Part shown: positions 1 through 64,000 of the stretch, in pieces
Position numbering within the stretch: the first letter of the stretch is position 1
Layout of the letters: every line of letters starts with the position of its first letter
Source: Lysobacter silvisoli
GTDB lineage: Bacteria > Pseudomonadota > Gammaproteobacteria > Xanthomonadales > Xanthomonadaceae
DNA: 64,000 bases
Direction: 5' to 3'
NCBI RefSeq assembly: GCF_003382365.1
Contig: NZ_QTSU01000001.1
Location: 744,001-808,000, forward strand
Program-made: the position numbers and the translations under genes
Notes under the pieces: model-generated
The model's database searches: none
What the model was told of the DNA's origin: nothing
Seen by the model: only the letters and a program-made list of their open reading frames with translations

Positions 1-1044
1 GAGTTCGAGGTGATCCGCCTGCCGGCGCGGGTGATCTTCTTCGACCCCGAGGACCGGCTGATCCGCGCCAGCGCCTTGCGCCGTGCGCAGGAGGAACTGG
101 CCCAGCGGCGCTGGGACGTGATCCACATCCACACGCCGTTCCGCGCCCACAGCCTGGGCGTACGTCTGGCGCGGCGCGGCGGCTGGCCGACGGTGGAGAC
201 CTACCACACCTATTTCGAGGAATACGTGGGCCACTACCTGCCGTGGGCGCCGGCGCCGCTGCTGCGTGCGTTCGCGCGTCGCGCCTCGCGCTCGCTGTGT
301 CACGGCGTGGATCACCTGATCGTGCCCACGGCGCAGATGGTGCAGGTGCTGGACGGCTACGGCATCACCACGCCGTCGACGGTGCTGCCCACCGGCATCG
401 AGCTCAGCGAGTTCGCGCGTGGCGACGGCGCGCGCTTCCGCGCCGAGCATGGCATCGCGCCGGAGCGGCCGACGCTGGTCACGGTGAGCCGGTTGGCGGT
501 GGAGAAGAACATCGCCTTCCTGCTGCGCGTGGCGCAGCGTCTGGTCGGCGAATTTCCGGATCTGCTGTTCCTGATCGCCGGCGAAGGTCCGGACGCGACG
601 CGGCTGAAGCGGCTCAGCGCCGAGTTGGGGTTGCAGGAACATGTGCGCTTCTTCGGCAACCTGGACCGGCGCACCACGCTGCTGGATGCCTACCGCGCGG
701 GCGATGTGTTCGTGTTCGCATCGCCCACCGAAACCCAAGGCTTGGTGCTGATCGAGGCCATGGCGCTGGGCGTGCCCATCGTTTCCACTGCGGTCATGGG
801 CACGGCCACGGTGCTGCGCGATGCGCGCAGCGCGGTGATCAGCGAGGAGGACGAGGCCGCGTTCGCCGGGCATGTGGCGCGGGTGCTGCGCTCGCCGGAG
901 ACGCGAGCCGCGTTGTCGGCGGCGGGGCCGTCGGATGCGCGCGTGTGGAGCGCGGACGGTTTGATGGAGCAGGTGGTTGCGCTGTATCAGCGCTTGGCGC
1001 ATGCGCGGCAGCGGACGGCGGCAGAGCCGGTGCAGGCGGCCTAG
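1..1044 (+). CDS. Glycosyltransferase family 4 protein (5' truncated)
   Basis: A GT-B fold retaining glycosyltransferase that would transfer a sugar from a nucleotide-sugar donor to a lipid or glycan acceptor at the cytoplasmic face. The reading frame is open from base 1, so the N-terminus lies outside the window. The visible part has the N-terminal domain HIHTPF and ETYHTYFEEY segments, an interdomain PTGIEL stretch, and the C-terminal domain opening VSRLAVEKNI. The donor-site region is SPTETQGLVLIEAMALGVPIV, where the EAMA glutamates are typical of GT4. It resembles diacylglycerol glucosyltransferase or MgtA-like enzymes, but the acceptor cannot be told from sequence. A palindromic repeat follows the stop codon. 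Confidence 0.9.
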   Translation, partial: EFEVIRLPARVIFFDPEDRLIRASALRRAQEELAQRRWDVIHIHTPFRAHSLGVRLARRGGWPTVETYHTYFEEYVGHYLPWAPAPLLRAFARRASRSLCHGVDHLIVPTAQMVQVLDGYGITTPSTVLPTGIELSEFARGDGARFRAEHGIAPERPTLVTVSRLAVEKNIAFLLRVAQRLVGEFPDLLFLIAGEGPDATRLKRLSAELGLQEHVRFFGNLDRRTTLLDAYRAGDVFVFASPTETQGLVLIEAMALGVPIVSTAVMGTATVLRDARSAVISEEDEAAFAGHVARVLRSPETRAALSAAGPSDARVWSADGLMEQVVALYQRLAHARQRTAAEPVQAA

Positions 1045-1104
1045 CAGCGGCTGCGCGCGACGTTCCCATTCGCCGGGCCGTCGTGGGGCGCTGTCGTTCC
1101 CGTC

Positions 1105-1224
1105 CCGTCATTCCGGCGAAAGCCGGAACCCATTTTGATCTTGCTGCCGCAGCTCAGCCTTTTTCGCAGCCGGCGACTTATCGAGCAACGGCACAATGGG
1201 TTCCGGCTTTCGCCGGAATGACGG
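1105..1224. repeat. Dispersed palindromic repeat with perfect 30-nt inverted arms
   Basis: Two 30-nt arms (1105-1134 and 1195-1224) are exact reverse complements separated by 60 nt. Each arm contains its own small palindrome, TTCCGGCGAAAGCCGGAA. The element sits between the convergent glycosyltransferase and MFS genes and may also act as a bidirectional terminator. The pattern resembles REP-type dispersed repeats common in Xanthomonadaceae. Confidence 0.8.
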
Positions 1225-1259
1225 TGTGTGGGAAGTGGAGGGTGTCAGGACGAACTAAA

Positions 1260-2651
1260 TCAACCCACCGGCCGCACCCGCGGCGCCAGCCACGCGCCCA
1301 GCGCGGCCAGCGCCAGCGACACGCCGAAGCCGGCCAGGTAGGCCGCCGACGGCGCGACCGGCAGTAGTGCGGCGAACAGCGTGCCGCCGACCGCGAGCAC
1401 GCTGGCGGTGAACAGCGCATCGCCCAACTGCAACGCGGAGACGTTGATGCCCTGGCTCTCCGGCGGCGACAGTTCCAGCGCCAGCACCGACAGCGTGGGA
1501 TAGACCAGGCCCATGCCCAGGCCCGCGAGCAGCCAGCCGGCCACGCCCAGGGCCACCGGTGCCGCCGGCAGCAAGGTCGCGGCGATCGCGGCCGCGCCCA
1601 GGGCGATGCCGAGCAGGCCGGCGCGCAGCACCTGCGGAGCCGCGTAGCGCTGCCGCGGCCGGCCGCGGTACCAGGAACCGGTGGACCAGCCGACCGCGCC
1701 CAGGGTCAGCACCAGGCCGGCCGCGGTCGGCGACCAGCCGTGCTCGCGCGAGAGCAGCAGCGGCACGAACACTTCGGTGCCGAAGAACGCGGCCGAGGCC
1801 AGGCCGCGCAAGGCGATCACGGTGGGCAAACCGCGCGCGGCGCGCAGGCTGCCGACGGGCAGCAGGCGGCGTGCGCACAGGATCAGCGCGGCCACCGCCA
1901 GTGCCAGGCCGGCCCAGCGTGCGATGCCGGGCCAATGGCCGGCCAGATGCAGCAGCAAGGCGCTGGTGGCGGCGCCCACCGCCCAGTACAAGCGCGTGCG
2001 CGCCACCGGATCGGCGGCCGCTGGCGGTGTCGCCAAACCGCGCAGCGCGGGCAGCACCAGCGCCGCCGCGGCCAGGGCCAGCGCCGGCACCGACAGGAAT
2101 ACCCAACGCCAGCCCAGGTGCTCGACGATGGCGCCGCTGATCGCCGGGCCGACCACGGCCGGTATCACCCAGGCGGCGGCGAACGCGGCGAAGATGCGCG
2201 GGCGCAGCGCCTCGGGATAGGTGCGGCCCACGGCCACGTACAGCGACACCGACATCAGGCCGCCGGCATAGCCCTGCACCACGCGTCCCAGCAGCAACCA
2301 GCCCATGCTAGGCGCCAGGCCGGCGATCAGCAGGCCCAGCGCGAACCAGGCGATGCCCTGGCGCAGCGGCGCGGCCGGGCCGCGTCGGTCGGCCCAGGCG
2401 CCGGCCGCGACCATGCCGACCACGCTCGCGGCCAGGCTGCCGCCGAAGGCCAGCGCGTACAGCGACAGGCCGTCCAGCGCGCGCGCCACGGTCGGCATGG
2501 CGGTGGCCACGGCCAGCGCTTCGAACGCGCCCATCGCCACCAGCGCGATCGCGCCGATGCTGAGCGCGCGGCGTTCGCGATCGAACAGGCTGGCGGTCTG
2601 CGTGGCGGTCGTTTCGGACGGTTCGCCCGCGTTGGCGTAGGCCTGACTCAC
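1260..2651 (-). CDS. MFS multidrug efflux transporter
   Basis: A 463-residue major facilitator protein predicted to export drugs or redox-active compounds across the inner membrane by proton antiport. At least twelve hydrophobic segments are visible. A motif-A-like loop (AGAWADRRGP) follows the second segment and an RVVQGYAGG stretch lies near the fourth. The GTG start at 2651 is chosen because it overlaps the stop of the upstream oxidoreductase (GTGA), implying translational coupling. An open frame continues upstream of this GTG but lies antiparallel in frame to nothing functional and is only the oxidoreductase gene read in another frame. Its place behind a SoxR-type promoter fits the SoxR-controlled MFS pumps known in pseudomonads; that assignment is inference. 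Confidence 0.9.
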   Translation of the reverse strand: MSQAYANAGEPSETTATQTASLFDRERRALSIGAIALVAMGAFEALAVATAMPTVARALDGLSLYALAFGGSLAASVVGMVAAGAWADRRGPAAPLRQGIAWFALGLLIAGLAPSMGWLLLGRVVQGYAGGLMSVSLYVAVGRTYPEALRPRIFAAFAAAWVIPAVVGPAISGAIVEHLGWRWVFLSVPALALAAAALVLPALRGLATPPAAADPVARTRLYWAVGAATSALLLHLAGHWPGIARWAGLALAVAALILCARRLLPVGSLRAARGLPTVIALRGLASAAFFGTEVFVPLLLSREHGWSPTAAGLVLTLGAVGWSTGSWYRGRPRQRYAAPQVLRAGLLGIALGAAAIAATLLPAAPVALGVAGWLLAGLGMGLVYPTLSVLALELSPPESQGINVSALQLGDALFTASVLAVGGTLFAALLPVAPSAAYLAGFGVSLALAALGAWLAPRVRPVG

Positions 2652-3673
2652 GGATCGAAACCGCTGTCGCCGGTGGGGTAGACCATCAGCACGACCTTGC
2701 CGCGGCCGTGGCCGGTTTCGACGTCGCGGTGGGCGACGGCGGCGTGGGCCAGCGGATAGATCTCGCGCACGTGCACGTGCAGGTGGCCTTGTTCGTACAG
2801 GTCGACCAGCGCGTGCAGGCGCTCGCGCTCGCATTCCACGCGCAGGCGCAGCACGCCGTGACGCTGGGCGCCGTCGCCGTCGACCAGGGTGGCGATGCGT
2901 TCGCGCGCCACGCCCAGCGCCAGGGAGGCCTCGATCGCGCCGCGCCCGGCCGCGTCCAGGGCCACGCTCACGCCCTGCGGCGCGAGCGCGCGCACGCGTT
3001 CGACCAGGCCTTCGCCGTAGAGCACGGGCTCGGCGCCTAGCGAGCGCAGGTAGGCGTGGTTCTCGCGGCTGGCGCTGCCGATCACCTGCGCGCCGGCCAG
3101 GCGCGCGAGCTGCACGGCCAGGGTGCCGACGCCGCCGGCGGCGCCGTGCACCAGCAGGGTGTCGCCGCGGCGCAGGCGCAAGGCCTGCAGCGACAGCAAG
3201 GCGGTCTGGCCGGAGGAGGGCAAGGCGCCGGCCACCGCCCAGGACATCATCGGCGGCTTGGCCACCACCTGCGCGGCCGACACGGTCAGCGCTTCGGCGT
3301 AACCGCCGCCGTCGCACCAGCCCAGCACTTCCTGGCCGTGGTAGTAACCGCGCACGCCGTCGCCGACCTGGTCGACGGTGCCGGCGAAGTCGTAGCCGGG
3401 GTGCTGCGGGAAGGGAGCGTCGGCGCCGATGCCGCGGCGCGCGAAGTCGCCGCTGCGGCGGGCGATGTCGGCCGGTTGCACGCCGGCCGCGCGCACCCGC
3501 ACGCGCAACTGGCCGGGCCCGGCCTGGGGCAGCGGCACGCGCGCGGCGTAGAGCACGTCGGCGGCACCGTAGCGGTCGTAGCGCACCGCCTGCATGGCGG
3601 TTTCGACGACCGCGAGTTCGTCGTCGCTGGCGCGCTCGTCGAGTTCGACCGCGCGCTGGGAGCGGTTGTCCAT
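2648..3673 (-). CDS. NADPH:quinone oxidoreductase-type MDR family protein
   Basis: A 341-residue zinc-independent medium-chain reductase of the quinone oxidoreductase type, expected to reduce quinones or similar electrophiles with NADPH. It has an N-terminal GroES-like catalytic domain (GYDFAGTVDQVGDGV) and a Rossmann domain with HGAAGGVGTLAVQLA around residue 180. The zinc-binding cysteines of alcohol dehydrogenases are absent. The first 25 residues before QAVRYDRYG are unusually acidic, and an internal Met near residue 28 could be the true start. The gene is first in a two-gene operon with the MFS exporter and is divergent from soxR. The shared 61-bp gap holds a SoxR box. Confidence 0.9.
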   Translation of the reverse strand: MDNRSQRAVELDERASDDELAVVETAMQAVRYDRYGAADVLYAARVPLPQAGPGQLRVRVRAAGVQPADIARRSGDFARRGIGADAPFPQHPGYDFAGTVDQVGDGVRGYYHGQEVLGWCDGGGYAEALTVSAAQVVAKPPMMSWAVAGALPSSGQTALLSLQALRLRRGDTLLVHGAAGGVGTLAVQLARLAGAQVIGSASRENHAYLRSLGAEPVLYGEGLVERVRALAPQGVSVALDAAGRGAIEASLALGVARERIATLVDGDGAQRHGVLRLRVECERERLHALVDLYEQGHLHVHVREIYPLAHAAVAHRDVETGHGRGKVVLMVYPTGDSGFDP

Positions 3674-3700
3674 GGCTTGACCGGCTGTGTGGGGACGGGC

Positions 3701-3731
3701 AGCATAAGACCTGAAGTTAAGTTGAGGTCAA
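3701..3731 (-). promoter_or_regulatory. SoxR-type promoter with 19-bp spacer and SoxR box
   Basis: On the minus strand, TTGACC (3731-3726) and TATGCT (3706-3701) are separated by exactly 19 bp, the overlong spacer characteristic of MerR/SoxR-activated promoters. Inside the spacer lies an 18-bp dyad, CCTGAAGTTAAGTTGAGG (3710-3727). It differs at two positions from the E. coli soxS operator as I recall it (CCTCAAGTTAACTTGAGG). It should drive the oxidoreductase/MFS operon. It ends only 7 bp before the soxR start codon, so SoxR probably represses itself. Confidence 0.85.
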
Positions 3732-3734
3732 GCG

Positions 3735-4178
3735 ATGAGCGGCGAACTCAGCGTGGGCGAGATGGCGCAGCGCAGCGGGGTGGCGGTGTCGACCCTGCAC
3801 TTCTACGAGACCAAGGGCCTGATCCACAGCCGCCGCACCGCCGGCAACCAGCGCCGCTACGGCCGCGACATGCTGCGGCGCATCGCCATCATCCGCGTGG
3901 CCCAGCGCGTGGGCATGCCGCTGGCGACGATCCTGGCCGCGTTCTCGACCCTGCCCGACGGGCGCACGCCCACGCGCAAGGACTGGGCGCGGCTGTCGTC
4001 GGCCTGGCGCGAGGAGCTGGACGAGCGCATCGGCAAGCTGGTGCAGATGCGCGACACCCTGGACGACTGCATCGGTTGCGGCTGCCTGTCGATCGACCGC
4101 TGCCGCCTGGCCAACCCCGGCGACGTGCTGGCCGAAGACGGGCAGGGCGCGCAGCGTTGGGAGCATCACGAGGCCTAG
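3735..4178 (+). CDS. soxR: Redox-sensitive MerR-family activator SoxR
   Basis: A 147-residue [2Fe-2S] transcription factor that senses redox-cycling compounds. It has an N-terminal MerR winged helix ([20 protein letters not shown]), a dimerisation helix, and the SoxR-specific cysteine cluster Cys112-x2-Cys115-x-Cys117-x5-Cys123 ([12 protein letters not shown]). It aligns over its whole length with Pseudomonas-type SoxR as I remember it, and the ATG at 3735 gives the usual N-terminus. The divergent operon behind a matching operator suggests the non-enteric SoxR circuit, where SoxR directly controls export and modification of redox-active metabolites instead of a soxS gene. No soxS is seen here. 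Confidence 0.95.
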
Positions 4179-4200
4179 CGCGCGCCGTTCGATCGGATCG

Positions 4201-4232
4201 GGGTTCAATTGAATCTGGGTTCGATCGAACCC
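4201..4232. other. Palindrome cluster downstream of soxR
   Basis: GGGTTCGATCGAACCC (4217-4232) is a perfect 16-bp palindrome. It is preceded by the related GGGTTCAATTGAAT (4201-4214) and by TTCGATCGGATC near 4189. It could be an operator for the DUF1993 gene downstream or a short terminator hairpin; there is no T-tract. Confidence 0.4.
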
Positions 4233-4344
4233 GGCGGGATCGGCGCTGCCGGCAGGACGCAGCGATCCATCGGCAGGCAGAGGGCGGCGGCGCGCCGAAC
4301 GCGTACCATGCCGGCTCCACCACGAGCCCCACCACGAGCCCGTC

Positions 4345-4851
4345 ATGACCGTTTCCCTGCACACCGCGTCCGTCCCCGTGTTCAAGCAGTTCCTCGGCAG
4401 CCTCAGCGCGCTGCTGGACAAGACCCAGGCCTACGCCGCCGAGAAGAAGATCGAACCGGAGGTGCTGCTGCAGTCGCGCCTGTTCCCGGACATGTTCCCG
4501 CTGGTGCGCCAGGTGCAGATCGCCGCCGATTTCGCCAAGAGCGTGAGCGCGCGCCTGGCCGACGCCGAAGTGCCCTCGTATCCGGACGACGAGACCAGTG
4601 TGGAGCAGTTGCAGGCGCGCATCGCCAAGACCGTCGCCTATATCGACAGCCTGGAGCCGCTGCTGTTCGAGGGCGCGGAGGCGCGCGAAGTGGTGCTGCG
4701 CCCGGGCACGCCCAAGGAGCGCCGTTTCGCCGGCCAGGATTACCTGCTGCACTACGGCCTGCCGCAGTTCTACTTCCACGTCAGCACCGCCTACGCGATC
4801 CTGCGCCACAACGGCGTGGAAGTGGGCAAGCGCGACTACATGGGCGCCTGA
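4345..4851 (+). CDS. DUF1993 family protein
   Basis: A 168-residue cytosolic protein matching the DUF1993 pattern. An all-helical body includes LFPDMFPLVRQVQIAADFAK near residue 50, a conserved middle that pairs ARIAKTVAYIDSL with an RFAGQDYLLHYGLPQFYFHV stretch, and a C-terminal segment AYAILRHNGVEVGKRDYMG. The family is related to DinB-like four-helix bundles and its biochemical role is unknown. The gene appears monocistronic, 166 bp after soxR. The ATG at 4345 is the first good start. Confidence 0.85.
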   Translation: MTVSLHTASVPVFKQFLGSLSALLDKTQAYAAEKKIEPEVLLQSRLFPDMFPLVRQVQIAADFAKSVSARLADAEVPSYPDDETSVEQLQARIAKTVAYIDSLEPLLFEGAEAREVVLRPGTPKERRFAGQDYLLHYGLPQFYFHVSTAYAILRHNGVEVGKRDYMGA

Positions 4852-4957
4852 GCCCCGCGGCGCGCGGCGGATCGCCGCTGCGCGCCCCAGTCCGCCGGCG
4901 CGCTTGCATCGTGCGCGCCGCGCGGCGACCATGCGGCTTGGTTTAGGGGAACCCCGC

Positions 4958-5254
4958 ATGGAACTGCTGACGCTCGACCATTTCGCCCGTCACGTCGACG
5001 AAACCTTCTCGGCGGTCATGAACGACGGCGAGATCCCGTTCGTGCTGGTGGAAGCGCGCGCGCTCAACTCGTCGCAGGTATTGCCCGGCGGGGCGCGAGT
5101 GCCGTTCTCGCTGCTGTTCCGCAACGCGTCGGCGTTCCTGTTCCCGCAGCAGACCTATCTGATGCGCCATGCCGAGGTCGGCGAGGTGGGGATCTTCCTG
5201 GTGCCGGTGGCGCGCGAGCAGGCCGGGTTTTTGTACCAGGCGATTTTTAACTGA
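4958..5254 (+). CDS. DUF6916-type small protein linked to tail-collar genes
   Basis: A 98-residue protein starting MELLTLDHFARHVDETF and ending near FLVPVAREQAGFLYQAIFN. It is predicted to be a compact beta-rich fold (LVEARAL, PFSLLFRN, YLMRHAEVGEVGIFLVPV). I recognise it as the DUF6916-type family that commonly accompanies microcystin-dependent, tail-collar proteins; this is from memory and unchecked. The ATG at 4958 is preferred over an in-frame ATG at 4931 because TAGGGGA lies about 7 nt upstream. It is convergent with the acetyltransferase that ends the tail-collar operon, so it is likely a functional partner transcribed separately. Confidence 0.7.
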   Translation: MELLTLDHFARHVDETFSAVMNDGEIPFVLVEARALNSSQVLPGGARVPFSLLFRNASAFLFPQQTYLMRHAEVGEVGIFLVPVAREQAGFLYQAIFN

Positions 5255-5302
5255 CGGGGTAGGTGGGGTGCGGGTCCGGCTTACGCCGCTGCTAACTCTA
5301 AA

Positions 5303-5370
5303 CAGGGCTTTGCTCATCAGGCGTTCTCGCACCCAAAGCCCTGGATGCCCGCGTTCGCGGGAATGACGGG
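5303..5370. repeat. Palindromic repeat/hairpin between convergent genes
   Basis: CAGGGCTTTG (5303-5312) pairs with CAAAGCCCTG (5334-5343). It runs into the dispersed repeat GGATGCCCGCGTTCGCGGGAA with its internal CCCGCGTTCGCGGG palindrome. It lies between two convergent stop codons and may terminate both transcripts. Confidence 0.6.
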
Positions 5371-5412
5371 GATGGGGCAGTGCGCAGGCTTGAAGGATGC
5401 GCCAGTAGCGAG

Positions 5413-5961
5413 CTAGCTCTGCACCCAGCGCAGCAGCAGGTGCGAGCGCAGATCCTCGACCATCACGAAGCCCAGACGCTGGTACAGCCGGCGCGCGGCG
5501 GCGTTGTCCGATTGCACGTGCAATTGCAGGCCGCAGTCTTGCGCGGCGGCGGTGCGCTGGCTGTGGGCGATGAGCGCTGCGGCCACGCCGCGGCCGCGTT
5601 CGTCCGGAAGCAGGCAGATGTCCACGATCAGGTGATGCGGCGCGGCGCGCTGCAGGTAGTAGCGTCCCGCCGGCGCGCCGTCGCGCTCGATGGCCAGGAA
5701 GTCGGAGTCGCCGTAGTGCGCCAGGTAGTGCTGGTGCTGCAAGGCGAACTGGCTGGCCAGGAACGCGCGCTTGGCCGCGTCGGGCCAGGGCACCGGGGCC
5801 ATTTCCTCGGCGCGGGTGCTGGCGTAGAGCTCGCGCAGCCAGGGCAGGTCGCCGTCGTGCAGCGGCCGCAAGGCGTACCCGCGCTCGCTCAGGAGCGCGG
5901 GTGCCGTCAGGCGGTCGTCGCGGCCCGCCGGAAACGAAGTGAGCTGCGACGGCGCCTGCAT
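5413..5961 (-). CDS. GNAT-family N-acetyltransferase (last gene of tail-collar operon)
   Basis: A 182-residue GCN5-related acetyltransferase that would move an acetyl group from acetyl-CoA to an unknown amine. Motif A is LLPDERGRGVAAALIAHSQ (Q/RxxGxG/A type) and motif B includes LQLHVQSDNAAARRLYQRLGF near the C-terminus. The start lies 4 nt after the stop of the third tail-collar gene, so it is co-transcribed with the collar genes. That linkage makes a collar-family protein or a small molecule bound by it a plausible substrate; this is inference. Confidence 0.85.
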   Translation of the reverse strand: MQAPSQLTSFPAGRDDRLTAPALLSERGYALRPLHDGDLPWLRELYASTRAEEMAPVPWPDAAKRAFLASQFALQHQHYLAHYGDSDFLAIERDGAPAGRYYLQRAAPHHLIVDICLLPDERGRGVAAALIAHSQRTAAAQDCGLQLHVQSDNAAARRLYQRLGFVMVEDLRSHLLLRWVQS

Positions 5962-5965
5962 GTCC

Positions 5966-6499
5966 TCAGCCGAAGCTGGGGAACACGCCCTGCAACGCGA
6001 TGCAGAAGTTCGTCGCGAGGTAGGGCTGGCGGTTTTCGTGCGGCTGGCCGCCGCCGGCCGGCCCGATCATGTTGGGGCTGAACTGGGCGTTGGCGGTGGC
6101 GTTCTGCACGAAGGGATTGCCCGTGGTCGGCAGGCCCAGGTAGTTGCCCGCTGCCGGCGTGGCGGTGCGCTTGCTTTCGTCGGGCTGGTTGTAGACGGTC
6201 AGCGGGTGGGTGTGCGACGGGATGGTGTTCTGGGTCAGGGTCACCGTGTTGCTGCCGTACACCTCGCCGATGCTGTGCGGGGTCAGGCCCGGGCCCTGGC
6301 CCTGTTCGATCGCCACGCGGTTGACGAAGTTGGGCAGTTGGAAGGTGGTCTGGCCGTTGCCGCCGTACTGGGTGCCCAACAGCGAGAACAGCGCGGTGTT
6401 CTGCTGGATCGCCAGGGTGGTGCCGTTGCAGAAGGCCCAGCCGCGCGGCGGGAAGTTGAAGCCGAACAGCTGGATTTCGCCGATGAAAGGTTCGGTCAT
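5966..6499 (-). CDS. Tail-collar domain (microcystin-dependent-protein-like) protein 3
   Basis: A 177-residue protein of the phage tail collar family (MdpB-like). The N-terminal collar domain (about residues 5-60) reads IGEIQLFGFNFPPRGWAFCN, then LLGTQYGGNGQTTFQLPNF. The middle is variable (PSHTHPLTVYNQ onward) and the conserved C-terminal block contains QPYLATNFCIALQGVFPSFG. There is no signal peptide. It is the third of three tandem paralogs that share both ends but differ in the middle, like a set of receptor-binding variants. The start has AGGACACGACC upstream. There are no capsid, tail-tube or portal genes nearby, so this is not a prophage remnant. Confidence 0.9.
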   Translation of the reverse strand: MTEPFIGEIQLFGFNFPPRGWAFCNGTTLAIQQNTALFSLLGTQYGGNGQTTFQLPNFVNRVAIEQGQGPGLTPHSIGEVYGSNTVTLTQNTIPSHTHPLTVYNQPDESKRTATPAAGNYLGLPTTGNPFVQNATANAQFSPNMIGPAGGGQPHENRQPYLATNFCIALQGVFPSFG

Positions 6500-6537
6500 G
6501 GTCGTGTCCTCGAATCGTGATGGCGCGCGGTGGCGGC

Positions 6538-7068
6538 TCAGCCCTGCGACGGGAAGATGCCCGCCCAGGCGATGCAGAACTGCACCGTCAGCGTCGGCAT
6601 TTCGTTGTCGTGCGGCTGGTTGCCGCCGGTGGCGACGATCGCGTTGGCCGCCAGCGCCGCGCCGGTGGCGCCGGTGATGTCGGTGACGTACATGGTTTCG
6701 CCGGAGACCGCGGCGGGCAGAACGGTGTTGCCGACCGCGCCGGTGGTGGCCAGGGCGGTGGTGGCCATGAGCGGGTGGTTGTGGATGGGCAGCTGGCCCT
6801 GGATCAGGGTGACGCTCTCGCTGCCGGCCATCTGCCCGATCACGTAGGTGCCCAGGCCCTGGCCGTGGCCCTGGTGGATCGGCACGCGGCCGCGCAGGTC
6901 GGGCACGGCGAAGGTGTTGATGCCGTCGCCGCCGTAGGTGGTGCCGAGCAGGGTGTACAGAACCTCGTACTCGGCGATGGACTTAAGCGAGCCGTCGCAA
7001 GCGAACCAGCCGTTGGGCACGCGCGAAAAGCCGAACATCCGGATTTCTCCGACGTAAGGGGTGCTCAT
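6538..7068 (-). CDS. Tail-collar domain (microcystin-dependent-protein-like) protein 2
   Basis: A 176-residue collar-family paralog. The N-terminal domain reads VGEIRMFGFSRVPNGWFACD followed by LLGTTYGGDGINTFAVPDL. A variable centre rich in Ala, Thr and Val (ALATTGAVGNTVLPAAVSG) replaces that of its neighbours, and the C-terminal block is MPTLTVQFCIAWAGIFPSQG. No signal peptide or membrane segment is visible. AGGAG sits about 7 nt before the ATG. It lies 30 nt after gene 1 and 38 nt before gene 3 of the operon. Confidence 0.9.
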   Translation of the reverse strand: MSTPYVGEIRMFGFSRVPNGWFACDGSLKSIAEYEVLYTLLGTTYGGDGINTFAVPDLRGRVPIHQGHGQGLGTYVIGQMAGSESVTLIQGQLPIHNHPLMATTALATTGAVGNTVLPAAVSGETMYVTDITGATGAALAANAIVATGGNQPHDNEMPTLTVQFCIAWAGIFPSQG

Positions 7069-7098
7069 AAGGAACTCCTGTAGTGGATGCCGGAAGCG

Positions 7099-7623
7099 TC
7101 AGTTGCGCGACGGATAGATGCCGACCAGCGCGATCACGAAATTGATCACGGTGTAGGGCTGCAGATTCGGATGCGGCTGGCTGCCGCCGGCCGGGCCCAC
7201 ACCCTGCAGCGGGACCAGGGCGCCGGTGGCCGGTCCGAAGATGTTGGTGCCGTTGGTGCCGTACAGGCCGTTGGTGGGGTTGCGCAGCGCGCCGGCCACG
7301 TTGGTGCCGTTGACCAGGTGGTTGTGCTGCGGAATCTGGGTGGTCAACAGGGTCACGTTCTCCACGCCGCCGATTTCGCCCTGGTTGTAGGGCGAGGGGT
7401 TCCAGCTGGGATCGACCGAGTTGCCGGCGCCGACCGGAGTGCGCGACTGCATGTTCGGCAGCGCGAAATTGGTGGTGCCGTTACCGCCGTAGGTGGTGCC
7501 TAGCAACGAAAAAAGGGCCTGATTTTGCGCAATCGCGAGCAGTTGCCCGTTGCACAGGGCAAATCCCTTGGGCGCAAAATTGAACCCCGTGAGCATGATT
7601 TGCCCGAGGAAGACTTCGGTCAT
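7099..7623 (-). CDS. Tail-collar domain (microcystin-dependent-protein-like) protein 1
   Basis: A 174-residue collar-family protein and first gene of the operon. The collar domain reads LGQIMLTGFNFAPKGFALCN then LLGTTYGGNGTTNFALPNM. An Asn/Gly-rich variable middle (NPTNGLYGTNGTNIFGPATG) is followed by NLQPYTVINFVIALVGIYPS. The GGGGGAAAAGGT sequence directly upstream of the ATG is a strong ribosome-binding site. The promoter must lie in the 296-bp gap shared with the divergent giant autotransporter, which points to joint regulation. Confidence 0.9.
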   Translation of the reverse strand: MTEVFLGQIMLTGFNFAPKGFALCNGQLLAIAQNQALFSLLGTTYGGNGTTNFALPNMQSRTPVGAGNSVDPSWNPSPYNQGEIGGVENVTLLTTQIPQHNHLVNGTNVAGALRNPTNGLYGTNGTNIFGPATGALVPLQGVGPAGGSQPHPNLQPYTVINFVIALVGIYPSRN

Positions 7624-7919
7624 ACCTTTTCCCCCGAAAGGTTGGTGGCACGGACGTCATGTCCGGCGCGGGCGCTACTCTCGCTCACACTCCGTACACC
7701 GTACAAGCGAAATTTTTGCGGCGGTGCAGCAAGGAAAATGTGTGAGCTATGTGGCACTTTCTTTGTGCCACGAATCCTGCTTGAATGGTAGTGAGCAGTT
7801 CGCAAGGGGTGCGGCCCGGGTCCTAAGCCCGGTGTCCGCGGACAAGGATACAGGTCTCGCCGGACTGGCTCGAAAGCCCGTGGGCGTTCGGGCCTGTGCG
7901 GTGCCAACAGGGGCAGAAC
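7624..7919. promoter_or_regulatory. Divergent control region of collar operon and autotransporter
   Basis: This 296-bp non-coding stretch is lower in GC than its surroundings. It contains the inverted repeat TGGCAC-N7-GTGCCA (7752-7770) and the dyad CGGAC-GTCAT-GTCCG just upstream of the collar operon. The left arm with following bases (TGGCACTTTCTTTGT) also resembles a sigma-54 promoter, but the expected -12 GC is GT. No other convincing promoter was identified. Confidence 0.45.
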
Positions 7920-10900
7920 ATGCATCAGCAGTTTGCGCATAGCGTGGAGACGCCGCGTGCGCCTTCGCACGTCTTCTTTTCTTCGTTCTTCTCCTGGTTC
8001 GCACTAGCGCTGCTGTTGCTGGGCAGCCTGTGGCCGCGGATGGCGGCGGCGGCGCCGTCTACGTTCTGCCCGACGCTGAGCATGTCGGTGGCCCATAGCG
8101 GCTCGCAGACGATCAACATCAACCACTGCCACGGCGGCTTCGGTATCGCCGCGGGCAGCGCGGCCACGCCGCACGGCACCCGCACGGTGGGCGTGCAGTC
8201 GGGCGCGAATATCCCGTTGACCTACACCCACAACGGCGATAGCGCGACCTCCGACACGTTCATCATCAAGGACGATTTCAACAACGACATCACCGTGACC
8301 GTCGCCATCGGTCCGGCGTCGACCATCACCATCGGCGCCAGCCCGGCGGTCGCGCTGACCGTGGGCGTGCCCTTCAGCACCACCCTCAGCGGCAGCGGCG
8401 GCACCGCGCCGTACACCTTCACTCTCGATAGCGGCCCCATGCCGCCGGGCCTGAGCCTGAGCGGCAACACCATCAGCGGCACGCCGACCCGGCGCGGCGC
8501 CTACGCCTTCACCATCCGCGCCACCGACAACGTCGGCGACAGCGGCGTGCGCACCTTCAGCGGTTCGGCCGCCAATCCGACCCTGGTCCTCGCGCCCCAG
8601 CCACCGCCCGTGGCTGCGCAGGGCATCCCCTACTCGGTCACCTTCACCGCCAGCGGCGGCGTGCCCACGTATGCCTTCGCGCACGAAGTCGCGTCCGGCC
8701 CGCTCCCGCCCGGCCTCACATTGAGCGGCGCCACCCTGAGCGGCACGCCGACCACCGTGGGCACCTTCACCTTCGGCATTCGCGTCACCGACAGCAGCAC
8801 CGGCACCGGCAGCTACGCCGAGATCGAGACGGTGACCCTGCAGGTGATCCTGCCGCCGACCATCGTGGTCAACCCGGCCACCGTGCCAGGCGCCACCGTC
8901 GGCGTGGCGTACAGCCAGACCTTCACCGGCAGCGGCGGCACCGCGCCGTACACCTTCGCCATCACCGCCGGTGCGCTGCCTGCGGGGCTGAGCCTCAATA
9001 CCACCACCGGCGCGCTGACCGGCACGCCGACCGCGGCGGGCACGTTCAACTTCACGGTGCGCGCGACCGACGCCAACAACTTCTCCGGCACCCGCGCCTA
9101 CACCCTGGTGTCGGCGCCGCCGGTGATCGTGGTCGCACCGGCCACGCTGCCCAACGGCGCGGTGGCGGCGGCGTATAGCCAAACCGTCAGCGCCAGTGGC
9201 GGCATCGCGCCGTACACCTTCGCGGTCACCGCCGGCGCCTTGCCGGCCGGCCTGACCCTGAACACCAGCAGCGGCGTCATCAGCGGCACGCCGACCGCGG
9301 GCGGCACCTTCAATTTCACTGTGACCGCCACCGGCAGCAGTACCGGCACCGGCGCGCCGCACACCGGCTCGCGCGCCTACGCGCTGGTGATCGCACCGCC
9401 GACCGTGAACCTGCCGGCGACCAGCCTGGCCAACGGCACCCAGGGCGTGGCCTACAGCGCCACGCTCAATCCGGCCAACGGCGGCACCGCGCCGTACACC
9501 TATGCAGTGACCGCGGGTGCTCTGCCGCCGGGCATCACCCTGACCGCCAGCACGGGCGCGCTGTCCGGCACGCCCACGGCCTCGGGCACCTTCAACTTCG
9601 CTGTGATCGCGACCGACAGCAGCACCGGCTCCGGCCCGTACAACTCGGCGCCGCGCGGCTATGCGCTGCAGATCGTCAACATTCCGCCGGTGGCCAATCC
9701 GGTCTCGGCGTCGGTGGCCTACAACAGCGGCGCCAACCCGATCGCGCTGAACATCACCGGCGGCGTGCCGACCTCGGTCGCCATCGGCACCGCGCCGCTG
9801 CACGGCACGGCGATCGCCAGTGGCACCTCGATCACGTATCAGCCGGTCGCCGGTTACGCCGGTCCGGACAGCTTCACCTACACCGCGACCAACAGCGCCG
9901 GCACCTCGGCGCCGGCCACGGTCAGCATCACCGTCGGCAACCCGACCATCACCGTGACCGCGGGCGGTCCGCTGACCGCGCAGATCGGCGTGGCCTACAG
10001 CCAGACCTTCACCTGGAACGGCGGTACCCAGCCGTTCTCCGGTTACACCGTCGGCGGCCTGCCGGCGGGTCTGGCGATCACCGGCACCACCGCCAACAGC
10101 GTGACCGTGTCCGGTACGCCGAGCGCGGCGGGCTCGTTCACGCTCAGCCCGAGCGCGACCGACAGCAGCACCGGCAACGGTCCGTTCACCGTCTCGCAGA
10201 ACTTCACCCTGTCGGTGAGCGCGCCCACGCTGACGCTGACGCCCGCCGCGGGCACGCTGAGCGCGACCTACGGCAGTGCGTTCAGCCAGACCTGGGTCGC
10301 TGGCGGCGGCACCCCGGCCTACACCTATGCGATCTCGGCGGGCGCCTTGCCGGCCGGCCTGAGCCTGGACGCCAGCACCGGCGTGCTGTCGGGCACGCCC
10401 ACCGTCACCGGTCTGTTCACCTTCTCGGTGCGCGCGACCGACAGCTCCACCGGCGCGGGCGCACCGTTCGCACGCACCCAGAACTACGTGCTGCAGGTGG
10501 CGGCGCCGACCATCACGGTTTCGCCGGCCACCGTGCCGGGCGCGCAGGTGGGCACGGCCTACAGCCAGGCCCTGAGCGCCAGCGGCGGCATCGCGCCGTA
10601 CACGTTCGCCACCACCGCCGGCGCCTTGCCGCCGGGCATCACCCTGAGCGCCGGCACCCTGAGCGGTACGCCGACCGCGGGCGGCACCTTCAACTTCACC
10701 ATCACCGCCACCGACAACCACGGCCAGACCGGCTCGCGCGCCTACAGCCTGACCGTGGGCGCGGCGACGATCACCGTGGCGCCGGCCTCGCTGGCCGACG
10801 GTGGCGTGGCCCAGGCCTACAGCCAGACCGTGACCGCTTCGGGCGGCACCGCCGGCTATAGCTTCGCGGTCACCGCGGGCGCGTTGCCGACCGGCCTGAG

Positions 10901-13900
10901 CCTGGCCACGAACGGCGCGATCACCGGTACGCCCACCGCCGGCGGCAGCTTCAACTTCACCATCACCGCCACCGACAGCAGCTCGGGCAGCGGCCCGTAC
11001 ACCGGTTCGCAGTCCTACAGCGTGCTGATCACCGCCGCGACCGTGGTGCTGCCGCCGTCGGTCCTGCCCAACGGCACGGTCAGCAGCGCCTACGGCGTGG
11101 CGATCAATCCGGCCACCGGCGGCACCGCGCCTTACAGTTATGCCGTCGGCACCGGCAGCCTGCCGCCGGGCCTGTCGATCGGCGGCGCCGGCGCCATCAC
11201 CGGCACGCCGACCACGCCGGGCACCTACAGCTTCACCCTGATCGCCACCGACAGCAGCACCGGCAGCGGCCCGTACTCGTCGGCGCCGCAGAGCTACAGC
11301 CTGCAGATCAACGACATCGTGCCGGTGGCCAACCCGGTCAGCGCGACGGTGGCCTATGGCAGCGGCGCCAACCCGGTGACGCTGAACATCACCGGCGGCA
11401 TTCCGGCCTCGGTGGCCATCGGCACCGCGCCCGCGCACGGCACGGCGATCGCCAGCGGCACCTCGATCACGTACCAGCCGGCCGCCGGTTATGCCGGTCC
11501 GGACAGCTTCACCTACACCGCGACCAACAGCGCCGGCACCTCGGCGCCGGCCACGGTCACCATCACCGTCGGTAACCCGACCATCACCGTGACCGCGGGC
11601 GCTCCGCTGACCACCCAGGTCGGCGCCAGCTACAGCCAGACCTTCACCTGGGCCGGCGGCACTTCGCCGTACAGCGGTTTCGCCGTCACCGGTCTGCCGG
11701 CCGGTCTGAGCATCAGCGGCACCACCGCCGACAGCGTGACCATCTCGGGCACGCCGACGGCGGCGGGCAGCTTCAGCCTCAACGCCAGCGCCACCGACAG
11801 CAGCACCGGCAACGGTCCGTTCACCGTGGGTCAGGTCTTCACCCTGACCGTGGGCGCGCCGACGCTGACGATGACCCCGGCCGCGGGCAACCTGCCGATG
11901 AACTACGGCACGGCCACCACCATCAACTTCGCCAGCAGCGGCGGCACCGCGCCGTACAGCTATTCGCTGGCCGCCGGTTCGCTGCCGGTGGGCGTGAGCC
12001 TGAGTTCGACCGGCGTGCTCAGCGGTACGCCGACCGTGCCGGGCAACTACAACGTCACCGTGCGCTCCACCGATGCCAGCACCGGCGCGGGCGCGCCGTT
12101 CTCGGTGCAGCAGAACTACACCATCGTGGTGGCGACGCCGGCGATCGCCATCGATCCGCCCAGCCTGCCCAACGGCACCGCGGCCACGGCCTACAGCGCG
12201 CAGCTCAGCTCCACCGGCGGCGTCGCGCCGTACAGCTACTCGCTGCTGGCCGGTGCGCTGCCGATCGGCATGAGCTTCAGCTCGACCGGCGCGCTCTCGG
12301 GCATCCCGCGTTCGGACGGCAACTTCAGCATCACCGTGCGCTCCACCGACGCCAACGGCCAGACCGGCAGCCGCGTGTACACCTTCACCATCGCCCCGGC
12401 GACGGTGGTGATCGCGCCGGCCAGCCTGCCGGGCGGCGTGGTGGGCGTGGCCTACTCGCAAAGCCTGAGCAGCAGCGGCGGCATCGCGCCGTACACCTAC
12501 TCGATCGTGTCCGGCACGCTGCCGGTCGGCATCGCCTTCAGCTCGGCCGGCGCCATCAGCGGTACGCCGGTGACCGCCGGCAGCTACACCTTCGTGGTGC
12601 GCTCCACCGACGATGCCGGCTACAACAGCACCCAGAGCTACACCATCGTGATCGCCGACGCGGTCCCGGTGGCGGTGAACGACAGCGCGACCACGCCGTC
12701 GCAGCAGGCGGTGACCATTCCGGTCACGGCCAACGACAGCGGCGTGATCACCTCGGTCGCGGTGGCCAGCGCTCCGGCGCACGGCACCGCCACGGTCAGC
12801 GGCCTGAACGTGGTCTACACGCCGACCGGCACCTACTTCGGCGCCGACAGCTTCACCTACACCGCGACCGGTCCGGGCGGCACGTCGGCCCCGGCTACGG
12901 TGTCGATCACCGTCACCGCGCTGCCGGTGCCGGTGGGCCAGCCGCGCACCGCCACCACCCTGGCGGGCCAGCCGGTCGTCATCGACACCACCGTGGGCGC
13001 CACCGGCGGTCCGTTCACCGGCGTGACCCTGGTGACGCCGCCGGCCACCGGCACCACCACGGTGACCGGCACCAACATCACCTACACCCCGCTGGCCTCG
13101 GCCTCGGGCACGGTGAGCATCGTCTACACCTTGAACAACGCCTACGGCGCTTCGGCTCCGATCACCTCCACGGTCACGGTCAATCCGGTGCCGGTCGCGG
13201 TCTCGCGCCGGGTCACCGCCAACGCGGGCGTCCCGGCGGTGGTCGAGCTGACCACCGGCGCCACCGGCGGTCCGTTCACCGCGGCCAACCTGGTGTCGCT
13301 GTCGCCGGCCGGTGCGGGCACCGCCACGATCGCGTCCTCGGGCAGCGGCGCCAGCGCGAGCTACCGCCTGACGTTCACCCCGGCGGCCACGTTCTCCGGC
13401 ACCGCCACGGCCACGTTCACCCTGAGCAACGCGTTCGCGACCTCGGCGCCGGCGACGATCGACTTCGACGTCATCGGCCGCCCGGATCCGACCCAGGACG
13501 CGGAAGTGATGGGCCTGCTGGGCGCGCAGACCGCCACCGCGCGGCGCTTCGCCACCACCCAGATCGGCAACTTCCAGCGTCGTATGGAAGGCATGCACGA
13601 CGGCGGCAGCGGCGCGCGCTTCGACAACGGCCTGAGCTTCGGCGTCGACCGCCGCTGCCAGGACGAGGCGCGGCGCACGCCGGGCAGCGATTGCCGTCAG
13701 GTGTCGATGCTCGACGAGTCCGCGCCGGTCGACAACGCCGCGGCCGCGCGCAGCGGCGGCGACGGCGGCGGCCTGACCATCTGGACCGGCGGTTCGCTCA
13801 ACAGCGGCGACCGCGACAGCCGTTCGGGCAGCGCGGGCTTCGACTTCGAGACCAGCGGCATCAGCGCCGGTATCGACACCCGCGTGAACCAGGCCTTCGC

Positions 13901-14600
13901 CTTCGGCGGCGGCATCGGCTACGGCCGCGACAACACCGACGTCGGCCGCAACGGCACCCGCAGCGACGGCAAGAGCTACACCCTGGCCGTGTACGGCAGT
14001 TACCACCCGGGCGAGAGCTTCTTCGTCGACGGCCTGCTGGGCTACCAGTGGCTGTCGTTCGACTCGCGCCGCTACGTGACCGCCAACGGCGCGCTGGTGC
14101 GCGGCGACCGCGACGGCAAGCAGTGGTTCGCCTCGCTGTCGCTGGGCGGCGATTACCACCGCGACCAGCTGTCGCTGACCCCGTACGCGCGCCTGGACAT
14201 CGCCCGCGCCACGCTGGACGGCTACACCGAGCGCGGCGACGCGATCTATGCGCTGCGTTACCAGGATCAGGATGTGGACACCACCACCGCCAGCCTGGGC
14301 CTGCGCATGGATTACCGCTTCCCGGTCAGCTACGGCACGTTCTCGCCGCAGCTGCGCCTGGAGTACCAGCACGACTTCCAGGACGACAGCTCGGTGACCC
14401 TGAGCTACGCCGACCTGCCGGGCGGGCCGTTCTACCGCGGCGAAATCGACGGTCTCAAGCGCAACCGGTTCGTGTTCGGCCTGGGCGCGGTGTTGCAGAC
14501 CGAGCGCGACTTCACCCTGCGGTTCGAGTACCGCGGCCTGTTCGGCAGCGACGACGATAGCGACCATGGCGTGCTGCTGAACCTGGAGAAGAAGTACTGA
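7920..14600 (+). CDS. Giant putative-Ig-repeat autotransporter adhesin
   Basis: A 2,226-residue surface protein. An N-terminal signal peptide (LFALALLLLGSLWPRMAAAA-type core, cleavage near AAAAPS) targets it to the Sec system. A passenger of about 1,830 residues holds fourteen repeats of putative Ig type (each ending in a variant of SGTPTxxGTFNF). These are interrupted by three Big_9-like modules (VANPVSASVAY, VANPVSATVAY, VAVNDSATTP) and followed by two looser VxTGATGGPFT modules. A linker (EVMGLLGAQTATARRFATTQ) leads to a C-terminal autotransporter beta-barrel of about 270 residues ending in KKY. The ATG at 7920 is favoured over GTG 7896 because AGGGGCAGAAC precedes it. The passenger shows higher-order duplication with a period near 1.64 kb. 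Adhesion or biofilm function is inferred from domains only. Confidence 0.9.
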   Translation: MHQQFAHSVETPRAPSHVFFSSFFSWFALALLLLGSLWPRMAAAAPSTFCPTLSMSVAHSGSQTININHCHGGFGIAAGSAATPHGTRTVGVQSGANIPLTYTHNGDSATSDTFIIKDDFNNDITVTVAIGPASTITIGASPAVALTVGVPFSTTLSGSGGTAPYTFTLDSGPMPPGLSLSGNTISGTPTRRGAYAFTIRATDNVGDSGVRTFSGSAANPTLVLAPQPPPVAAQGIPYSVTFTASGGVPTYAFAHEVASGPLPPGLTLSGATLSGTPTTVGTFTFGIRVTDSSTGTGSYAEIETVTLQVILPPTIVVNPATVPGATVGVAYSQTFTGSGGTAPYTFAITAGALPAGLSLNTTTGALTGTPTAAGTFNFTVRATDANNFSGTRAYTLVSAPPVIVVAPATLPNGAVAAAYSQTVSASGGIAPYTFAVTAGALPAGLTLNTSSGVISGTPTAGGTFNFTVTATGSSTGTGAPHTGSRAYALVIAPPTVNLPATSLANGTQGVAYSATLNPANGGTAPYTYAVTAGALPPGITLTASTGALSGTPTASGTFNFAVIATDSSTGSGPYNSAPRGYALQIVNIPPVANPVSASVAYNSGANPIALNITGGVPTSVAIGTAPLHGTAIASGTSITYQPVAGYAGPDSFTYTATNSAGTSAPATVSITVGNPTITVTAGGPLTAQIGVAYSQTFTWNGGTQPFSGYTVGGLPAGLAITGTTANSVTVSGTPSAAGSFTLSPSATDSSTGNGPFTVSQNFTLSVSAPTLTLTPAAGTLSATYGSAFSQTWVAGGGTPAYTYAISAGALPAGLSLDASTGVLSGTPTVTGLFTFSVRATDSSTGAGAPFARTQNYVLQVAAPTITVSPATVPGAQVGTAYSQALSASGGIAPYTFATTAGALPPGITLSAGTLSGTPTAGGTFNFTITATDNHGQTGSRAYSLTVGAATITVAPASLADGGVAQAYSQTVTASGGTAGYSFAVTAGALPTGLSLATNGAITGTPTAGGSFNFTITATDSSSGSGPYTGSQSYSVLITAATVVLPPSVLPNGTVSSAYGVAINPATGGTAPYSYAVGTGSLPPGLSIGGAGAITGTPTTPGTYSFTLIATDSSTGSGPYSSAPQSYSLQINDIVPVANPVSATVAYGSGANPVTLNITGGIPASVAIGTAPAHGTAIASGTSITYQPAAGYAGPDSFTYTATNSAGTSAPATVTITVGNPTITVTAGAPLTTQVGASYSQTFTWAGGTSPYSGFAVTGLPAGLSISGTTADSVTISGTPTAAGSFSLNASATDSSTGNGPFTVGQVFTLTVGAPTLTMTPAAGNLPMNYGTATTINFASSGGTAPYSYSLAAGSLPVGVSLSSTGVLSGTPTVPGNYNVTVRSTDASTGAGAPFSVQQNYTIVVATPAIAIDPPSLPNGTAATAYSAQLSSTGGVAPYSYSLLAGALPIGMSFSSTGALSGIPRSDGNFSITVRSTDANGQTGSRVYTFTIAPATVVIAPASLPGGVVGVAYSQSLSSSGGIAPYTYSIVSGTLPVGIAFSSAGAISGTPVTAGSYTFVVRSTDDAGYNSTQSYTIVIADAVPVAVNDSATTPSQQAVTIPVTANDSGVITSVAVASAPAHGTATVSGLNVVYTPTGTYFGADSFTYTATGPGGTSAPATVSITVTALPVPVGQPRTATTLAGQPVVIDTTVGATGGPFTGVTLVTPPATGTTTVTGTNITYTPLASASGTVSIVYTLNNAYGASAPITSTVTVNPVPVAVSRRVTANAGVPAVVELTTGATGGPFTAANLVSLSPAGAGTATIASSGSGASASYRLTFTPAATFSGTATATFTLSNAFATSAPATIDFDVIGRPDPTQDAEVMGLLGAQTATARRFATTQIGNFQRRMEGMHDGGSGARFDNGLSFGVDRRCQDEARRTPGSDCRQVSMLDESAPVDNAAAARSGGDGGGLTIWTGGSLNSGDRDSRSGSAGFDFETSGISAGIDTRVNQAFAFGGGIGYGRDNTDVGRNGTRSDGKSYTLAVYGSYHPGESFFVDGLLGYQWLSFDSRRYVTANGALVRGDRDGKQWFASLSLGGDYHRDQLSLTPYARLDIARATLDGYTERGDAIYALRYQDQDVDTTTASLGLRMDYRFPVSYGTFSPQLRLEYQHDFQDDSSVTLSYADLPGGPFYRGEIDGLKRNRFVFGLGAVLQTERDFTLRFEYRGLFGSDDDSDHGVLLNLEKKY

Positions 14601-14641
14601 TCGAGCGGGGGCGCGGCGACGCGCCCTCCGTTCTCAGGAAC

Positions 14642-14683
14642 GCCGGCGCGGCGTCGCCGTGAACGCCGCGCCGGCATTTTTTT
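14642..14683 (+). terminator. Rho-independent terminator after the autotransporter
   Basis: A perfect 13-bp GC stem (GCCGGCGCGGCGT at 14642-14654 with its complement at 14663-14675) and an 8-nt loop are followed by A then seven T residues. It lies about 40 bp after the autotransporter stop. Confidence 0.92.
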
Positions 14684-14719
14684 GCGCGCCCCGCAACGGG
14701 CGTGCAGGGGAGGGGACGC

Positions 14720-15070
14720 GTGCGCTGGCGCATCGCGGGACTGATCCTGGCCGCGGCCTGTTGGGCGCCGCCCGTGGCCGGCCATGGCGGCGGGCTGGAC
14801 AAGCACGGCTGCCATAACGACCGCCGCAACGGCGGTTATCACTGCCACCGCGGTGGCGGCGCGGCTGCGCCGGCACGCGAGTCCGCTCGCGATGAGGCGG
14901 CTTCGTTCGTGTTTGATCGCGGGCCTGCGCGGTCGGGCGGCGCCTACCGCAATTGCAGCGAAGCCCGCGCCGCTGGCGCCGCGCCCTTGAGCCGCGGCGA
15001 GCCTGGGTACGGCGCGCATCTGGATCGCGATGGCGACGGGATCGCCTGCGAGCCGTATCGGGGGCGGTGA
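14720..15070 (+). CDS. Secreted YHYH/excalibur domain protein
   Basis: A 116-residue exported protein. A signal peptide (IAGLILAAACWAPPVAG) is followed by a YHYH-type histidine/cysteine motif (HGGGLDKHGCHNDRRNGGYH region, about residues 28-48). A C-terminal excalibur domain has the DRDGDGIACE calcium-binding signature. Such proteins are small extracytoplasmic metal- or calcium-binding factors of unknown role. The GTG at 14720 is chosen because AGGGGAGGGGACGC precedes it; the upstream in-frame GTG at 14702 lacks this. Confidence 0.85.
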   Translation: MRWRIAGLILAAACWAPPVAGHGGGLDKHGCHNDRRNGGYHCHRGGGAAAPARESARDEAASFVFDRGPARSGGAYRNCSEARAAGAAPLSRGEPGYGAHLDRDGDGIACEPYRGR

Positions 15071-15099
15071 GCCGCGGCGCGAACTTGTGGCTGCGCGTG

Positions 15100-15204
15100 C
15101 CCTCACCCCAACCCCTCTCCCGCAGGCGGGAGAGGGGCTAAAAGCAGCAAGCGGCGTCGGATTTGTTCCCTCTCCCGCTTGCGGGAGAGGGCTAGGGTGA
15201 GGGG
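15100..15204. repeat. CTCTCCCGC double-hairpin repeat
   Basis: Inverted arms beginning CCCTCACCCCAACCCCTCTC and ending GGGCTAGGGTGAGGG enclose two short CTCTCCCGC/GCGGGAGAG hairpins. The same family recurs near 18.9, 27.4, 31.6 and 35.4 kb. The 225-bp gap around it holds no gene. Confidence 0.85.
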
Positions 15205-15295
15205 ATGAGCGCGCAGCGCGAATGCTCTTGAACCGGCAGCCAGGGAATTCGCGCCTATCCCACACATTCGATGCCAATATCCGTCCCATCGACGG

Positions 15296-15931
15296 ATGCC
15301 ATCCACCCCCATGCCTGCCGACCTGCCAGCCCTGCCCATCGACCTGCCGCCCGAGCAATGGCAGGCGCTGCAGGCCGCCTATGCGCAGCCGCCGCGCGCG
15401 TACCACAACTTCGAGCACGTTCGCGAAGTGCTGCGCCATTACGGCGAGGTCGCCGCCGGCCCGGGCTGGCGGCAGCCGGCCGAGGTCGCGCTGGCGGTGC
15501 TGTACCACGACGCGATCTACGAGGCCGGGCGCCGCGACAACGAGGCGCGCTCGGCGCAGCTCGCGGCCGAGCACATCGCCCGCTATCTGCCCCACGCCGG
15601 GATCGACGTGGCGCGGGTGAGGGAACTGATCGAGCTGACCGCGCGCCACGGCCAGATCGGCCGCGACCAGGTCGACGAGGAGACCGCGCTGTTCCTGGAC
15701 GGCGACATGGCCATCCTCGGCGCGGAACCGGCGGCGTTCGACGCCTACGACCGCGGCATCGCCTCCGAGTACCGCGGCCACGTGCCCGGCCCGCTGTTCC
15801 GCCTGAACCGCCGCCGCTTCCTCAAGGCCCTGCTCAAGCGCGAACGCATCTATCTGAGCGAGCATTACCACGCGCGCTATGACGCGGCGGCGCGGAACAA
15901 TTTGCGGCGGGCGGTGACTACCAAGCGGTGA
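15296..15931 (+). CDS. HD-domain metal-dependent phosphohydrolase (COG4339-like)
   Basis: A 211-residue cytosolic HD-superfamily protein. Metal-binding residues are visible as HNFEHV (His37 to His41), YHDAIY (His71-Asp72) and a later acidic LDGDMAILG, where the second HD-type aspartate falls. It resembles the family of predicted metal-dependent hydrolases often annotated as N-methyl-D-aspartate receptor NMDAR2C-like. The substrate is unknown, probably a nucleotide or phosphoester. The start is uncertain: ATG 15296 and ATG 15311 are both possible and neither has a strong ribosome-binding site. It stands alone between two repeat/hairpin elements. Confidence 0.85.
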   Translation: MPSTPMPADLPALPIDLPPEQWQALQAAYAQPPRAYHNFEHVREVLRHYGEVAAGPGWRQPAEVALAVLYHDAIYEAGRRDNEARSAQLAAEHIARYLPHAGIDVARVRELIELTARHGQIGRDQVDEETALFLDGDMAILGAEPAAFDAYDRGIASEYRGHVPGPLFRLNRRRFLKALLKRERIYLSEHYHARYDAAARNNLRRAVTTKR

Positions 15932-15954
15932 AGCTGCTTTAGGAGGTAGCGGGT

Positions 15955-16003
15955 AGGAGTTAGAAGATAGCGAAAGCAGGCTTTTCGCTATCGTCTAACT
16001 CCT
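15955..16003. terminator. Long hairpin between HD hydrolase and trhO
   Basis: Two 21-nt arms (15955-15975 and 15983-16003; AGGAGTTAGA...GATAGCGAAA and complement) match at 20 of 21 positions with a 7-nt loop. There is no long T-tract, so it may be a terminator or a small insertion footprint. Confidence 0.5.
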
Positions 16004-16056
16004 GATCGCCATCTTCTGCCCCATCGGTCCCAAACCGCGCCGTTACAATACGGAGC

Positions 16057-16800
16057 ATGATTCTCAACGTCGCCGCCTACCACTTCGTCCGCATCGACGA
16101 TCCCGACGCCCTGGCCGGGACCCTGCGCGAGCGCGCGGAGGCGGCCGAGCTGCGCGGCACCGTGCTGGTGGCGGAGGAGGGCGTGAACCTGTTCCTGGCC
16201 GGCGCCGAGGATGTACTCAAGGGATACCTGGACGCGTTGCGCGCCGACCCGCGCTTCGCCGATCTGCAGGCCAAGCTCAGCCACAGCCGCGCCCAGCCCT
16301 TCGACCGGCTCAAGGTCAAGCGCAAAAGCGAGATCGTGACCTTCCGCCGCGACGGCGCCACGCCGCTGCCGCAGCGCGCGCCCACGGTGTCGCCGGAGCG
16401 GCTGGCCGCCTGGCTGGACCAGGGCCACGACGACGATGGCCGGCGCGTCGTGCTGCTGGACACGCGCAATCGCGAGGAGATCGGCTACGGCGCCTTCGCC
16501 GGCGCGCTGACCCTGCCCATCGACAACTTCGTCGACCTGCCCGAGGCGCTGGCGCCGCACCGCGCCGAGCTGGCCGACGCCACCGTGGTCAGCTATTGCA
16601 CCGGCGGCATCCGCTGCGAGAAGGCCGCGTTGTGGCTGCGCGAGGACGGCATGGACAACCTGCTGCAGCTCGACGGCGGCATCCTGGGCTATTTCGAGCG
16701 CGTCGGCGGCCGCCACTACGACGGCCGCTGCTTCGTCTTCGACCAGCGCGTGGCCCTGGATGCGCAGCTGCAACCACTGGTAGACGGCGCCACCGGCTGA
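16057..16800 (+). CDS. trhO: tRNA uridine(34) hydroxylase TrhO (rhodanese-like)
   Basis: A 247-residue YceA/TrhO protein that uses oxygen to hydroxylate U34 of tRNAs, the first step of 5-oxyacetyluridine-type wobble modification. An N-terminal acylphosphatase-like domain (LRGTVLVAEEGVNLFLAG) is followed by a rhodanese domain whose active-site loop CTGGIRCEK (first Cys181) is intact. The SRAQPFDRLKVKRKSEIV linker is diagnostic of the family. The length is slightly shorter than enterobacterial members, which have a C-terminal zinc-like extension. The gene seems to be transcribed alone. Confidence 0.93.
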   Translation: MILNVAAYHFVRIDDPDALAGTLRERAEAAELRGTVLVAEEGVNLFLAGAEDVLKGYLDALRADPRFADLQAKLSHSRAQPFDRLKVKRKSEIVTFRRDGATPLPQRAPTVSPERLAAWLDQGHDDDGRRVVLLDTRNREEIGYGAFAGALTLPIDNFVDLPEALAPHRAELADATVVSYCTGGIRCEKAALWLREDGMDNLLQLDGGILGYFERVGGRHYDGRCFVFDQRVALDAQLQPLVDGATG

Positions 16801-16980
16801 GCGCAAAGGCACGCCCGCGGCGGCCTGAATCGGTGGCCTGGGCGCCGCGAACCCGGGGCCGGCGCGGCCGCGCAGAAACGCGGCTGCGGTCCCATTCAGA
16901 CAAATCAAGGGGTTACGCGAGGCGGCGCCGCGGCTATGATCCAGGGTCGTCTCTTCCAGCCCCCGTACGAAGGACCCCTG

Positions 16981-17613
16981 ATGCCCCGATACTCCCGCTT
17001 GCTTCCGCGCATGCGCCTTTGCGTGCTGCCTTTGGCCGCCCTGGTCGCGCTGAGCGCCTGCCAGCAGCAGGCCGCCGTGCCGGTCAGCGCCGCCGCCCCT
17101 GAAGAAACCGTCGCCGCACCGCCGCCGGCGCTTCCGTCGCCGGACCCCAACGCCGCGCCGGTCGAGCGCGCCGCGCCGCCGGTGATCAAGCCCGTGGCGC
17201 TGGGCGACTTCGTGCCCGGTACCCCGGTGGCCAACACCGCCACCGGCCGCCTGAGCATCGAGGACAGCAAGCTGCAGGGCGCCAACGGCGCCAGCTTCGG
17301 CACCGAGCGCGTGGCCCTGGTCAAGGGCGGCGACGAATACAGCGCCGGCGCGACCTACGCCGCCTCCATGCAGATCGACGCCAGCCAGCCGGTGGAGCTG
17401 CGCCACGTGGTCGAGCAGACCCCGCCCACCGCCAATCCGGCCGATGCCTTCTGCGGCGGGGCGCCTACGGGTTACATTGCGCTGGCCAAGGTCGGTGAGG
17501 GAGACCAGGAAATGGTCAAGGTGTTGGCTCTGCAGGGCGACGATCTGCCCGCACCGGGCGCCAAGGGCGTGAGCGTGTGCGCTGCCGCCAGCTACCTGGT
17601 GGCCAGCCGATGA
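16981..17613 (+). CDS. Putative lipoprotein of unknown function
   Basis: A 210-residue protein with a lipoprotein signal peptide (LPLAALVALSAC, lipidated Cys near residue 26) and a Pro/Ala-rich linker to about residue 70. A globular part includes GTPVANTATGRLSIEDSKLQ, VALVKGGDEYSAGATYAASM and a paired-cysteine region (DAFCGGAPTGYIAL and GVSVCAAASYLV). I do not recognise a family. The ATG at 16981 is preferred to the upstream ATG 16936 because it begins the signal peptide and has AAGGA 7 nt upstream. The stop overlaps the ATG of the SGNH-like gene (ATGA), so the two are translationally coupled. Confidence 0.8.
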   Translation: MPRYSRLLPRMRLCVLPLAALVALSACQQQAAVPVSAAAPEETVAAPPPALPSPDPNAAPVERAAPPVIKPVALGDFVPGTPVANTATGRLSIEDSKLQGANGASFGTERVALVKGGDEYSAGATYAASMQIDASQPVELRHVVEQTPPTANPADAFCGGAPTGYIALAKVGEGDQEMVKVLALQGDDLPAPGAKGVSVCAAASYLVASR

Positions 17614-18452
17614 TCCGGGCGCCGCGCGCATGGGCCGGCCTGCTGGCGTTGACGCTGGCGGCCGCGAACGCGCACGCGGCGCCGCCGATGCCGCGTCAGC
17701 CGCCGACCCTGCGCGTGGCCGGCGATACCGCCATGGCCGCGCGCGCGCCGCAATCGCGCCCGGCCACCGGCTGGGGCGAGGCGCTGCCGATGATGCTGCG
17801 CGGCGACGTGGTCGGTTACGAAAACCGCGCGGCCGAGGGCCGCAGCACTCGCCGCTACGTGGACGAAGGCCTGTGGGCGCGGCTGATGGGCGCCACCCGC
17901 GGCGGCGACGTGGTGTTCATCGCCTTCGGCGGCGACGATGCGTCCAAGCAGCCGCAGCGTTACGTGGCGCCGGAAGCCTTCCGCCGCTATCTGGAAAATT
18001 TCGTCGACGAGGCGCGCATGCGCGGCGCCACGCCGGTGCTGCTGACGCCGGTGGCCACGGCGGAGTTCCGCTCCGGCGGCCTGAACATCGTCTATTCGCC
18101 GCACGCCGACCTGGTGCGCGCGGTGGCGGTGGAGCGCAAGGTGCCGCTGATCGACATGCAGCGGGCCAGCGAGTCGTTGCTGCGCGACGCCGGTTCCGAA
18201 GGCGCCAAGGCCATGTTCGTCGAGGTCGAGCCGCTGTACAGCGAGGTCTACCTGGATCGCCGCACGCGCTATCTGATGCCGGTGACCGACGAGCTCTCGT
18301 CCAACGCCTGCGGCGCGGCGCGCCTGGCGCAACGCGCGACCCAGCTGATGCGTGCCGGAGGCCTGGAGGCCTGGCTCGAGGATCCGCAGACGATCCAGCA
18401 ACGCATCGACCAGGTCTGCAACGCCGAACGCGACGCCCAGCGCGCGCGCTGA
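17610..18452 (+). CDS. Exported SGNH/RGAE-like protein, probable pseudo-hydrolase
   Basis: A 280-residue exported protein (signal peptide ending NAHAAP) with the layout of rhamnogalacturonan acetylesterase-like SGNH hydrolases. Block I is VAGDTAMA where families have GDSTMA, so the nucleophile Ser is Thr40. Block II is NRAAEGRSTRRYVDEG, close to consensus. Block III is FGGDD (107-110) instead of GHND. Block V is DELSSNACGA (Asp227, Ser230) instead of DxxH. Nucleophile, oxyanion Asn and catalytic His all appear replaced, so it is likely a binding protein or inactive enzyme. It is coupled to the lipoprotein gene upstream, possibly as an envelope pair. Confidence 0.78.
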   Translation: MIRAPRAWAGLLALTLAAANAHAAPPMPRQPPTLRVAGDTAMAARAPQSRPATGWGEALPMMLRGDVVGYENRAAEGRSTRRYVDEGLWARLMGATRGGDVVFIAFGGDDASKQPQRYVAPEAFRRYLENFVDEARMRGATPVLLTPVATAEFRSGGLNIVYSPHADLVRAVAVERKVPLIDMQRASESLLRDAGSEGAKAMFVEVEPLYSEVYLDRRTRYLMPVTDELSSNACGAARLAQRATQLMRAGGLEAWLEDPQTIQQRIDQVCNAERDAQRAR

Positions 18453-18505
18453 CCGCCGCGAACGCCGACGGCCAGACCGCAATTACGACGAATGCCGCGG
18501 TTCCC

Positions 18506-18974
18506 CCTGTAGGAGCTGCGCAAGCTGCGACCGCGAACCCACAGTTACGACCAAGCTCTCGGTCGGCGTGGGGTCTGCTCTGACGCTTTGGGGTAGGAGC
18601 GGCGTGAGCCGCGATCAGCTCCGAGCTCGCGGAGGTGTGTGGTGTGCTGGGAAGCAACAGCAACAGCTTCCGTCCGCAAGCGGCCGGGTCACTTTCTTTT
18701 GATAAGTGTCAAAAGAAAGTAACCAAAGAAAAACGCTGCCCCAGAGCTCCCGTGCGAGATCGGAGTTTGCGCGGGGATTTTTCGATGGCACATCCTGTGC
18801 CAGCGAAAAACGGCGCACGTCCTGTGCGCCGCCCCCCGCCTTCGCGGGGGCAGGCTCTCCGGGTCTTTTATTGGTGTGGCGAGTTCGGTGCCCGAGCGAG
18901 GATCAAGTGCATTCGCTGCGCTCATCCCCTCACCCTAACCCTCTCCCGCTAGCGGGAGAGGGGTTGGGTGAGGG
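18506..18974. repeat. Composite multi-hairpin repeat, copy A
   Basis: This fills the 575-bp gap between two convergent genes. In order it holds: a TAGGAGCTGCGCAAGCTGCGA half-repeat (18506-18540), a REP-like TAGGAGCGGCGTGAGCCGCGA (18591-18615), the AAGCAACAGCAACAGCTTCC tract, an ACTTTCTTTTGA/TCAAAAGAAAGT hairpin, a TTTTTCG...CGAAAAA stem enclosing TGGCACA-TCC-TGTGCCA, a GGCGCAC/GTGCGCC hairpin, a CCCCGC/GCGGGG hairpin, and a CTCTCCCGC terminal hairpin. It is near-identical to copy B over most of its length. Confidence 0.9.
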
Positions 18975-19027
18975 CAGACGCAACTGCAAATGCGCGCGTT
19001 GCAACGACTAGCGCGGATCCATTCGCC

Positions 19028-20275
19028 TCAACCTGCGCCTTTCAGCGCCGCCGCCGCGCCACGCCCCGCAATCAGCCCGCTAGCGAAGCACGCAGTGAGC
19101 AAATACCCGCCCGTAGGCGCTTCCCAGTCCAGCATCTCGCCGGCGCAATAGGTGCCGGGGCGCTCACGCAGTTGCAAATCCTCATCCAGCGCTTCCAGCC
19201 GCACGCCGCCGGCGCTGCTGATGGCTTCGGCGATGGGACGCGCGCGTAGCAGGGTCAAGGGCAGGCGTTTGATCGCCGCGGCCACGCGCTCCGGATCCTG
19301 TCTGGCCGAGGCGTCCAACACCTCGTGCAATAAGGCCGCCTTGACTCCGCTCAAACCGGTCTGGCGCCGCAAATGCTCGCTGAAGCTGCGGCCGGCGCGG
19401 GGCTTGGCCAGGTCCTGCTGCAAACGTTGCAAGTCGCGGCCGGGCGCCAGGTCCAGTTCCAGGCGCGCGCTGCCGTCGCGGGCGATGGCCTCGCGCAGCG
19501 GTGCCGACAGCGCGTACACCAGGCTGCCTTCGATGCCGTGCGCGGTGGCCACGCATTCGCCCTGCAGCGATCGTTGCTGCCCGTGTTCGTCGCGCCAATG
19601 CGCGATCACCGGCTTCAGCGGCGCGCCGGCGTGGCGCTGGGCGAAGTGGTCGCTCCAGGCCAGGTCGAAGCCGCAGTTGGACGGCTGCAGCGGCGCCAGA
19701 TCGATGCCGGCGGCTTGCAGCGCTGGCACCCAGGCGCCATCGGAGCCCAGCTCCGGCCAGCTGCCGCCGCCCAGCGCGAGCACGCAGGCGGGTGCCTGCA
19801 CGCGGCGCTCGCCCTCGGGCGTGGCCAAGCGCAGCGCGCCGTCGGCGTCCCAGCCCAGCCAGCGGTGTTGCACGTGGAAGCGCACGCCGTCCTCGCGCAG
19901 GCGGCGCACCCAGCCGCGCAGCAGCGGCGCCGCCTTGCGGTCCAGCGGGAACACGCGGTCGGAGCTGCCGACGTAGGTGTCCACGCCCAGTTCCTTGGAC
20001 CAGGCCCGCAGCGCATCGGCGTCGAAGACGTCCAGCCAGCGCCCGACCTGCGCCGCGCGCTCGCGGTAGCGCGCATCGAACGCCGGCCGCGGTTCGGCAT
20101 GGGTGAGGTTGAGCCCGCCCTTGCCGGCGATCAGGAACTTGCGCCCTACCGAGCCCTTGGCCTCGAACAGGTCCACGTCCAAGCCGGCCGCGCGCGCGAC
20201 CTGCGCGGCCATCAGGCCGGCGGGGCCGCCGCCGATCACGGCCAGGCCGGGCAGGGTGGAAGGGGCAAGGGACAT
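19028..20275 (-). CDS. HI0933/BaiN-family flavoprotein (TIGR03862-like)
   Basis: A 415-residue FAD-binding protein. An N-terminal Rossmann motif LAVIGGGPAGLMAAQVARAA is followed by KGSVGRKFLIAGKGGLNLTH, which marks the HI0933 family. A second dinucleotide-contact motif (LALGGGSWPELGSDG) lies mid-protein, and the C-terminal FAD-closing segment reads YCAGEMLDWEAPTGGYLLTAC. It probably acts as an NAD(P)H-dependent reductase with unknown substrate. The start at 20275 (MSLAPS) is chosen because the longer open frame adds 41 residues that do not look like protein and would overlap the divergent gene's leader. A second family member is encoded at 31.7-32.9 kb, and both have a composite repeat at their 3' end. 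Confidence 0.88.
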   Translation of the reverse strand: MSLAPSTLPGLAVIGGGPAGLMAAQVARAAGLDVDLFEAKGSVGRKFLIAGKGGLNLTHAEPRPAFDARYRERAAQVGRWLDVFDADALRAWSKELGVDTYVGSSDRVFPLDRKAAPLLRGWVRRLREDGVRFHVQHRWLGWDADGALRLATPEGERRVQAPACVLALGGGSWPELGSDGAWVPALQAAGIDLAPLQPSNCGFDLAWSDHFAQRHAGAPLKPVIAHWRDEHGQQRSLQGECVATAHGIEGSLVYALSAPLREAIARDGSARLELDLAPGRDLQRLQQDLAKPRAGRSFSEHLRRQTGLSGVKAALLHEVLDASARQDPERVAAAIKRLPLTLLRARPIAEAISSAGGVRLEALDEDLQLRERPGTYCAGEMLDWEAPTGGYLLTACFASGLIAGRGAAAALKGAG

Positions 20276-20399
20276 CGGCGCGGTGCGGTGACGGGGCGCG
20301 CCATTATGACCGCAGCGGCCGCGCATGACCTTCGCGCCGGGCCGCAGCGGCGGGCTTGGGGTATCGTCGGGCGCTTTCGTCCACCGGAATCCGCCCACG

Positions 20400-22034
20400 A
20401 TGCGATCGCCCCTGTTGGCCGCCGCCCTGCTCAGCGCCAGCCTGGCCTGCGCCGCCGCCGAGCCCGCTGCATCCGATGCTCCCGCCGCGCCCGCCGCGCC
20501 GCTGCCGGAGCAACTGCAGGACTTCGACGCCTACGTCGAAGGCGTGCGCAGGCGCTTCGAGGTGCCTGGCATCGCCGTGGCCATCGTCAAGGACGGGCAG
20601 GTGGTGCTGGAACGCGGCTACGGCCTGCGCCAACTCGACCGCCCCGAGCCGGTGGACGCGCACACCCTGTTCGCCATCGCCTCCAACACCAAGGCCTTCA
20701 CCGCCGCCTCGCTGTCGATGCTGGCCGACGACGGCAAGCTCAGCCTGGACGACCGGGTCATCGACCACCTGCCGTGGTTCCGCATGTCCGATCCCTACGT
20801 CACCCGCGAACTGCGCGTGCGCGATCTGCTCGCCCACCGCAGCGGCCTGGGCCTGGGCGCGGGCGACCTGCTGTACTGGCCGACCACCACCTACAGCAAC
20901 CAGGAAGTCGCCCAGCGCCTGCGCGACGTGCCGCTGACCGGCAGCTTCCGCGGCCAGTACGCCTACGACAACATTCTCTACGGCGTGGCCCAACTGGTGA
21001 TCGAGCAGGCCAGCGGCCTGAGCTACGAGCGCTTCCTGCACACGCGCATCCTCGCGCCGCTGGGCATGGACGAAACCCGCTACAACAGCGACGCGCTGCG
21101 CCCCGGCGACAACGTCGCCACCGGTTACGCCCGCGCCGACTTCAAGGACCTGCAGCCGGCGCCGCGCATGGCCTGGGCCAACGTCTCCGGCGCCGGCGGC
21201 CTGTACGCCAGCGTGCACGACATGAGCAAGTGGATGCGCGCCCAGCTCGACGGCGGCGCCTACACCGGCGCCGACGGCAAGCCGGGCCGCCTGTTTTCGG
21301 CCAAGCGCCAGCAGGCGATGTGGTCGATCGTCACGCCCATGAACATCGGCGAGCCCTCGGTGCCGGATCTGGCCGCGGCCAAGCCCAACTTCCTCGGTTA
21401 CGGCGAAGGCTGGCAACTGTCGGATTACCGCGGCCGCAAGCTGGTCTGGCACACCGGCGGCTGGCCGGGCATGGTCTCGCGCGTGACCCTGGTGCCCGAG
21501 CACAAGCTGGGCATCGTGGTGCTCACCAGCGCCGAACTGCCGGGCGCGTTCCAGGCCGTGACCATGCGCGCGCTGGACGCCTACCTGGACGGCCCGCGCC
21601 GCGACTGGACCGCGGCCTACGGCGCGGCGCTGGACAAGTCGCTGGCCAAGGGCGACGACGACTGGGCGCGGCACCAGGCCGCGCGCGACGCGCGCAGCCA
21701 GCCCTCGCTGCCGCTGGCCCGGTATGCGGCGACCTATCGCGATCCCTGGTACGGCGACGTCATCGTCGAACAGCGGCAGGGCCAGTTGCGCATGCGCTTC
21801 TCGCGCACGCCGTCGCTGCACGGCGAACTGCGGCACTGGCAGCACGACACCTTCATCGTGCGCTGGGACGAGCGCTGGCTCAACGCCGACGCCTTCGTCA
21901 GCTTCGCCCTCACGCCCGACGGCGCGGTGCGCGAGCTGCGCATGGAGCCGGTCTCGCCGAACACCGATTTCAGCTTCGACTTCCACGACCTGCGCTTGGC
22001 GCCGTTGCCCGAGAAGCCGGCGGCGGGCGGTTGA
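20400..22034 (+). CDS. Exported serine hydrolase, class C beta-lactamase-like
   Basis: A 544-residue periplasmic protein of the beta-lactamase/transpeptidase-like superfamily. It has a signal peptide (LLAAALLSASLACAAA), nucleophile motif SNTK (Ser95-Lys98), YDN (Tyr189-Asn191) and HTG (351-353), the three active-site elements of class C and penicillin-binding-like enzymes. A C-terminal domain of about 110 residues (LPLARYAATYRDPWYGDVIV) matches the DUF3471-type extension found in esterase/peptidase members. It may act as a D-aminopeptidase or esterase rather than a resistance enzyme. The ATG at 20400 begins the signal peptide. Its stop is one base from that of the convergent chromate transporter gene. 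Confidence 0.9.
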   Translation: MRSPLLAAALLSASLACAAAEPAASDAPAAPAAPLPEQLQDFDAYVEGVRRRFEVPGIAVAIVKDGQVVLERGYGLRQLDRPEPVDAHTLFAIASNTKAFTAASLSMLADDGKLSLDDRVIDHLPWFRMSDPYVTRELRVRDLLAHRSGLGLGAGDLLYWPTTTYSNQEVAQRLRDVPLTGSFRGQYAYDNILYGVAQLVIEQASGLSYERFLHTRILAPLGMDETRYNSDALRPGDNVATGYARADFKDLQPAPRMAWANVSGAGGLYASVHDMSKWMRAQLDGGAYTGADGKPGRLFSAKRQQAMWSIVTPMNIGEPSVPDLAAAKPNFLGYGEGWQLSDYRGRKLVWHTGGWPGMVSRVTLVPEHKLGIVVLTSAELPGAFQAVTMRALDAYLDGPRRDWTAAYGAALDKSLAKGDDDWARHQAARDARSQPSLPLARYAATYRDPWYGDVIVEQRQGQLRMRFSRTPSLHGELRHWQHDTFIVRWDERWLNADAFVSFALTPDGAVRELRMEPVSPNTDFSFDFHDLRLAPLPEKPAAGG

Positions 22035-22035
22035 G

Positions 22036-23244
22036 CTAGAGCAGCAGCGCGCGCGTTACCGCGGCCAGCACGCACCAGACCACCGCCCACAGCGGCGGCC
22101 GCCTTAGCCAGGTCAGCAGGGCGAAAGCGACGGCGGCGATCACCACGTCGCCCAGGCCGGCGATGCCGGCGATCCAGATCGGGTCGTACAGCGCCGCCGC
22201 CAGCACGCCGACCACGGCGGCATTGACGCCGGCCACCGCGCGCGCGGCGCGCGCCGAGCCGGCGATGCGGTTCCACAGCGGCAGCGCCGCGGTCAGCAGC
22301 AGGAAACCGGGGGCGAAGATCGCCAGCAACGCCACCACCGTGTTGAGCGCGGCAGGCGCGCCTGTGGGCGTCTGCGCGCCCAATAGCGCGGCCAGCGAGA
22401 ACATCGGCCCCGGCACCGCCTGCGCGGCGCCGTAGCCGGCCAGGAACGCATCGGCGCTGAGCCAGCCGGTGTCGACGGTGGCGTGTTCCAGCAAGGGCAG
22501 CACCACGTGGCCGCCGCCGAACACCAGGGCGCCGGCGCGATAGAAGGCCGCGGCCAAGGTCGGCAGCGTCGGCGCGGTCAGCGGTACGACCAACGCAGCG
22601 ATCAGGCCCAATGCGAACACGGCCGATGCCAGCCATGCGACGCGCGTCGCGTACGGCACCGCGAACGCGACGGAGTCGGGGGCGGTGAGACGTCGGCATA
22701 GCCAGGGCCCGAGCACGGCGCCCAACGCGATCGCCGCCAACTGCGCCCAGGCCGAGCCGATGGCCAGCACCAGCGTCGCCGCCAACACGGCCAGCACGCG
22801 CCGCGGCGCATCCGGCGCCAGCGTGCGCGCCATCGCCCATACGCCTTGCGCGACCACCGCCACCGCCACCAGTTTCAGGCCATGGGTGAGCGCATCGGCG
22901 ATCCGCGCGCCCAGGTGCGGCAGCAGTGCGGCATAGGCGAACAGCAGCAGCGCCGAGGGCAGGGTGAAGCCGACGAAGGCCGCCAGCGCGCCGCGCGCGC
23001 CCGCGCGCTGCAGGCCGATCGCAAAGCCCAGCTGGCTGCTGGCCGGGCCGGGCAGGAACTGGCAGACCGCCAACAGCTGCGCATAGCGCTCGTCGTCCAG
23101 CCAGCGCCGGCGCTGCACGAATTCGCGGCGGAAATAGCCCAGGTGCGCGATCGGTCCGCCGAACGAGGTCAGGCCCAGGCGCAGGAAGGCCAGGAACACT
23201 TCGCGCGCGGTGCCGGTCGCGGGTGCGGGCGATGCGGAAGACAT
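22036..23244 (-). CDS. chrA: Chromate transporter ChrA
   Basis: A 402-residue inner-membrane ion transporter with the two-fold internal repeat of long-chain CHR proteins. Repeat 1 has FLRLGLTSFGGPIAHLGYF and QFLPGPASSQLGFAIG; repeat 2 has FYRAGALVFGGGHVVLPLL and GYGAAQAVPGPMFSLAALL. The paired FGGP/FGGG and PGP motifs are the CHR signature, and about ten to twelve hydrophobic segments are visible. It should expel chromate, possibly exchanged for sulfate or driven by the proton gradient. The start is uncertain: ATG 23244 is given, ATG 23253 is equally possible, and no clear ribosome-binding site is seen for either. Confidence 0.92.
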   Translation of the reverse strand: MSSASPAPATGTAREVFLAFLRLGLTSFGGPIAHLGYFRREFVQRRRWLDDERYAQLLAVCQFLPGPASSQLGFAIGLQRAGARGALAAFVGFTLPSALLLFAYAALLPHLGARIADALTHGLKLVAVAVVAQGVWAMARTLAPDAPRRVLAVLAATLVLAIGSAWAQLAAIALGAVLGPWLCRRLTAPDSVAFAVPYATRVAWLASAVFALGLIAALVVPLTAPTLPTLAAAFYRAGALVFGGGHVVLPLLEHATVDTGWLSADAFLAGYGAAQAVPGPMFSLAALLGAQTPTGAPAALNTVVALLAIFAPGFLLLTAALPLWNRIAGSARAARAVAGVNAAVVGVLAAALYDPIWIAGIAGLGDVVIAAVAFALLTWLRRPPLWAVVWCVLAAVTRALLL

Positions 23245-23346
23245 GCCGGGCATTGTGCGCCATGGCCTATGACACTGGGGCCCGCGCGCACGGCTGCTAA
23301 GCTCGGCGGTGCAGGGCGGTCGGCCCGGCATCGGCAGGAGCAGGCA

Positions 23347-23499
23347 ATGAGTTGGTTGGCTATCGTGGTCGTGGTCGTCGCGGGCTATCTCGCGTTCAAG
23401 GTCGTCAAGTTCGCGCTCAAGCTGCTGCTGTGGGCGGTGGTGCTGGGCGCTCTGTACTGGGCCGTGGCGCCATCGCTGGGCTGGCCCTTACCGTTCTGA
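23347..23499 (+). CDS. Small membrane protein (50 aa)
   Basis: A 50-residue, very hydrophobic protein with one or two membrane segments (WLAIVVVVVAGYLAFKVVKF and LLLWAVVLGALYWAVAPSL). AGGAG sits about 9 nt before the ATG at 23347, supporting translation. It lies 15 bp before the threonine-synthase-like gene and is probably co-transcribed with it. I do not recognise the family; the lysines between the two hydrophobic blocks suggest a hairpin or a single bent helix. Confidence 0.7.
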   Translation: MSWLAIVVVVVAGYLAFKVVKFALKLLLWAVVLGALYWAVAPSLGWPLPF

Positions 23500-23514
23500 T
23501 CCGAGGCGCTCGGC

Positions 23515-24780
23515 ATGTCCTATGTGAGGTGTCTGCGCGGCCTGGCTTCGGGCATCGAGTACTCCGCCGATACGGCGATGAATCTCGACCCCGCCGACGG
23601 CCGCCCGGTGGAGATGGTGCTGGATCTGCAACGCCTGGCGGCCGAGCGTCCCGACGCGGCCTGGTACGACCCGCGCCGCCGCGACCTGTGGCGCTTCGGC
23701 GCGCTGATGGCCTTGGATATCGCCGATCCCGACGACGCGCGCCACATCGTCGCGCTCGGCGAGGGCTGCACGCCCTTGCTGGATTACGCCGCGCATCCGC
23801 TCGCGCGCGCGGCCGGCATCGCCTTGCAGCTCAAGGACGAGGGCCGCGCCCATGCGGGCTACGGCGCCAATCCCACCCAGAGTTTCAAGGACCGCGGCAT
23901 GGCCATGGTGGCCGCGCAAGCGCGCCGCCTGGGCTTGCGCAAGCTGGCGGTGCCGACCCAGGGCAATGCCGGCGATTCCTTGCTGCGCTACGCGCTGGCC
24001 GGCGATCTGTCGGTGGCCATCGCCATGCCCGAAGACACGCCCATGCCGATCCTGGGCAACGTGGCCGCGGCCGCGCAGCGCCATCCGCAGCGGGTGGCGC
24101 TGGAACTGGTCGGTCCGACCATCCGCGAGGCCGGCGCGCTGCTGAAGGAGCGCTACCTGCCGCAGGGCTATTTCTCGGTGGCCACGTTCCAGGAGCCGGG
24201 CTGGCGCATCGAGGGCAAGAAATCGCTGGGCCTGGAGCTGGCCGAACCCGCGCCGGGTTCCACGCGCTGGTCGCTGCCCGACGCGGTGATCTATCCCACC
24301 GGCGGCGGCACCGGCGTGCTGGGCATGTGGAAGGCCTGGGACGAATTGCAGGCGCTGGGCCTGATCGACGCGCGCCGGCCGCGCATGCTGTGCGTGCAGA
24401 GCGCGGCCACCACGCCGCTGGTGCGCGCCTTCGACAGCGGCGCGGCCGATACCGAAGCGCTCGCGGCGGGACAGACTTTGGCCTACGGCCTCAACGTGCC
24501 CGGCGGCGTCGGCCACTTCCGCGTGCTGCAGATCCTGCGCGCCAGCGGCGGCGCCGCGGTGGCGGTGGACGAAAGCGCCACGGCGGCCGAGTTCGCGCGC
24601 CTGTGGCGCGAGCCCGTGGGCGGCGGCGCGGCGGGCTGGATCGGCCCGGAAGGCGCGGCCTGCCTGGCGGCGCTGCCGCAGCTGATCGAACGCGGCCTGA
24701 TCGCGCGCGGCGAGCGCGTGGTCGTGGTCAATACCGGTTCGGCGGAGAAGTACCTGCCGGACCTGCGGCACCTACTCTGA
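23515..24780 (+). CDS. Threonine synthase-like PLP-dependent enzyme
   Basis: A 421-residue fold-type II PLP enzyme. The cofactor lysine is in NPTQSFKDRGM (Lys125), the phosphate-binding stretch is PTGGGTGVLGMWKAW, and LGEGCTPLLDY near residue 82 is typical of threonine synthases. An N-terminal YVRCLRGLASGIEYSADT begins like the zinc-ribbon lead of threonine synthases but lacks a full cysteine set. The reaction is probably O-phosphohomoserine to threonine or a related beta-replacement. No other hom/thrB genes are adjacent, so it may be a secondary, specialised copy. It follows the 50-aa membrane protein and precedes a small NTF2-like gene. Confidence 0.85.
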   Translation: MSYVRCLRGLASGIEYSADTAMNLDPADGRPVEMVLDLQRLAAERPDAAWYDPRRRDLWRFGALMALDIADPDDARHIVALGEGCTPLLDYAAHPLARAAGIALQLKDEGRAHAGYGANPTQSFKDRGMAMVAAQARRLGLRKLAVPTQGNAGDSLLRYALAGDLSVAIAMPEDTPMPILGNVAAAAQRHPQRVALELVGPTIREAGALLKERYLPQGYFSVATFQEPGWRIEGKKSLGLELAEPAPGSTRWSLPDAVIYPTGGGTGVLGMWKAWDELQALGLIDARRPRMLCVQSAATTPLVRAFDSGAADTEALAAGQTLAYGLNVPGGVGHFRVLQILRASGGAAVAVDESATAAEFARLWREPVGGGAAGWIGPEGAACLAALPQLIERGLIARGERVVVVNTGSAEKYLPDLRHLL

Positions 24781-24793
24781 TCGCGGAGCGCGC

Positions 24794-25252
24794 ATGGACA
24801 CCGACAACGCCGAATGGTGGCAGGACACCCAGGACATCGAGCGCTGCGTGCGCGCGATCTACGCCAGCATTTCCGGCCCGGCCGGCGCGCCGCGCGACTG
24901 GGCGCGCTTCCGCTACCTGCAGCACCCGCAGGCGCGCAGCCTGCGCACCGTGGTCGAGGCCGACGGCAGCACCCATGCCATGGTGTTCGATGCCGACAGC
25001 TACATCGCCAACGTCGAGCCGTTCTTCGCCGCCAACGATTTCTACGAGGTCGAGATCGACCGCCGGGTGCAGCGGTTCGGCCAGGTCGCGCACGTGTGGA
25101 GCCTGTACGAGGCGCGGCCGACGGCGGATTCGCCGGTGCTGCTCAAGCGCGGTGCGAACAGCATCCAGCTGTGCCATGAGCATGGACGCTGGTGGGTGTT
25201 TAGTACGATTTGGGATAACGAGCGCGAGGGGCTGGTGTTCGATCTTTGGTGA
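24794..25252 (+). CDS. NTF2/SnoaL-like conserved hypothetical protein
   Basis: A 152-residue cytosolic protein of the NTF2-like cone fold by pattern. An N-terminal helix ends in ERCVRAIYASISGPAGAPRD, a middle segment contains DADSYIANVEPFFAANDFYE, and C-terminal strands read VEIDRRVQRFGQVAHVWSLY and HEHGRWWVFSTIWDNER. No catalytic residues can be assigned. It is 13 bp downstream of the PLP enzyme and likely in its operon. Confidence 0.75.
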   Translation: MDTDNAEWWQDTQDIERCVRAIYASISGPAGAPRDWARFRYLQHPQARSLRTVVEADGSTHAMVFDADSYIANVEPFFAANDFYEVEIDRRVQRFGQVAHVWSLYEARPTADSPVLLKRGANSIQLCHEHGRWWVFSTIWDNEREGLVFDLW

Positions 25253-25260
25253 GGGGGAGA

Positions 25261-25362
25261 GCAAATCCCCCCTAACCCCCCTTTTCCAAAGGGGGGATCA
25301 AAGGCAAAGAGAAACGGCTGCGGCTGTTCCCCCCTTTGAAAAAGGGGGCAGGGGGGATTTGC
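25261..25362. repeat. AAATCCCCC inverted-repeat element
   Basis: A 102-bp element with perfect 13-nt outer arms (GCAAATCCCCCCT at 25261 and AGGGGGGATTTGC ending 25362). An inner pair of CCCTTTxxAAAGGG hairpins and an AAAGGCAAAGAGAAACGG centre lie between. A related but diverged copy is at 51265-51370 and a fragment lies within composite copy C. The 213-bp gap has no gene. Confidence 0.85.
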
Positions 25363-25465
25363 TTCACCCCGCAACGCCACCTCCGAAACACAGCGTGCGC
25401 CGCACGCACTGGCAAACCCTGCGCCGCGCCCCAAGCATGTAAACGAGCCATCGCCGCGAGCGCCC

Positions 25466-26461
25466 ATGATCCCGTTCTCCGTCCTAGACCTGGCCCCGGT
25501 CACCGAAGGCAGCGATGCCGGCCAGGCCTTCGCCCACAGCCTGTCGCTGGCGCGCCTGGCCGAACGCCTGGGCTACCGCCGCTATTGGCTGGCCGAGCAC
25601 CACAACATGCCGGGCATCGCCAGCGCCGCCACCGCGGTGCTGATCGGGCATATCGCCGGTGGGACTTCCACGATCCGCGTCGGCGCCGGCGGCATCATGC
25701 TGCCCAACCATTCGCCGCTGCAGGTGGCCGAGCAGTTCGGCACCCTGGCCGCGCTGTATCCGGACCGTATCGACCTGGGCCTGGGCCGCGCGCCCGGCAC
25801 CGACCAGGCCACGGCGCGCGCGCTGCGTCGCTATTACGACAGCGCCGACCATTTCCCGCAGGACGTGGCCGAGCTGCTGCATTACTTCGAACCCGCGCAG
25901 CCCGGGCAAGCCGTGCGCGCGGTGCCCGGCGCGGGACTGCGGGTGCCGGTGTGGCTGCTGGGTTCCAGTCTGTTCGGCGCGCGTCTGGCCGCGCAATTGG
26001 GGCTGCCGTATGCGTTCGCCTCGCATTTCGCGCCCGACGCGATGGACCAGGCGCTGACGGTGTACCGGCGCGAGTACCGGCCGTCGGCGGCGTGGCCGCA
26101 GCCGTATGCGTTGCTGGCCTTGAACGTGGTGGCCGCGGACGACGACGCGCAGGCGCGGCGCCTGTTCACCACTCAGCAGCAGGCCTTCGTCAATCTGCGC
26201 CGCGGCCGACCGGGCCTGATTCCGCCGCCGATCGACGACATCGACGCATTCTGGACGCGGGAGGAGCGCAGCGGCGTCGAGCGTGCCCTGGCTTGCGCGG
26301 TGGTCGGCGGCCCCGACACGGTGCGCGCGGGCATCGCCGCCTTCATCGAGCGCCATCGTCCGGACGAGCTGATGCTGACGGCGAACATCTACGACCACGC
26401 CGCACGCCTGCGCTCGTTCGAGTTGGCCGCGCAGGCGCGCGCGGCCCTGGCCTGCGGCTGA
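25466..26461 (+). CDS. LLM-class flavin-dependent oxidoreductase
   Basis: A 331-residue bacterial-luciferase-like monooxygenase of the YhbW type, starting [17 protein letters not shown]. It carries [20 protein letters not shown] and [20 protein letters not shown], the flavin and substrate barrel signature. [17 protein letters not shown] follows and [23 protein letters not shown] lies at the C-terminus. It uses FMNH2 and oxygen supplied by a separate reductase; the substrate is unknown. It is convergent with the FKBP isomerase gene, 5 bp apart. Confidence 0.92.
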
Positions 26462-26466
26462 CGGCG

Positions 26467-26943
26467 TCAGCGCGAGCCGGGCACGTGCTCGCGCACGCCC
26501 AGCAGTTCGACTTCGAACACCATCGAGGCGTCCGGCGGGATCACGCCGCCGCCGGCGCCCTCGGCGCCGTAGCCGAATTCCGGCGGCACCATCAGCACGC
26601 GCTTGCCGCCGACCTGCATGCCGGCCACGCCTTCGTCCCAGCCGCGAACCACGCGGCCGGCGCCCAGCAGGAACGAGAACGGGCGGCCGCGGTCGACCGA
26701 GCTGTCGAACTTGCGCCCGCGCTTGTCGGCGGCCTTTTCGTCGTAGAGCCAGCCGGTGTAATGCACGCTCACGTCCTGGCCGGCGCGCGCAGCCGGGCCG
26801 GTGCCCACGCGCTCGTCGACCCATTCGAAGCGGGCGATGCGGCCGCCGTAGGCGGGCGCTTCTTCGGCCTGGGGGCGCTTGCAGGCGCTCAGGGCGAGCA
26901 GGCCCAGCATCAGGGCGGTCGGTAGGGCTAGGTGGCGGCGCAT
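26467..26943 (-). CDS. FKBP-type peptidyl-prolyl isomerase lipoprotein
   Basis: A 158-residue envelope prolyl isomerase. A lipoprotein signal ([11 protein letters not shown], Cys near residue 20) precedes a single FKBP domain: [60 protein letters not shown] and [16 protein letters not shown]. The conserved Tyr, Asp, Val and Trp of the FK506 pocket are present. The start at 26943 is the methionine that begins the lipobox signal; the longer open frame runs into repeat DNA. Upstream of it lies composite repeat copy B. Confidence 0.92.
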
Positions 26944-27031
26944 CGGTGTCGTCCCTGAAAGCGGTGTCGATGCGCGAGGATACCCGAAGCCGCCACGCCT
27001 ATTGGCTCTGGTGGACGAACGCTGCGCCCAC

Positions 27032-27515
27032 CCCTGTAGGAGCTGCGCAAGCTGCGACCGCGAACCCGCAACTGCGACCAAGCCCCCGGTAGCCTGGCGC
27101 CTTGGGGTAGGAGCGGCGTAAGCCGCGATCAGCTCCGAACTCGCGCAGGTGTGTGGGGCTGCTGGTTGAAGCAACAGCAACAGCTTCCGTCCGCAAGCGG
27201 CCGGGTCACTTTCTTTTGATAAGCGTCAAAAGAAAGTAACCAAAGAAAAACGCTACGCCAGAGCTCCCGTGCGAGAGCGGAGTTGGCGCGGGGATTTTTC
27301 GATGGCACATCCTGTGCCAGCGAAAAACGGCGCACGCCCTGTGCGCCGCCCTCGGGGTCTGCGATTGCGGCTGCGAGTTCGGTGCCCGATCAAGAGCATT
27401 CGCGCGTTGCGCTCCCCCCTCACCCTAGCCCTCTCCCGCAAGCGGGAGAGGGGACACATTCGATGCCGCTGGCTTTAGCCCCTCTCCCGCTTGCGGGAGA
27501 GGGGTTGGGGTGAGG
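27032..27515. repeat. Composite multi-hairpin repeat, copy B
   Basis: This fills most of the 623-bp gap between two minus-strand genes. It has the same order of parts as copy A: the TAGGAGCTGCGCAAGCTGCGA half-repeat, REP-like TAGGAGCGGCGTAAGCCGCGA (from 27103), the AAGCAACAGCAACAGC tract, ACTTTCTTTTGA/TCAAAAGAAAGT hairpin, TTTTTCG/CGAAAAA stem around TGGCACA-TCC-TGTGCCA, and GGCGCAC/GTGCGCC hairpin. The CCCCGC hairpin of A and C is lost here. It ends with a full two-hairpin CTCTCCCGC element (27416-27515). Confidence 0.9.
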
Positions 27516-27566
27516 GCACGCGATGCAGCAAGTTGCGGCGCGATCGGCCCTGCAACACAACACCGC

Positions 27567-28358
27567 TCAATCCACCACCGCCCCGCAACTCAAATTAGCC
27601 ACCGCGCCCGTCGTCGCGCCCGCGCGATCCGAAGCCAGGAAGGTCGCGTACTCCGCTACCTGCTCCAGCGTCGGCAGGCGTCCTAGCAGCGTTCCCTGTT
27701 GGCCCGCCTGTTCCAGCATGGTCTCGATGGAGATGCCGGCGCGGCGGGCGCTGTCGGCGAAGACCTCGCGTGCGTGCGAGACCGGCACGGCTTCGGGGAT
27801 GGCGTGCGGGCGCAGGCAGACGGTGCGGATGCCGGCGGGGCCGAGTTCGGCGGCGAGCAGGCGGGTGAAGGCTTCGACGGATGCGCAGGTCACGCCGTAG
27901 CCGAGAAAGCCGGTGCCGGCCATGCGCGAGCCCGGGGTGGACAGGGTCAGGATCACGCCGCCGCGGCGCATGTGGCGTGCGGCGGCATGGGCGGTGAGGA
28001 AGTGGCAGCGGTTGTAGTCGGCGATCGGCTGCAGATAGTCCTGCACCGACAGTTCGGCGAAGGACGGGCCCTGCACATGCACGATGCCGACAGCGTTGAG
28101 CATGATGTCGATGCCGCCGGCCTGCGCCGCGACCGCGTCGGCGTGCGCATCCACCGCGGCCGCGTCGAGTGCATCCAACGGCGCGATCTCGGCGCGGCCG
28201 CCGGCGGCGCGGATGTCCTCGGCAACGCGATGCAGTTTGTCGCGCGTGCGTCCGGTCAGGTGCACTTGCGCGCCTTCGCGGGCGTAGGCGCGGGCGACTG
28301 CGCCGCCGATGGCGCCGCTGCCGCCGTGGACGATGGCGATCTTGCCGCTGAGCAACAT
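27567..28358 (-). CDS. SDR-family oxidoreductase
   Basis: A 263-residue short-chain dehydrogenase/reductase. The cofactor motif is IVHGGSGAIGGAVARAYARE (TGxxxGIG variant GGSGAIG), the structural motif is NAVGIV, and the active-site region is LSTPGSRMAGTGFLGYGVTCA, where Tyr is present but the usual YxxxK lysine is replaced (YGVTC). The C-terminus TLEQVAEYATFLASDRAGAT is standard. Loss of the catalytic Lys suggests weak or altered activity. AGGAG precedes the ATG at 28358. It is the last gene of the ArsR-SRPBCC operon. Confidence 0.88.
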   Translation of the reverse strand: MLLSGKIAIVHGGSGAIGGAVARAYAREGAQVHLTGRTRDKLHRVAEDIRAAGGRAEIAPLDALDAAAVDAHADAVAAQAGGIDIMLNAVGIVHVQGPSFAELSVQDYLQPIADYNRCHFLTAHAAARHMRRGGVILTLSTPGSRMAGTGFLGYGVTCASVEAFTRLLAAELGPAGIRTVCLRPHAIPEAVPVSHAREVFADSARRAGISIETMLEQAGQQGTLLGRLPTLEQVAEYATFLASDRAGATTGAVANLSCGAVVD

Positions 28359-28384
28359 GGAAGGCTCCTGGGGGAGGGGCGGCG

Positions 28385-28909
28385 TCAGGCCGGAATGCGG
28401 CTTTCGTATTCGCCTTCCAGGCGCATGTGCCGCGACCAGAAGTGGGTGGGGGTGCGGCCTTCGAGCAGTTCGCGCAGCACGTCGAGGTGGCTGTGCCAGC
28501 CCGCGGCCACGCTGACCATTTCGTCGCGGTTCGGCAAGCGGCTGTGAGTGACGACCAGCAGCACGCGGTCGCCTTGCGGGGTCAGTTCGAAGCGCACCTG
28601 CGAGCTCGCATCCCAGGTGTAGCTGAGCAGGCGCGGCGGATCGCATTCGAGCACTTCGCCGGAGGAGCGCACTTCCGGGTCGAAGCTGCGGTATTTCTCC
28701 GGCACCGGATCGTCGCCGCCGGTGAGCTCGGAGTGGCGGAAGATGTGTTCGACCTTGCCGCCCGGACGCAGCTCCATGCGGCCGGCCGCCATCCAGGCGC
28801 TGCGCTTTTCCGATTCGGTCAGGTAGCTCCACAAGCGTTCGATCGGCCCGGGCAAGAGGCGTTCGATGCGAACGGTGTCGGTGGCGGCGAGGGTGCCGTA
28901 GTCGTTCAT
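28385..28909 (-). CDS. SRPBCC (AHSA1-like) domain protein 2
   Basis: A 174-residue START/Bet v1-type ligand-binding protein of the AHSA1-like group. Blocks include RIERLLPGPIERLWSYLTES, SEKRSAWMAAGRMELRPGGK, LECDPPRLLSYTW and GWHSHLDVLRELLEGRTPTH, which match the family. The ATG at 28909 is chosen over 28915 because AGGAG ends 6 nt before it, while the upstream ATG abuts AGGAG. It lies 19 bp downstream of the first SRPBCC gene. The ligand is unknown. Confidence 0.88.
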   Translation of the reverse strand: MNDYGTLAATDTVRIERLLPGPIERLWSYLTESEKRSAWMAAGRMELRPGGKVEHIFRHSELTGGDDPVPEKYRSFDPEVRSSGEVLECDPPRLLSYTWDASSQVRFELTPQGDRVLLVVTHSRLPNRDEMVSVAAGWHSHLDVLRELLEGRTPTHFWSRHMRLEGEYESRIPA

Positions 28910-28928
28910 GGCCATCTCCTAGGTGGGG

Positions 28929-29372
28929 TCAGTGCAGCGGCTGGGCCAGGCGCTGGGCCAGGGTGGCCAGGATGTGGCGCCAGCCGGATTCGGTGCGGTC
29001 GGCGTACTGGGCGTACTGCGGCGCGAGTTCGTGGGTGAGTTGCAGCTCGCAGCCGTCGCCCGCGCGCTGGATCTCCACGGTGATGCGGTCGCCGGCCTGC
29101 GCAGGGTCCAGCGACAGGGTGAACACCAGGCGGTGCGGGCGCTCGATTTCCAGGTAGCGGCCGTAGTGCGCGGCATCGCCGTCCTCGCGCGTTTCGACGA
29201 TGACGTAGCCGCCGCCCACGCGCGCGTCGATCTCGACCCGCTGCATGCGGCCCTGGTCGGTGGCGTAGAGGAAGCGCGCGGCCATCTGCGGGTCCAGCCA
29301 GGCATCGAACACGCGTTCGGCCGAGGCGGTATAGCGGTGCGACACGCGGATCAGGGTAGGGGCGTCGTTCAT
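28929..29372 (-). CDS. SRPBCC (AHSA1-like) domain protein 1
   Basis: A 147-residue AHSA1-type SRPBCC protein: RVSHRYTASAERVFDAWLDP at the N-terminus, IDARVGGGYVIVE and RYLEIERPHRLVFTLSLDP in the middle, and GWRHILATLAQRLA at the C-terminal helix. Its ATG overlaps the stop codon of the arsR-type gene (ATGA), so expression is tightly coupled to the regulator. ArsR-SRPBCC pairs are common and are thought to sense and handle small hydrophobic molecules. Confidence 0.9.
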   Translation of the reverse strand: MNDAPTLIRVSHRYTASAERVFDAWLDPQMAARFLYATDQGRMQRVEIDARVGGGYVIVETREDGDAAHYGRYLEIERPHRLVFTLSLDPAQAGDRITVEIQRAGDGCELQLTHELAPQYAQYADRTESGWRHILATLAQRLAQPLH

Positions 29373-29734
29373 CGGCGGCTCCGGGGCTTGCGCGCCGAGG
29401 CGGCGGCGCGGTCTTCGGCTTGCAGCAGGGCGTCCAGGGCATCCAGACGCTGGTTCCAGTAGCGCTCGTAGTGGCGCATCCATTCCAGGCCGCCGTGCAT
29501 GGGCGCTGCGTCGAGCCGGCACAGGTGAGTGCGGCCTTGCACCTCGCGCCGCACCAGGCCGGCGCGTTCGAGCACCTTGATGTGCTTGGAGGCCGCGGCC
29601 AGGCTCATGTCGAAGGGCGCGGCGAGCTCGCCGACGCTGGCCTGGCCCTGCGACAGGCTGCGCAGCATCGCGCGTCGGGTGGGGTCGGCCAGGGCGTGGA
29701 AGACCGCATCGAGTTGGGCGTCTTTATCAACCAT
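29369..29734 (-). CDS. ArsR-family regulator of the SRPBCC/SDR operon
   Basis: A 121-residue winged-helix repressor. The domain runs AVFHALADPTRRAMLRSLSQ, VGELAAPFDMSLAAASKHIK (recognition helix) and LERAGLVRREVQGRTHLCRL. No metal-binding ELCVCDL-type motif is present, so it belongs to the non-metal SRPBCC-linked subgroup. The start at 29734 (MVDKDAQ) sits directly at the 3' end of a putative promoter, suggesting a leaderless transcript. The operator palindrome overlaps the start codon, pointing to autorepression. First gene of a four-gene operon. Confidence 0.9.
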   Translation of the reverse strand: MVDKDAQLDAVFHALADPTRRAMLRSLSQGQASVGELAAPFDMSLAAASKHIKVLERAGLVRREVQGRTHLCRLDAAPMHGGLEWMRHYERYWNQRLDALDALLQAEDRAAASARKPRSRR

Positions 29735-29782
29735 AAGGTTGAATATCCGCCGGTCGCGGGCGATTGTCAACCGTTAGGTAAA
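29727..29782 (-). promoter_or_regulatory. ArsR operator pair and promoter
   Basis: TCAACCATAAGGTTGA (29727-29742) is a perfect 16-bp palindrome over the start codon. A weaker copy, TCAACCGTTAGGTAAA, lies at 29767-29782, 40 bp away. On the minus strand TTGACA (29770-29765) is followed after 17 bp by GATATT, placing the transcription start close to the ATG. Confidence 0.7.
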
Positions 29783-29814
29783 ATATTGATCCGGGCGGTT
29801 AAGCGGGACCGCGC

Positions 29815-30624
29815 TCAGTTCGCGGCCGCCGCCTCGGCTTCGGCCAGCGCGCGCAGCGCGGCGGCGGTCCCGGCATCGGCGGGGAAAAAAGACTCGATCG
29901 CCAGTTCCGACAGGGTCACGTCCATCGGCGTGCCGAACACGGTAGTGGTGCTGATGTAGGCGTGCTCGCCGCCGTCCTTGCTGCGCAGGCGCAGCGGCAC
30001 CGCGACCGCGGGCGCGGCCGGCAGTTCGGGTGCGTCGCCGTCGGCGCAGGGGTAGGCCTGCAATTCCTGGTACAGCGCGTCGAGCACCGGATCGCCGGTG
30101 GCGTCGGCCTGGTGGCGCAGGCGGTGCAGCAGGTGCGCGCGCCACTGCGCCTGATTGACGATCAGCGGCGCCAGGCCTTCGGGGTGCAGGCTCAGGCGCA
30201 GCACGTTGATCGGCGGTTGCAGCACCGACGCCGGCAACTGGCTGATCAGGCGCTCGACCGCGCGGTTGGCGGCGAGCAGGTTCCAGTGCCGGTCGATGGC
30301 CAGCGCGGGGTAGGGCTCGTGGCCGTTGAGCACCAGCCCGATCGCCGTGTGCGCTTCGCGCATGGCCGGGTCGTCCAGGCGGCGTTCGGCGTAGATCGGC
30401 GCGAGCCCGGCGGCGGTCATCAGCGAGTTGCGCTCGCGCAGCGGCACGTCCAGGCGGTCGGCCAGGCGCAGCAGCATGGCCCGGCTGGGCAGCGAGCGTC
30501 CGGTCTCGATGAAGCTGACGTGGCGGGTGGAGATGTCGGCCATGCCGGCCAGATCGAGTTGGGTCAGGCGCCGGCGCTGGCGCCAGTCGCGGATCAGTTC
30601 GCCTACGGGTCGGGTCGCGTTCAT
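29815..30624 (-). CDS. XRE-family regulator with MmyB-like ligand domain
   Basis: A 269-residue transcription factor. The N-terminal Cro/C1 helix-turn-helix covers about residues 8-65 (IRDWRQRRRLTQLDLAGMAD, ISTRHVSFIETGRSLPSRAM). The rest is an MmyB-like PAS-type domain with the family hallmark YPALAIDRHWNLLAANRAVE, followed by LRLSLHPEGLAPLIVN and AIESFFPADAGTAAALRAL. Some MmyB-type structures contain bound fatty acids, so a lipid ligand is possible. It diverges from a small membrane protein gene with a clear dyad in the shared gap, and probably controls itself and that gene. Confidence 0.92.
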   Translation of the reverse strand: MNATRPVGELIRDWRQRRRLTQLDLAGMADISTRHVSFIETGRSLPSRAMLLRLADRLDVPLRERNSLMTAAGLAPIYAERRLDDPAMREAHTAIGLVLNGHEPYPALAIDRHWNLLAANRAVERLISQLPASVLQPPINVLRLSLHPEGLAPLIVNQAQWRAHLLHRLRHQADATGDPVLDALYQELQAYPCADGDAPELPAAPAVAVPLRLRSKDGGEHAYISTTTVFGTPMDVTLSELAIESFFPADAGTAAALRALAEAEAAAAN

Positions 30625-30657
30625 GGCGCCACCTTAGCCCAGCCGGCCCGCATCCGG

Positions 30658-30695
30658 GATTACCCCGCAGGTAATCGACCGCGGCAGGCGCCTGC
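30658..30695. promoter_or_regulatory. Putative MmyB-type regulator operator
   Basis: GATTACC-CCGCA-GGTAATC (30658-30676) is a perfect 7+7 dyad midway between the divergent regulator and membrane protein genes. A second dyad, GCAGGCGCCTGC (30684-30695), follows it. The first is the likely binding site of the adjacent XRE/MmyB protein. Confidence 0.65.
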
Positions 30696-30742
30696 GCTGA
30701 GATGGCGGCGAATCGACAACCAGAGCAGACAGGAGCAACGCC

Positions 30743-31147
30743 ATGAACGCCATCGCCCACACCCCTACCAGCAATCTGCTGCGCCGTGCGGTGCAGCTCG
30801 ATGCCTTCGCCACGGCCGCCATGGCCGCGCTGCTGATCGCGACCGCGGCGCCGCTGTCGCAGTGGCTGCACCTGCCGCAGAACCTGTTGCTCGGCGCCGG
30901 GCTGGTGCTGGTGCCTTACGTGGCCTTCCTGGGCTGGCTGCTGCGGCGCGAGCGCATCACGCCGGCGCAGGCGTGGACGGTGATCCTGATCAACGCGGCC
31001 TGGGTGGTGGACAGCGCGGTGCTGCTGCTCAGCGGCTGGGTGAGTCCGAACGCGCTGGGCACGGCCTTCGTGATCGTGCAGGCGGTGGCGGTGGCGGCGT
31101 TCGCGGAACTGCAGTTCTTCGGGCTGCGCCGGCAGCGGCGCGGCTGA
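30743..31147 (+). CDS. Small four-helix membrane protein controlled by divergent MmyB-type regulator
   Basis: A 134-residue integral membrane protein with about four hydrophobic helices: TAAMAALLIATAAPLSQWLH, LLLGAGLVLVPYVAFLGWLL, AWTVILINAAWVVDSAVLLL and ALGTAFVIVQAVAVAAFAEL. Basic loops (LRRERITP) and a basic tail (LRRQRRG) put loop 2-3 and the C-terminus in the cytoplasm. It resembles the DoxX/DUF-type small membrane proteins often placed beside MmyB regulators. AGGAG lies about 9 nt before the ATG. Function unknown. Confidence 0.8.
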   Translation: MNAIAHTPTSNLLRRAVQLDAFATAAMAALLIATAAPLSQWLHLPQNLLLGAGLVLVPYVAFLGWLLRRERITPAQAWTVILINAAWVVDSAVLLLSGWVSPNALGTAFVIVQAVAVAAFAELQFFGLRRQRRG

Positions 31148-31204
31148 GGCCGGCTATTCGCGAGGTCTGGCGCGTCGCTCCCTCGGGGGCGGCGCGCTTC
31201 TGCT

Positions 31205-31721
31205 TTGGGGTAGGAGCGGCGTAAGCCGCGACCGCGAATCCGAAGCTGCGCCGTACGCCCCGTCTTTTGCTTCCCCCTTTGCTTGTCTTCCCCCTTTGTT
31301 GAGGGGGATTTGCTCTGGCTGTTGCTCTTAGAAGCAACAGCAACCGCTTCCGCCCGCAAGCGGCCGGGTCACTTTCTCTTGCTCGCCCTAGAGAAAGTAA
31401 CCAAAGAGAAGGGCAGACTTATTTCGACGCCGTTCGGCGCGAGAACGGAGTAGGCGCGGTGATTTTTCGATAGGCCATCCCTGGCCTCGCGAAAAACGGC
31501 GCGCACATCCTGTGCGCCGCCCCCCGCCTTCGCGGGGGCAGGCTCTTCGGGTCTGACGATTGGGACCGCGAGGGCGGTAACGGCGTTTGGGATCAAGAGC
31601 ATTCGCGCTTTGCGCTCATCCCCTCACCCTAACCCTCTCCCGTGAACGGGAGAGGGGACGCATACGACGTTGCTGGCTCTTAGCCCCTCTCCCGTTCACG
31701 GGAGAGGGGTTGGGGTGAGGG
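31205..31721. repeat. Composite multi-hairpin repeat, copy C (diverged)
   Basis: This fills the 579-bp gap between convergent genes. It begins with a REP-like TAGGAGCGGCGTAAGCCGCGA and then carries an inserted CCCCCTTTGTTGAGGGGGATT fragment. The AAGCAACAGCAACCGCTTCC tract and ACTTTCTCT/AGAGAAAGT hairpin follow, then the TTTTTCG/CGAAAAA stem around AGGCCA-TCCC-TGGCCT, a GCGCAC/GTGCGC hairpin, the CCCCGC/GCGGGG hairpin, and a full CTCTCCCG double hairpin (31619-31721). Stems are kept although their sequence differs from A and B. Confidence 0.88.
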
Positions 31722-31726
31722 CCGCT

Positions 31727-32914
31727 TTAAACCGCCATCCCCGCCGCATGTCCCGATGCCCAGGCCCATTGGAAGTTGTAGCCGCCCAGCCAGCCGGTCA
31801 CGTCGACGACTTCGCCAACGAAATGCAGGCCGGGCACGCGGCGCGATTCCATGGTGCTGGACGACAGCTCGTCGGTGTCCACGCCGCCCAGGGTGACTTC
31901 GGCGGTGCGGTAGCCCTCGGTGCCGCTGGCGGTCAGGGGCCAGTCCTGCAGCGTGGCCGCGAGCTGCTTGAGCTCGGGCGCGGTGTACTGCTTCATCGGC
32001 TTGTTGCTGAGCCACAGTTCGCACAGACGCTGGGCGAAGCGCTTGGGCATGGCGTCGGCGAGCACGGTCTTGAGCTCGGCGGCGGGGCGCTCCAGCTGTT
32101 GCGCGCGCAGCCAAGCGATTGCCTCGTGGCCGGGCAGCAGGTCCAGGCGCAGGTCGTCGCCGGGCTGCCAGTAAGAGGAGATCTGCAGGATCGCCGGGCC
32201 GCTGACGCCGCGGTGGGTGATCAGCATCTGGTTGCTGAAGCTGCGGCCGTTGCAGCGTGCGGTCACCGGCAGGGCGACGCCGCTGAGGTCGGCCAGGCGT
32301 TCCTGGTGTTTGCCGCTGAGGGTCAGCGGCACCAGGCCGGCGCGCGTGGGCAGCACGCTGTGGCCGAACTGGCGCGCCAGTTCGTAGCCGAAGCCGGTCG
32401 CGCCCAGGCTGGGGATGGACAGCGCGCCGGTGGCGATCACCAGGCGCGGCGCGGCGAAGGCGCCGCGCGCGGTATGCAGACGGAACGGCGCCTCGCCCTC
32501 GCCGTGCAGCACGCGTTCGACGCTGCAGGAGGTCTCGACGCGCACGCCGGCGTCGGCGCATTCGTCCAGCAGCATCTTCACGATCAGCTTGGACGAGACG
32601 TCGCAGAACAGCTGGCCCAGTTCCTTCTCGTGGTAGGCGATGCGGTGGCGTTCGACCAGCTCGATGAAGTCGGCCGGGGTGTAGCGCGCCAGCGCCGACT
32701 TGCAATAGTGCGGATTGGCCGAGAGGAAGTTGGCGGGCGTGGTGCCGGTGTTGGTGAAATTGCAGCGGCCGCCGCCGGACATCAGGATCTTCTTGCCCAC
32801 GCGGTTGGCGTGTTCCACCACCAGCACGCGGCGGCCGCGTTGGCCGGCGGTGAGCGCGCACATCAGGCCGGCGGCGCCGCCGCCGATCACGATGACGTCG
32901 TAGGCCTCGGCCAT
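31727..32914 (-). CDS. HI0933/BaiN-family flavoprotein (aminoacetone-oxidase-like)
   Basis: A 395-residue FAD protein of the main HI0933 branch (TIGR00275-like). Signatures are YDVIVIGGGAAGLMCALTAG, RVGKKILMSGGGRCNFTNTG (family hallmark), LVIATGALSIPSLGATGFG, and the C-terminal GLHFVGEVVDVTGWLGGYNF-type FAD closure. It is expected to be an NAD(P)H-dependent reductase; substrates of this branch include unsaturated steroids and quinone-like compounds. It lies 4 bp after the yaeQ-like gene and likely forms an operon with it. Confidence 0.92.
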   Translation of the reverse strand: MAEAYDVIVIGGGAAGLMCALTAGQRGRRVLVVEHANRVGKKILMSGGGRCNFTNTGTTPANFLSANPHYCKSALARYTPADFIELVERHRIAYHEKELGQLFCDVSSKLIVKMLLDECADAGVRVETSCSVERVLHGEGEAPFRLHTARGAFAAPRLVIATGALSIPSLGATGFGYELARQFGHSVLPTRAGLVPLTLSGKHQERLADLSGVALPVTARCNGRSFSNQMLITHRGVSGPAILQISSYWQPGDDLRLDLLPGHEAIAWLRAQQLERPAAELKTVLADAMPKRFAQRLCELWLSNKPMKQYTAPELKQLAATLQDWPLTASGTEGYRTAEVTLGGVDTDELSSSTMESRRVPGLHFVGEVVDVTGWLGGYNFQWAWASGHAAGMAV

Positions 32915-32918
32915 CGCC

Positions 32919-33470
32919 TTAGGCGGCCTGCGCGGCCAGGCGCACGCCGGGGCTGAAGTTCAGGCTGGCCTGGTCGCTGGTCAGCGCGACTTCGCCGTCC
33001 TGGATCTGGCAGTCCAGGCGGAAGCTGCGTTCGACCAGGTCGGCCATGGCGTCGACGGTGGCCGCATCGAAGTCGAGCACGCTCAGGTTCTTCAGGCGCG
33101 ACAGCACCGCGCTGTTCTTGTCCCACCAGATGTCGGCGGCGCGGCCGCCGTAGTTGAGGATCACCACGCGGCGCGCGCGGCCGCAGGCCTTGCGCACGCG
33201 CGACTCGTCGGGCTGGCCCACGTCGATCCACAGTTCGATGTCGCCGCTGTAGTCGCGCTGGCTCAGGTCCGGTTCGCCCTCGCTGCTCAGGCCGGGGCCG
33301 AACTCCAGGCGCTCGTGCGCGTACAGGGCGAAGGCCAGCAGCCGCACCATCAGCCGCTGCGCGGTTTCGGACGGGTGCTGGGCCAGGGTCAGGGCGTGGC
33401 CGGCGTAGTAATGCCGGTCCATGTCGCTGATCTGCAGGTCGACTTTGACGATGGTGGCGTTGGGCGCCAT
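32919..33470 (-). CDS. yaeQ: YaeQ family protein
   Basis: A 183-residue cytosolic protein matching YaeQ (COG4681) over its length: IVKVDLQISDMDRHYYAGHA, LTLAQHPSETAQRLMVRLLA, GEPDLSQRDYSGDIELWIDV and VVILNYGGRAADIWWDKNSA. Structural work on YaeQ shows a PD-(D/E)XK-like nuclease fold; activity is unproven. Divergent from the RluA-type gene and upstream of the HI0933 flavoprotein gene. Confidence 0.93.
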   Translation of the reverse strand: MAPNATIVKVDLQISDMDRHYYAGHALTLAQHPSETAQRLMVRLLAFALYAHERLEFGPGLSSEGEPDLSQRDYSGDIELWIDVGQPDESRVRKACGRARRVVILNYGGRAADIWWDKNSAVLSRLKNLSVLDFDAATVDAMADLVERSFRLDCQIQDGEVALTSDQASLNFSPGVRLAAQAA

Positions 33471-33569
33471 GGGCGAACCCCGTGGAAAGCAGCGCGCATT
33501 CTAGGCCCTTGCGGCCGGCGCGTCCGGCCGGATGCGCGGACGGGCCGGGGTTTGGGCCAAGATGGCGGC

Positions 33570-34460
33570 ATGAGCGCGCACGATTCCCACGCCGACGACG
33601 ATGGCATCGCCGCCAGCCGCCTGCAGCTGCCACCCGGGCCATGGGTCAGCCTGCTCGATGGCCTGTGCGCGCGTTTCCCCGCGATCTCGCGCGAACGCTG
33701 GCTGGACCGCTTCGCGCACGGGCGCGTGCTCGACGCGCAGCGGCGCCCGCTGAGCGCCGATGCGCCGTATCGGGTCGGCATGGAGATCCTGTACTACCGC
33801 GCGATCGCACAGGAGGCGGCGATCCCGTTCCAGGAGCGTGTGCTGTTGCGTGACGAGCACCTGCTGGTGGTGGACAAGCCGCATTTCCTGCCGGTCACGC
33901 CGTCGGGCGGTTTCGTGGCCGAAACCCTGCTGGCCAGGCTGCGACGGCGCTACGGCGAGACCGACCTGGCCCCCTTGCACCGGCTCGATCGCGGCACCGC
34001 CGGGCTGGTGCTGTTCTCGCGCGAGCCGGCCACGCGCGCCGCGTATCAGGCGCTGTTCCGCGAGCGCCGCATCGTCAAGCGCTATGAAGCCCTGGCCGCT
34101 CCGCTGCCGGAGTTGCGGTTTCCGCTGCTCAGGCGCAGCCGGCTGGCACGCGGCGAACCGTTCTTCCGCATGCGCGAGGTCGAGGGCGAGCCGAACAGCG
34201 AGACCGCGATCGACGTCATCGAGCGTGGCGAGCCAGCCTGGCGCTATGCGCTGGCGCCGGTCAGCGGCCGCAAGCACCAACTGCGCGTGCATATGGCCGC
34301 GCTGGGGGCGCCCATCCTCAACGATCCTTATTACCCGCTCGCGGAACCGCAGGCGCCCGACGACTACGCGCGGCCGCTGAAACTGCTGGCACGCTCGCTG
34401 TCGTTCGCCGACCCGCTCAGCGGCGAGGAACGGCAATTCGAGAGCGGCTTGTCGTTGTGA
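33570..34460 (+). CDS. RluA-family pseudouridine synthase
   Basis: A 296-residue RNA pseudouridine synthase. The catalytic motif is HRLDRGTAGLVLF with Asp140. The domain also has HLLVVDKPHFLPVTPSGGF, RIVKRYEALAAPLPELRFP and SGRKHQLRVHMAALGAPILN. An N-terminal extension of about 80 residues (SRERWLDRFAHGRVLDAQRR) resembles a degenerate S4-like RNA-binding region. The substrate is probably rRNA or tRNA, but the exact site cannot be named. The ATG at 33570 follows a GC-rich gap; the upstream open frame is antisense-derived. Confidence 0.9.
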   Translation: MSAHDSHADDDGIAASRLQLPPGPWVSLLDGLCARFPAISRERWLDRFAHGRVLDAQRRPLSADAPYRVGMEILYYRAIAQEAAIPFQERVLLRDEHLLVVDKPHFLPVTPSGGFVAETLLARLRRRYGETDLAPLHRLDRGTAGLVLFSREPATRAAYQALFRERRIVKRYEALAAPLPELRFPLLRRSRLARGEPFFRMREVEGEPNSETAIDVIERGEPAWRYALAPVSGRKHQLRVHMAALGAPILNDPYYPLAEPQAPDDYARPLKLLARSLSFADPLSGEERQFESGLSL

Positions 34461-34514
34461 TCAGGCTGCAAGCGCGACGGCCGCCGACAGCGCAGGCCGC
34501 CGCCACGCGATCGC

Positions 34515-35270
34515 TCACACCCACTCGCGCGAGGGCAGGGTGTAGCGGCGCTGCGGGCGCCCGACCAGGTCCAGGAAGTTGTTGAACACCGCGTCGGCGC
34601 GCTGCTGCATGGCGGCGATGTGTTCGGCGGTCTGCGCGCGGATCGCCGCTTCGCTGGTGTCCTGGCCCAGTTCGGCCAGTTCGCGCTGGTAGGCCGGGTT
34701 GGCCAGCCAGCGCTCGATCAGCGGCACGTCCATTTCCAGATGGAATTGGAAGCCGTAGGCGTTGTCGCCCCAGCGGAAGGCCTGCTGTTCGCAGCTGTCG
34801 GTGCGGGCGAGGTGGACCGCGCCCTGCGGCACCTCGAAACTGTAGCGGTGCCATTGGAACACCGGCGCGCTGTGCGCCAGCGGCGCCAGTACCGGGTCCT
34901 GCGCGCCGTGCTCGGTGGCGTGCAACGGGTACCAGCCGATCTCCGGGCGGTGATGCTTGCGCACCGGCGCGCCCAGCACGTGGGCGAGCAGCTGCGCGCC
35001 CAGGCAGATGCCGAGCACGGGCTTGCCCTGTTCCAGCATGCGTTCGATCGCCAGCAGCTCGGTGCGCAGGTGCGGGCGCTGGGCCTGGTCTTCCACGTTC
35101 ATCGGCCCGCCCAGCACGATCAGGCCGCGGTAACGGTCGACGTTGGGCTGGGCGTCGGGATCGCGCTCGAAATTGCTGAAGCGGACGCGGTGGCCGCGAC
35201 GGCGGATCAGCGGGTCCAGCGTGCCCAGCGGCTCGGCGGCGACGTGTTGGAAAACCAGGATGCGGGGCAT
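34515..35270 (-). CDS. Class I glutamine amidotransferase (GuaA-GATase-like)
   Basis: A 251-residue free-standing type 1 glutamine amidotransferase. The triad is Cys89 in GICLGAQLLA and His177/Glu179 in YGFQFHLEMD. The N-terminal MPRILVFQHVAAEPLGTLD and GLIVLGGPMNVEDQAQRPHL are typical of the GMP-synthase-like stand-alone group, which includes gamma-glutamyl hydrolases of polyamines and thiols. The partner synthetase is not encoded nearby. Convergent with the RluA-type gene. Confidence 0.9.
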   Translation of the reverse strand: MPRILVFQHVAAEPLGTLDPLIRRRGHRVRFSNFERDPDAQPNVDRYRGLIVLGGPMNVEDQAQRPHLRTELLAIERMLEQGKPVLGICLGAQLLAHVLGAPVRKHHRPEIGWYPLHATEHGAQDPVLAPLAHSAPVFQWHRYSFEVPQGAVHLARTDSCEQQAFRWGDNAYGFQFHLEMDVPLIERWLANPAYQRELAELGQDTSEAAIRAQTAEHIAAMQQRADAVFNNFLDLVGRPQRRYTLPSREWV

Positions 35271-35380
35271 GGGCGGGCGGTGGCGCGGCTTACGCTGGCG
35301 ACTATGCCAAAGGCGGGTGCGCTGTGGGCGTGCCCGGCTTATGACTTCTGGTTAGCAGTTCGACTGCAGCGGAAACAGCC

Positions 35381-35506
35381 CCTCTCCCGCGTGCGGGAGA
35401 GGGGTTGGGGTGAGGGCGCGCGGGGTCGCAAACTTGCGCCGTAGACCACATGTCGTGCGCCCTCATCCGCCCTTCGGGCACCTTCTCCCGCCAGCGGGAG
35501 AAGGGA
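35381..35506. repeat. CTCTCCCGC hairpin pair before helicase stop
   Basis: CCCCTCTCCCGCGTGCGGGA continuing to GGTTGGGGTGAGGG (35381-35417) is one hairpin of the family. A related TTCTCCCGCCAGCGGGAGAA hairpin follows at about 35483-35502 in the same gap. The 245-bp gap has no gene. Confidence 0.8.
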
Positions 35507-35515
35507 AACGACGGC

Positions 35516-37561
<2,046 letters not shown>

Positions 37562-37725
37562 GGGGCGGCTCGGCAGCGCCGGCGGAGGCCGGTCGGAAGA
37601 CCGCATAGTGTACCGGACCGGGGTGGAGCACCGGCTCGGGGAGGCGGGCGAAGCTGAATATTTGCGGGGTTTTTGAGCCTGTTGTAACGGAGCGCCCCGG
37701 ATTTGCGCGGTATTTGCAGCAGCGC

Positions 37726-37753
37726 CGTCGCGGCTCACGCCGCTCCTACCCCA
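37726..37753. repeat. REP-like repeat (reverse orientation)
   Basis: CGTCGCGGCTCACGCCGCTC followed by CTACCCCA. A single copy of the TAGGAGCGGCGTGAGCCGCGA family, about 20 bp before the amidohydrolase stop. Confidence 0.85.
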
Positions 37754-37774
37754 AGGCAATGGGCGCTGCGGCCT

Positions 37775-39106
37775 TTACCGCCGGGTGTCGTGCTCGACCT
37801 TGCCGTCCTTCATCACGAACTCGACCCGCTTGAGCACGGTCACGTCCTGCAGCGGGTCGCCCGAGACCGCGATCAGGTCGGCGCGCTTGCCCGGCTCCAG
37901 GCTGCCGACCTGGTCGGCCAGGCCCAGCAGGTCGGCGGCGTTGACCGTGGCCGCCTGCAGCGCCTGCGCCGAGGTCATGCCGTGGGCCACCATCAGTTCG
38001 AACTCGTCGGCGTTGCGGCCGTGCAGGCTCACGCCGGCATCGGTGCCGAAGGCGATCCTGACCCCGGCGGGCACCGCGTGCTCCAGCGATTTGCCGGTGA
38101 TGCCGATGCGCCATTCGATCTTGGCCCGGACCTCGCCGGTGTAGGCGCCCGGGTTGCGCGCCAGGCGCTCCTTGTAGCCGTTGACCGTGGACAGGGTGGG
38201 CACGTAGTAGGCGCCGGTCTTGCGGAACAGGGCCAGGCTGGCGTCGTCGAGCAGGGTGCCGTGCTCGATCGAGTCGGCGCCGGCGCGCAGGGCCACGGCG
38301 ATGCCGTCGGCGCCGTGCGCGTGCACCGCGACCTTCTTGCCGTACAGGTGCGCGGTTTCGACGATGGCGCGGGCCTCGTCGTCGAACATCTGCTGGCCCA
38401 GGCCGGCGCCGATGCGGCTGTTGACGCCGCCGGTGGTGGCGATCTTGATCACGTCCACGCCGCGCGCGACCTGGCGCCGCACCGCGCGGCGGCAGTCGTC
38501 CACGCCGTCGCAGGTGTTGCCGTGCGCCGACAGCGCCTCGTGCAGGTCCTCGCGGAAGCCCAGGGTCGGGTCCATGTGGCCGGCGGTGGTGGAGATGGAA
38601 TTGCCGGCATCGACGATGCGCGGGCCGGGCAGCTTGCCCGCCGCCACCGCGTCGCGCAGGGCCAGGGTCACGCCGCCGTCGTCGCCCAGGTTGCGCACCG
38701 TGGTGAAGCCGGCGTGCAGGGTCTTGCGCGCGTTCACCGCGGCTTCGTAGGCGTTGGCCGCGTCGCTGTTCTCGATGCCGGCGATGCGGCCTTCCAGGCC
38801 GGCCTTGTCCGAGATCAGGTGTACGTGGCAGTCGATCAGGCCGGGCAGCACGTAGCGGTCGCGCAGGTCGAGCACCGTCGCGTTCGCGGGCACGCCTTCG
38901 AACGCGGTCGCGGCCAGGTGGCCGTCGCGCACCGCTTCGACCTTGCCCGCGCGCAGCAGCAGGGTGCTGGCGCCGCGCGGCGCATGGCCGGGGCGGTCGA
39001 GCAGATGGCCGGCGTGGACCAGGGTCCAGTCGGCGGTCTGCGCGGCGGCGGCCAGCGGCAGCAGGCAGAGCAGGGCGGGCAGCAGGCGGCGGCGCAACGC
39101 GGTCAT
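37775..39106 (-). CDS. Exported amidohydrolase (imidazolonepropionase/prolidase-like)
   Basis: A 443-residue secreted metal-dependent hydrolase. It has a signal peptide (LLPALLCLLPLAAAAQ) and metal ligands DCHVHL (His94, His96). The carboxylated-lysine region is GVDVIKIATTGG; further ligands are in VAVHAHG and SIEHGT, and the catalytic Asp is in FGTDAG. This layout matches the Xaa-Pro dipeptidase/carboxypeptidase-like amidohydrolases that cleave peptide-like amides in the periplasm. The start at 39106 opens the signal peptide. Confidence 0.9.
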   Translation of the reverse strand: MTALRRRLLPALLCLLPLAAAAQTADWTLVHAGHLLDRPGHAPRGASTLLLRAGKVEAVRDGHLAATAFEGVPANATVLDLRDRYVLPGLIDCHVHLISDKAGLEGRIAGIENSDAANAYEAAVNARKTLHAGFTTVRNLGDDGGVTLALRDAVAAGKLPGPRIVDAGNSISTTAGHMDPTLGFREDLHEALSAHGNTCDGVDDCRRAVRRQVARGVDVIKIATTGGVNSRIGAGLGQQMFDDEARAIVETAHLYGKKVAVHAHGADGIAVALRAGADSIEHGTLLDDASLALFRKTGAYYVPTLSTVNGYKERLARNPGAYTGEVRAKIEWRIGITGKSLEHAVPAGVRIAFGTDAGVSLHGRNADEFELMVAHGMTSAQALQAATVNAADLLGLADQVGSLEPGKRADLIAVSGDPLQDVTVLKRVEFVMKDGKVEHDTRR

Positions 39107-39188
39107 CGGCGGTACTCGGTGGCGGCGGACCACCGCAGCATACCCGGCGACGTGGCTGGAGACGGTTTGCCGAAGCGGGCGGGGATCG

Positions 39189-39659
39189 TCAGCGCCGCCG
39201 CGCCAGCCAGCGGTCGAGCTGGTTGGCGAAGGCCTGGCGGTCGCGGGCGTGGAACACCGGCGGGCCGCCGGTCTGCACCCCGGCGCCGCGCAGCTCGTCC
39301 ATGAAATTGCGCATGGACAGGCGCTGGGCGATGTTGTCGGCGGTGTAGAGGTCTCCGCGCGGGTTCAGCGCGATCGCCCCGCGCTCCAGCACCAGGGCCG
39401 CCAGCGGGATGTCCTGGGTCACCACCAGGTCGCCGGCGGCCACGCGTTGCACGATCTCGTTGTCGGCCACGTCCAGCCCCGAGGGGACCTGGATCGCGCG
39501 CACGTAGCGCGAACCGGGCGTGCGCAGCCATTGGTTGGCCACCAGGGTCACCTGGATGCGCGCGCGTTCGGCGGCGCGGAACAGGATCTCGCGGATCACG
39601 CCGGGGCAGGCGTCGGCGTCGACCCAGATCTGCGGTTCGGGGGAGAGGGCGGATTCCAT
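39189..39659 (-). CDS. YaiI/YqxD family protein (DUF188)
   Basis: A 156-residue protein of the UPF0178/DUF188 family with a PIN-like fold: [60 protein letters not shown] and [20 protein letters not shown]. The acidic VDADACP and TQDIPLA match PIN-like metal sites, so an RNase role is possible but unproven. The gene is divergent from the GST gene and ends 82 bp before the amidohydrolase start. Confidence 0.93.
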
Positions 39660-39719
39660 CGTCGCGCAGTCTAGGCGATGCGCCCGCTACCATGGGCGCT
39701 CCCCATCGCCGGCTGCGCC

Positions 39720-40397
39720 ATGATCCGCGTCCACCACCTCAACAATTCCCGCTCGCAGCGCGTGCTGTGGCTGCTGGAGGAGCTGCAGCTGCCGTACGAG
39801 ATCGTCGCCTACCAGCGCGACCCGCGCACGCTGCTGGCGCCGCCGGAGCTGCGCCAGGTCCACCCGCTGGGCAAGTCGCCGGTGCTGGAAGACGGCGGCC
39901 TGATGCTGGCCGAGTCCGCGGCGATCCTGGAATACCTGGCCGAGCGCTACGACGGCGCGCACGCGCTGTCGCCGCCGCCGCAACCGGTGGACGGGCCCGA
40001 GCGCCTGCGCTGCCGCTACTGGCTGCACTACGCCGAAGGCTCGGCGATGCCGCCGCTGCTGCTGAGCCTGGTGTTCGCGCGCCTGCGCAAGGCGCCGATG
40101 CCGTTCTTCGCCAAGCCCGTGGCCCGCGGCATCGCCGACAAGGCCATGGCCGCCTTCGTCGGCCCGCAGCTCAAGCTGCACCTGGACTACATCGAAGCCG
40201 AACTGGGCCGGCATGCCTGGTTCGCCGGCGAGCGCTTCACCGTCGCCGACATCCAGATGAGCTTCCCGGTGGAGGCGGCGGTCGCGCGCGCCGGCGGCGA
40301 GCGCCCGCACATGCGCGCGTTCCTGGAACGCATCCACGCGCGGCCGGCGTACCAGCGCGCGCTGCAGCGCGGCGGCCCGTTCGCGGTGGCCGGCTGA
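39720..40397 (+). CDS. Glutathione S-transferase family protein
   Basis: A 225-residue GST. The thioredoxin-like N-terminal domain reads RVHHLNNSRSQRVLWLLEEL, HPLGKSPVLEDGGLMLAESA (cis-Pro and ESA glutathione-binding pair). The helical C-terminal domain has WFAGERFTVADIQMSFPVEA, the N-capping box. The catalytic residue is likely the Ser in NNSRSQ. It conjugates or reduces electrophiles with glutathione. It stops 3 nt before selO and is likely co-transcribed with it. Confidence 0.93.
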   Translation: MIRVHHLNNSRSQRVLWLLEELQLPYEIVAYQRDPRTLLAPPELRQVHPLGKSPVLEDGGLMLAESAAILEYLAERYDGAHALSPPPQPVDGPERLRCRYWLHYAEGSAMPPLLLSLVFARLRKAPMPFFAKPVARGIADKAMAAFVGPQLKLHLDYIEAELGRHAWFAGERFTVADIQMSFPVEAAVARAGGERPHMRAFLERIHARPAYQRALQRGGPFAVAG

Positions 40398-40400
40398 GCC

Positions 40401-41960
40401 ATGCTTTCCTTCGCCTTCGACAACGCCTACGTGCGCGAACTGCCCGGCGATCCGGAGCCGGGGCCGGGCGTGCGCCAGGTCCACGGTGCGCTGTATTCGA
40501 AGGTGGCGCCCACGCCGGTCGCCGCGCCCGTGCTGCTCGCGCATTCGGCCGAGATGGCCGCGGCCTTGGGCATTGCCGAAGCCGACGTGCACACGCCGTT
40601 GTTCGCCCAGGTGTTCGGCGGCAATGCGCTGCTGCCGGGTATGGAGCCGTATGCCGGCAACTACGGCGGCCACCAGTTCGGTCACTGGGCCGGGCAGCTC
40701 GGCGACGGCCGCGCGATTTCGCTGGGCGAAGCGGTCGTCGCCGGCGGCGCGCGCTGGGAGCTGCAGCTCAAGGGCGCCGGGCCCACGCCGTACTCGCGCA
40801 GCGCCGACGGCCGCGCGGTGCTGCGCTCCTCGATCCGCGAGTTCCTGTGCAGCGAGGCCATGCACCACCTGGGCGTGCCGACCACGCGCGCACTGAGCCT
40901 GGTCGGCACCGGCGAAGCGGTGGTGCGCGACATGTTCTACGACGGCCACCCCAGGGCCGAGCCCGGCGCCGTGGTCTGCCGGGTCGCGCCCTCGTTCCTG
41001 CGCTTCGGCCATTTCGAACTGCCGGCTTCGCGCGGCGATACCGACCTGCTGCGCCGGCTGACCGACTTCTGCATCCGCCGCGACTTTCCGCACCTCACCG
41101 GCGAGGGTGAGGCCCTGCACGCGGCCTGGTTCGCAGAGATCTGCGAGCGCACCGCGGTGCTGATGGCGCATTGGATGCGGGTGGGCTTCGTGCACGGCGT
41201 GATGAACACCGACAACCTGTCCGTGCTGGGCCTGACCATCGACTACGGCCCCTATGGCTGGATCGACGACTACGACCCGGACTGGACGCCCAACACCACC
41301 GACGCCGGCGGCCGCCGCTACCGCTACGGCACCCAGCCGCAGGTGGCGTACTGGAATCTGTCGCGCCTGGCCGGTGCGCTGTCGCCGCTGTTCGCCGACG
41401 TGGCGCCCTTGCAGGACGGCCTGCGCCGCTACGTCGAGGCCTGGACCGCGGCCGAGCGCGACAGCGCCGCGCGCAAGCTGGGCCTGGCCGAGTGCCGCGA
41501 TGAAGACCTGGCGCTGATGGACGAGCTGCGCGCGCTGCTGCAGGCGGGCGAGGTCGACATGACCCTGTGGTTCCGCGCGCTGGACGGCATCGATCCCGCG
41601 CAACCGACGTTGGCGCCGTTCGAGCACGCCTTCTACGACCCAGCCCGCCGCGCCGGTGCCGAGGCGGGGCTGCTGGCCTGGCTCGCTCGTTACGCCGCGC
41701 GCCTGGGCCAGGACCCGCTGCCGGCCGCGCAGCGGCACGAGCGCATGCGCGCGGCCAACCCGCGCTACGTGCTGCGCAACTACCTGGCGCAAGAGGCGAT
41801 CGACCGCGCCGAGGCCGGCGACCTGGGCGGGGTGCACGAACTGCAAGAGGTGATGCGCCGTCCCTACGACGACCAGCCCGGCCGCGAGGCCTATGCCCGC
41901 CGCCGCCCGGATTGGGCGCGCGACAAGGCCGGCTGTTCGATGCTGTCCTGCAGTTCCTGA
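40401..41960 (+). CDS. selO: Protein adenylyltransferase SelO (YdiU)
   Basis: A 519-residue pseudokinase-fold enzyme that transfers AMP to Ser/Thr/Tyr of target proteins and affects redox homeostasis. Family marks include [60 protein letters not shown] and [20 protein letters not shown]. The C-terminal CSMLSCSS keeps the CxxxxC redox pair that in many homologues is a selenocysteine. The ATG at 40401 is 3 nt after the GST gene, implying one transcript. Confidence 0.95.
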
Positions 41961-41974
41961 CTGGACGAACCGCT

Positions 41975-42053
41975 TTGGGGTAGGAGCGGCGTGAGCCGCG
42001 ATCGCGCCGCTCCGACCACGACACGCTCGCGGCTCACGCCGCTCCTACCCCAA
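41975..42053. repeat. REP-like pair, perfect 27-nt inverted arms
   Basis: Arms at 41975-42001 (TTGGGGTAGGAGCGGCGTGA then GCCGCGA) and 42027-42053 are exact reverse complements separated by 25 nt. They sit 14 bp after selO and could terminate its transcript. Confidence 0.9.
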
Positions 42054-42098
42054 GGCAAAACCGCAAGGCAGAACGCGGCGGCCGGCTACAATAGCGGG

Positions 42099-43997
42099 AT
42101 GCCCCTGATCACCCTGCAAAACGTCGACTACAGCGTCGGCGGCCCGCTGCTGCTGGAAAACGTAGCCCTGACCATCGACGCCGGCGAGCGCATCGCCCTG
42201 ATCGGCCGCAACGGCGCCGGCAAGTCCACCCTGATGCGCCTGCTCGCCGGCGAGCTGCAGCCCGACGACGGCGAGATTCGCCGCGAGGGCGGCGTGCGCG
42301 TGGCTCGGCTGGAACAAGAGGTGCCGCACGGCGCCGGCGGCACCGTGTTCGACGTGGTCGCCGGCGGCCTGGGCGAGCTGGGCGCCTGGCTGGCGCGCTA
42401 CCACCACCTGCTGCACGAGCCCGAACTGGACACCGACGCCCTGGCCCAGGTGCAGGCCAGGATCGAGGCCGCGCACGGCTGGAGCGCCGACCAGCGCGTG
42501 GTCGAAACCCTGGGCCGGCTGGACCTGGACGGCGAGGCCGAGTTCGAGCGCCTGTCCGGCGGTCTCAAGCGCCGCGTGCTGCTGGCGCGCGCGCTGGTGT
42601 CGGCGCCGGACCTGCTGCTGCTGGACGAACCGACCAACCACCTCGACATCGCCGCCATCGACTGGCTGGAAGGCTTCCTCAAGGGCTGGAACGGCGCGCT
42701 GGTGTTCGTGACCCACGACCGCCGCTTCCTGCGCGCGCTGGCCAACCGCATCGTCGAGATCGACCGCGGCCAGGTCACCAGCTGGCCGGGCGACTGGGAG
42801 AACTATCAGCGCCGCCGCGAGGAGCGGCTGAACGCGGAGGCGCAGGAAAACGCGCGCTTCGACAAGCTGCTGGCGCAGGAAGAGGTGTGGATCCGCCAGG
42901 GCATCAAGGCCCGCCGCACCCGCGACGAAGGCCGCGTGCGCCGGCTCAAGGCCATGCGCGTGGAGCGCGCCGCGCGCCGCGACCTGACCGGCAACGTGCG
43001 CATGGATTTCGCCCAGGCCGAGTCCTCGGGCAAGAAGGTGGTCGAGGCCAAGGACGTGGATTTCGCCTATGCCGACCGCCCGCTGGTGCGCGACCTGTCG
43101 ACCACGATCTTCCGCGGCGACCGCATCGGCCTGATCGGCCCCAACGGCAGCGGCAAGACCACCCTGATCAAGCTGCTGCTGGGCCAGCTCGCGCCCGATC
43201 GCGGCGAGGTCAAGCTGGGCAGCAACCTGCAGGTCGCCTATTTCGACCAGTACCGCGCGACCCTGCGCGAGGACTGGAACGCGCTGGAGAACGTGGCCGA
43301 AGGCCGCGACTTCGTCGAGGTCGGCGGCAAGCAGAAGCACGTGATCGGCTACCTGCAGGATTTCCTGTTCACCCCCGAACGCGCGCGCGCGCCGATCACC
43401 CGTTTGTCCGGCGGCGAGCGCAACCGGCTGCTGCTGGCCAAGCTGTTCGCGCAGCCGTCCAACCTGTTGGTGATGGACGAACCCACCAACGACCTGGACG
43501 TGGAAACGCTGGAGCTGCTGGAAGAGCTGCTCGGCGATTACCCGGGCACCTTGCTGCTGGTCAGCCACGACCGCGACTTCCTCGACAACGTGGTCACCTC
43601 GACCCTGGTGATGCAGGACGGCCAAGAGGGGCGCGTGGGCGAATACGTGGGCGGCTACAGCGATTGGCTGCGCCAGCGTGCGCCGCCGGCCGCGGCGACG
43701 GGCGCGAGCAAGATCGCCGCCGCCACAGCGCCCGCCGCCCGCGCCGAACCGGCTCCGGCCGCGGCACCCGCCGCGCCCAAGCGCAAGCTCAGCTACAAGG
43801 ACGCGCGCGAGCTGGAGCAGCTGCCGGCGCTGATCGAAACGCTGGAAGCGCGCGTGGCCGAGTTGACCGCGCAGATGAACGAGCCCGCGTTCTATCAGCG
43901 CGACGCGGCGGCGATGGCCGCGCACACCGCGCAACTGGCCAAGACCCAGGCCGAGTTGGACCACGCCTACGCGCGTTGGAGCGAGCTGGAAGGCTAA
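42099..43997 (+). CDS. uup: ABC-F ATPase, Uup type
   Basis: A 632-residue soluble protein with two ABC ATPase domains and no membrane segment. The first domain has Walker A GRNGAGKS (36-43), signature LSGGLKRRV and Walker B LLLLDEPTNHLDIAAI. The second has GPNGSGKT (about 347-354), LSGGERNRLLLA and LLVMDEPTNDLDVETL. An Ala/Pro-rich linker leads to a C-terminal coiled coil (RELEQLPALIETLEARVAEL onward, about 565-632) that is typical of Uup. It acts on ribosomes or branched DNA/translation stress. The ATG at 42099 follows a REP pair. Confidence 0.93.
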   Translation: MPLITLQNVDYSVGGPLLLENVALTIDAGERIALIGRNGAGKSTLMRLLAGELQPDDGEIRREGGVRVARLEQEVPHGAGGTVFDVVAGGLGELGAWLARYHHLLHEPELDTDALAQVQARIEAAHGWSADQRVVETLGRLDLDGEAEFERLSGGLKRRVLLARALVSAPDLLLLDEPTNHLDIAAIDWLEGFLKGWNGALVFVTHDRRFLRALANRIVEIDRGQVTSWPGDWENYQRRREERLNAEAQENARFDKLLAQEEVWIRQGIKARRTRDEGRVRRLKAMRVERAARRDLTGNVRMDFAQAESSGKKVVEAKDVDFAYADRPLVRDLSTTIFRGDRIGLIGPNGSGKTTLIKLLLGQLAPDRGEVKLGSNLQVAYFDQYRATLREDWNALENVAEGRDFVEVGGKQKHVIGYLQDFLFTPERARAPITRLSGGERNRLLLAKLFAQPSNLLVMDEPTNDLDVETLELLEELLGDYPGTLLLVSHDRDFLDNVVTSTLVMQDGQEGRVGEYVGGYSDWLRQRAPPAAATGASKIAAATAPAARAEPAPAAAPAAPKRKLSYKDARELEQLPALIETLEARVAELTAQMNEPAFYQRDAAAMAAHTAQLAKTQAELDHAYARWSELEG

Positions 43998-44141
43998 GGG
44001 TTCGCCAAGGGCGCCAGGCCCCGTAACCGCCCAACGCCAAGATCAAATGGCCCGGCCCCAACTTCCGTCCCTTGCACGCGCCGGCGACGCGGTCCCTAAT
44101 CGCAGCCAAGGCCGATACGGCCGGCGAGGGGAGCGGACACC

Positions 44142-44690
44142 ATGCGGGCAATCATGACGACGGCAGCGATCGCGCTGGCGCTGGCCGGGCTGCCGGCCGC
44201 GGCGGCAGTCAAGGACGCGGCCAAGGACGGGTTCACCGTCGAGAACGAGCAGTTCGTACCGGTCGATGCCGCCACCGCCTGGAAGGCCTTGGTCGAGGAC
44301 GTCGACCAGTGGTGGCCCAAGGACCACACCTGGTGGGGCAAGGCCTCCAAGCTCAGCATCGATGCGCGCGCCGGCGGCTGCTTCTGCGAGATCGGCGGCG
44401 CCCAGCAGGCGCAGCACATGACGGTGGGCTTCGTCGATCCGGGCAAGACCTTGCGCCTGCTCGGCGGCCTGGGCCCGCTGCAGGGCATGGGCCTGAGCGG
44501 CGCGGCGGAGTTCCGCCTGTCGCCGGCCGAGGGCGGCGGCACCCGCATCGTGCTGTTCTACCGCGCCGGCGGCTACACGCCCGACGATCTGAGCAAGTTC
44601 GCACCGGTGGTGGATCAGGTCATGGGCCTGCAGTTGCGCGGTCTGGCCGAACACCTGCGCAAGCCCGGCACCGCAGGCGCGCGCAAGTGA
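44142..44690 (+). CDS. Exported SRPBCC-fold protein
   Basis: A 182-residue protein with a signal peptide (IALALAGLPAAAAV) followed by an SRPBCC fold: FTVENEQFVPVDAATAWKAL, DQWWPKDHTWWGKASKLSID, AGGCFCEIGGAQQAQHMTVG and FDPGKTLRLLGGLGPLQGMG. Most SRPBCC proteins are cytosolic, so an exported version suggests binding of an envelope or extracellular ligand. The alternative start ATG 44154 keeps the signal peptide. The stop overlaps the GTG start of the AraC-type gene (GTGA). Confidence 0.85.
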   Translation: MRAIMTTAAIALALAGLPAAAAVKDAAKDGFTVENEQFVPVDAATAWKALVEDVDQWWPKDHTWWGKASKLSIDARAGGCFCEIGGAQQAQHMTVGFVDPGKTLRLLGGLGPLQGMGLSGAAEFRLSPAEGGGTRIVLFYRAGGYTPDDLSKFAPVVDQVMGLQLRGLAEHLRKPGTAGARK

Positions 44691-45394
44691 ATCCCAGCGG
44701 CGCCGCCTATCGCACCCGGCATGCGCGCGGCGCCACGCTGGCCACGCACCGCCATCGCGCGCCGTACGCGGCGCTGGTGCTGGACGGCGACTACACCGAA
44801 TCCAGCCTGGACGGCCCGCTGCCATGCCGCCCCGGCACCCTGGTGCTGCACCCGGCCTACCACGCGCACGGCGACCGCTTTGGCGGGCTCGGCGCCAGCG
44901 CGGTCAACATCGAGCTGACCGAAGTCGGCTTCGACCTGTCCGCCAGCGCCTGGCAGGTGCACGACCTGCGCGAAGCGGTGGAGGTGTTCGAACGCTGCCC
45001 GCAGCGCTTGTCGGAATTGCTGGCTTGCGCCAGCCCGCAGGCCGCGGCCGAGCCGCCCGATTGGCAGGGCGAGCTGCTGCGCCGCATGGCCGATTCCGAA
45101 CAGGACATCGCGCTGCTGGCGCGCGGACTGGGCGTGTCGGCCGAGCATGCCAGCCGCGCGCTCAGCCGCAGCTACGGCATGTCGCCGCGTGCCCTGCGCC
45201 GCGAAGCGCGCTGGCGCCGCGCCCTCAACCTGCTCGGCGGCGCGTTGCCGCTGGCGGAGGTGGCCGTGGCGGCGGGCTTCGCCGACCAGAGCCACCTGCA
45301 CCGCGTGGTGGTCGCCCATGCCGGCTGCACGCCGGCGCGGCTGCGGCGGCAGATCAAGTGCGTACAAGACCGGGCGATCGGCGCCGCGGCCTAA
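44687..45394 (+). CDS. AraC-family transcription regulator
   Basis: A 235-residue regulator. An N-terminal cupin-like sensor (RGATLATHRHRAPYAALVLD, PCRPGTLVLHPAYHAHGDRF) with several histidines precedes a C-terminal AraC double helix-turn-helix (LLARGLGVSAEHASRALSRS, LAEVAVAAGFADQSHLHRVV). The GTG at 44687 is chosen for its GTGA overlap with the exported SRPBCC gene; coupling suggests it regulates that gene. The ligand is unknown. Confidence 0.88.
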   Translation: MNPSGAAYRTRHARGATLATHRHRAPYAALVLDGDYTESSLDGPLPCRPGTLVLHPAYHAHGDRFGGLGASAVNIELTEVGFDLSASAWQVHDLREAVEVFERCPQRLSELLACASPQAAAEPPDWQGELLRRMADSEQDIALLARGLGVSAEHASRALSRSYGMSPRALRREARWRRALNLLGGALPLAEVAVAAGFADQSHLHRVVVAHAGCTPARLRRQIKCVQDRAIGAAA

Positions 45395-45432
45395 TCGCTC
45401 CAACGCGCCCCCGCGCCTCTGGAGCCTCCGCG

Positions 45433-46536
45433 ATGAAAACCCCTCTGCCGCTCGCTGCGGCCGCCTTGCCCGTGTTGTTGGCCTTGGCACTCAGCGCCGC
45501 CGCCGCGGCCCCCGCTGTGGAGCCCACGCCCAGCGGCCCGCTCGCCGCCAAGGCCGTGAGCGAAGCCTTGGGCTCGGCCTTGCGCGCCGACGTGCCGACC
45601 GCGCTGACGGCTTTGAAGGCCGCGCCGGCCGAACAGTTCAACGCCAAGGACATCGCGTTTCGCAGCTGCATGATCGAACGTCATGAACGGACCTCGCCGC
45701 CGGCGCCGGTCGGCGAGACCGACGATCCGCTGGCGCGCAAGGTGCTCGATCTCTATCAGAACTACTGGTGGCACGCGGTGCGCGATCCGGCCGGGCGCCC
45801 GGCCCGCGACGCGCAACTCAAGGCCGACCTGGCCGCGACGATCGGCGAGAAACCGCCGGCCGACGGCGACGAGGCCTTCGACGCCCTGACCGAACGCATC
45901 AACGTCAAGCTGCGCGCGGCCGGCATGCATCCGCTGCAGGGCCGCACGCCGCCGCTGTACGACTTCATGGTGTGGCGCCAGCAGGAAGAACGCGACTACA
46001 CCGTCGCGCTGCCCGGCGGCGAGCAGCAGCCGGTCAAGGTGTTCGTGATGGACGACTGGCTCAGCCGCGGCTGGAGCCATTACACCGCTTGCAGCTACAC
46101 CGGCGCGGCCGGCTGGGCCAACGAACAGGGCCTGTTCGCGGTGCGTTCGGCCTACGGCGACTTGCAGGGCGAGGACTTCAAGGTCAGTTTCCTGGGCCAC
46201 GAATCCCAGCATTACGCCGACCTCAAGCGTTGGCCCGACATGCCGCCGTGGACGCTGGAGTACCGCGCCAAGCTGGTCGAACTGGCCCTGGCCGACGAAA
46301 CCCGGATCAAGTTGCTGGACCGCTTCTACCGCAGCCAGGACGACGAGCCCGATCACCCGCACCCGTATGCGAACAAACGCGTGATCGCCGCCGTGCTGGC
46401 CCGACTCGGTCAGCCGGCCAGCGCCGACCTGCGCCAGGCCGATCCCGAGGCGGTGCGCCGCGCGGCGCGCGAGGTGCTGATCGAGGACAGCCGCAAGCGC
46501 CAGGCCGAAACGCCGGCCGCGGCGCCCAAGGCCTGA
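45433..46536 (+). CDS. Secreted HExxH protein of unknown family
   Basis: A 367-residue exported protein (signal peptide LPVLLALALSAAAAAPAV). A zinc-metallopeptidase-like motif HESQH lies at 256-260 within VSFLGHESQHYADLKRW, followed by a candidate third ligand Glu276 in PWTLEYRAKLVELAL, the spacing of gluzincins. The preceding region (VFVMDDWLSRGWSHYTACSY) and the rest match no family I recognise. Most of the chain is helical. It stands downstream of the AraC-type gene. Protease activity is inference from the motif only. Confidence 0.75.
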   Translation: MKTPLPLAAAALPVLLALALSAAAAAPAVEPTPSGPLAAKAVSEALGSALRADVPTALTALKAAPAEQFNAKDIAFRSCMIERHERTSPPAPVGETDDPLARKVLDLYQNYWWHAVRDPAGRPARDAQLKADLAATIGEKPPADGDEAFDALTERINVKLRAAGMHPLQGRTPPLYDFMVWRQQEERDYTVALPGGEQQPVKVFVMDDWLSRGWSHYTACSYTGAAGWANEQGLFAVRSAYGDLQGEDFKVSFLGHESQHYADLKRWPDMPPWTLEYRAKLVELALADETRIKLLDRFYRSQDDEPDHPHPYANKRVIAAVLARLGQPASADLRQADPEAVRRAAREVLIEDSRKRQAETPAAAPKA

Positions 46537-46580
46537 ATAGGCCTGAATAGGTTCCGCTCCGCGGGCGCTACACTGCCGGC

Positions 46581-47165
46581 ATGCAACAGAATTTGTTCGA
46601 CGCGGCGCCCGCGGCTTCCACCGATATCCACCGTTTGTTCTTCGCCCTGCTGCCCGATGCGGCGACGCGAGCGCGCATCGCCGACCAGGCCTCGGCCCTG
46701 CGCGATCGCCACCAGGCCGGCGGCCGCCTGATCGGCGCGCACCGCTATCACCTGACCCTGCAGTTTCTCGGCGACGCCGACCGTTTCGACGAGCAGCGCG
46801 CGCAGGCGGCGCAAACCGCCGGCGCCGGTGTGGTCGCCAGCGCGTTCGATCTGCCGCTGGATCGAGCCGGCAGCTTCCGCAACCGCTCGATCCCGTGGTG
46901 GCTGGGCTGCGAGCGCACCCCGCCGCAGCTGCAGGCGCTGTGGGAGCGGCTGGGCCTGGCCCTGGCCAAGCGCGGCGTGCGGGTGGAAGGCGGGTCCGCC
47001 CTGACCCCGCACGTGACCATCGTTCGCGACGCGGCCGGCGCGCTGCATCCGCCGGTCGGGATCGAGCCGATTCTCTGGCGGGTGCGCGATTTCGCCCTGA
47101 TCCACAGCCAGCTCGGCAGCCGCAACGCCTACACCGTGCTCGGGCAGTGGCCTTTGGCGCGGTGA
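46581..47165 (+). CDS. thpR: RNA 2',3'-cyclic phosphodiesterase ThpR (2H family)
   Basis: A 194-residue 2H phosphoesterase that opens 2',3'-cyclic phosphates at RNA ends and can ligate tRNA halves in reverse. The two catalytic tetrapeptides are HLTL (57-60) and HVTI (144-147). RLFFALLPDAATRARIADQA and WLGCERTPPQLQALWERLGL are family typical. Probably transcribed alone; the ATG at 46581 begins 45 bp after the HExxH gene stop. Confidence 0.92.
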   Translation: MQQNLFDAAPAASTDIHRLFFALLPDAATRARIADQASALRDRHQAGGRLIGAHRYHLTLQFLGDADRFDEQRAQAAQTAGAGVVASAFDLPLDRAGSFRNRSIPWWLGCERTPPQLQALWERLGLALAKRGVRVEGGSALTPHVTIVRDAAGALHPPVGIEPILWRVRDFALIHSQLGSRNAYTVLGQWPLAR

Positions 47166-47204
47166 CCGGACCACAATGGCGGCGTCCTCGCTGGGGCTGC
47201 CGCC

Positions 47205-47813
47205 ATGGTCCAGACCGATCCGCGCATCGACGCCTACATCGCCCGGGCCGCCGAGTTCGCCCGGCCCATCCTCGAACACCTGCGCGGCGTGGTCCGCCAG
47301 GCCTGCCCCCAGGCCGAGGAAACCCTGAAGTGGGGCATGCCCACCTTCACCTACCAGGGCAAGATCCTGTGCGGCATGGCCGCGTTCAAGCAGCACGCCA
47401 GCTTCGGCTTCTGGCAGGGTGCCAACATCGTCGGCCCCGACGGCGCGCAAGGCGACGAGGCCATGGGCCAGTTCGGCCGCCTGACCCGCGTGGCCGACCT
47501 GCCGGGCAAGCGCGTGCTCAGCGGCTACGTGAAGCAGGCGATGGCGCTGATTGACGCCGGCGCGACCCGACCGGGGGCCAAGCGCGGCGCGCCCAAGCCG
47601 CCGCTGGAGGTGCCGGCCGACCTGGCCGCGGCGCTGAAGAAGAACGCCGCCGCACGCAAGACCTTCGAGGCATTCCCGCCCAGCCACCGCCGCGAGTACG
47701 TGGAATGGCTGACCGAGGCCAAGCGCGAGGCGACCCGGCTCAAGCGCCTGCAACAGACGCTGGAATGGCTGGCCGAAGGCAAGCCGCGCAACTGGAAGTA
47801 CATGGGCACCTGA
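47205..47813 (+). CDS. YdeI-like protein (DUF1801 plus OmdA domain)
   Basis: A 202-residue cytosolic protein. The N-terminal DUF1801 domain reads ILEHLRGVVRQACPQAEETL, KWGMPTFTYQGKILCGMAAF and SFGFWQGANIVG. The C-terminal OmdA-type domain has VPADLAAALKKNAAARKTFE and FPPSHRREYVEWLTEAKREA. Members are linked to envelope stress resistance, with no known biochemical activity. It starts 39 bp after thpR on the same strand. Confidence 0.9.
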   Translation: MVQTDPRIDAYIARAAEFARPILEHLRGVVRQACPQAEETLKWGMPTFTYQGKILCGMAAFKQHASFGFWQGANIVGPDGAQGDEAMGQFGRLTRVADLPGKRVLSGYVKQAMALIDAGATRPGAKRGAPKPPLEVPADLAAALKKNAAARKTFEAFPPSHRREYVEWLTEAKREATRLKRLQQTLEWLAEGKPRNWKYMGT

Positions 47814-47834
47814 GTTCGGGCGCTACCCGCCGGC

Positions 47835-48683
47835 TCAGCGTGGCCGCTGGTCTTGATTGCGCGGCAGCAGGCGCAGCCGCGCCTGCATGCCGTAATGGTC
47901 CGAGGCCCAGACGCCGTCGGCATCGGGCCGGTCGAACAGGCGCCGGGCGTCGACGACGGCGAACGCGCGCGGATCGAACCAGATGTGGTCGATGCGCAGC
48001 GGCGCGTACTGTTTGAGGTTGAGCGTGCTGTGCTCGCGCGCGTCGTCGGCGATGCCGGGGTGGCGCGCGCCGTAGGCGTTGCGGTAACGCGCGGCCAGTC
48101 CGGCGAATTCCGGTGCGTGCTCGCCGGCGTTGAAGTCGCCGACGATCAGGGTCGGCGTGCCGTCCTGGTTCGCGTCGATGCGCGCGAGCAGGTCGGTCAC
48201 CTGGCGGCGGCGGATGTCGCCGCCCTCGGGCTTGTAGTGCAGATGGGTGGCGTACACGTCCACCGCACGCTGGCCGATGGCGATGCGGGCGTGGGCGACG
48301 GTGCGGTAATCGTCGGCCGGCTGCAGCGGCGCCCAGTCCAGCGCCAGCATCGGCCGGCGGCTGAGAATGGCGTTGCCGTAGCGGCGCGGCGCGTCGGCGG
48401 CGTCCACGCTGCTGAAATAGGCGCGGTAGCCCAGCGCGTCGGCCAATTGCTGGGCCTGGTTGGGCAGGGTTTCGTGCTGCAGCACTTCCTGCAGCGCGAT
48501 CACGTCCGGCTTCAGCCGGCGCAGCTCGGTCACGATCTGGCGCTTGCGCGCCGGCCAGTCGCTCTTGTCGTGCCAGAGGTTGAGGCTGACCACCGTGACC
48601 TCGCCGTCGGCGGCCTGCGCCACCGGCGCCGCCCAACCGGCGGCGACGGCCAGAAACAGCGCGGCGAGCGAACGGCGCAGCAT
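47835..48683 (-). CDS. Exported endonuclease/exonuclease/phosphatase-family protein
   Basis: A 282-residue secreted EEP-superfamily enzyme (signal peptide AALFLAVAAGWAAPVAQA). Metal and catalytic residues are visible in VVSLNLWHDKS, DVIALQEVL, VDVYATHLHYKPEG, TLIVGDFNAGEHAPEF, RIDHIWF and ASDHYGM. It could be a sphingomyelinase-like phosphodiesterase or a nuclease; the motif set does not decide. The start lies 2 bp after the stop of the M14 peptidase gene, so both are secreted products of one operon. Confidence 0.9.
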   Translation of the reverse strand: MLRRSLAALFLAVAAGWAAPVAQAADGEVTVVSLNLWHDKSDWPARKRQIVTELRRLKPDVIALQEVLQHETLPNQAQQLADALGYRAYFSSVDAADAPRRYGNAILSRRPMLALDWAPLQPADDYRTVAHARIAIGQRAVDVYATHLHYKPEGGDIRRRQVTDLLARIDANQDGTPTLIVGDFNAGEHAPEFAGLAARYRNAYGARHPGIADDAREHSTLNLKQYAPLRIDHIWFDPRAFAVVDARRLFDRPDADGVWASDHYGMQARLRLLPRNQDQRPR

Positions 48684-48685
48684 GC

Positions 48686-50455
48686 TCAGCGCGGCACGGT
48701 GGCGGTGCGCAGCACCGGGTAGAGCCGGTAGCCCTGGTCCCAGGACGAATGACGGCGGTAGAAGAACTCCAGCCGCGCCTGCGAGTTCTGGGCGAAGGCT
48801 GCATCGTCCTTGAGCTTGCGCTCGAACTCGGCCTTGAGCTTGGGATCGGCGGCGAGCATCTCCCGCGCCACTTCCTCGGCCACGTAGTCCTCCATGTATT
48901 CCTTGCGCTCGAAGGCGTTGTTGAACTCGCCCCAGGCGGCCAGCGCGTCGGGCGCCTGCGGTTCCAGCAGGGCCATGGCCAGCCGCGCCTTGGGCTGGGC
49001 GATGGGCACGAACAGCGCGCCGGCGGCCAGGTCGCGCTGCTCGGGCTTCCAGCTGCCGGCCAGGGTCAGGCGCTGGTGGCCCTCCACCGACTGCGCACCG
49101 AACTCGGCCTGGTCGGCGCGGAAGGCTTCCACCCGCGCGTGCACCATCGCGCCGTCCAGGCGGCGGTAGCGCACGCCGTGGGTGTCGAGCTTGGCCGCGA
49201 CCCAGTCGGCGTGCGCGGCCGGTACCAGGTAGCCGCCGCGCGGCGCCTTGATGCTGAGGCTGGGCTGCACGTCGTCCTTCATCGGCAGGTTCCAGATCTG
49301 CGGCACGTTCTCGTCGTAGCGCGTCATCAGCGCGCCGGAGATGTCCGAGGGCGTGCGCGTATAGGCATAGCCGCGGAAGGCCACGGTGCGTACGCGCTCG
49401 CCGGCGCGGTAGTCCAGGGCCACGTTCTGGCCGCCGAGCTTGGCCGAACGCTGGTCGGCCGCGGCCGCCTCGCGCTGCCAGGCCGTGCCTTGCGCGGCCA
49501 CCAGTTCGAGCACATCGACGATGGTGTTGCGGGTGATGCGCACGCGGGTCGGGTAGTCCTTCCACGAATGCGTTTCCACCAGCATGCCCAGGCGGTTGCG
49601 CAGCTGGAAATAGCCGTGCGAGAAGCGCGGCGGCGCCACGCCGTCCTCGAAGCCGGATTCGGGTTCGTCGTTGCGCACGAAGGAGGGGTAGTAAGGCAGC
49701 GGCAGCGAGCCCTGGGTGGCCAGGCGCGCGATGGTGCCGTCGCGCAGCGCGGTGCCGGCCTTGCGCAGGGCGGCGTCGCCCGAGCGCACCGGTTCGACCT
49801 GGATCGACACGTCGTGCTCGAACTTGGCGCCGTCGGTCACGTGCAGGTCCACGTACACCAGCGGGTCCCAGGCGCCGACCAGCTTGAGCATGGCCTGCAT
49901 CTCGGCGGTGTCGGCCTTGAGGTAGTCGCGGTTGAGGTTGTAGTTTTGCGCCGTGGTGCGCCAGCCCATTTCCTCCGGCCCGCGCTGGTTGGGACGGTTC
50001 CAGCGGCCGTAGCGCTCGTGGCCGTCGACGTTGAACACCGGCACGAACAGCAGCACCTGCTTGGCCAGCGCGCCGGGCGCGGCTTCGCCGTTCAGGGCCT
50101 GGCGCAGGGCCAGGAAGCCGGCGTCCTTGCCGTCGATCTCGCCCGAATGGATGCCGCCCTGGATCAGGGTCACCGGCAGGCCGCGCTCGCGCGCCGCTTC
50201 GGGGGTGAACGCGCCGGCGGCCGAGACCACCAGCGCCTTCATCGGCCGGCCCTCGGGCGAGGTGCCGAAGTCGATGCAGCGGACCTGCTGCGGATAGCGC
50301 AACTCGTAGGCCGCGCACAGCGCGATCACCTCGTCGTAGCGGCCGGTCTTGAGGAACCCGCTGCGCTCGGCCACGGTGCTGAGGCTGTCGTCGGCGGCGT
50401 AGGCGGCGGGCAGGGCGGTGGCGAGAGCGGCGGCGAGCAGAAGTCGGCGGATCAT
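48686..50455 (-). CDS. Secreted M14-family metallocarboxypeptidase
   Basis: A 589-residue exported zinc carboxypeptidase. It has a signal peptide (LLLAAALATALPAAYA) and zinc ligands His103 and Glu106 in QGGIHSGEIDG. Substrate-binding NYNLNRDYLK, third ligand His205 in VYVDLHVTDG and catalytic Glu294 in MLVETHSWKDY follow. A C-terminal region of roughly 250 residues includes LSIKAPRGGYLVPAAHADWV. It may serve peptide scavenging or predation on other microbes. In operon with the EEP enzyme downstream. Confidence 0.92.
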   Translation of the reverse strand: MIRRLLLAAALATALPAAYAADDSLSTVAERSGFLKTGRYDEVIALCAAYELRYPQQVRCIDFGTSPEGRPMKALVVSAAGAFTPEAARERGLPVTLIQGGIHSGEIDGKDAGFLALRQALNGEAAPGALAKQVLLFVPVFNVDGHERYGRWNRPNQRGPEEMGWRTTAQNYNLNRDYLKADTAEMQAMLKLVGAWDPLVYVDLHVTDGAKFEHDVSIQVEPVRSGDAALRKAGTALRDGTIARLATQGSLPLPYYPSFVRNDEPESGFEDGVAPPRFSHGYFQLRNRLGMLVETHSWKDYPTRVRITRNTIVDVLELVAAQGTAWQREAAAADQRSAKLGGQNVALDYRAGERVRTVAFRGYAYTRTPSDISGALMTRYDENVPQIWNLPMKDDVQPSLSIKAPRGGYLVPAAHADWVAAKLDTHGVRYRRLDGAMVHARVEAFRADQAEFGAQSVEGHQRLTLAGSWKPEQRDLAAGALFVPIAQPKARLAMALLEPQAPDALAAWGEFNNAFERKEYMEDYVAEEVAREMLAADPKLKAEFERKLKDDAAFAQNSQARLEFFYRRHSSWDQGYRLYPVLRTATVPR

Positions 50456-50623
50456 GCGTGGGTCTCCGGGGTCTGCCCGCATGGTAGCGAAGCCTCGCCG
50501 CCACGACTGTGCCCGGCTTGCACACTGCTGACAGCCCGCGGCAGCACCGCCGCGCACCACGCGGCTGCGTACGGCGCCGGCGCCGGCGTAGACTGCGCCG
50601 CCGTCCACCGGAAAAACCCACGC

Positions 50624-51253
50624 ATGTACGCGCTCTACTATTCGCCCGGCGCCGCCAGCCTGGTCGTGCACTGGCTGCTGATCGAACTGGACGCGCCGCA
50701 CGAGCTGCGCCTGACCGACATCGCCAGCGGCGCGCACAAGACGCCCGAGTACCTGGCGCTGAATCCGGAAGGCCGCATTCCCACCCTCGTCGTGGACGAC
50801 GAGCCGCTGTGCGAAACCGCGGCGCTGTTGCTGCTGCTCGGCGACCGCCACCCCGAATCCGGTTTCGCCCCGGCGCCGACCGATCCGCGCCGCGGCGCCT
50901 ATTACCAGTGGATGCTGTACCTGGCCAACGCGGTGCAGTCGCCGCTGCGGCTGTGGTGGTACCCCAGCGACCTGGGCGCGGCCGATCCCGAAGCGGTGCG
51001 CGCCGCGGTGCGCGAGCGGGTGGAATCGGCCTGGCAGCGCATCGACGCGCACCTGGCCGCGCACGGGCCGTACCTGCTGGGCGAGGGCCCGGGCATCGTC
51101 GATTTCTACCTGACCATGCTGATGCGCTGGACCCGCAACATGCCGCGCCCCGGCCACGACTGGCCGCACCTGGCCGAACTGGCGCGGCGGATGAAGGCGC
51201 GGCCTTCGTTCCGCACCCTGTACGAGCGCGAAGGCCTGACCGAGTGGGCTTGA
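50624..51253 (+). CDS. Glutathione S-transferase family protein
   Basis: A 209-residue GST of the beta-like type. The N-terminal domain reads YALYYSPGAASLVVHWLLIE and LNPEGRIPTLVVDDEPLCET (cis-Pro, ET pair), and the helical C-terminal domain has YLLGEGPGIVDFYLTMLMRW. The Ser in YSPGAAS is the likely glutathione-activating residue. Divergent from the M14 gene. It is unrelated in detail to the GST next to selO. Confidence 0.92.
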   Translation: MYALYYSPGAASLVVHWLLIELDAPHELRLTDIASGAHKTPEYLALNPEGRIPTLVVDDEPLCETAALLLLLGDRHPESGFAPAPTDPRRGAYYQWMLYLANAVQSPLRLWWYPSDLGAADPEAVRAAVRERVESAWQRIDAHLAAHGPYLLGEGPGIVDFYLTMLMRWTRNMPRPGHDWPHLAELARRMKARPSFRTLYEREGLTEWA

Positions 51254-51264
51254 GCCACTTTTGG

Positions 51265-51370
51265 TTCCCCCTTTCTTGAGGGAGGCAAGGGGGGATTTGC
51301 TGTTGCTGTTGCTTATCCCTTGAGCCCCAAAAAGCGAATCCCCCTCAATCTCCCTCAACAAAGGGGAAGA
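51265..51370. repeat. AAATCCCCC inverted-repeat element, diverged copy
   Basis: Imperfect arms (TTCCCCCTTTCTTGAGGGAG and CTCCCTCAACAAAGGGGAA) flank a GGGGGATTTGC / GCGAATCCCCC inner pair and a TTGCTGTTGCTGTTGC tract. It is related to the element at 25261-25362. The 239-bp gap has no gene. Confidence 0.75.
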
Positions 51371-51492
51371 CAAAAGGGGCGGCGACTTTGCCATTCCTGC
51401 CTTCCCAGCCCCGGCCCGACGCGGCCCAGGCGACCGGCCGGCGGCGGCGATCGGTTAGGCTAGGCGGACCGTCACCGCAGGACCGACCGTAG

Positions 51493-53115
51493 ATGAGCTC
51501 AGCCGCCACCGTGCCCGCCGATGCGCAAGGCAAGATGCCGCGCCAGATCGCCTACATCATCGGCAACGAGGCGGCCGAGCGCTTCAGCTTCTACGGCATG
51601 CGCAACATCCTGACCGCGTTCCTGGTCGGGACCCTGCTGATGGCCTCCACCGGCGATCTGGCCGAGCGCGAGCGCATGGCCAAGGACGTGTTTCACACGT
51701 TCATGATCGGCACCTACTTCTTCCCGCTGCTGGGCGGCTGGCTGGCCGACCGCTACTTCGGCAAGTACAACACCGTCATCTGGTTCTCGCTGGTCTACTG
51801 CGCCGGCCATGCCTGCCTGGCGCTGTTCGAGCACAGCCAGACCGGCTTCTACACCGGCCTGTTCCTGATCGCCTTCGGCGCCGGCGGCATCAAACCGCTG
51901 GTGGTGTCGTTCTGCGGCGACCAGTTCGACCAGAGCAACAAGCACAAAGCCAAGCTGGTGTTCGACGCGTTCTATTGGACGATCAACTTCGGCTCGCTGT
52001 TCGCGTCCCTGCTGATGCCGATCTTCCTGCGCGAGTACGGCCCGGCCGTGGCCTTCGGCATTCCCGGCGCGCTGATGTTCCTGGCCACCTTCATCTTCTG
52101 GCTGGGCCGCAAGCGCTACGTGATGGTGCCGCCCACTCGCAACGCGCCCGATCCGCATTCGTTCTTCAACGTCGCCCGCACCGCGCTCGGCGCCAAGGTC
52201 GCGGGGCAGGGCAACCCCGGCGTGGCCGTGGCCGCGTTGGGTGTGGCCCTGGCCGCCGGCGCGCTGGCGCTGATTCCGCTGATGGGCTTCGTCAAGAGCG
52301 CCTGCCTGGCGCTGGGCCTGCTGATCGGCTTCGGCGGCTACGGCGTGTCGCTGCAACTGGAGCGCGCGCGCGGCATCCACCCGGACGATGCGGTGAACGG
52401 CGTGCGCGCGGTGCTGCGCATCCTGATCGTGTTCGCCTTCGTCACCCCGTTCTGGTCGCTGTTCGACCAGAAGGCCTCGACCTGGGTGCTGCAGGGCCAG
52501 AAGATGGTGGTGCCCACCGACCTGTGGTGGTGGCCGACCTGGCTGATCTCGGGCGAGGGCGGGGCCAAGGCGGCCGCCTCGCAGATGCAGGCGATCAACC
52601 CGCTGCTGGTGATGCTGCTGATCCCGTTCAACAACCTGGTCCTGTACCCGGCGCTGCGCAAGATCGGCTTCAACCCCACGCCGCTGCGGCGCATGGGGTT
52701 CGGCATCGCCATCTCCGGCCTGTCCTGGATCGTGGCGGCGGTGCTGCAGCTGTACATGGACGCCGGCCACCCGATGTCGCTGGCCTGGCAGATCGTGCCC
52801 TACATCCTGCTGACCTTCGGCGAAGTGCTGGTGTCGGCCACCGCGCTGGAGTTCGCCTATAGCCAGGCGCCGCAGTCGATGAAGGGCGTGATCATGGCGC
52901 TGTGGTACCTGACCAGCACCTTCGGCAACCTGTGGGTCATGCTGACCAACGCCGCGGTGCGCAACCAGGCGGTGACCTCGCAGATCGCCGCCACCGGCCT
53001 GAGCGAGAACGCGTTCCTGATGTTCTTCTTCGCCGGCTTCGCCTTCGTCGCGGCGGCCGCGTTCGGCTTATACGCCAGACGCTACCCGATGCAGGACCAC
53101 TACCGAATCGCCTGA
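51493..53115 (+). CDS. POT-family proton-coupled peptide transporter
   Basis: A 540-residue inner-membrane transporter with about fourteen hydrophobic segments. The N-terminal signature ERFSFYGMRNILTAFLVGTL is the ExxERFxYY motif for proton coupling, and GGWLADRYFGKYNTVIWFSL and FGAGGIKPLVVSFCGDQFDQ are the PTR2 family marks. GEVLVSATALEFAYSQAPQS is the second family signature. It should import di- and tripeptides, matching the secreted peptidases nearby. The rhomboid gene follows 11 bp later. Confidence 0.93.
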   Translation: MSSAATVPADAQGKMPRQIAYIIGNEAAERFSFYGMRNILTAFLVGTLLMASTGDLAERERMAKDVFHTFMIGTYFFPLLGGWLADRYFGKYNTVIWFSLVYCAGHACLALFEHSQTGFYTGLFLIAFGAGGIKPLVVSFCGDQFDQSNKHKAKLVFDAFYWTINFGSLFASLLMPIFLREYGPAVAFGIPGALMFLATFIFWLGRKRYVMVPPTRNAPDPHSFFNVARTALGAKVAGQGNPGVAVAALGVALAAGALALIPLMGFVKSACLALGLLIGFGGYGVSLQLERARGIHPDDAVNGVRAVLRILIVFAFVTPFWSLFDQKASTWVLQGQKMVVPTDLWWWPTWLISGEGGAKAAASQMQAINPLLVMLLIPFNNLVLYPALRKIGFNPTPLRRMGFGIAISGLSWIVAAVLQLYMDAGHPMSLAWQIVPYILLTFGEVLVSATALEFAYSQAPQSMKGVIMALWYLTSTFGNLWVMLTNAAVRNQAVTSQIAATGLSENAFLMFFFAGFAFVAAAAFGLYARRYPMQDHYRIA

Positions 53116-53126
53116 GCGCCGCCCCG

Positions 53127-53729
53127 ATGCTGACCCTGATCCTGATCGCCGTGACCGTGCTGGTGTCGTGGCAGGCGTTCAACAAGCCCAAGCTGCTGCA
53201 CCGGCTGATCCTGTGGCCGCCGGCGGTGGAACGCCAGCGCCAGTACGAACGCCTGCTGACCCACGGCTTCATCCACGCCGACTGGCAGCACCTGCTGTTC
53301 AACATGATCACGCTGTATTTCTTCGGCCGCCTGATCGAACAGGTGCTGGCGCAGATGATCGGCCCGCTGGGCTTCGTGTTCTTCTATCTGACCGCGATCG
53401 TGGTGGCGATCCTGCCGACCTACCTGCGCCACCGCAACGACGCCAACTACAGCAGCCTGGGCGCGTCCGGCGGCGTCTCGGCGGTGCTGTTCGCCTACAT
53501 CCTGCTGCAGCCGTGGACGCTGATCTTCATCCCGATCCCGGTGCCGGCGGTGCTCTACGCGGTGGGCTACGTGGGCTATTCGTTCTGGATGGACCGCCGC
53601 GGCGGCGACAACGTCAACCACAGCGCGCACCTGTCGGGCGCGATCTACGGCGTGCTGTTCATGCTGCTGATGGAGCCGCGCTTGGGCGGCTATTTCCTGC
53701 AGCAGCTAACGAGCCCCAACTTTCGTTGA
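53127..53729 (+). CDS. Rhomboid-family intramembrane serine protease
   Basis: A 200-residue protein with six membrane helices. The catalytic dyad is Ser114 in LGASGGVSAV and His168 in NHSAHLSGAIYG. The L1-loop/HxxxN-like segment HADWQHLLFNMITLYFFGRL carries His and Asn of the oxyanion site. It cleaves membrane-anchored substrates. The short length fits the minimal six-helix core. It is 11 bp after the peptide transporter gene and is probably co-transcribed with it. Confidence 0.93.
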   Translation: MLTLILIAVTVLVSWQAFNKPKLLHRLILWPPAVERQRQYERLLTHGFIHADWQHLLFNMITLYFFGRLIEQVLAQMIGPLGFVFFYLTAIVVAILPTYLRHRNDANYSSLGASGGVSAVLFAYILLQPWTLIFIPIPVPAVLYAVGYVGYSFWMDRRGGDNVNHSAHLSGAIYGVLFMLLMEPRLGGYFLQQLTSPNFR

Positions 53730-53768
53730 TCGCGCCCGGCCCCTAGAACGGGTGCGGGCGGGGCGGGC

Positions 53769-53972
53769 TCAGGCGGCCCAGCGGTTCTCGATGCGCGGGG
53801 CGGCTTCCAGCTCCGGAATGGTCTCGCCGTAGGCCTCGGCCAGGCGGCCGTAGATGGCGGCGTCGAGTTGCATCATTTCCAGGGCGTCGCCGTCGCCGGC
53901 GCGGACCAGATCGTACATGCGGGTGACCAGGGCAGCGTCGCTGACGGCGGTCATGGGCAGGTTCATGGACAT
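53769..53972 (-). CDS. Small conserved acidic protein (67 aa)
   Basis: A 67-residue acidic helical protein starting MSMNLPMTAVSDAALVTRMY and containing LVRAGDGDALEMMQLDAAIY and GRLAEAYGETIPELEAAPRI. A GAGGAGAAGG ribosome-binding site lies 3-4 nt before the ATG, and codon use matches its neighbours, so translation is likely. I do not recognise the family. Divergent from the histone-like gene. Confidence 0.65.
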   Translation of the reverse strand: MSMNLPMTAVSDAALVTRMYDLVRAGDGDALEMMQLDAAIYGRLAEAYGETIPELEAAPRIENRWAA

Positions 53973-54225
53973 GCGCCTTCTCCTCTTGCTCTTTCCCCTT
54001 CGGTAACGGAAACAACGCAGAAAGCGTGCCAGGGTTTGTGGCCTCTATCACCCCAAAAATGTGACGCAAGGTGTCAAGGCTGGCCCTGCCGGGGCCGGGC
54101 GGGCCTGACGTGCAGGGGCGGGCGGCCTGGCTGCGCTCACCCGGCTTGAATGCCGGCCGTGCTACCACCGACACAGCGGCGGCCGGCGGCCGCCGCACCC
54201 CCGCAGACGTCACAGGAGGCAAGGC

Positions 54226-55221
54226 ATGGCGACCAAGAAAGCCGCCAAGACCCCGAAACGGACCCCCGCCGCGGCCAAGCCGGCCGCGCGCAAGACCGCC
54301 AAGGCGGCCAAGAAGACCGTCGCCAAGCAGGCGACGGCCAAGAAAGCCGTGGTGAAGAAGACGGCACCCAAGAAGGCCGCGCCCAAGAAGGCGGCCGGCA
54401 AATCGGCCACCGCCAAGAAGGCGGCGCCCAAGAAGGTCGCGGTCAAGAAGGTCGCTCCCAAGAAGACCACGCCCAAGAAGACCGCTCCCAAGAAGACCGC
54501 TTCCAAGAAGACCGCTTCCAAGAAGACCGCGGTGAAGAAGGCCGCCACGAAGCAGCCCGCCGCCAAGCAGGTCGCGGCCAAGAAACCCAGCCCCAAGCAA
54601 GCCGCGGTCAAGAAGGCAGCCGCCCAGCGGCCGATCCTCAGGCAGGAGGCCCCCAAGGCGTTGGCCCGCAAGCCGGGAGCGGCCGAGAACGTCGCGGCCA
54701 AGCAGGTAGGCGGCGCTCAATCCGCCCCGTCAGCTACGAGCAAACCGTCGCCGACGAAACCTCAGGCGGCTGCCAAGCGCCGTACCGCCGCGCAGCCCAA
54801 GACCGCGCCCGCGGCCACCCCGGCCCTGGCGGTCAGCACGGTCGGCGCGCGCAAACCGGCCGCACGCGCACCGGCGGAAAAGCCGGCGGCCGCCGCCTCG
54901 CCGCCCTCCGCCGCGGCCGCTCCGCGCGAGTCGCCGCCGGCCGAGACCGATGGGGACGAGCAGGGCCATGCGATCACGCCCGAGCAGGCCCTGGCCAACA
55001 CCCGGCAGTTGCTCGAAGCCAAGCAGGAACGCGACCGCCAGCCCGCCGCCTGGCAGCAACTGGACCCGGGCCACGGCCAGGTGCCGCGCGATGGGCCGCA
55101 GTCGCCGTCGGCCGCGGCCAAGGCCGAGGAGCTGCACGCCGGCGAGAGCCGCATGCAGGCGATCCAGGGCAGCATCGGCACCCAGGATCGACATAACCAG
55201 GGCAAGCGCGATAATCGCTGA
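54226..55221 (+). CDS. Lysine/alanine-rich histone H1-like protein
   Basis: A 331-residue, strongly basic low-complexity protein. Residues 1 to about 150 are built of KKxAPKK, KKTASKK and similar Lys-Ala-Pro repeats, like the C-terminal tail of histone H1 and of AlgP/HctB-type bacterial proteins. A middle Ala/Pro-rich section follows. The last 90 residues differ in being acidic and Gln-rich (ETDGDEQGHAITPEQALANT, TRQLLEAKQERDRQPAAWQQ) and look like a separate helical domain. DNA binding and nucleoid compaction are inferred. AGGAGG lies upstream of the ATG. Repeat number could vary between strains. Confidence 0.88.
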   Translation: MATKKAAKTPKRTPAAAKPAARKTAKAAKKTVAKQATAKKAVVKKTAPKKAAPKKAAGKSATAKKAAPKKVAVKKVAPKKTTPKKTAPKKTASKKTASKKTAVKKAATKQPAAKQVAAKKPSPKQAAVKKAAAQRPILRQEAPKALARKPGAAENVAAKQVGGAQSAPSATSKPSPTKPQAAAKRRTAAQPKTAPAATPALAVSTVGARKPAARAPAEKPAAAASPPSAAAAPRESPPAETDGDEQGHAITPEQALANTRQLLEAKQERDRQPAAWQQLDPGHGQVPRDGPQSPSAAAKAEELHAGESRMQAIQGSIGTQDRHNQGKRDNR

Positions 55222-55228
55222 ACCCACG

Positions 55229-55252
55229 CGCCGGAGGCCTGTGCCTCCGGCG
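55229..55252. terminator. Hairpin after histone-like gene
   Basis: CGCCGGAGGC (55229-55238) and GCCTCCGGCG (55243-55252) form a perfect 10-bp stem with a CTGT loop. No T-tract follows, so termination would be weak or Rho-assisted. Confidence 0.55.
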
Positions 55253-55273
55253 TCCCCCCGACCAGGACCGTCC

Positions 55274-55546
55274 ATGCCCAGCATCCACCACGACGCCCAC
55301 ACCGGCCGCTACTCGACCACCGTCGACGGCGAAATCGCCTACCTCGACACCCGGCTGGAAGGCGAGCGCCTGGTCATCACCCATACCTGGGTGCCGGAGG
55401 CGATCGGCGGCCGCGGCATCGCCGCCGAACTGGTCCGGGCGGCGTTCGAGTACGCGCGCGCGGCCGGGCTCAAGGTGCGGCCGGCCTGCTCCTACGCCGC
55501 GGCCTGGGCCGAGCGCCACCCGGAGTTTTCGGACGTGCTGGGCTGA
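55274..55546 (+). CDS. Small GNAT-like acetyltransferase (YjdJ/NAT_SF type)
   Basis: A 90-residue compact acetyltransferase of the Gcn5-related PF14542 type. TTVDGEIAYLDTRLEGERLV and ITHTWVPEAIGGRGIAAELV carry the acetyl-CoA motif (GGRGIA). VRPACSYAAAWAERHPEFSD is the family C-terminus. The substrate is unknown; small members of this group may acetylate protein lysines, and the histone-like protein upstream (stop 52 bp away) is a tempting target. That link is only inference. Confidence 0.88.
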   Translation: MPSIHHDAHTGRYSTTVDGEIAYLDTRLEGERLVITHTWVPEAIGGRGIAAELVRAAFEYARAAGLKVRPACSYAAAWAERHPEFSDVLG

Positions 55547-55646
55547 ACCCGCGCCGCCGCCGGGCGCCGCCACCGCTGCAAGCCCGGCCAAGGTGTGACA
55601 GCATGCGCGCCCGTCTTCGCACCGGCCGCCCCCGCCCGATCCCCGC

Positions 55647-56360
55647 ATGCGCCTGAACAAACACATCAGCGACACCGGCCACTGCTCGCGCCGCGAGGCC
55701 GACCGGCTGATCGCCGAAGGCCGGGTCCAGGTCAACGGCGTGCGCGCCCGCGTCGGCGCCGAAGTGGGCGAGGGCGACCAGGTCCTGATCGACGGCCAGC
55801 CGCTGCGCGCGCGCGCGGCCGCGCCCGGCCGCCGCCAGCACGTCTACATCGCGCTGAACAAGCCAGTGGGCATCACCTGCACCACCGAGTCCACGGTCAA
55901 GGACAACATCGTCGACTTCGTCGGCCACGAGCGCCGCATCTTCCCGATCGGCCGGCTGGACAAGGACTCGGAAGGGTTGATCCTGCTGACCAGCAACGGC
56001 GACATCGTCAACGAGATCCTGCGCGCCGAGAACAAGCTGGAAAAGGAATACCTGGTGGCGGTGAACCACGCCGTGACCGACGAGTTCCTGCGCGGCATGA
56101 GCCGCGGCGTGCCGATCCACGGCCAGACCACGCTGCCCTGCCGCACCGGCAAGCTCAACCGCTTCGGTTTCCGCATCGTCCTGGTGCAGGGCTTGAACCG
56201 GCAGATCCGCCTGATGGCCGCGCACTTCGGCTTCCGGGTCAAGCAGCTCATGCGCGTGCGCATCGGCAACGTCAAACTGGCACACCTCAAGACCGGCCAG
56301 TGGCGCAACCTGACCGACGCCGAACTGCGCGGGCTGCTGCCGCACCGCAACGAGTGGTGA
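55647..56360 (+). CDS. rluF: 23S rRNA pseudouridine synthase RluF
   Basis: A 237-residue RsuA-family synthase. The N-terminal S4 RNA-binding domain reads RLNKHISDTGHCSRREADRL and IAEGRVQVNGVRARVGAEVG. The catalytic motif is IGRLDKDSEGLILLTSNGD with Asp105. KYLV-type EKEYLVAVNHAVTDEFLRGM and GLNRQIRLMAAHFGFRVKQL follow. The pattern fits RluF, which modifies U2604 and weakly U2605 of 23S rRNA, better than RsuA or RluB. Length is shorter than the E. coli enzyme because the disordered C-terminal tail is missing. Confidence 0.9.
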   Translation: MRLNKHISDTGHCSRREADRLIAEGRVQVNGVRARVGAEVGEGDQVLIDGQPLRARAAAPGRRQHVYIALNKPVGITCTTESTVKDNIVDFVGHERRIFPIGRLDKDSEGLILLTSNGDIVNEILRAENKLEKEYLVAVNHAVTDEFLRGMSRGVPIHGQTTLPCRTGKLNRFGFRIVLVQGLNRQIRLMAAHFGFRVKQLMRVRIGNVKLAHLKTGQWRNLTDAELRGLLPHRNEW

Positions 56361-56458
56361 ACGGCGGAACGCGCCGGTAGCAAACTTTCGTCGCCGGCAT
56401 GCATGCGGGCATCACGGTTTCGACGATAATGTCGCCGGGAACACCAAAGGATTGCCCC

Positions 56459-57295
56459 ATGAAGTCTGCCGCCGCCCGGCGTCTCGCCGCCGTCTCCCTG
56501 CTGGCCCTGGCACTGGCCGCTTGCAAGGACCAGCAACCGTCCGCGCCCACCACCGCCGCCACCCCGGGCACGACGCCCGCGGCCGGCACCGCCGCGCCGG
56601 TGGCGCCGGTGGAACTCAAGGACGTGGTGGAGACCACGCCCGATTACGTCATCGGCATCAGCTATCAGACCCCGGCGGCGAAGTACCCGGGCCTGGCGAG
56701 CGAACTCAAGCGCTACGCCGACGACGCCCGCACCGATCTGATCCAGGCCGCGCAGGCGCGCAAGAAAGGCGAGGGCAGCGCGCCCTACGACCTGTCGCTG
56801 AATTTCACCGAGGTGCTGGATTCGCCCGGCCTGGTGGCCGTGGCCGCCGAGGGCAGCAGCTACACCGGCGGCGCCCATGGCGCGCCGCTGATCGCGCGCT
56901 TCGTCTGGCTGCCGCAGCAGAACAAGATGCTCACCGCCACCGAGCTGGTGCCGGACAAGCAGGGGTGGACCGCGATCTCGCGCTACGTGCGCGAGCAGCT
57001 GCACTCGGCGCTGTCGCAGCGCGTGGACGCCGACGAGCTGGAGCCGGCCGAGCGCGCCGAAGTGGTGGAAAGCGCCGGCCGCATGATCGACGACGGCACC
57101 GGCGCCGACCCGGCCAACTTCGCCCTGTTCGAGCCGGTGGTGGCGCCGGACGGCAAGATGACCGCATTGCGCTTCGTGTTCGCGCCTTACGAGGTGGGCC
57201 CGTACTCCGACGGCACCCAGACCGTGGAAGTGCCGGCCAGCGTGTTGCTGCCCTACGTGGCGCCGGCCTACAAGCCGCTGTTCGCCGGCGGCTGA
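56459..57295 (+). CDS. RsiV/DUF3298-type lipoprotein
   Basis: A 278-residue lipoprotein (LLALALAAC, Cys about residue 22). The N-terminal part (VIGISYQTPAAKYPGLASEL) is DUF4163-like. The C-terminal part contains SSYTGGAHGAPLIARFVWLP, ALRFVFAPYEVGPYSDGTQT and VEVPASVLLPYVAPAYKPLF, the DUF3298 hallmark also found in the anti-sigma factor RsiV, which binds lysozyme. No sigma factor is adjacent, so a peptidoglycan or lysozyme-binding role is speculative. The ATG at 56459 opens the signal peptide. Confidence 0.88.
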   Translation: MKSAAARRLAAVSLLALALAACKDQQPSAPTTAATPGTTPAAGTAAPVAPVELKDVVETTPDYVIGISYQTPAAKYPGLASELKRYADDARTDLIQAAQARKKGEGSAPYDLSLNFTEVLDSPGLVAVAAEGSSYTGGAHGAPLIARFVWLPQQNKMLTATELVPDKQGWTAISRYVREQLHSALSQRVDADELEPAERAEVVESAGRMIDDGTGADPANFALFEPVVAPDGKMTALRFVFAPYEVGPYSDGTQTVEVPASVLLPYVAPAYKPLFAGG

Positions 57296-57404
57296 GGCCG
57301 CGCGCGCCGCGTGGGCGGCGCGGATCGCAGCGTTGCAGGTGTCGACCCGCCGCTCACGGCGGCGGGCGTTAGCATGGCCGTCGACTCCGTCGAACGAGGC
57401 CGCC

Positions 57405-58544
57405 ATGAGCGCCGAGTCCCTGCGCCACCGCGTCGAAGCCCTGTTGGCGCTGGCCGACGTGCAGGTCGGCGGCGAACGGCCCTGGGACATCCAGGTCGAC
57501 GACGAGCGCTTCTATGCACGGGTGATCGCGCAAGGCTCGCTGGGCCTGGGCGAGTCCTACATGGACGGCTGGTGGCGTTGCGAGTCGCTGGACGCGGCGC
57601 TGTTCCGGTTGCTGCGCGCCCACGTCGACGAGCGCGTGCACGGCTGGAGCGCGCTGTTCGACGGCCTGCGTGCGCACTTGATCAACCTGCAGACCCGCAA
57701 GCGCGCCTTCACCGTCGGCGAGCGCCACTACGACCTGGGCAACGACCTTTACCGCGCCATGCTCGGCCAGCGCCTGGTGTACAGCTGCGGCTACTGGCGC
57801 GACCGCAGCGGCGCGCCGCTGCACGACCTGGACTCGGCGCAGGAAGCCAAGCTGGACCTGGTCTGTCGCAAGCTCGGGCTGCAGCCGGGCATGCGCGTGC
57901 TCGACATCGGCTGCGGTTGGGGTGAGGGCCTGAAGTTCGCCGCGCAGCGCTACGGCGTGAGCGGGGTAGGTCTGACCATCTCGCACGAACAGGCCGAGTA
58001 CGCGGCCGAGCTGTGCGCGGGGCTGCCCATCGAGATCCGCCTGCAGGACTACCGCGACCTGCAGGACGGCGAACGTTTCGACCGCGCGTTCTCGCTGGGC
58101 ATGTTCGAGCACGTGGGCGTGCGCAACTACGAGACCTATTTCGACGCCGCGCGCCGCGCCCTGGCGCCGGACGGCTTGTTCCTGCTGCACAGCATCGGCG
58201 GCAACCGCTCGGTCACCCACACCGATCCCTGGATCGGCAAATACATCTTCCCCAACTCCATGCTGCCCTCGGCGCGGCAGATCGCCGAAGCCGTGGAGCA
58301 GCGTTTCGTGATCGAAGACTGGCATAACTTCAGCGCCGACTACGACCTGACCCTGCAGGCCTGGCGCGCCAATGTCGAGCGCGCCTGGCCGCAGCTGGAC
58401 GAGCGCTACGACGAGCGCTTCCGGCGCATGTGGCGCTTCTACCTGGCCGGCGCCATGGCCAGCTTCCGCAGCCGGCACGCGCAGCTGTGGCAGTTGGTGC
58501 TGTCGCCGGAGGGTGTGCCGGGCGGTTACGTCGCGCCCCGCTAG
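57405..58544 (+). CDS. cfa: Cyclopropane-fatty-acyl-phospholipid synthase-like methyltransferase
   Basis: A 379-residue SAM-dependent enzyme that cyclopropanates unsaturated acyl chains of membrane phospholipids. The N-terminal domain reads PWDIQVDDERFYARVIAQGS and LGLGESYMDGWW. The SAM-binding motif is VLDIGCGWGEGLKF (about 165-178). HYDLGNDLYRAMLGQRLVYS and YSCGYW are the Cfa family marks, and FEHVG is conserved in the catalytic region. GGNRSVTHTDPWIGKYIFPN completes the signature. Length matches E. coli Cfa (382). Confidence 0.92.
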   Translation: MSAESLRHRVEALLALADVQVGGERPWDIQVDDERFYARVIAQGSLGLGESYMDGWWRCESLDAALFRLLRAHVDERVHGWSALFDGLRAHLINLQTRKRAFTVGERHYDLGNDLYRAMLGQRLVYSCGYWRDRSGAPLHDLDSAQEAKLDLVCRKLGLQPGMRVLDIGCGWGEGLKFAAQRYGVSGVGLTISHEQAEYAAELCAGLPIEIRLQDYRDLQDGERFDRAFSLGMFEHVGVRNYETYFDAARRALAPDGLFLLHSIGGNRSVTHTDPWIGKYIFPNSMLPSARQIAEAVEQRFVIEDWHNFSADYDLTLQAWRANVERAWPQLDERYDERFRRMWRFYLAGAMASFRSRHAQLWQLVLSPEGVPGGYVAPR

Positions 58545-58557
58545 CGCGCCAGTGCCG

Positions 58558-58659
58558 TGGGGTAGGCGCGGCGTGAGCCGCGATCCGGATTGCGAGCGCC
58601 GACGAGGTTTGCACGGCAGGCGCAGAGGCGCGGTCGCGGCTTACGCCGCTCCTACCCCA
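58558..58659. repeat. REP-like inverted pair
   Basis: TGGGGTAGGCGCGGCGTGAG (from 58558) and TCGCGGCTTACGCCGCTCCT (from 58634) are facing copies of the REP-like family separated by about 50 nt. They lie between the convergent cfa-like and permease genes. Confidence 0.85.
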
Positions 58660-58721
58660 AAGCATGCAAGGGGCCGGACGAGACGGCTCCACGGAGCCGT
58701 CGCCTTCGAGCCGAAGACGCC

Positions 58722-60170
58722 TCAGCCCGCGCCCTGCGATTCCTGCGCGAGCTTGCTGTGACGGATGCCATAGCAGAAATACACTACCAGCCCCAGCGAC
58801 ACCCAGATCAGGAAGATCAGCCAGGTGATGGCCTGCAGTTCGGCCAGCAGCCAGATCGAGAAGCCGATGCCGATCAGCGGGATCGCCGGCACCCAGGGGG
58901 TGCGGAACGAACGCTGCAGGTTCGGCTTGCGCACGCGCAGCACCCACACCGAGGCGCAGATCACGATGAAGGCCGAGAGCACGCCGATGTTGACCAGCTT
59001 GGCGACCTCGCCGATCGGCAGCAGGCCGGCGACCAGGGCGGTGAACACGCCCAGCACGATGGTCGGGCGGTGCGGGGTGCCGTAACGCGGGTGGATCTTG
59101 GCGAACCAGCCCGGCAGCAGGCCGTCGCGCGAGAGCGAGAACCAGATCCGCGCCGCGCCGAGCATGAAGGCGAACAGCACGCTGGCGATGCCGACCACCG
59201 CCGAGAACGCGATCACCTTGGCGATGAACGGCAGGCCCAGCGCCGCGAACGCGTCCGACACCGGTGCGTCGCCGTCCAGGGTGGAGTAGTGGGCGATGCC
59301 GGTGAGCACCAGCGACACCGCCAAGTACAGCACCATCGACACGCCCAGCGACAGCAGCACCGCGCGCGGCAGGTCGCGCTGCGGGTTCTTGGATTCCTCG
59401 GCGGCCGTGGTCAGGGTGTCGTAGCCGAACACGGCGAAGAACACCACCGCCGCCGCGGTGCCGATGCCGCCCCAGCCGAAGTGGCCGACGCCGTCGGCGC
59501 CGATCACCCGCTCGGGCACGAACGGCACCCAGTTGGCGGTGTCGATGTAGAACACGCCGATGCCGATCACCAGCGCCACCGCCAGCACCTTGATCGCCAC
59601 GATCAGGGTGTTGAAGCGCGCGCCCCATTCGGTGCGGAACACCAGCAGCGCGGACACGGCCAGGGTCACGCCGGCGGCGATCACGTTGAATACCCGGCCT
59701 TCGCCGGTGCCGATCGCGCCTTGCGCCCAGACGGGCAGGGCGATGCCCGCGCCTTCCAGCAGCACCTGCACGTAGCCGGACCAGCCTATGGCCACCACCG
59801 CCACGATCAGCGCGTATTCCAGCAGCAGGTCCCAGCCGATCAGCCAGGCCGCCAGCTCGCCCAGGGTGGCGTAGCTGTAGGTGTAGGCGCTGCCGGTGAC
59901 CGGGATCATCCCGGCGAACTCGGCGTAGCACAGCGCCGCCGCGGCGCTGGCGATGCCGGCGATCAGGAACGACAGCGCCACCGCCGGGCCGGCGTTCTCC
60001 GCCGCCTGATGGCCGGCGAGCACGAACACACCCACGCCGATGATGCCGCCGATGCCGATGGCGGTCAGCTGCCACAGCCCCAGCACGCGGCGGAAATCGG
60101 AACGTTTGCCGACGTCGGCCTGCAGTTGCTCCACCGACTTGTGCCGCAAGATACGCGCCAACAGGCTCAT
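58722..60170 (-). CDS. APC-family amino acid permease (cationic amino acid transporter-like)
   Basis: A 482-residue inner-membrane permease with about twelve to fourteen helices. The start helix region LTAIGIGGIIGVGVFVLAGH is the APC signature, and MIPVTGSAYTYSYATLGELA and FFAVFGYDTLTTAAEESKNP (CAT-type) match the cationic amino acid transporter/APC branch. AGGA precedes the ATG at 60170. It probably imports basic or small neutral amino acids. Divergent from the unknown 352-aa gene. Confidence 0.92.
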   Translation of the reverse strand: MSLLARILRHKSVEQLQADVGKRSDFRRVLGLWQLTAIGIGGIIGVGVFVLAGHQAAENAGPAVALSFLIAGIASAAAALCYAEFAGMIPVTGSAYTYSYATLGELAAWLIGWDLLLEYALIVAVVAIGWSGYVQVLLEGAGIALPVWAQGAIGTGEGRVFNVIAAGVTLAVSALLVFRTEWGARFNTLIVAIKVLAVALVIGIGVFYIDTANWVPFVPERVIGADGVGHFGWGGIGTAAAVVFFAVFGYDTLTTAAEESKNPQRDLPRAVLLSLGVSMVLYLAVSLVLTGIAHYSTLDGDAPVSDAFAALGLPFIAKVIAFSAVVGIASVLFAFMLGAARIWFSLSRDGLLPGWFAKIHPRYGTPHRPTIVLGVFTALVAGLLPIGEVAKLVNIGVLSAFIVICASVWVLRVRKPNLQRSFRTPWVPAIPLIGIGFSIWLLAELQAITWLIFLIWVSLGLVVYFCYGIRHSKLAQESQGAG

Positions 60171-60321
60171 CCGCTGTCCTCCCCAGTGATCGCCGCATCA
60201 TAGCCGCACTCGCGCCGGACGGTGGCGCACGGTTCCGCAGTCTCGGCTTCCGCCCCATGCGTCACAGGGTTCGCACCGGCTCGTTATTCCGGGCACACCC
60301 ACGGCGACAGGAGCCAGCGTT

Positions 60322-61380
60322 ATGAGTAAGTGGAACCGAGCGTTTTCCGACCTGATCCGGCGCAGCCGGCCGGCGTACTGGGGCAACTGGGCGCTCAATG
60401 CCCAGATCCGTCCCGGCGCGGTCGGCATCGTCGATCCCGAGTCGGGCGATTTCCAGCTGGTGCGCGAGCAGCTGCCCAACCTGCAGGTGCTGAAGTCGGC
60501 CACTTCCAGCTCCTGGCAGCTGATGACCGAGCGCGTGCAGCGCACCGAGGCCAAGGTGGACGTGAGCGGCGAGGTCACCGACCCCGAGAGCGGGGTCAAG
60601 GGCGAGGCCGGCCTGGAAGTGAACTGGTCGATGAGCCACAGCGGCTCGATCGCCTCGGAGTTCTCGCTGCGCGAAGAAGCCTTCCTGCAGGACCTGACCG
60701 TGTTGCAGAACCACACCGAATGGCTGGCGCAGCAGGCGCAGTCGGTGGGCTTCGGCAACCACGGCCTGATCGCCCAGGGCTTCGGCGTGGTCACCAGCGT
60801 GATCTACGCCAACAGCGGCCTGAACGTGGGCTCGCAGTCGGACGACTCCAGCTTCGCCATCGCCGGCCGCGCCAGCGCGATCCAGGAAATGCTGGGCGGC
60901 GCCAGCGGCAAGGGTTCGTTCACCTCGGTGCGCAAGGCCAAGAGCGTGGACCGCCACCTGTGGCCGGACCAGGCCAACACCCAGCCCAGCGGGCTGGTGC
61001 CGATCGCGTACGCGTTCGCGTCCTTCGACGGCCACCTGCTGATGCCCAACTGGATCGGCAAGCTGGGCAGCTTCCAGATCTTCTTCAACAACAAGGTCGG
61101 CAGCACCTACATCGTCGACATCGTGCTGAGCTACAACACGCCCGAAGGCCCGCGCCGCGAGGCGTTCAGCATCAGCGGCGGCCTGTCGCGCACCATCGGC
61201 AACATTCCGCTCAACGCCACCGACATCTCGGTGGAAGCCAAGTTCCGCGGCGTCATCAACAGCGATACCTACCGCCGCCACTGGGCGCGGCCGCTGGGGC
61301 AGTGGCTGACCGGGCAGCGCCACATCGAACTGTTCGGCGTGTGGCCGGGCGCGACCCACTTCACGGTGCTGGAAGAGTGA
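60322..61380 (+). CDS. Unknown 352-aa protein, possible gasdermin-like pore-forming protein
   Basis: A 352-residue cytosolic-looking protein without signal peptide. Residues 1-243 carry patterns that I compare from memory with gasdermin N-domains: VSGEVTDPESGVKGEAGLEV (81-100), SEFSLREEAFLQDL (112-125), GFGVVTSVIYANSGLNVGS (153-171) and VPIAYAFASFDGHLL (226-240). The amphipathic alternation of the paired strands fits a membrane-inserting beta hairpin. Residues 249-352 look like a separate beta-sandwich and could be a regulatory or binding domain. The similarity is weak and not searched. AGGAG lies about 9 nt before the ATG. A small gene follows 75 bp later. No protease, as found next to known bacterial gasdermins, is nearby. 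Confidence 0.55.
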   Translation: MSKWNRAFSDLIRRSRPAYWGNWALNAQIRPGAVGIVDPESGDFQLVREQLPNLQVLKSATSSSWQLMTERVQRTEAKVDVSGEVTDPESGVKGEAGLEVNWSMSHSGSIASEFSLREEAFLQDLTVLQNHTEWLAQQAQSVGFGNHGLIAQGFGVVTSVIYANSGLNVGSQSDDSSFAIAGRASAIQEMLGGASGKGSFTSVRKAKSVDRHLWPDQANTQPSGLVPIAYAFASFDGHLLMPNWIGKLGSFQIFFNNKVGSTYIVDIVLSYNTPEGPRREAFSISGGLSRTIGNIPLNATDISVEAKFRGVINSDTYRRHWARPLGQWLTGQRHIELFGVWPGATHFTVLEE

Positions 61381-61455
61381 TCCAGCCGCGGCCGCTCATG
61401 GCGGCCGCGTTTCCCCTTGCATGCCAGCCGGCGCGCGGCGCCGTGGAGCATCGTC

Positions 61456-61764
61456 ATGACGTATCTGTACGTGCAGGAAATCACCGACAAGAAGGTCGGC
61501 AAGAACTTGAACGAGCCCGAGGTCGCGATCCAGGTGCTGCGGACGATCCAGACCATCGCCGAGGCCACCGAGCCGGTGGATGGCGACCAGGTCAAACAGT
61601 GGCTGGGCCTGCTGCGCGATAACGAAATCCTCGCCCAGAAGTGGAAGACCAGCGCCCACGGCATCGAGATCTATCCCAGCGGCAAGCGCAGCGAGGACCG
61701 CCTGGGCATCGTGGTGAACAACGGCGTGGTCACCGTGGTCAACGCCTGGATCAGCGAGCACTGA
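61456..61764 (+). CDS. Small hypothetical partner of the 352-aa protein
   Basis: A 102-residue soluble protein beginning MTYLYVQEITDKKVGKNLNE. Helical central part: VAIQVLRTIQTIAEATEPVD, then QVKQWLGLLRDNEILAQKWK. It ends in beta strands: GIEIYPSGKRSEDRLGIVVN and GVVTVVNAWISEH. A GGAG site lies about 6 nt before the ATG at 61456. It is 75 bp downstream of the unknown 352-aa gene on the same strand and may be a partner or regulator. I do not recognise the family. Confidence 0.75.
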   Translation: MTYLYVQEITDKKVGKNLNEPEVAIQVLRTIQTIAEATEPVDGDQVKQWLGLLRDNEILAQKWKTSAHGIEIYPSGKRSEDRLGIVVNNGVVTVVNAWISEH

Positions 61765-61933
61765 GGTCGCCGCCACCGCGGTCGCGCGCGTTGTCGCCGC
61801 GCGCGGCCGCGGCGGCGGTCACAGTCCGGGCAGGGCGCAGCGATTCGGTCAAGTGCGCGCAATCTTCGGCGCCCAGCATGGCGGTCGCCGGCAGCAGGGG
61901 TGCCGGCATTTCCCCCAAGCCTGAGACGAAGCC

Positions 61934-63235
61934 ATGACCCTGCCTTGCACTAAGCTGGTCCGGCTGCTGGGCGCGGCGCTGCTGTGCGCCGTCAGTGCCT
62001 GCGCCCTCGCCGAGACGCCCGCCGTGACCGACCGCCCCGCGCACCGCCCCGACGCCGAACGCCACGGCCTGATCGTGATCGGCCACCGCGGCGCCAGCGG
62101 CTACCGCCCCGAGCACACCCTGGAGTCCTACCGCCTGGCCATCCGCATGGGCGCGGACTTCATCGAGCCCGACCTGGTCGCCACCCGCGACGGCGTGCTG
62201 GTGGCGCGGCACGAGAACGAGATTTCCGGCACCACCGACGTGGCCGCGCACCCCGAGTTCGCCGCGCGCCGCACCACCAAGACCATCGACGGCGTGGCGG
62301 TCACCGGCTGGTTCACCGAAGACTTCACCCTGGCCGAGCTGAAGACGCTGCGCGCGCGCGAGCGTATCCCCACGATCCGACCGGCCAATACCCGCTTCGA
62401 CGGCATGTACGCGATTCCGACCTTCGCCGAGGTCGTGCAGCTGGCCAAGCGCGAAAGCCGCGGCGGCCGCCGCATCGGCATTTACCCCGAGACCAAGCAC
62501 CCGACCTATTTCGCCAAGGAAGGCCGCCATCTGGACGGCACGCCCATCGCCGTGTCGCTGGGCGCCAAGCTGGTCGAGACCCTGGTGGCCGAAGGGTTCA
62601 CCGACCCGCAGCGCGTCTACATCCAGAGCTTCGAGGTCGAGAACCTGATCGAGCTCAAGACCCGTATCCTGCCGCGCGCCGGCCTGTCGCTGCCGCTGGT
62701 GCAGCTGTACGAGGATTTCCAGAGCCGCCGTCCTTACGACCTGGCCTACCACCTGAGCCACGGCGCCGACCTGCGGGCGATCTACGGCGACCTCGGCCAG
62801 GCCCTGCCCAACGGCCTGGGCGCCGATACGCGCTATGCCGATTTCGCCAGCGAGGCCGGCCTGCATTGGATGAAGGCGCACTACGCCAGCGGCGTCGGCC
62901 CGTCCAAGGCCAGCCTGCTGCCGCGCCTGCCATTGGACCCCAAGCGCGACGCCAACGGCGACGGCAAGGCCGAACTGGCCACGCGCAACACCGGCGTGGT
63001 CCATCCCATGCTGGCTTGGGCGCTGAAGGCCGGCCTGGTGGTGCACCCGTATACGGTGCGCGCCGAGGAACCCTTCCTGACCCAGGGCCCGAACGGCCTG
63101 GACCAGACCGCGCTGGCCGAAGCCGTGCAGCTCTACGGCCTGGGCGTGCAGGGCTTCTTCATCGACCAGCCCGATATCGGCGTGGCCGCGCGCGAGATCT
63201 ACCTGGACCTGCACCGGCCCTTGCGCAGCCGCTGA
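61934..63235 (+). CDS. glpQ: Glycerophosphodiester phosphodiesterase, GlpQ-like
   Basis: A 433-residue envelope enzyme that releases glycerol-3-phosphate from deacylated phospholipids. The signal (LGAALLCAVSAC) ends in a plausible lipobox, so it may be a lipoprotein. The GDPD core has IVIGHRGASGYRPEHTLESY (catalytic HRGA), IEPDLVATRDGVLVARHENE (metal ligands) and RIGIYPETKHPTYFAKEGRH. DANGDGKAEL at about residue 340 resembles an EF-hand calcium loop. The length is normal for periplasmic GlpQ with an insertion. Confidence 0.92.
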   Translation: MTLPCTKLVRLLGAALLCAVSACALAETPAVTDRPAHRPDAERHGLIVIGHRGASGYRPEHTLESYRLAIRMGADFIEPDLVATRDGVLVARHENEISGTTDVAAHPEFAARRTTKTIDGVAVTGWFTEDFTLAELKTLRARERIPTIRPANTRFDGMYAIPTFAEVVQLAKRESRGGRRIGIYPETKHPTYFAKEGRHLDGTPIAVSLGAKLVETLVAEGFTDPQRVYIQSFEVENLIELKTRILPRAGLSLPLVQLYEDFQSRRPYDLAYHLSHGADLRAIYGDLGQALPNGLGADTRYADFASEAGLHWMKAHYASGVGPSKASLLPRLPLDPKRDANGDGKAELATRNTGVVHPMLAWALKAGLVVHPYTVRAEEPFLTQGPNGLDQTALAEAVQLYGLGVQGFFIDQPDIGVAAREIYLDLHRPLRSR

Positions 63236-63238
63236 GCC

Positions 63239-63503
63239 AAGCGGGGCAGGAGCGGCGCAAGCCGCGACCACGACAAGGACGTGGCCCAGCCAACCGCGTG
63301 TCCTGTGCCGCCGCCATGGCCCGGGCCCGCGCTTGGCGCAGCGACGCGGTCGCGGCTTGCGCCGCTGCTACCCCAACAGGCTGCCACCGTGGGAGCGGCG
63401 TAAGCCGCGATGCGTTTCGACGGCCTAAAGCCATCGCGGCTTACGCGCCTCCCACAGAACGCAGCGCCCAGGCTTTGGGGTAGGAGCGGCGTGAGCCGCG
63501 ACC
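63239..63503. repeat. Cluster of five REP-like repeats
   Basis: The 330-bp gap 63236-63565 contains five copies in alternating orientation: about 63243-63268 (+), 63350-63375 (-), 63389-63412 (+), 63432-63455 (-) and 63475-63501 (+). All are variants of TAGGAGCGGCGTGAGCCGCGA. No gene is seen in this gap. Confidence 0.88.
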
Positions 63504-63565
63504 GCGAAACCCACTTGCGACGAAAACGTCGGCCTGCTGTGCGCCATCACATAGCTGCGCGCAGC

Positions 63566-64000
63566 TCAAGCAGGCAAAGCCGCCTGCAACGTGGCACCGC
63601 AATCCGCTTCCAGCTTCAGCGTCGCGATGTCGTCGGCGCGGGTGACACCGCGGTTGAGCAAAGCCAGCGGCAGCCCGGCCTCGCGCGCGGCGCGGGCGAA
63701 GCGGTAGCCGGAATAGACCATCAGCGAGGAGCCCACGACCAGCATGGCGTCGGCCTGCTGCAGCGCCTCGAACGCTGCGGTCACGCGGGCGCGCGGTACG
63801 TTCTCGCCGAAGAACACCACGTCGGGTTTGAGCAGGCCGCCGCAGCGCTCGCATTGCGGCGACACGAAGCCGGCGAAATCCAGGCCCTCCAGGTCGGCGT
63901 CTCCATCGGGCGCGGTGCGCGCCTGCAGGCCGATCCAGTCGGGGTTCTGCGCGGCCAGGCGGTCCTGCAGCGCCTCGCGCGGGCGGCGCGCGCCGCAGTC
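63566..64000 (-). CDS. Sirtuin NAD-dependent protein deacylase (5' truncated)
   Basis: The C-terminal part of a SIR2-family enzyme; the frame stays open to the window edge, so the N-terminus is missing. Visible: a DCG half of the first zinc CxxC, the second zinc pair CERCGG, LKPDVVFFGENVP (characteristic) and ADAMLVVGSSLMVYSGYRFA for NAD binding, and PLALLNRGVTRADD near the end. The enzyme removes acyl groups from lysine using NAD. The catalytic His lies outside the window. Confidence 0.92.
   Translation of the reverse strand, partial: DCGARRPREALQDRLAAQNPDWIGLQARTAPDGDADLEGLDFAGFVSPQCERCGGLLKPDVVFFGENVPRARVTAAFEALQQADAMLVVGSSLMVYSGYRFARAAREAGLPLALLNRGVTRADDIATLKLEADCGATLQAALPA

Follow-up and report, generated by a model that had tools for sequence, protein, structure and literature searches.

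The three tail-collar proteins encoded at a locus of Lysobacter silvisoli constitute an ancient and fixed set of three lineages, one of each being kept per locus. Their genes are linked with those of a GNAT acetyltransferase and a DUF6916 protein in at least eight phyla, and the giant repeat protein often encoded near them changes its type from one locus to another. We tentatively propose, with a little less than even confidence, that the collars represent a phage receptor-binding tip, domesticated by bacteria and composed of three fixed subunits, which is made with the GNAT and DUF6916 proteins and works with a giant adhesin.

Organisation of the locus

The window, that is the whole stretch of 64,000 nucleotides that was analysed, contains every part listed in the first-pass annotation (three collars, a GNAT enzyme, a DUF6916 protein and an autotransporter), as ascertained from open reading frames (ORFs), sequence and Pfam (Table 1). 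The GNAT gene is spaced by 4 nt from the last collar gene, collar C. All three collars scored above the Pfam gathering score of PF07484 (24 bits), and they were the only Collar matches in a genome-wide search at E 0.001. Their description as paralogues with conserved ends and different middles holds well, as the identities between them were 42–63% in residues 1–65, 29–38% in the middle and 44–62% in the C-terminal part.

Table 1. Features of the collar locus, with positions in the window
Feature	Position	Strand	Remarks
DUF6916 gene, 98 aa	4958–5254	+	Convergent with collar operon; PF21880, 100.9 bits (Pfam)
GNAT acetyltransferase gene, 182 aa	5413–5961	-	Last in collar operon; PF00583, 57.1 bits
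Collar C, 177 aa	5966–6499	-	PF07484, 92.0 bits; lineage C
HxH codons of collar C (His96, His98)	6206–6214	-	Invariant columns in alignment A1 of 58 sequences
Collar B, 176 aa	6538–7068	-	PF07484, 89.5 bits; lineage B
Collar A, 174 aa	7099–7623	-	Opens operon; PF07484, 91.1 bits; lineage A
Intergenic region, 296 bp	7624–7919		Between divergent collar A and autotransporter genes; sequence
Giant autotransporter gene, 2,226 aa	7920–14600	+	14 He_PIG stretches; PF03797, 204.5 bits

The 296 bp between collar A and the autotransporter gene had been called a shared control region. The divergent gap is present, but a scan of 5200–8000 detected no promoter pattern of the sigma-70 kind (0 against 0.2 expected), so it is the divergent layout alone that speaks for such a region. 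No RNA family was detected in 4800–15000 at the Rfam gathering score. The statement that no phage structural genes lie around was borne out among the 10 window proteins scanned with Pfam, the collars included, none of which was a sheath, baseplate or head protein; luxI/luxR-type families were likewise absent from these 10 proteins. A known defence system was ruled out, as six proteins gave no match to PADLOC models at E 0.01.

Collars resemble the tips of phage fibres

In hmmsearch, the collar profile matched 8kec (E 3.2e-9) and T4 gp12 (E 1.3e-6 for 1ocy and 3.4e-6 for 1pdi). Foldseek comparison of a collar model with the same structures returned E values from 9e-6 to 1.3e-4, but with TM of ~0.45 and rmsd of at least 15, and the AF2 monomer itself reached a pLDDT of only 73. 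By both profile and Foldseek, collar C resembles T4 gp12 and the tail fibre of cyanophage A-1(L). An HxH motif was present within residues 61–140 of all 198 called collars of at least 150 aa; according to a study on trimeric phage fibres, gp12 included, this motif makes up a six-histidine metal site on the fibre axis (PMC6116203). Judged from their sequences, the collars are akin to gp12-type tips. Unlike the gp12 and A-1(L) fibres, the bacterial collars have no fibre shaft or, where looked for, neighbouring tail genes, and they occur in most loci as three fixed paralogues tied to GNAT and DUF6916.

A prophage or tailocin remnant would agree with PF07484 and the best PHROG matches being tail proteins, and with the similar-sized collars of phages such as phiExGM16. 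It has next to no probability, and we consider it ruled out by the lack of sheath, baseplate and head genes among the 10 scanned window proteins and in the annotation of five plasmid loci, by the identity below 60% in all 258 matched phage records and by DUF6916 being matched by none of these records (E 0.01); the low dN in the conserved ends of the collars also stands against it. In the five plasmid loci the collars are annotated as “tail fiber protein”, and no tail genes are annotated besides them. The gene following each of two phage collars was considered as a relative of DUF6916 and found unconvincing, as a search with only two sequences gave E 0.038 and 0.18.

Collar triplets combine members of three old lineages

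The tree of 35 hand-picked triplets from eight phyla resolved three lineages with 35 members each, and every locus (35/35) had one member of each. When further triplets were scored, 91 of the 98 were again one of each lineage, and the remaining seven deviated mostly by small margins. The tree, this scoring and the locus counts were based on all ORFs, ordered in the tree by stop codon, because a simple gene caller had missed the collars of some loci and mis-set some starts; in GC-rich DNA long open frames may be non-coding, which bears on the 900-aa frames that were counted. The same genome was apparently sampled twice in three cases (L175/L078, L206/L074 and L181/L141), the last of which touches the training set of the 98-triplet scoring.

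Among the 49 family genomes with Collar hits, an unselected sample, 41 had at least three, eight had one and none had two. The number of three in the 40 family loci is partly a matter of selection, as these were picked for Collar clusters of at least three hits, and triplets may be over-represented in the 79 named loci, which were the strongest matches to an alignment of collar C. Other loci carry one, two, four or six collars; the collars of one-collar loci (11/39 phylum and 9/79 named loci) fall outside lineages A and B.

The collars had been suggested to be diversified binding tips. In 12 hand-chosen pairs of close relatives, in which L080 and L098 each take part twice, dN was 0.20 in the collar middle and 0.055 in the N part, so the middles do evolve faster; as dS was also higher there (0.71 against 0.45), a part of this difference may come from alignment or saturation. 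However, dN exceeded dS in 0/36 comparisons in each of the three collar regions, which rules out diversifying selection of that kind, and as one of each old lineage is found at 35/35 and 91/98 loci, the collars are not freely diversifying.

We suggest that collars A, B and C are non-interchangeable, each roughly as large as a tail-fibre tip on its own, and that they may build a metal-centred, gp12-like hetero-oligomer. The likeliest assembly would be one A-B-C heterotrimer, in which six histidines, two from each chain, could hold one metal ion, and the variable middles would make the binding head. A different possibility, which we regard as somewhat unlikely, is that the collars form three separate gp12-like homotrimers, each with its own ligand, which jointly give the surface or the giant adhesin a wider binding range. 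The phage relatives of the fold are trimers of one kind of chain (PMC6116203), every paralogue retains its own HxH and one-collar loci exist, all of which would suit homotrimers. A mere repertoire should, however, vary in number and lose members, whereas the family genomes have three or more collars or one but never two, and one of each lineage is retained at nearly all the triplet loci. The idea of three homotrimers is the nearest to that of the first-pass annotation.

The same gene set recurs across phyla

Among 149 family genomes, DUF6916 was found in 39 of the 41 with at least three Collar hits and in none of the 108 others (p 7e-34), and in the phylum survey Collar was found in 43/44 genomes with DUF6916 against 57/354 without it (p 1e-28), the Fisher tests here and below taking genomes, genes and loci as independent although they are related. 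The presence of DUF6916 at the phylum loci is by construction, since 38 of the 40 came from DUF6916 genomes (38/44). The layout of the window was also found on a Sinorhizobium meliloti plasmid, and a like neighbourhood occurs in rhizobia.

A giant repeat protein is a frequent but changing partner

The autotransporter has a hydrophobic N-terminal stretch (12-residue mean hydropathy of 2.44 within the first 45 residues, as calculated without a signal-peptide predictor), He_PIG/Big_9 Ig-like repeats and a C-terminal beta-barrel matching PF03797 at residues 1954–2204 with 204.5 bits, as expected of a type Va barrel. A close orthologue was present in 28/41 triplet genomes against 8/108 others (Fisher p 1.4e-13), hence the co-occurrence of collar operon and autotransporter that the first-pass annotation had left to be checked extends to other genomes. 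The claim that the parts belong together is supported by the conserved linkage, but not for the autotransporter as a fixed partner: the orthologue was absent from 13/41 triplet genomes and was present without collars in eight genomes. Other giant proteins can take its place, the type changing between loci among autotransporter, cadherin-like and DUF4347 proteins. Of the 40 fetched family loci, 28 had an autotransporter-like match that was likewise divergent from the collars. The partners at other loci matched models of BapA/Bap/LapF-type and Ca-stabilised adhesins (E 0.01), and LEPR-XLL is a motif name that was applied to N-termini.

With the kinship of loci ignored, genes of at least 1,400 aa made up 33/80 flanking genes against 2/325 others in the family loci and 18/69 against 5/319 in the phylum loci, where the counts leave out L127, L143, L147, L153 and L158, of which L147 is truly without a collar. 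On the other hand, 17/35 phylum loci had no directly adjoining gene of at least 1,000 aa, and six of these had one slightly farther away. Such loci, the switching of the giant partner and the autotransporters without collars would be expected if the collar-GNAT-DUF6916 set were real and the giant protein an unrelated neighbour. We consider this very unlikely, as both sets of loci show an enrichment of giant genes next to the cassette, in differing orientations, and as the like neighbourhood recurs in rhizobia. In the reading that we favour, the tip and the nearby giant repeat protein would together make a surface attachment device.

GNAT and DUF6916 proteins may act on the collars

The acetyltransferase is a member of the GNAT superfamily (57.1 bits against a gathering score of 20.7 for PF00583) and falls outside RimI, scoring 38.4 bits against the equivalog TIGR01575, under the cut-off of 86.4. 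Its profile was found within 4 kb of collars in 41/41 family, 35/39 phylum, 5/5 plasmid and 67/79 named loci, and 148 of its hits were near collars (up to 4 kb) and only one farther away. With most of the called collar starts, the exposed residue would be Ser, Thr, Ala or Gly, and the operon-linked GNAT may modify the collars, perhaps as an N-alpha-acetyltransferase.

DUF6916 is predicted as a small beta-rich domain (AF2 pLDDT 90.5). Foldseek with this model gave nothing firm (best E 0.19 in PDB and 0.012 among viral models), and VIA-align pointed to YcgR-N-like domains with a score inside the range that the tool calls common. The protein could be an assembly partner or an adaptor. It was not mentioned in the open-access literature searched. 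The proteins gp57A, gp38 and Tfa are fibre chaperones.

A wider form of the proposal, which we hold as possible but doubtful, is an attachment machine of at least eight phyla, in which an obligate A-B-C heterotrimer with a single octahedral metal site, to which each of its three distinct chains would contribute two histidines, would be matured by a dedicated acetyltransferase and DUF6916 and coupled to each lineage's own giant adhesin. The change from homotrimer to heterotrimer would have come about by gene triplication, before or during the spread between phyla.

Location of the collars

The main weakness of the attachment reading is the absence of an export signal in the collars. In 120 collars no Sec-like N-terminus was evident, the maximum 12-residue mean hydropathy of the first 35 residues having a median of 1.05 and a highest value of 1.83 against 2.44 for the autotransporter, and no exporter gene was seen in the cassette. 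The collar oligomer may instead stay inside the cell, where it would be acted upon by GNAT and DUF6916 and would help to fold the giant protein, to hold or modify it or to regulate it, or would do a job unrelated to surface binding. Besides the N-termini, such a role would accommodate the cytosolic look of GNAT and, by sequence, of DUF6916, the occurrence of the same kind of collars beside giants of differing architecture and the cytosolic and abundant RhiA (PMC2275737). We consider it unlikely, because the collars resemble a receptor-binding tip by profile and Foldseek, the collar middle evolves fastest, as a binding head would, and some loci carry exported-looking genes, such as that for a periplasmic-binding-protein homologue at the Deinococcus locus.

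Known systems and implications

The microcystin-dependent protein (COG4675, MdpB-like) belongs to the same broad family of non-phage collars, both COG4675 and MdpB being collar proteins. A soil metaproteomics study lists COG4675 repeatedly (PMC5579227), and no operon or function was given for this label among the matches listed. RhiB of the Rhizobium rhiABC(D) operon is, like the window collars, a collar-domain protein outside phage; this operon is reported to be flanked by rhiI/rhiR, with the domain in RhiB and in neither RhiA nor RhiC (PMC13133039), unlike the window, with its scanned proteins lacking the luxI/luxR family. RhiA served as a cytoplasmic marker and went undetected in the supernatant (PMC2275737). 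That RhiA comes from an operon shared with the collar protein RhiB counts against collar export.

Autotransporter and BapA/LapF-type giant adhesins are also close: the window giant has an autotransporter barrel and Ig repeats, and partners at other loci match the BapA/LapF type. No description of giant adhesins encoded with collar proteins was found in the excerpts of open-access literature examined, and none of the collar-GNAT-DUF6916-giant cassette among the matches listed; as the search covered open-access papers only, this absence applies to that literature. The mosaic adhesive trimer fibres of Bdellovibrio are phage-fibre-like trimers on a bacterial surface, as the proposed device would be, and differ from it in being single long fibres.

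The non-phage collars are at present labelled “tail fiber protein” or “microcystin-dependent protein”, and no function was found for them. If the proposal is true, several bacterial phyla reuse a viral receptor-binding tip within their own attachment apparatus, DUF6916, a domain of unknown function, would gain a biological setting, and annotations hinting at prophage remains would be corrected. The three-lineage rule gives a testable composition of A, B and C with GNAT, DUF6916 and often a giant repeat protein as partners, and the loci of Ruegeria sp. TM1040, Sinorhizobium meliloti LMB1 and Deinococcus sp. KNUC1210 are named examples.

The collar cassette of the window

All the parts named by the first-pass annotation, namely three collar (PF07484) paralogues (A, B and C), a GNAT enzyme, a DUF6916 protein and a giant autotransporter of 2,226 aa, were found at the positions it had given when window ORFs, sequence and Pfam were checked, and its observation was confirmed and generalised. 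The 4.54 Mb host genome gave no Collar match at E 0.001 beyond these three. A 2,187-aa open frame antisense to the autotransporter is most likely a composition effect of the GC-rich repeat gene, and 3' of the autotransporter lies a small gene whose product carries an Excalibur calcium-binding domain.

Features of the cassette and its surroundings in the window
Feature	Position	Strand	Arrangement
Collar A	7099-7623	-	first gene of collar operon
Collar B	6538-7068	-	second gene of collar operon
Collar C	5966-6499	-	third gene of collar operon
GNAT	5413-5961	-	collar operon, after collar C
DUF6916	4958-5254		convergent with collar operon
Autotransporter	7920-14600		divergent from collar operon across 296 bp
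Antisense open frame	8004-14567	-	
Excalibur gene	14702-15070	+	

Co-occurrence and gene order in the family

Among 149 genomes of the family, Collar was present in 49 (at least three hits in 41, two in none and one in 8) and DUF6916 in 39. DUF6916 was found in 39/41 genomes with at least three Collar hits, the exceptions being G064 and G118, versus 0/108 others (Fisher p 7e-34). A close orthologue of the autotransporter, its C-terminal 466 aa matched at E 1e-80 or better, occurred in 28/41 triplet genomes versus 8/108 others (p 1.4e-13). The expected co-occurrence in other genomes held for DUF6916 and, in most triplet genomes, for the autotransporter; the latter was also found in eight genomes lacking the triplet.

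Forty family neighbourhoods were fetched (G085 was omitted as a near copy and G067 supplied two). With the window counted, 41/41 loci had a GNAT profile match no more than 4 kb from the collars, and 35/41 a DUF6916 match. An autotransporter-like match stood upstream of collar A and directed away from it in 28/40 loci, and seven others (L073, L074, L075, L083, L086, L092 and L095) had a co-directional giant of 1,464-2,564 aa, 21-154 nt ahead of collar A; the two of these scanned were both cadherin/Ig-repeat proteins. The big neighbour in L082 and L094 was judged by eye not to be a surface protein, and the genomes of both gave no DUF6916 hit. No large neighbour was present at the L079 triplet, and L077 and L102, with neither kind of giant, are short contigs.

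Several loci carried additional genes. A second DUF6916-like gene lies between collar C and GNAT in L073, L075 and L092, and a small protein in L074 and L083, the latter with a Tat-like N-terminus by eye. In L070, L081 and L085 the first autotransporter is followed by another autotransporter gene and a DUF1993 gene. In place of an autotransporter barrel, the Ig-repeat protein of L072 and L084 has a short, hydrophobic C-terminal end resembling an anchor, and is the same passenger type with different anchoring. Among the L082 neighbours are a sulfotransferase, an NTP_transf_5 protein and one resembling HPr kinase, and the L079 collars adjoin a DUF4915 protein and an apparent subtilisin-type protease.

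The cassette across the phylum and beyond

The phylum survey of 398 genomes showed DUF6916 in 44 and Collar in 100, and 43 of the 44 were among the 100 (p 1e-28); G218 (locus L147) was the sole DUF6916 genome without a Collar match. Collars were present in 39 of 40 phylum neighbourhoods (three in 24, two in 4 and one in 11), with GNAT matches within 4 kb in 35/39. Over all 164 collar loci, hits of the GNAT profile numbered 148 inside 4 kb and 1 beyond, in about equal lengths of DNA. DUF6916 need not adjoin the collars, because in L139 (G198) it lies ~46 kb from the triplet on the same contig.

The best 80 matches to the collar alignment in a species-genome collection gave 79 loci. The full cassette, defined as a set of exactly three collars that has both DUF6916 and GNAT no more than 4 kb away, was found in Pseudomonadota (41/48), Acidobacteriota (3/9), Bacteroidota (2/6), Actinomycetota (3/5), Chloroflexota (2/3), Verrucomicrobiota (1/1), Bacillota (1/1), Myxococcota (0/2), Planctomycetota (0/1, a locus holding six collars) and unplaced genomes (1/3), and 42 of these 54 full-cassette loci had an open frame of at least 900 aa within 2.5 kb. 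The cassette occurs in at least eight phyla, Deinococcus included. Plasmid pB of Sinorhizobium meliloti LMB1 reproduces the window layout with an Ig-repeat autotransporter (1,405 aa; 52% identity), three collars (A 63%, B 55%, C 66%), GNAT (44%) and a convergent DUF6916 (46%), and related sets are found in Rhizobium bangladeshense, Ruegeria sp. TM1040, Deinococcus sp. KNUC1210 and Comamonas antarctica. In several distant loci a ~400-aa gene lies between collars and GNAT (L170:12598-13815, L169:12614-13864 and L151:8822-10135); one product is homologous to periplasmic-binding proteins, another lacks any Pfam match and the third has weak matches only. A conserved collar-GNAT-DUF6916 cassette is near certain.

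Every component belongs to a known family. DUF6916 was mentioned in no paper of the open-access collection searched, and among the matches listed there none described a system in which collar proteins are joined to adhesins, autotransporters, acetyltransferases or filaments; as measured against that collection, the combination is new as a system, not as folds.

Giant partners of the cassette

Genes of at least 1,400 aa made up 33/80 cassette-flanking genes versus 2/325 others in family loci, and 18/69 versus 5/319 in 35 phylum loci. A tie of the cassette to giant proteins is very likely, although the partner is absent from part of the loci and varies in type. No directly adjacent gene of at least 1,000 aa was seen in 17/35 phylum loci, six of which (L130, L136, L138, L145, L161 and L166) have one slightly farther away. 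Twenty of the 26 phylum-locus genes of this size listed were scanned, and contained Big_9 (10), DUF4347 (10), He_PIG (7), autotransporter barrel (3) and RTX repeats (1), and at E 0.01 tandem-95 repeats (11) and the BapA/Bap/LapF adhesin model (3). DUF4347 may often accompany the cassette, as it was found in half of the giants scanned.

Three collar lineages, one of each per locus

The collars in the tree of 120 family members grouped by position, with 3 label changes versus 57 in shuffles. A cross-phylum tree of 35 hand-picked triplets from eight phyla gave lineage A (35 members, support 100/96) and lineage B (35, 100/99); the other 35 collars, taken as C, were not resolved as a single clade. 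All 35 loci contained A, B and C once each, with A and B swapped in order in L133, L134, L165, L212 and L234. When 98 further triplets were scored with profiles from the 35, 91 had one of each (family 37/37, phylum 11/14, plasmid and named 43/47) and 90 were ordered A-B-C; the other seven failed mostly by margins of a few bits. Collars from one- and two-collar loci formed groups outside lineages A and B in a quick tree. Because of this one-of-each distribution, A, B and C appear to be fixed subunits that cannot stand in for one another.

Fold and evolution of the collars

The collar profile matched the solved long tail fibre of cyanophage A-1(L) (8kec, E 3.2e-9) and T4 gp12 (1.3e-6), and the predicted model of collar C retrieved both entries too. 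Only the N-terminal 60 residues of this model are good; this might be expected if the chain can fold only as part of an intertwined trimer, but it is no proof. Across 58 aligned sequences His96 and His98 do not vary, and HxH is present in 198/198 collars. HxH motifs from three chains form a six-histidine metal site in phage-type fibres that include those of R-pyocins and T4 gp37, and gp12 also has the motif, according to PMC6116203.

The first-pass annotation suggested that the collars could be diversified binding tips. The middles do evolve faster, with mean dN 0.20 versus 0.055 in the N part (greater in 36/36 comparisons), but the set looks fixed at one of each and dN exceeded dS in none of the comparisons, unlike the collar paralogues of Candidatus Solibacter usitatus, for which positive selection is reported in PMC3174227. 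The dS was also greater in the middle (0.71 versus 0.45, p 7e-4). The three collars co-vary in their middle identities (Spearman 0.70-0.89), which could come from shared divergence time alone.

Possible location, assembly and accessory roles

A surface role of the collars, working with the adhesin, is among the best-supported guesses and has about an even chance at best. Against it, the collars have no Sec-like N-terminus and no exporter gene was seen with them; RhiA, whose operon also encodes a collar protein (PMC13133039), served as a cytoplasmic marker (PMC2275737).

Three fixed paralogues and a three-fold fold suggest that one collar A, one B and one C would form a heterotrimer, likewise one of the best-supported guesses, to which we give about an even chance or less; three separate homotrimers, one per collar, may form instead.

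The linked GNAT, proposed earlier to modify the collars, might acetylate their N-termini. Of 120 called collars, 109 have Ser, Thr, Ala or Gly as residue 2, which fits such acetylation without showing it; several of the remaining 11 have apparently mis-set starts. The best NCBIfam match of GNAT is RimI, under its cut-off.

Phage fibres often require small chaperones, and by this analogy DUF6916 might assist assembly. Its predicted model is confident, small and beta-rich, with a middling likeness to YcgR-N domains.
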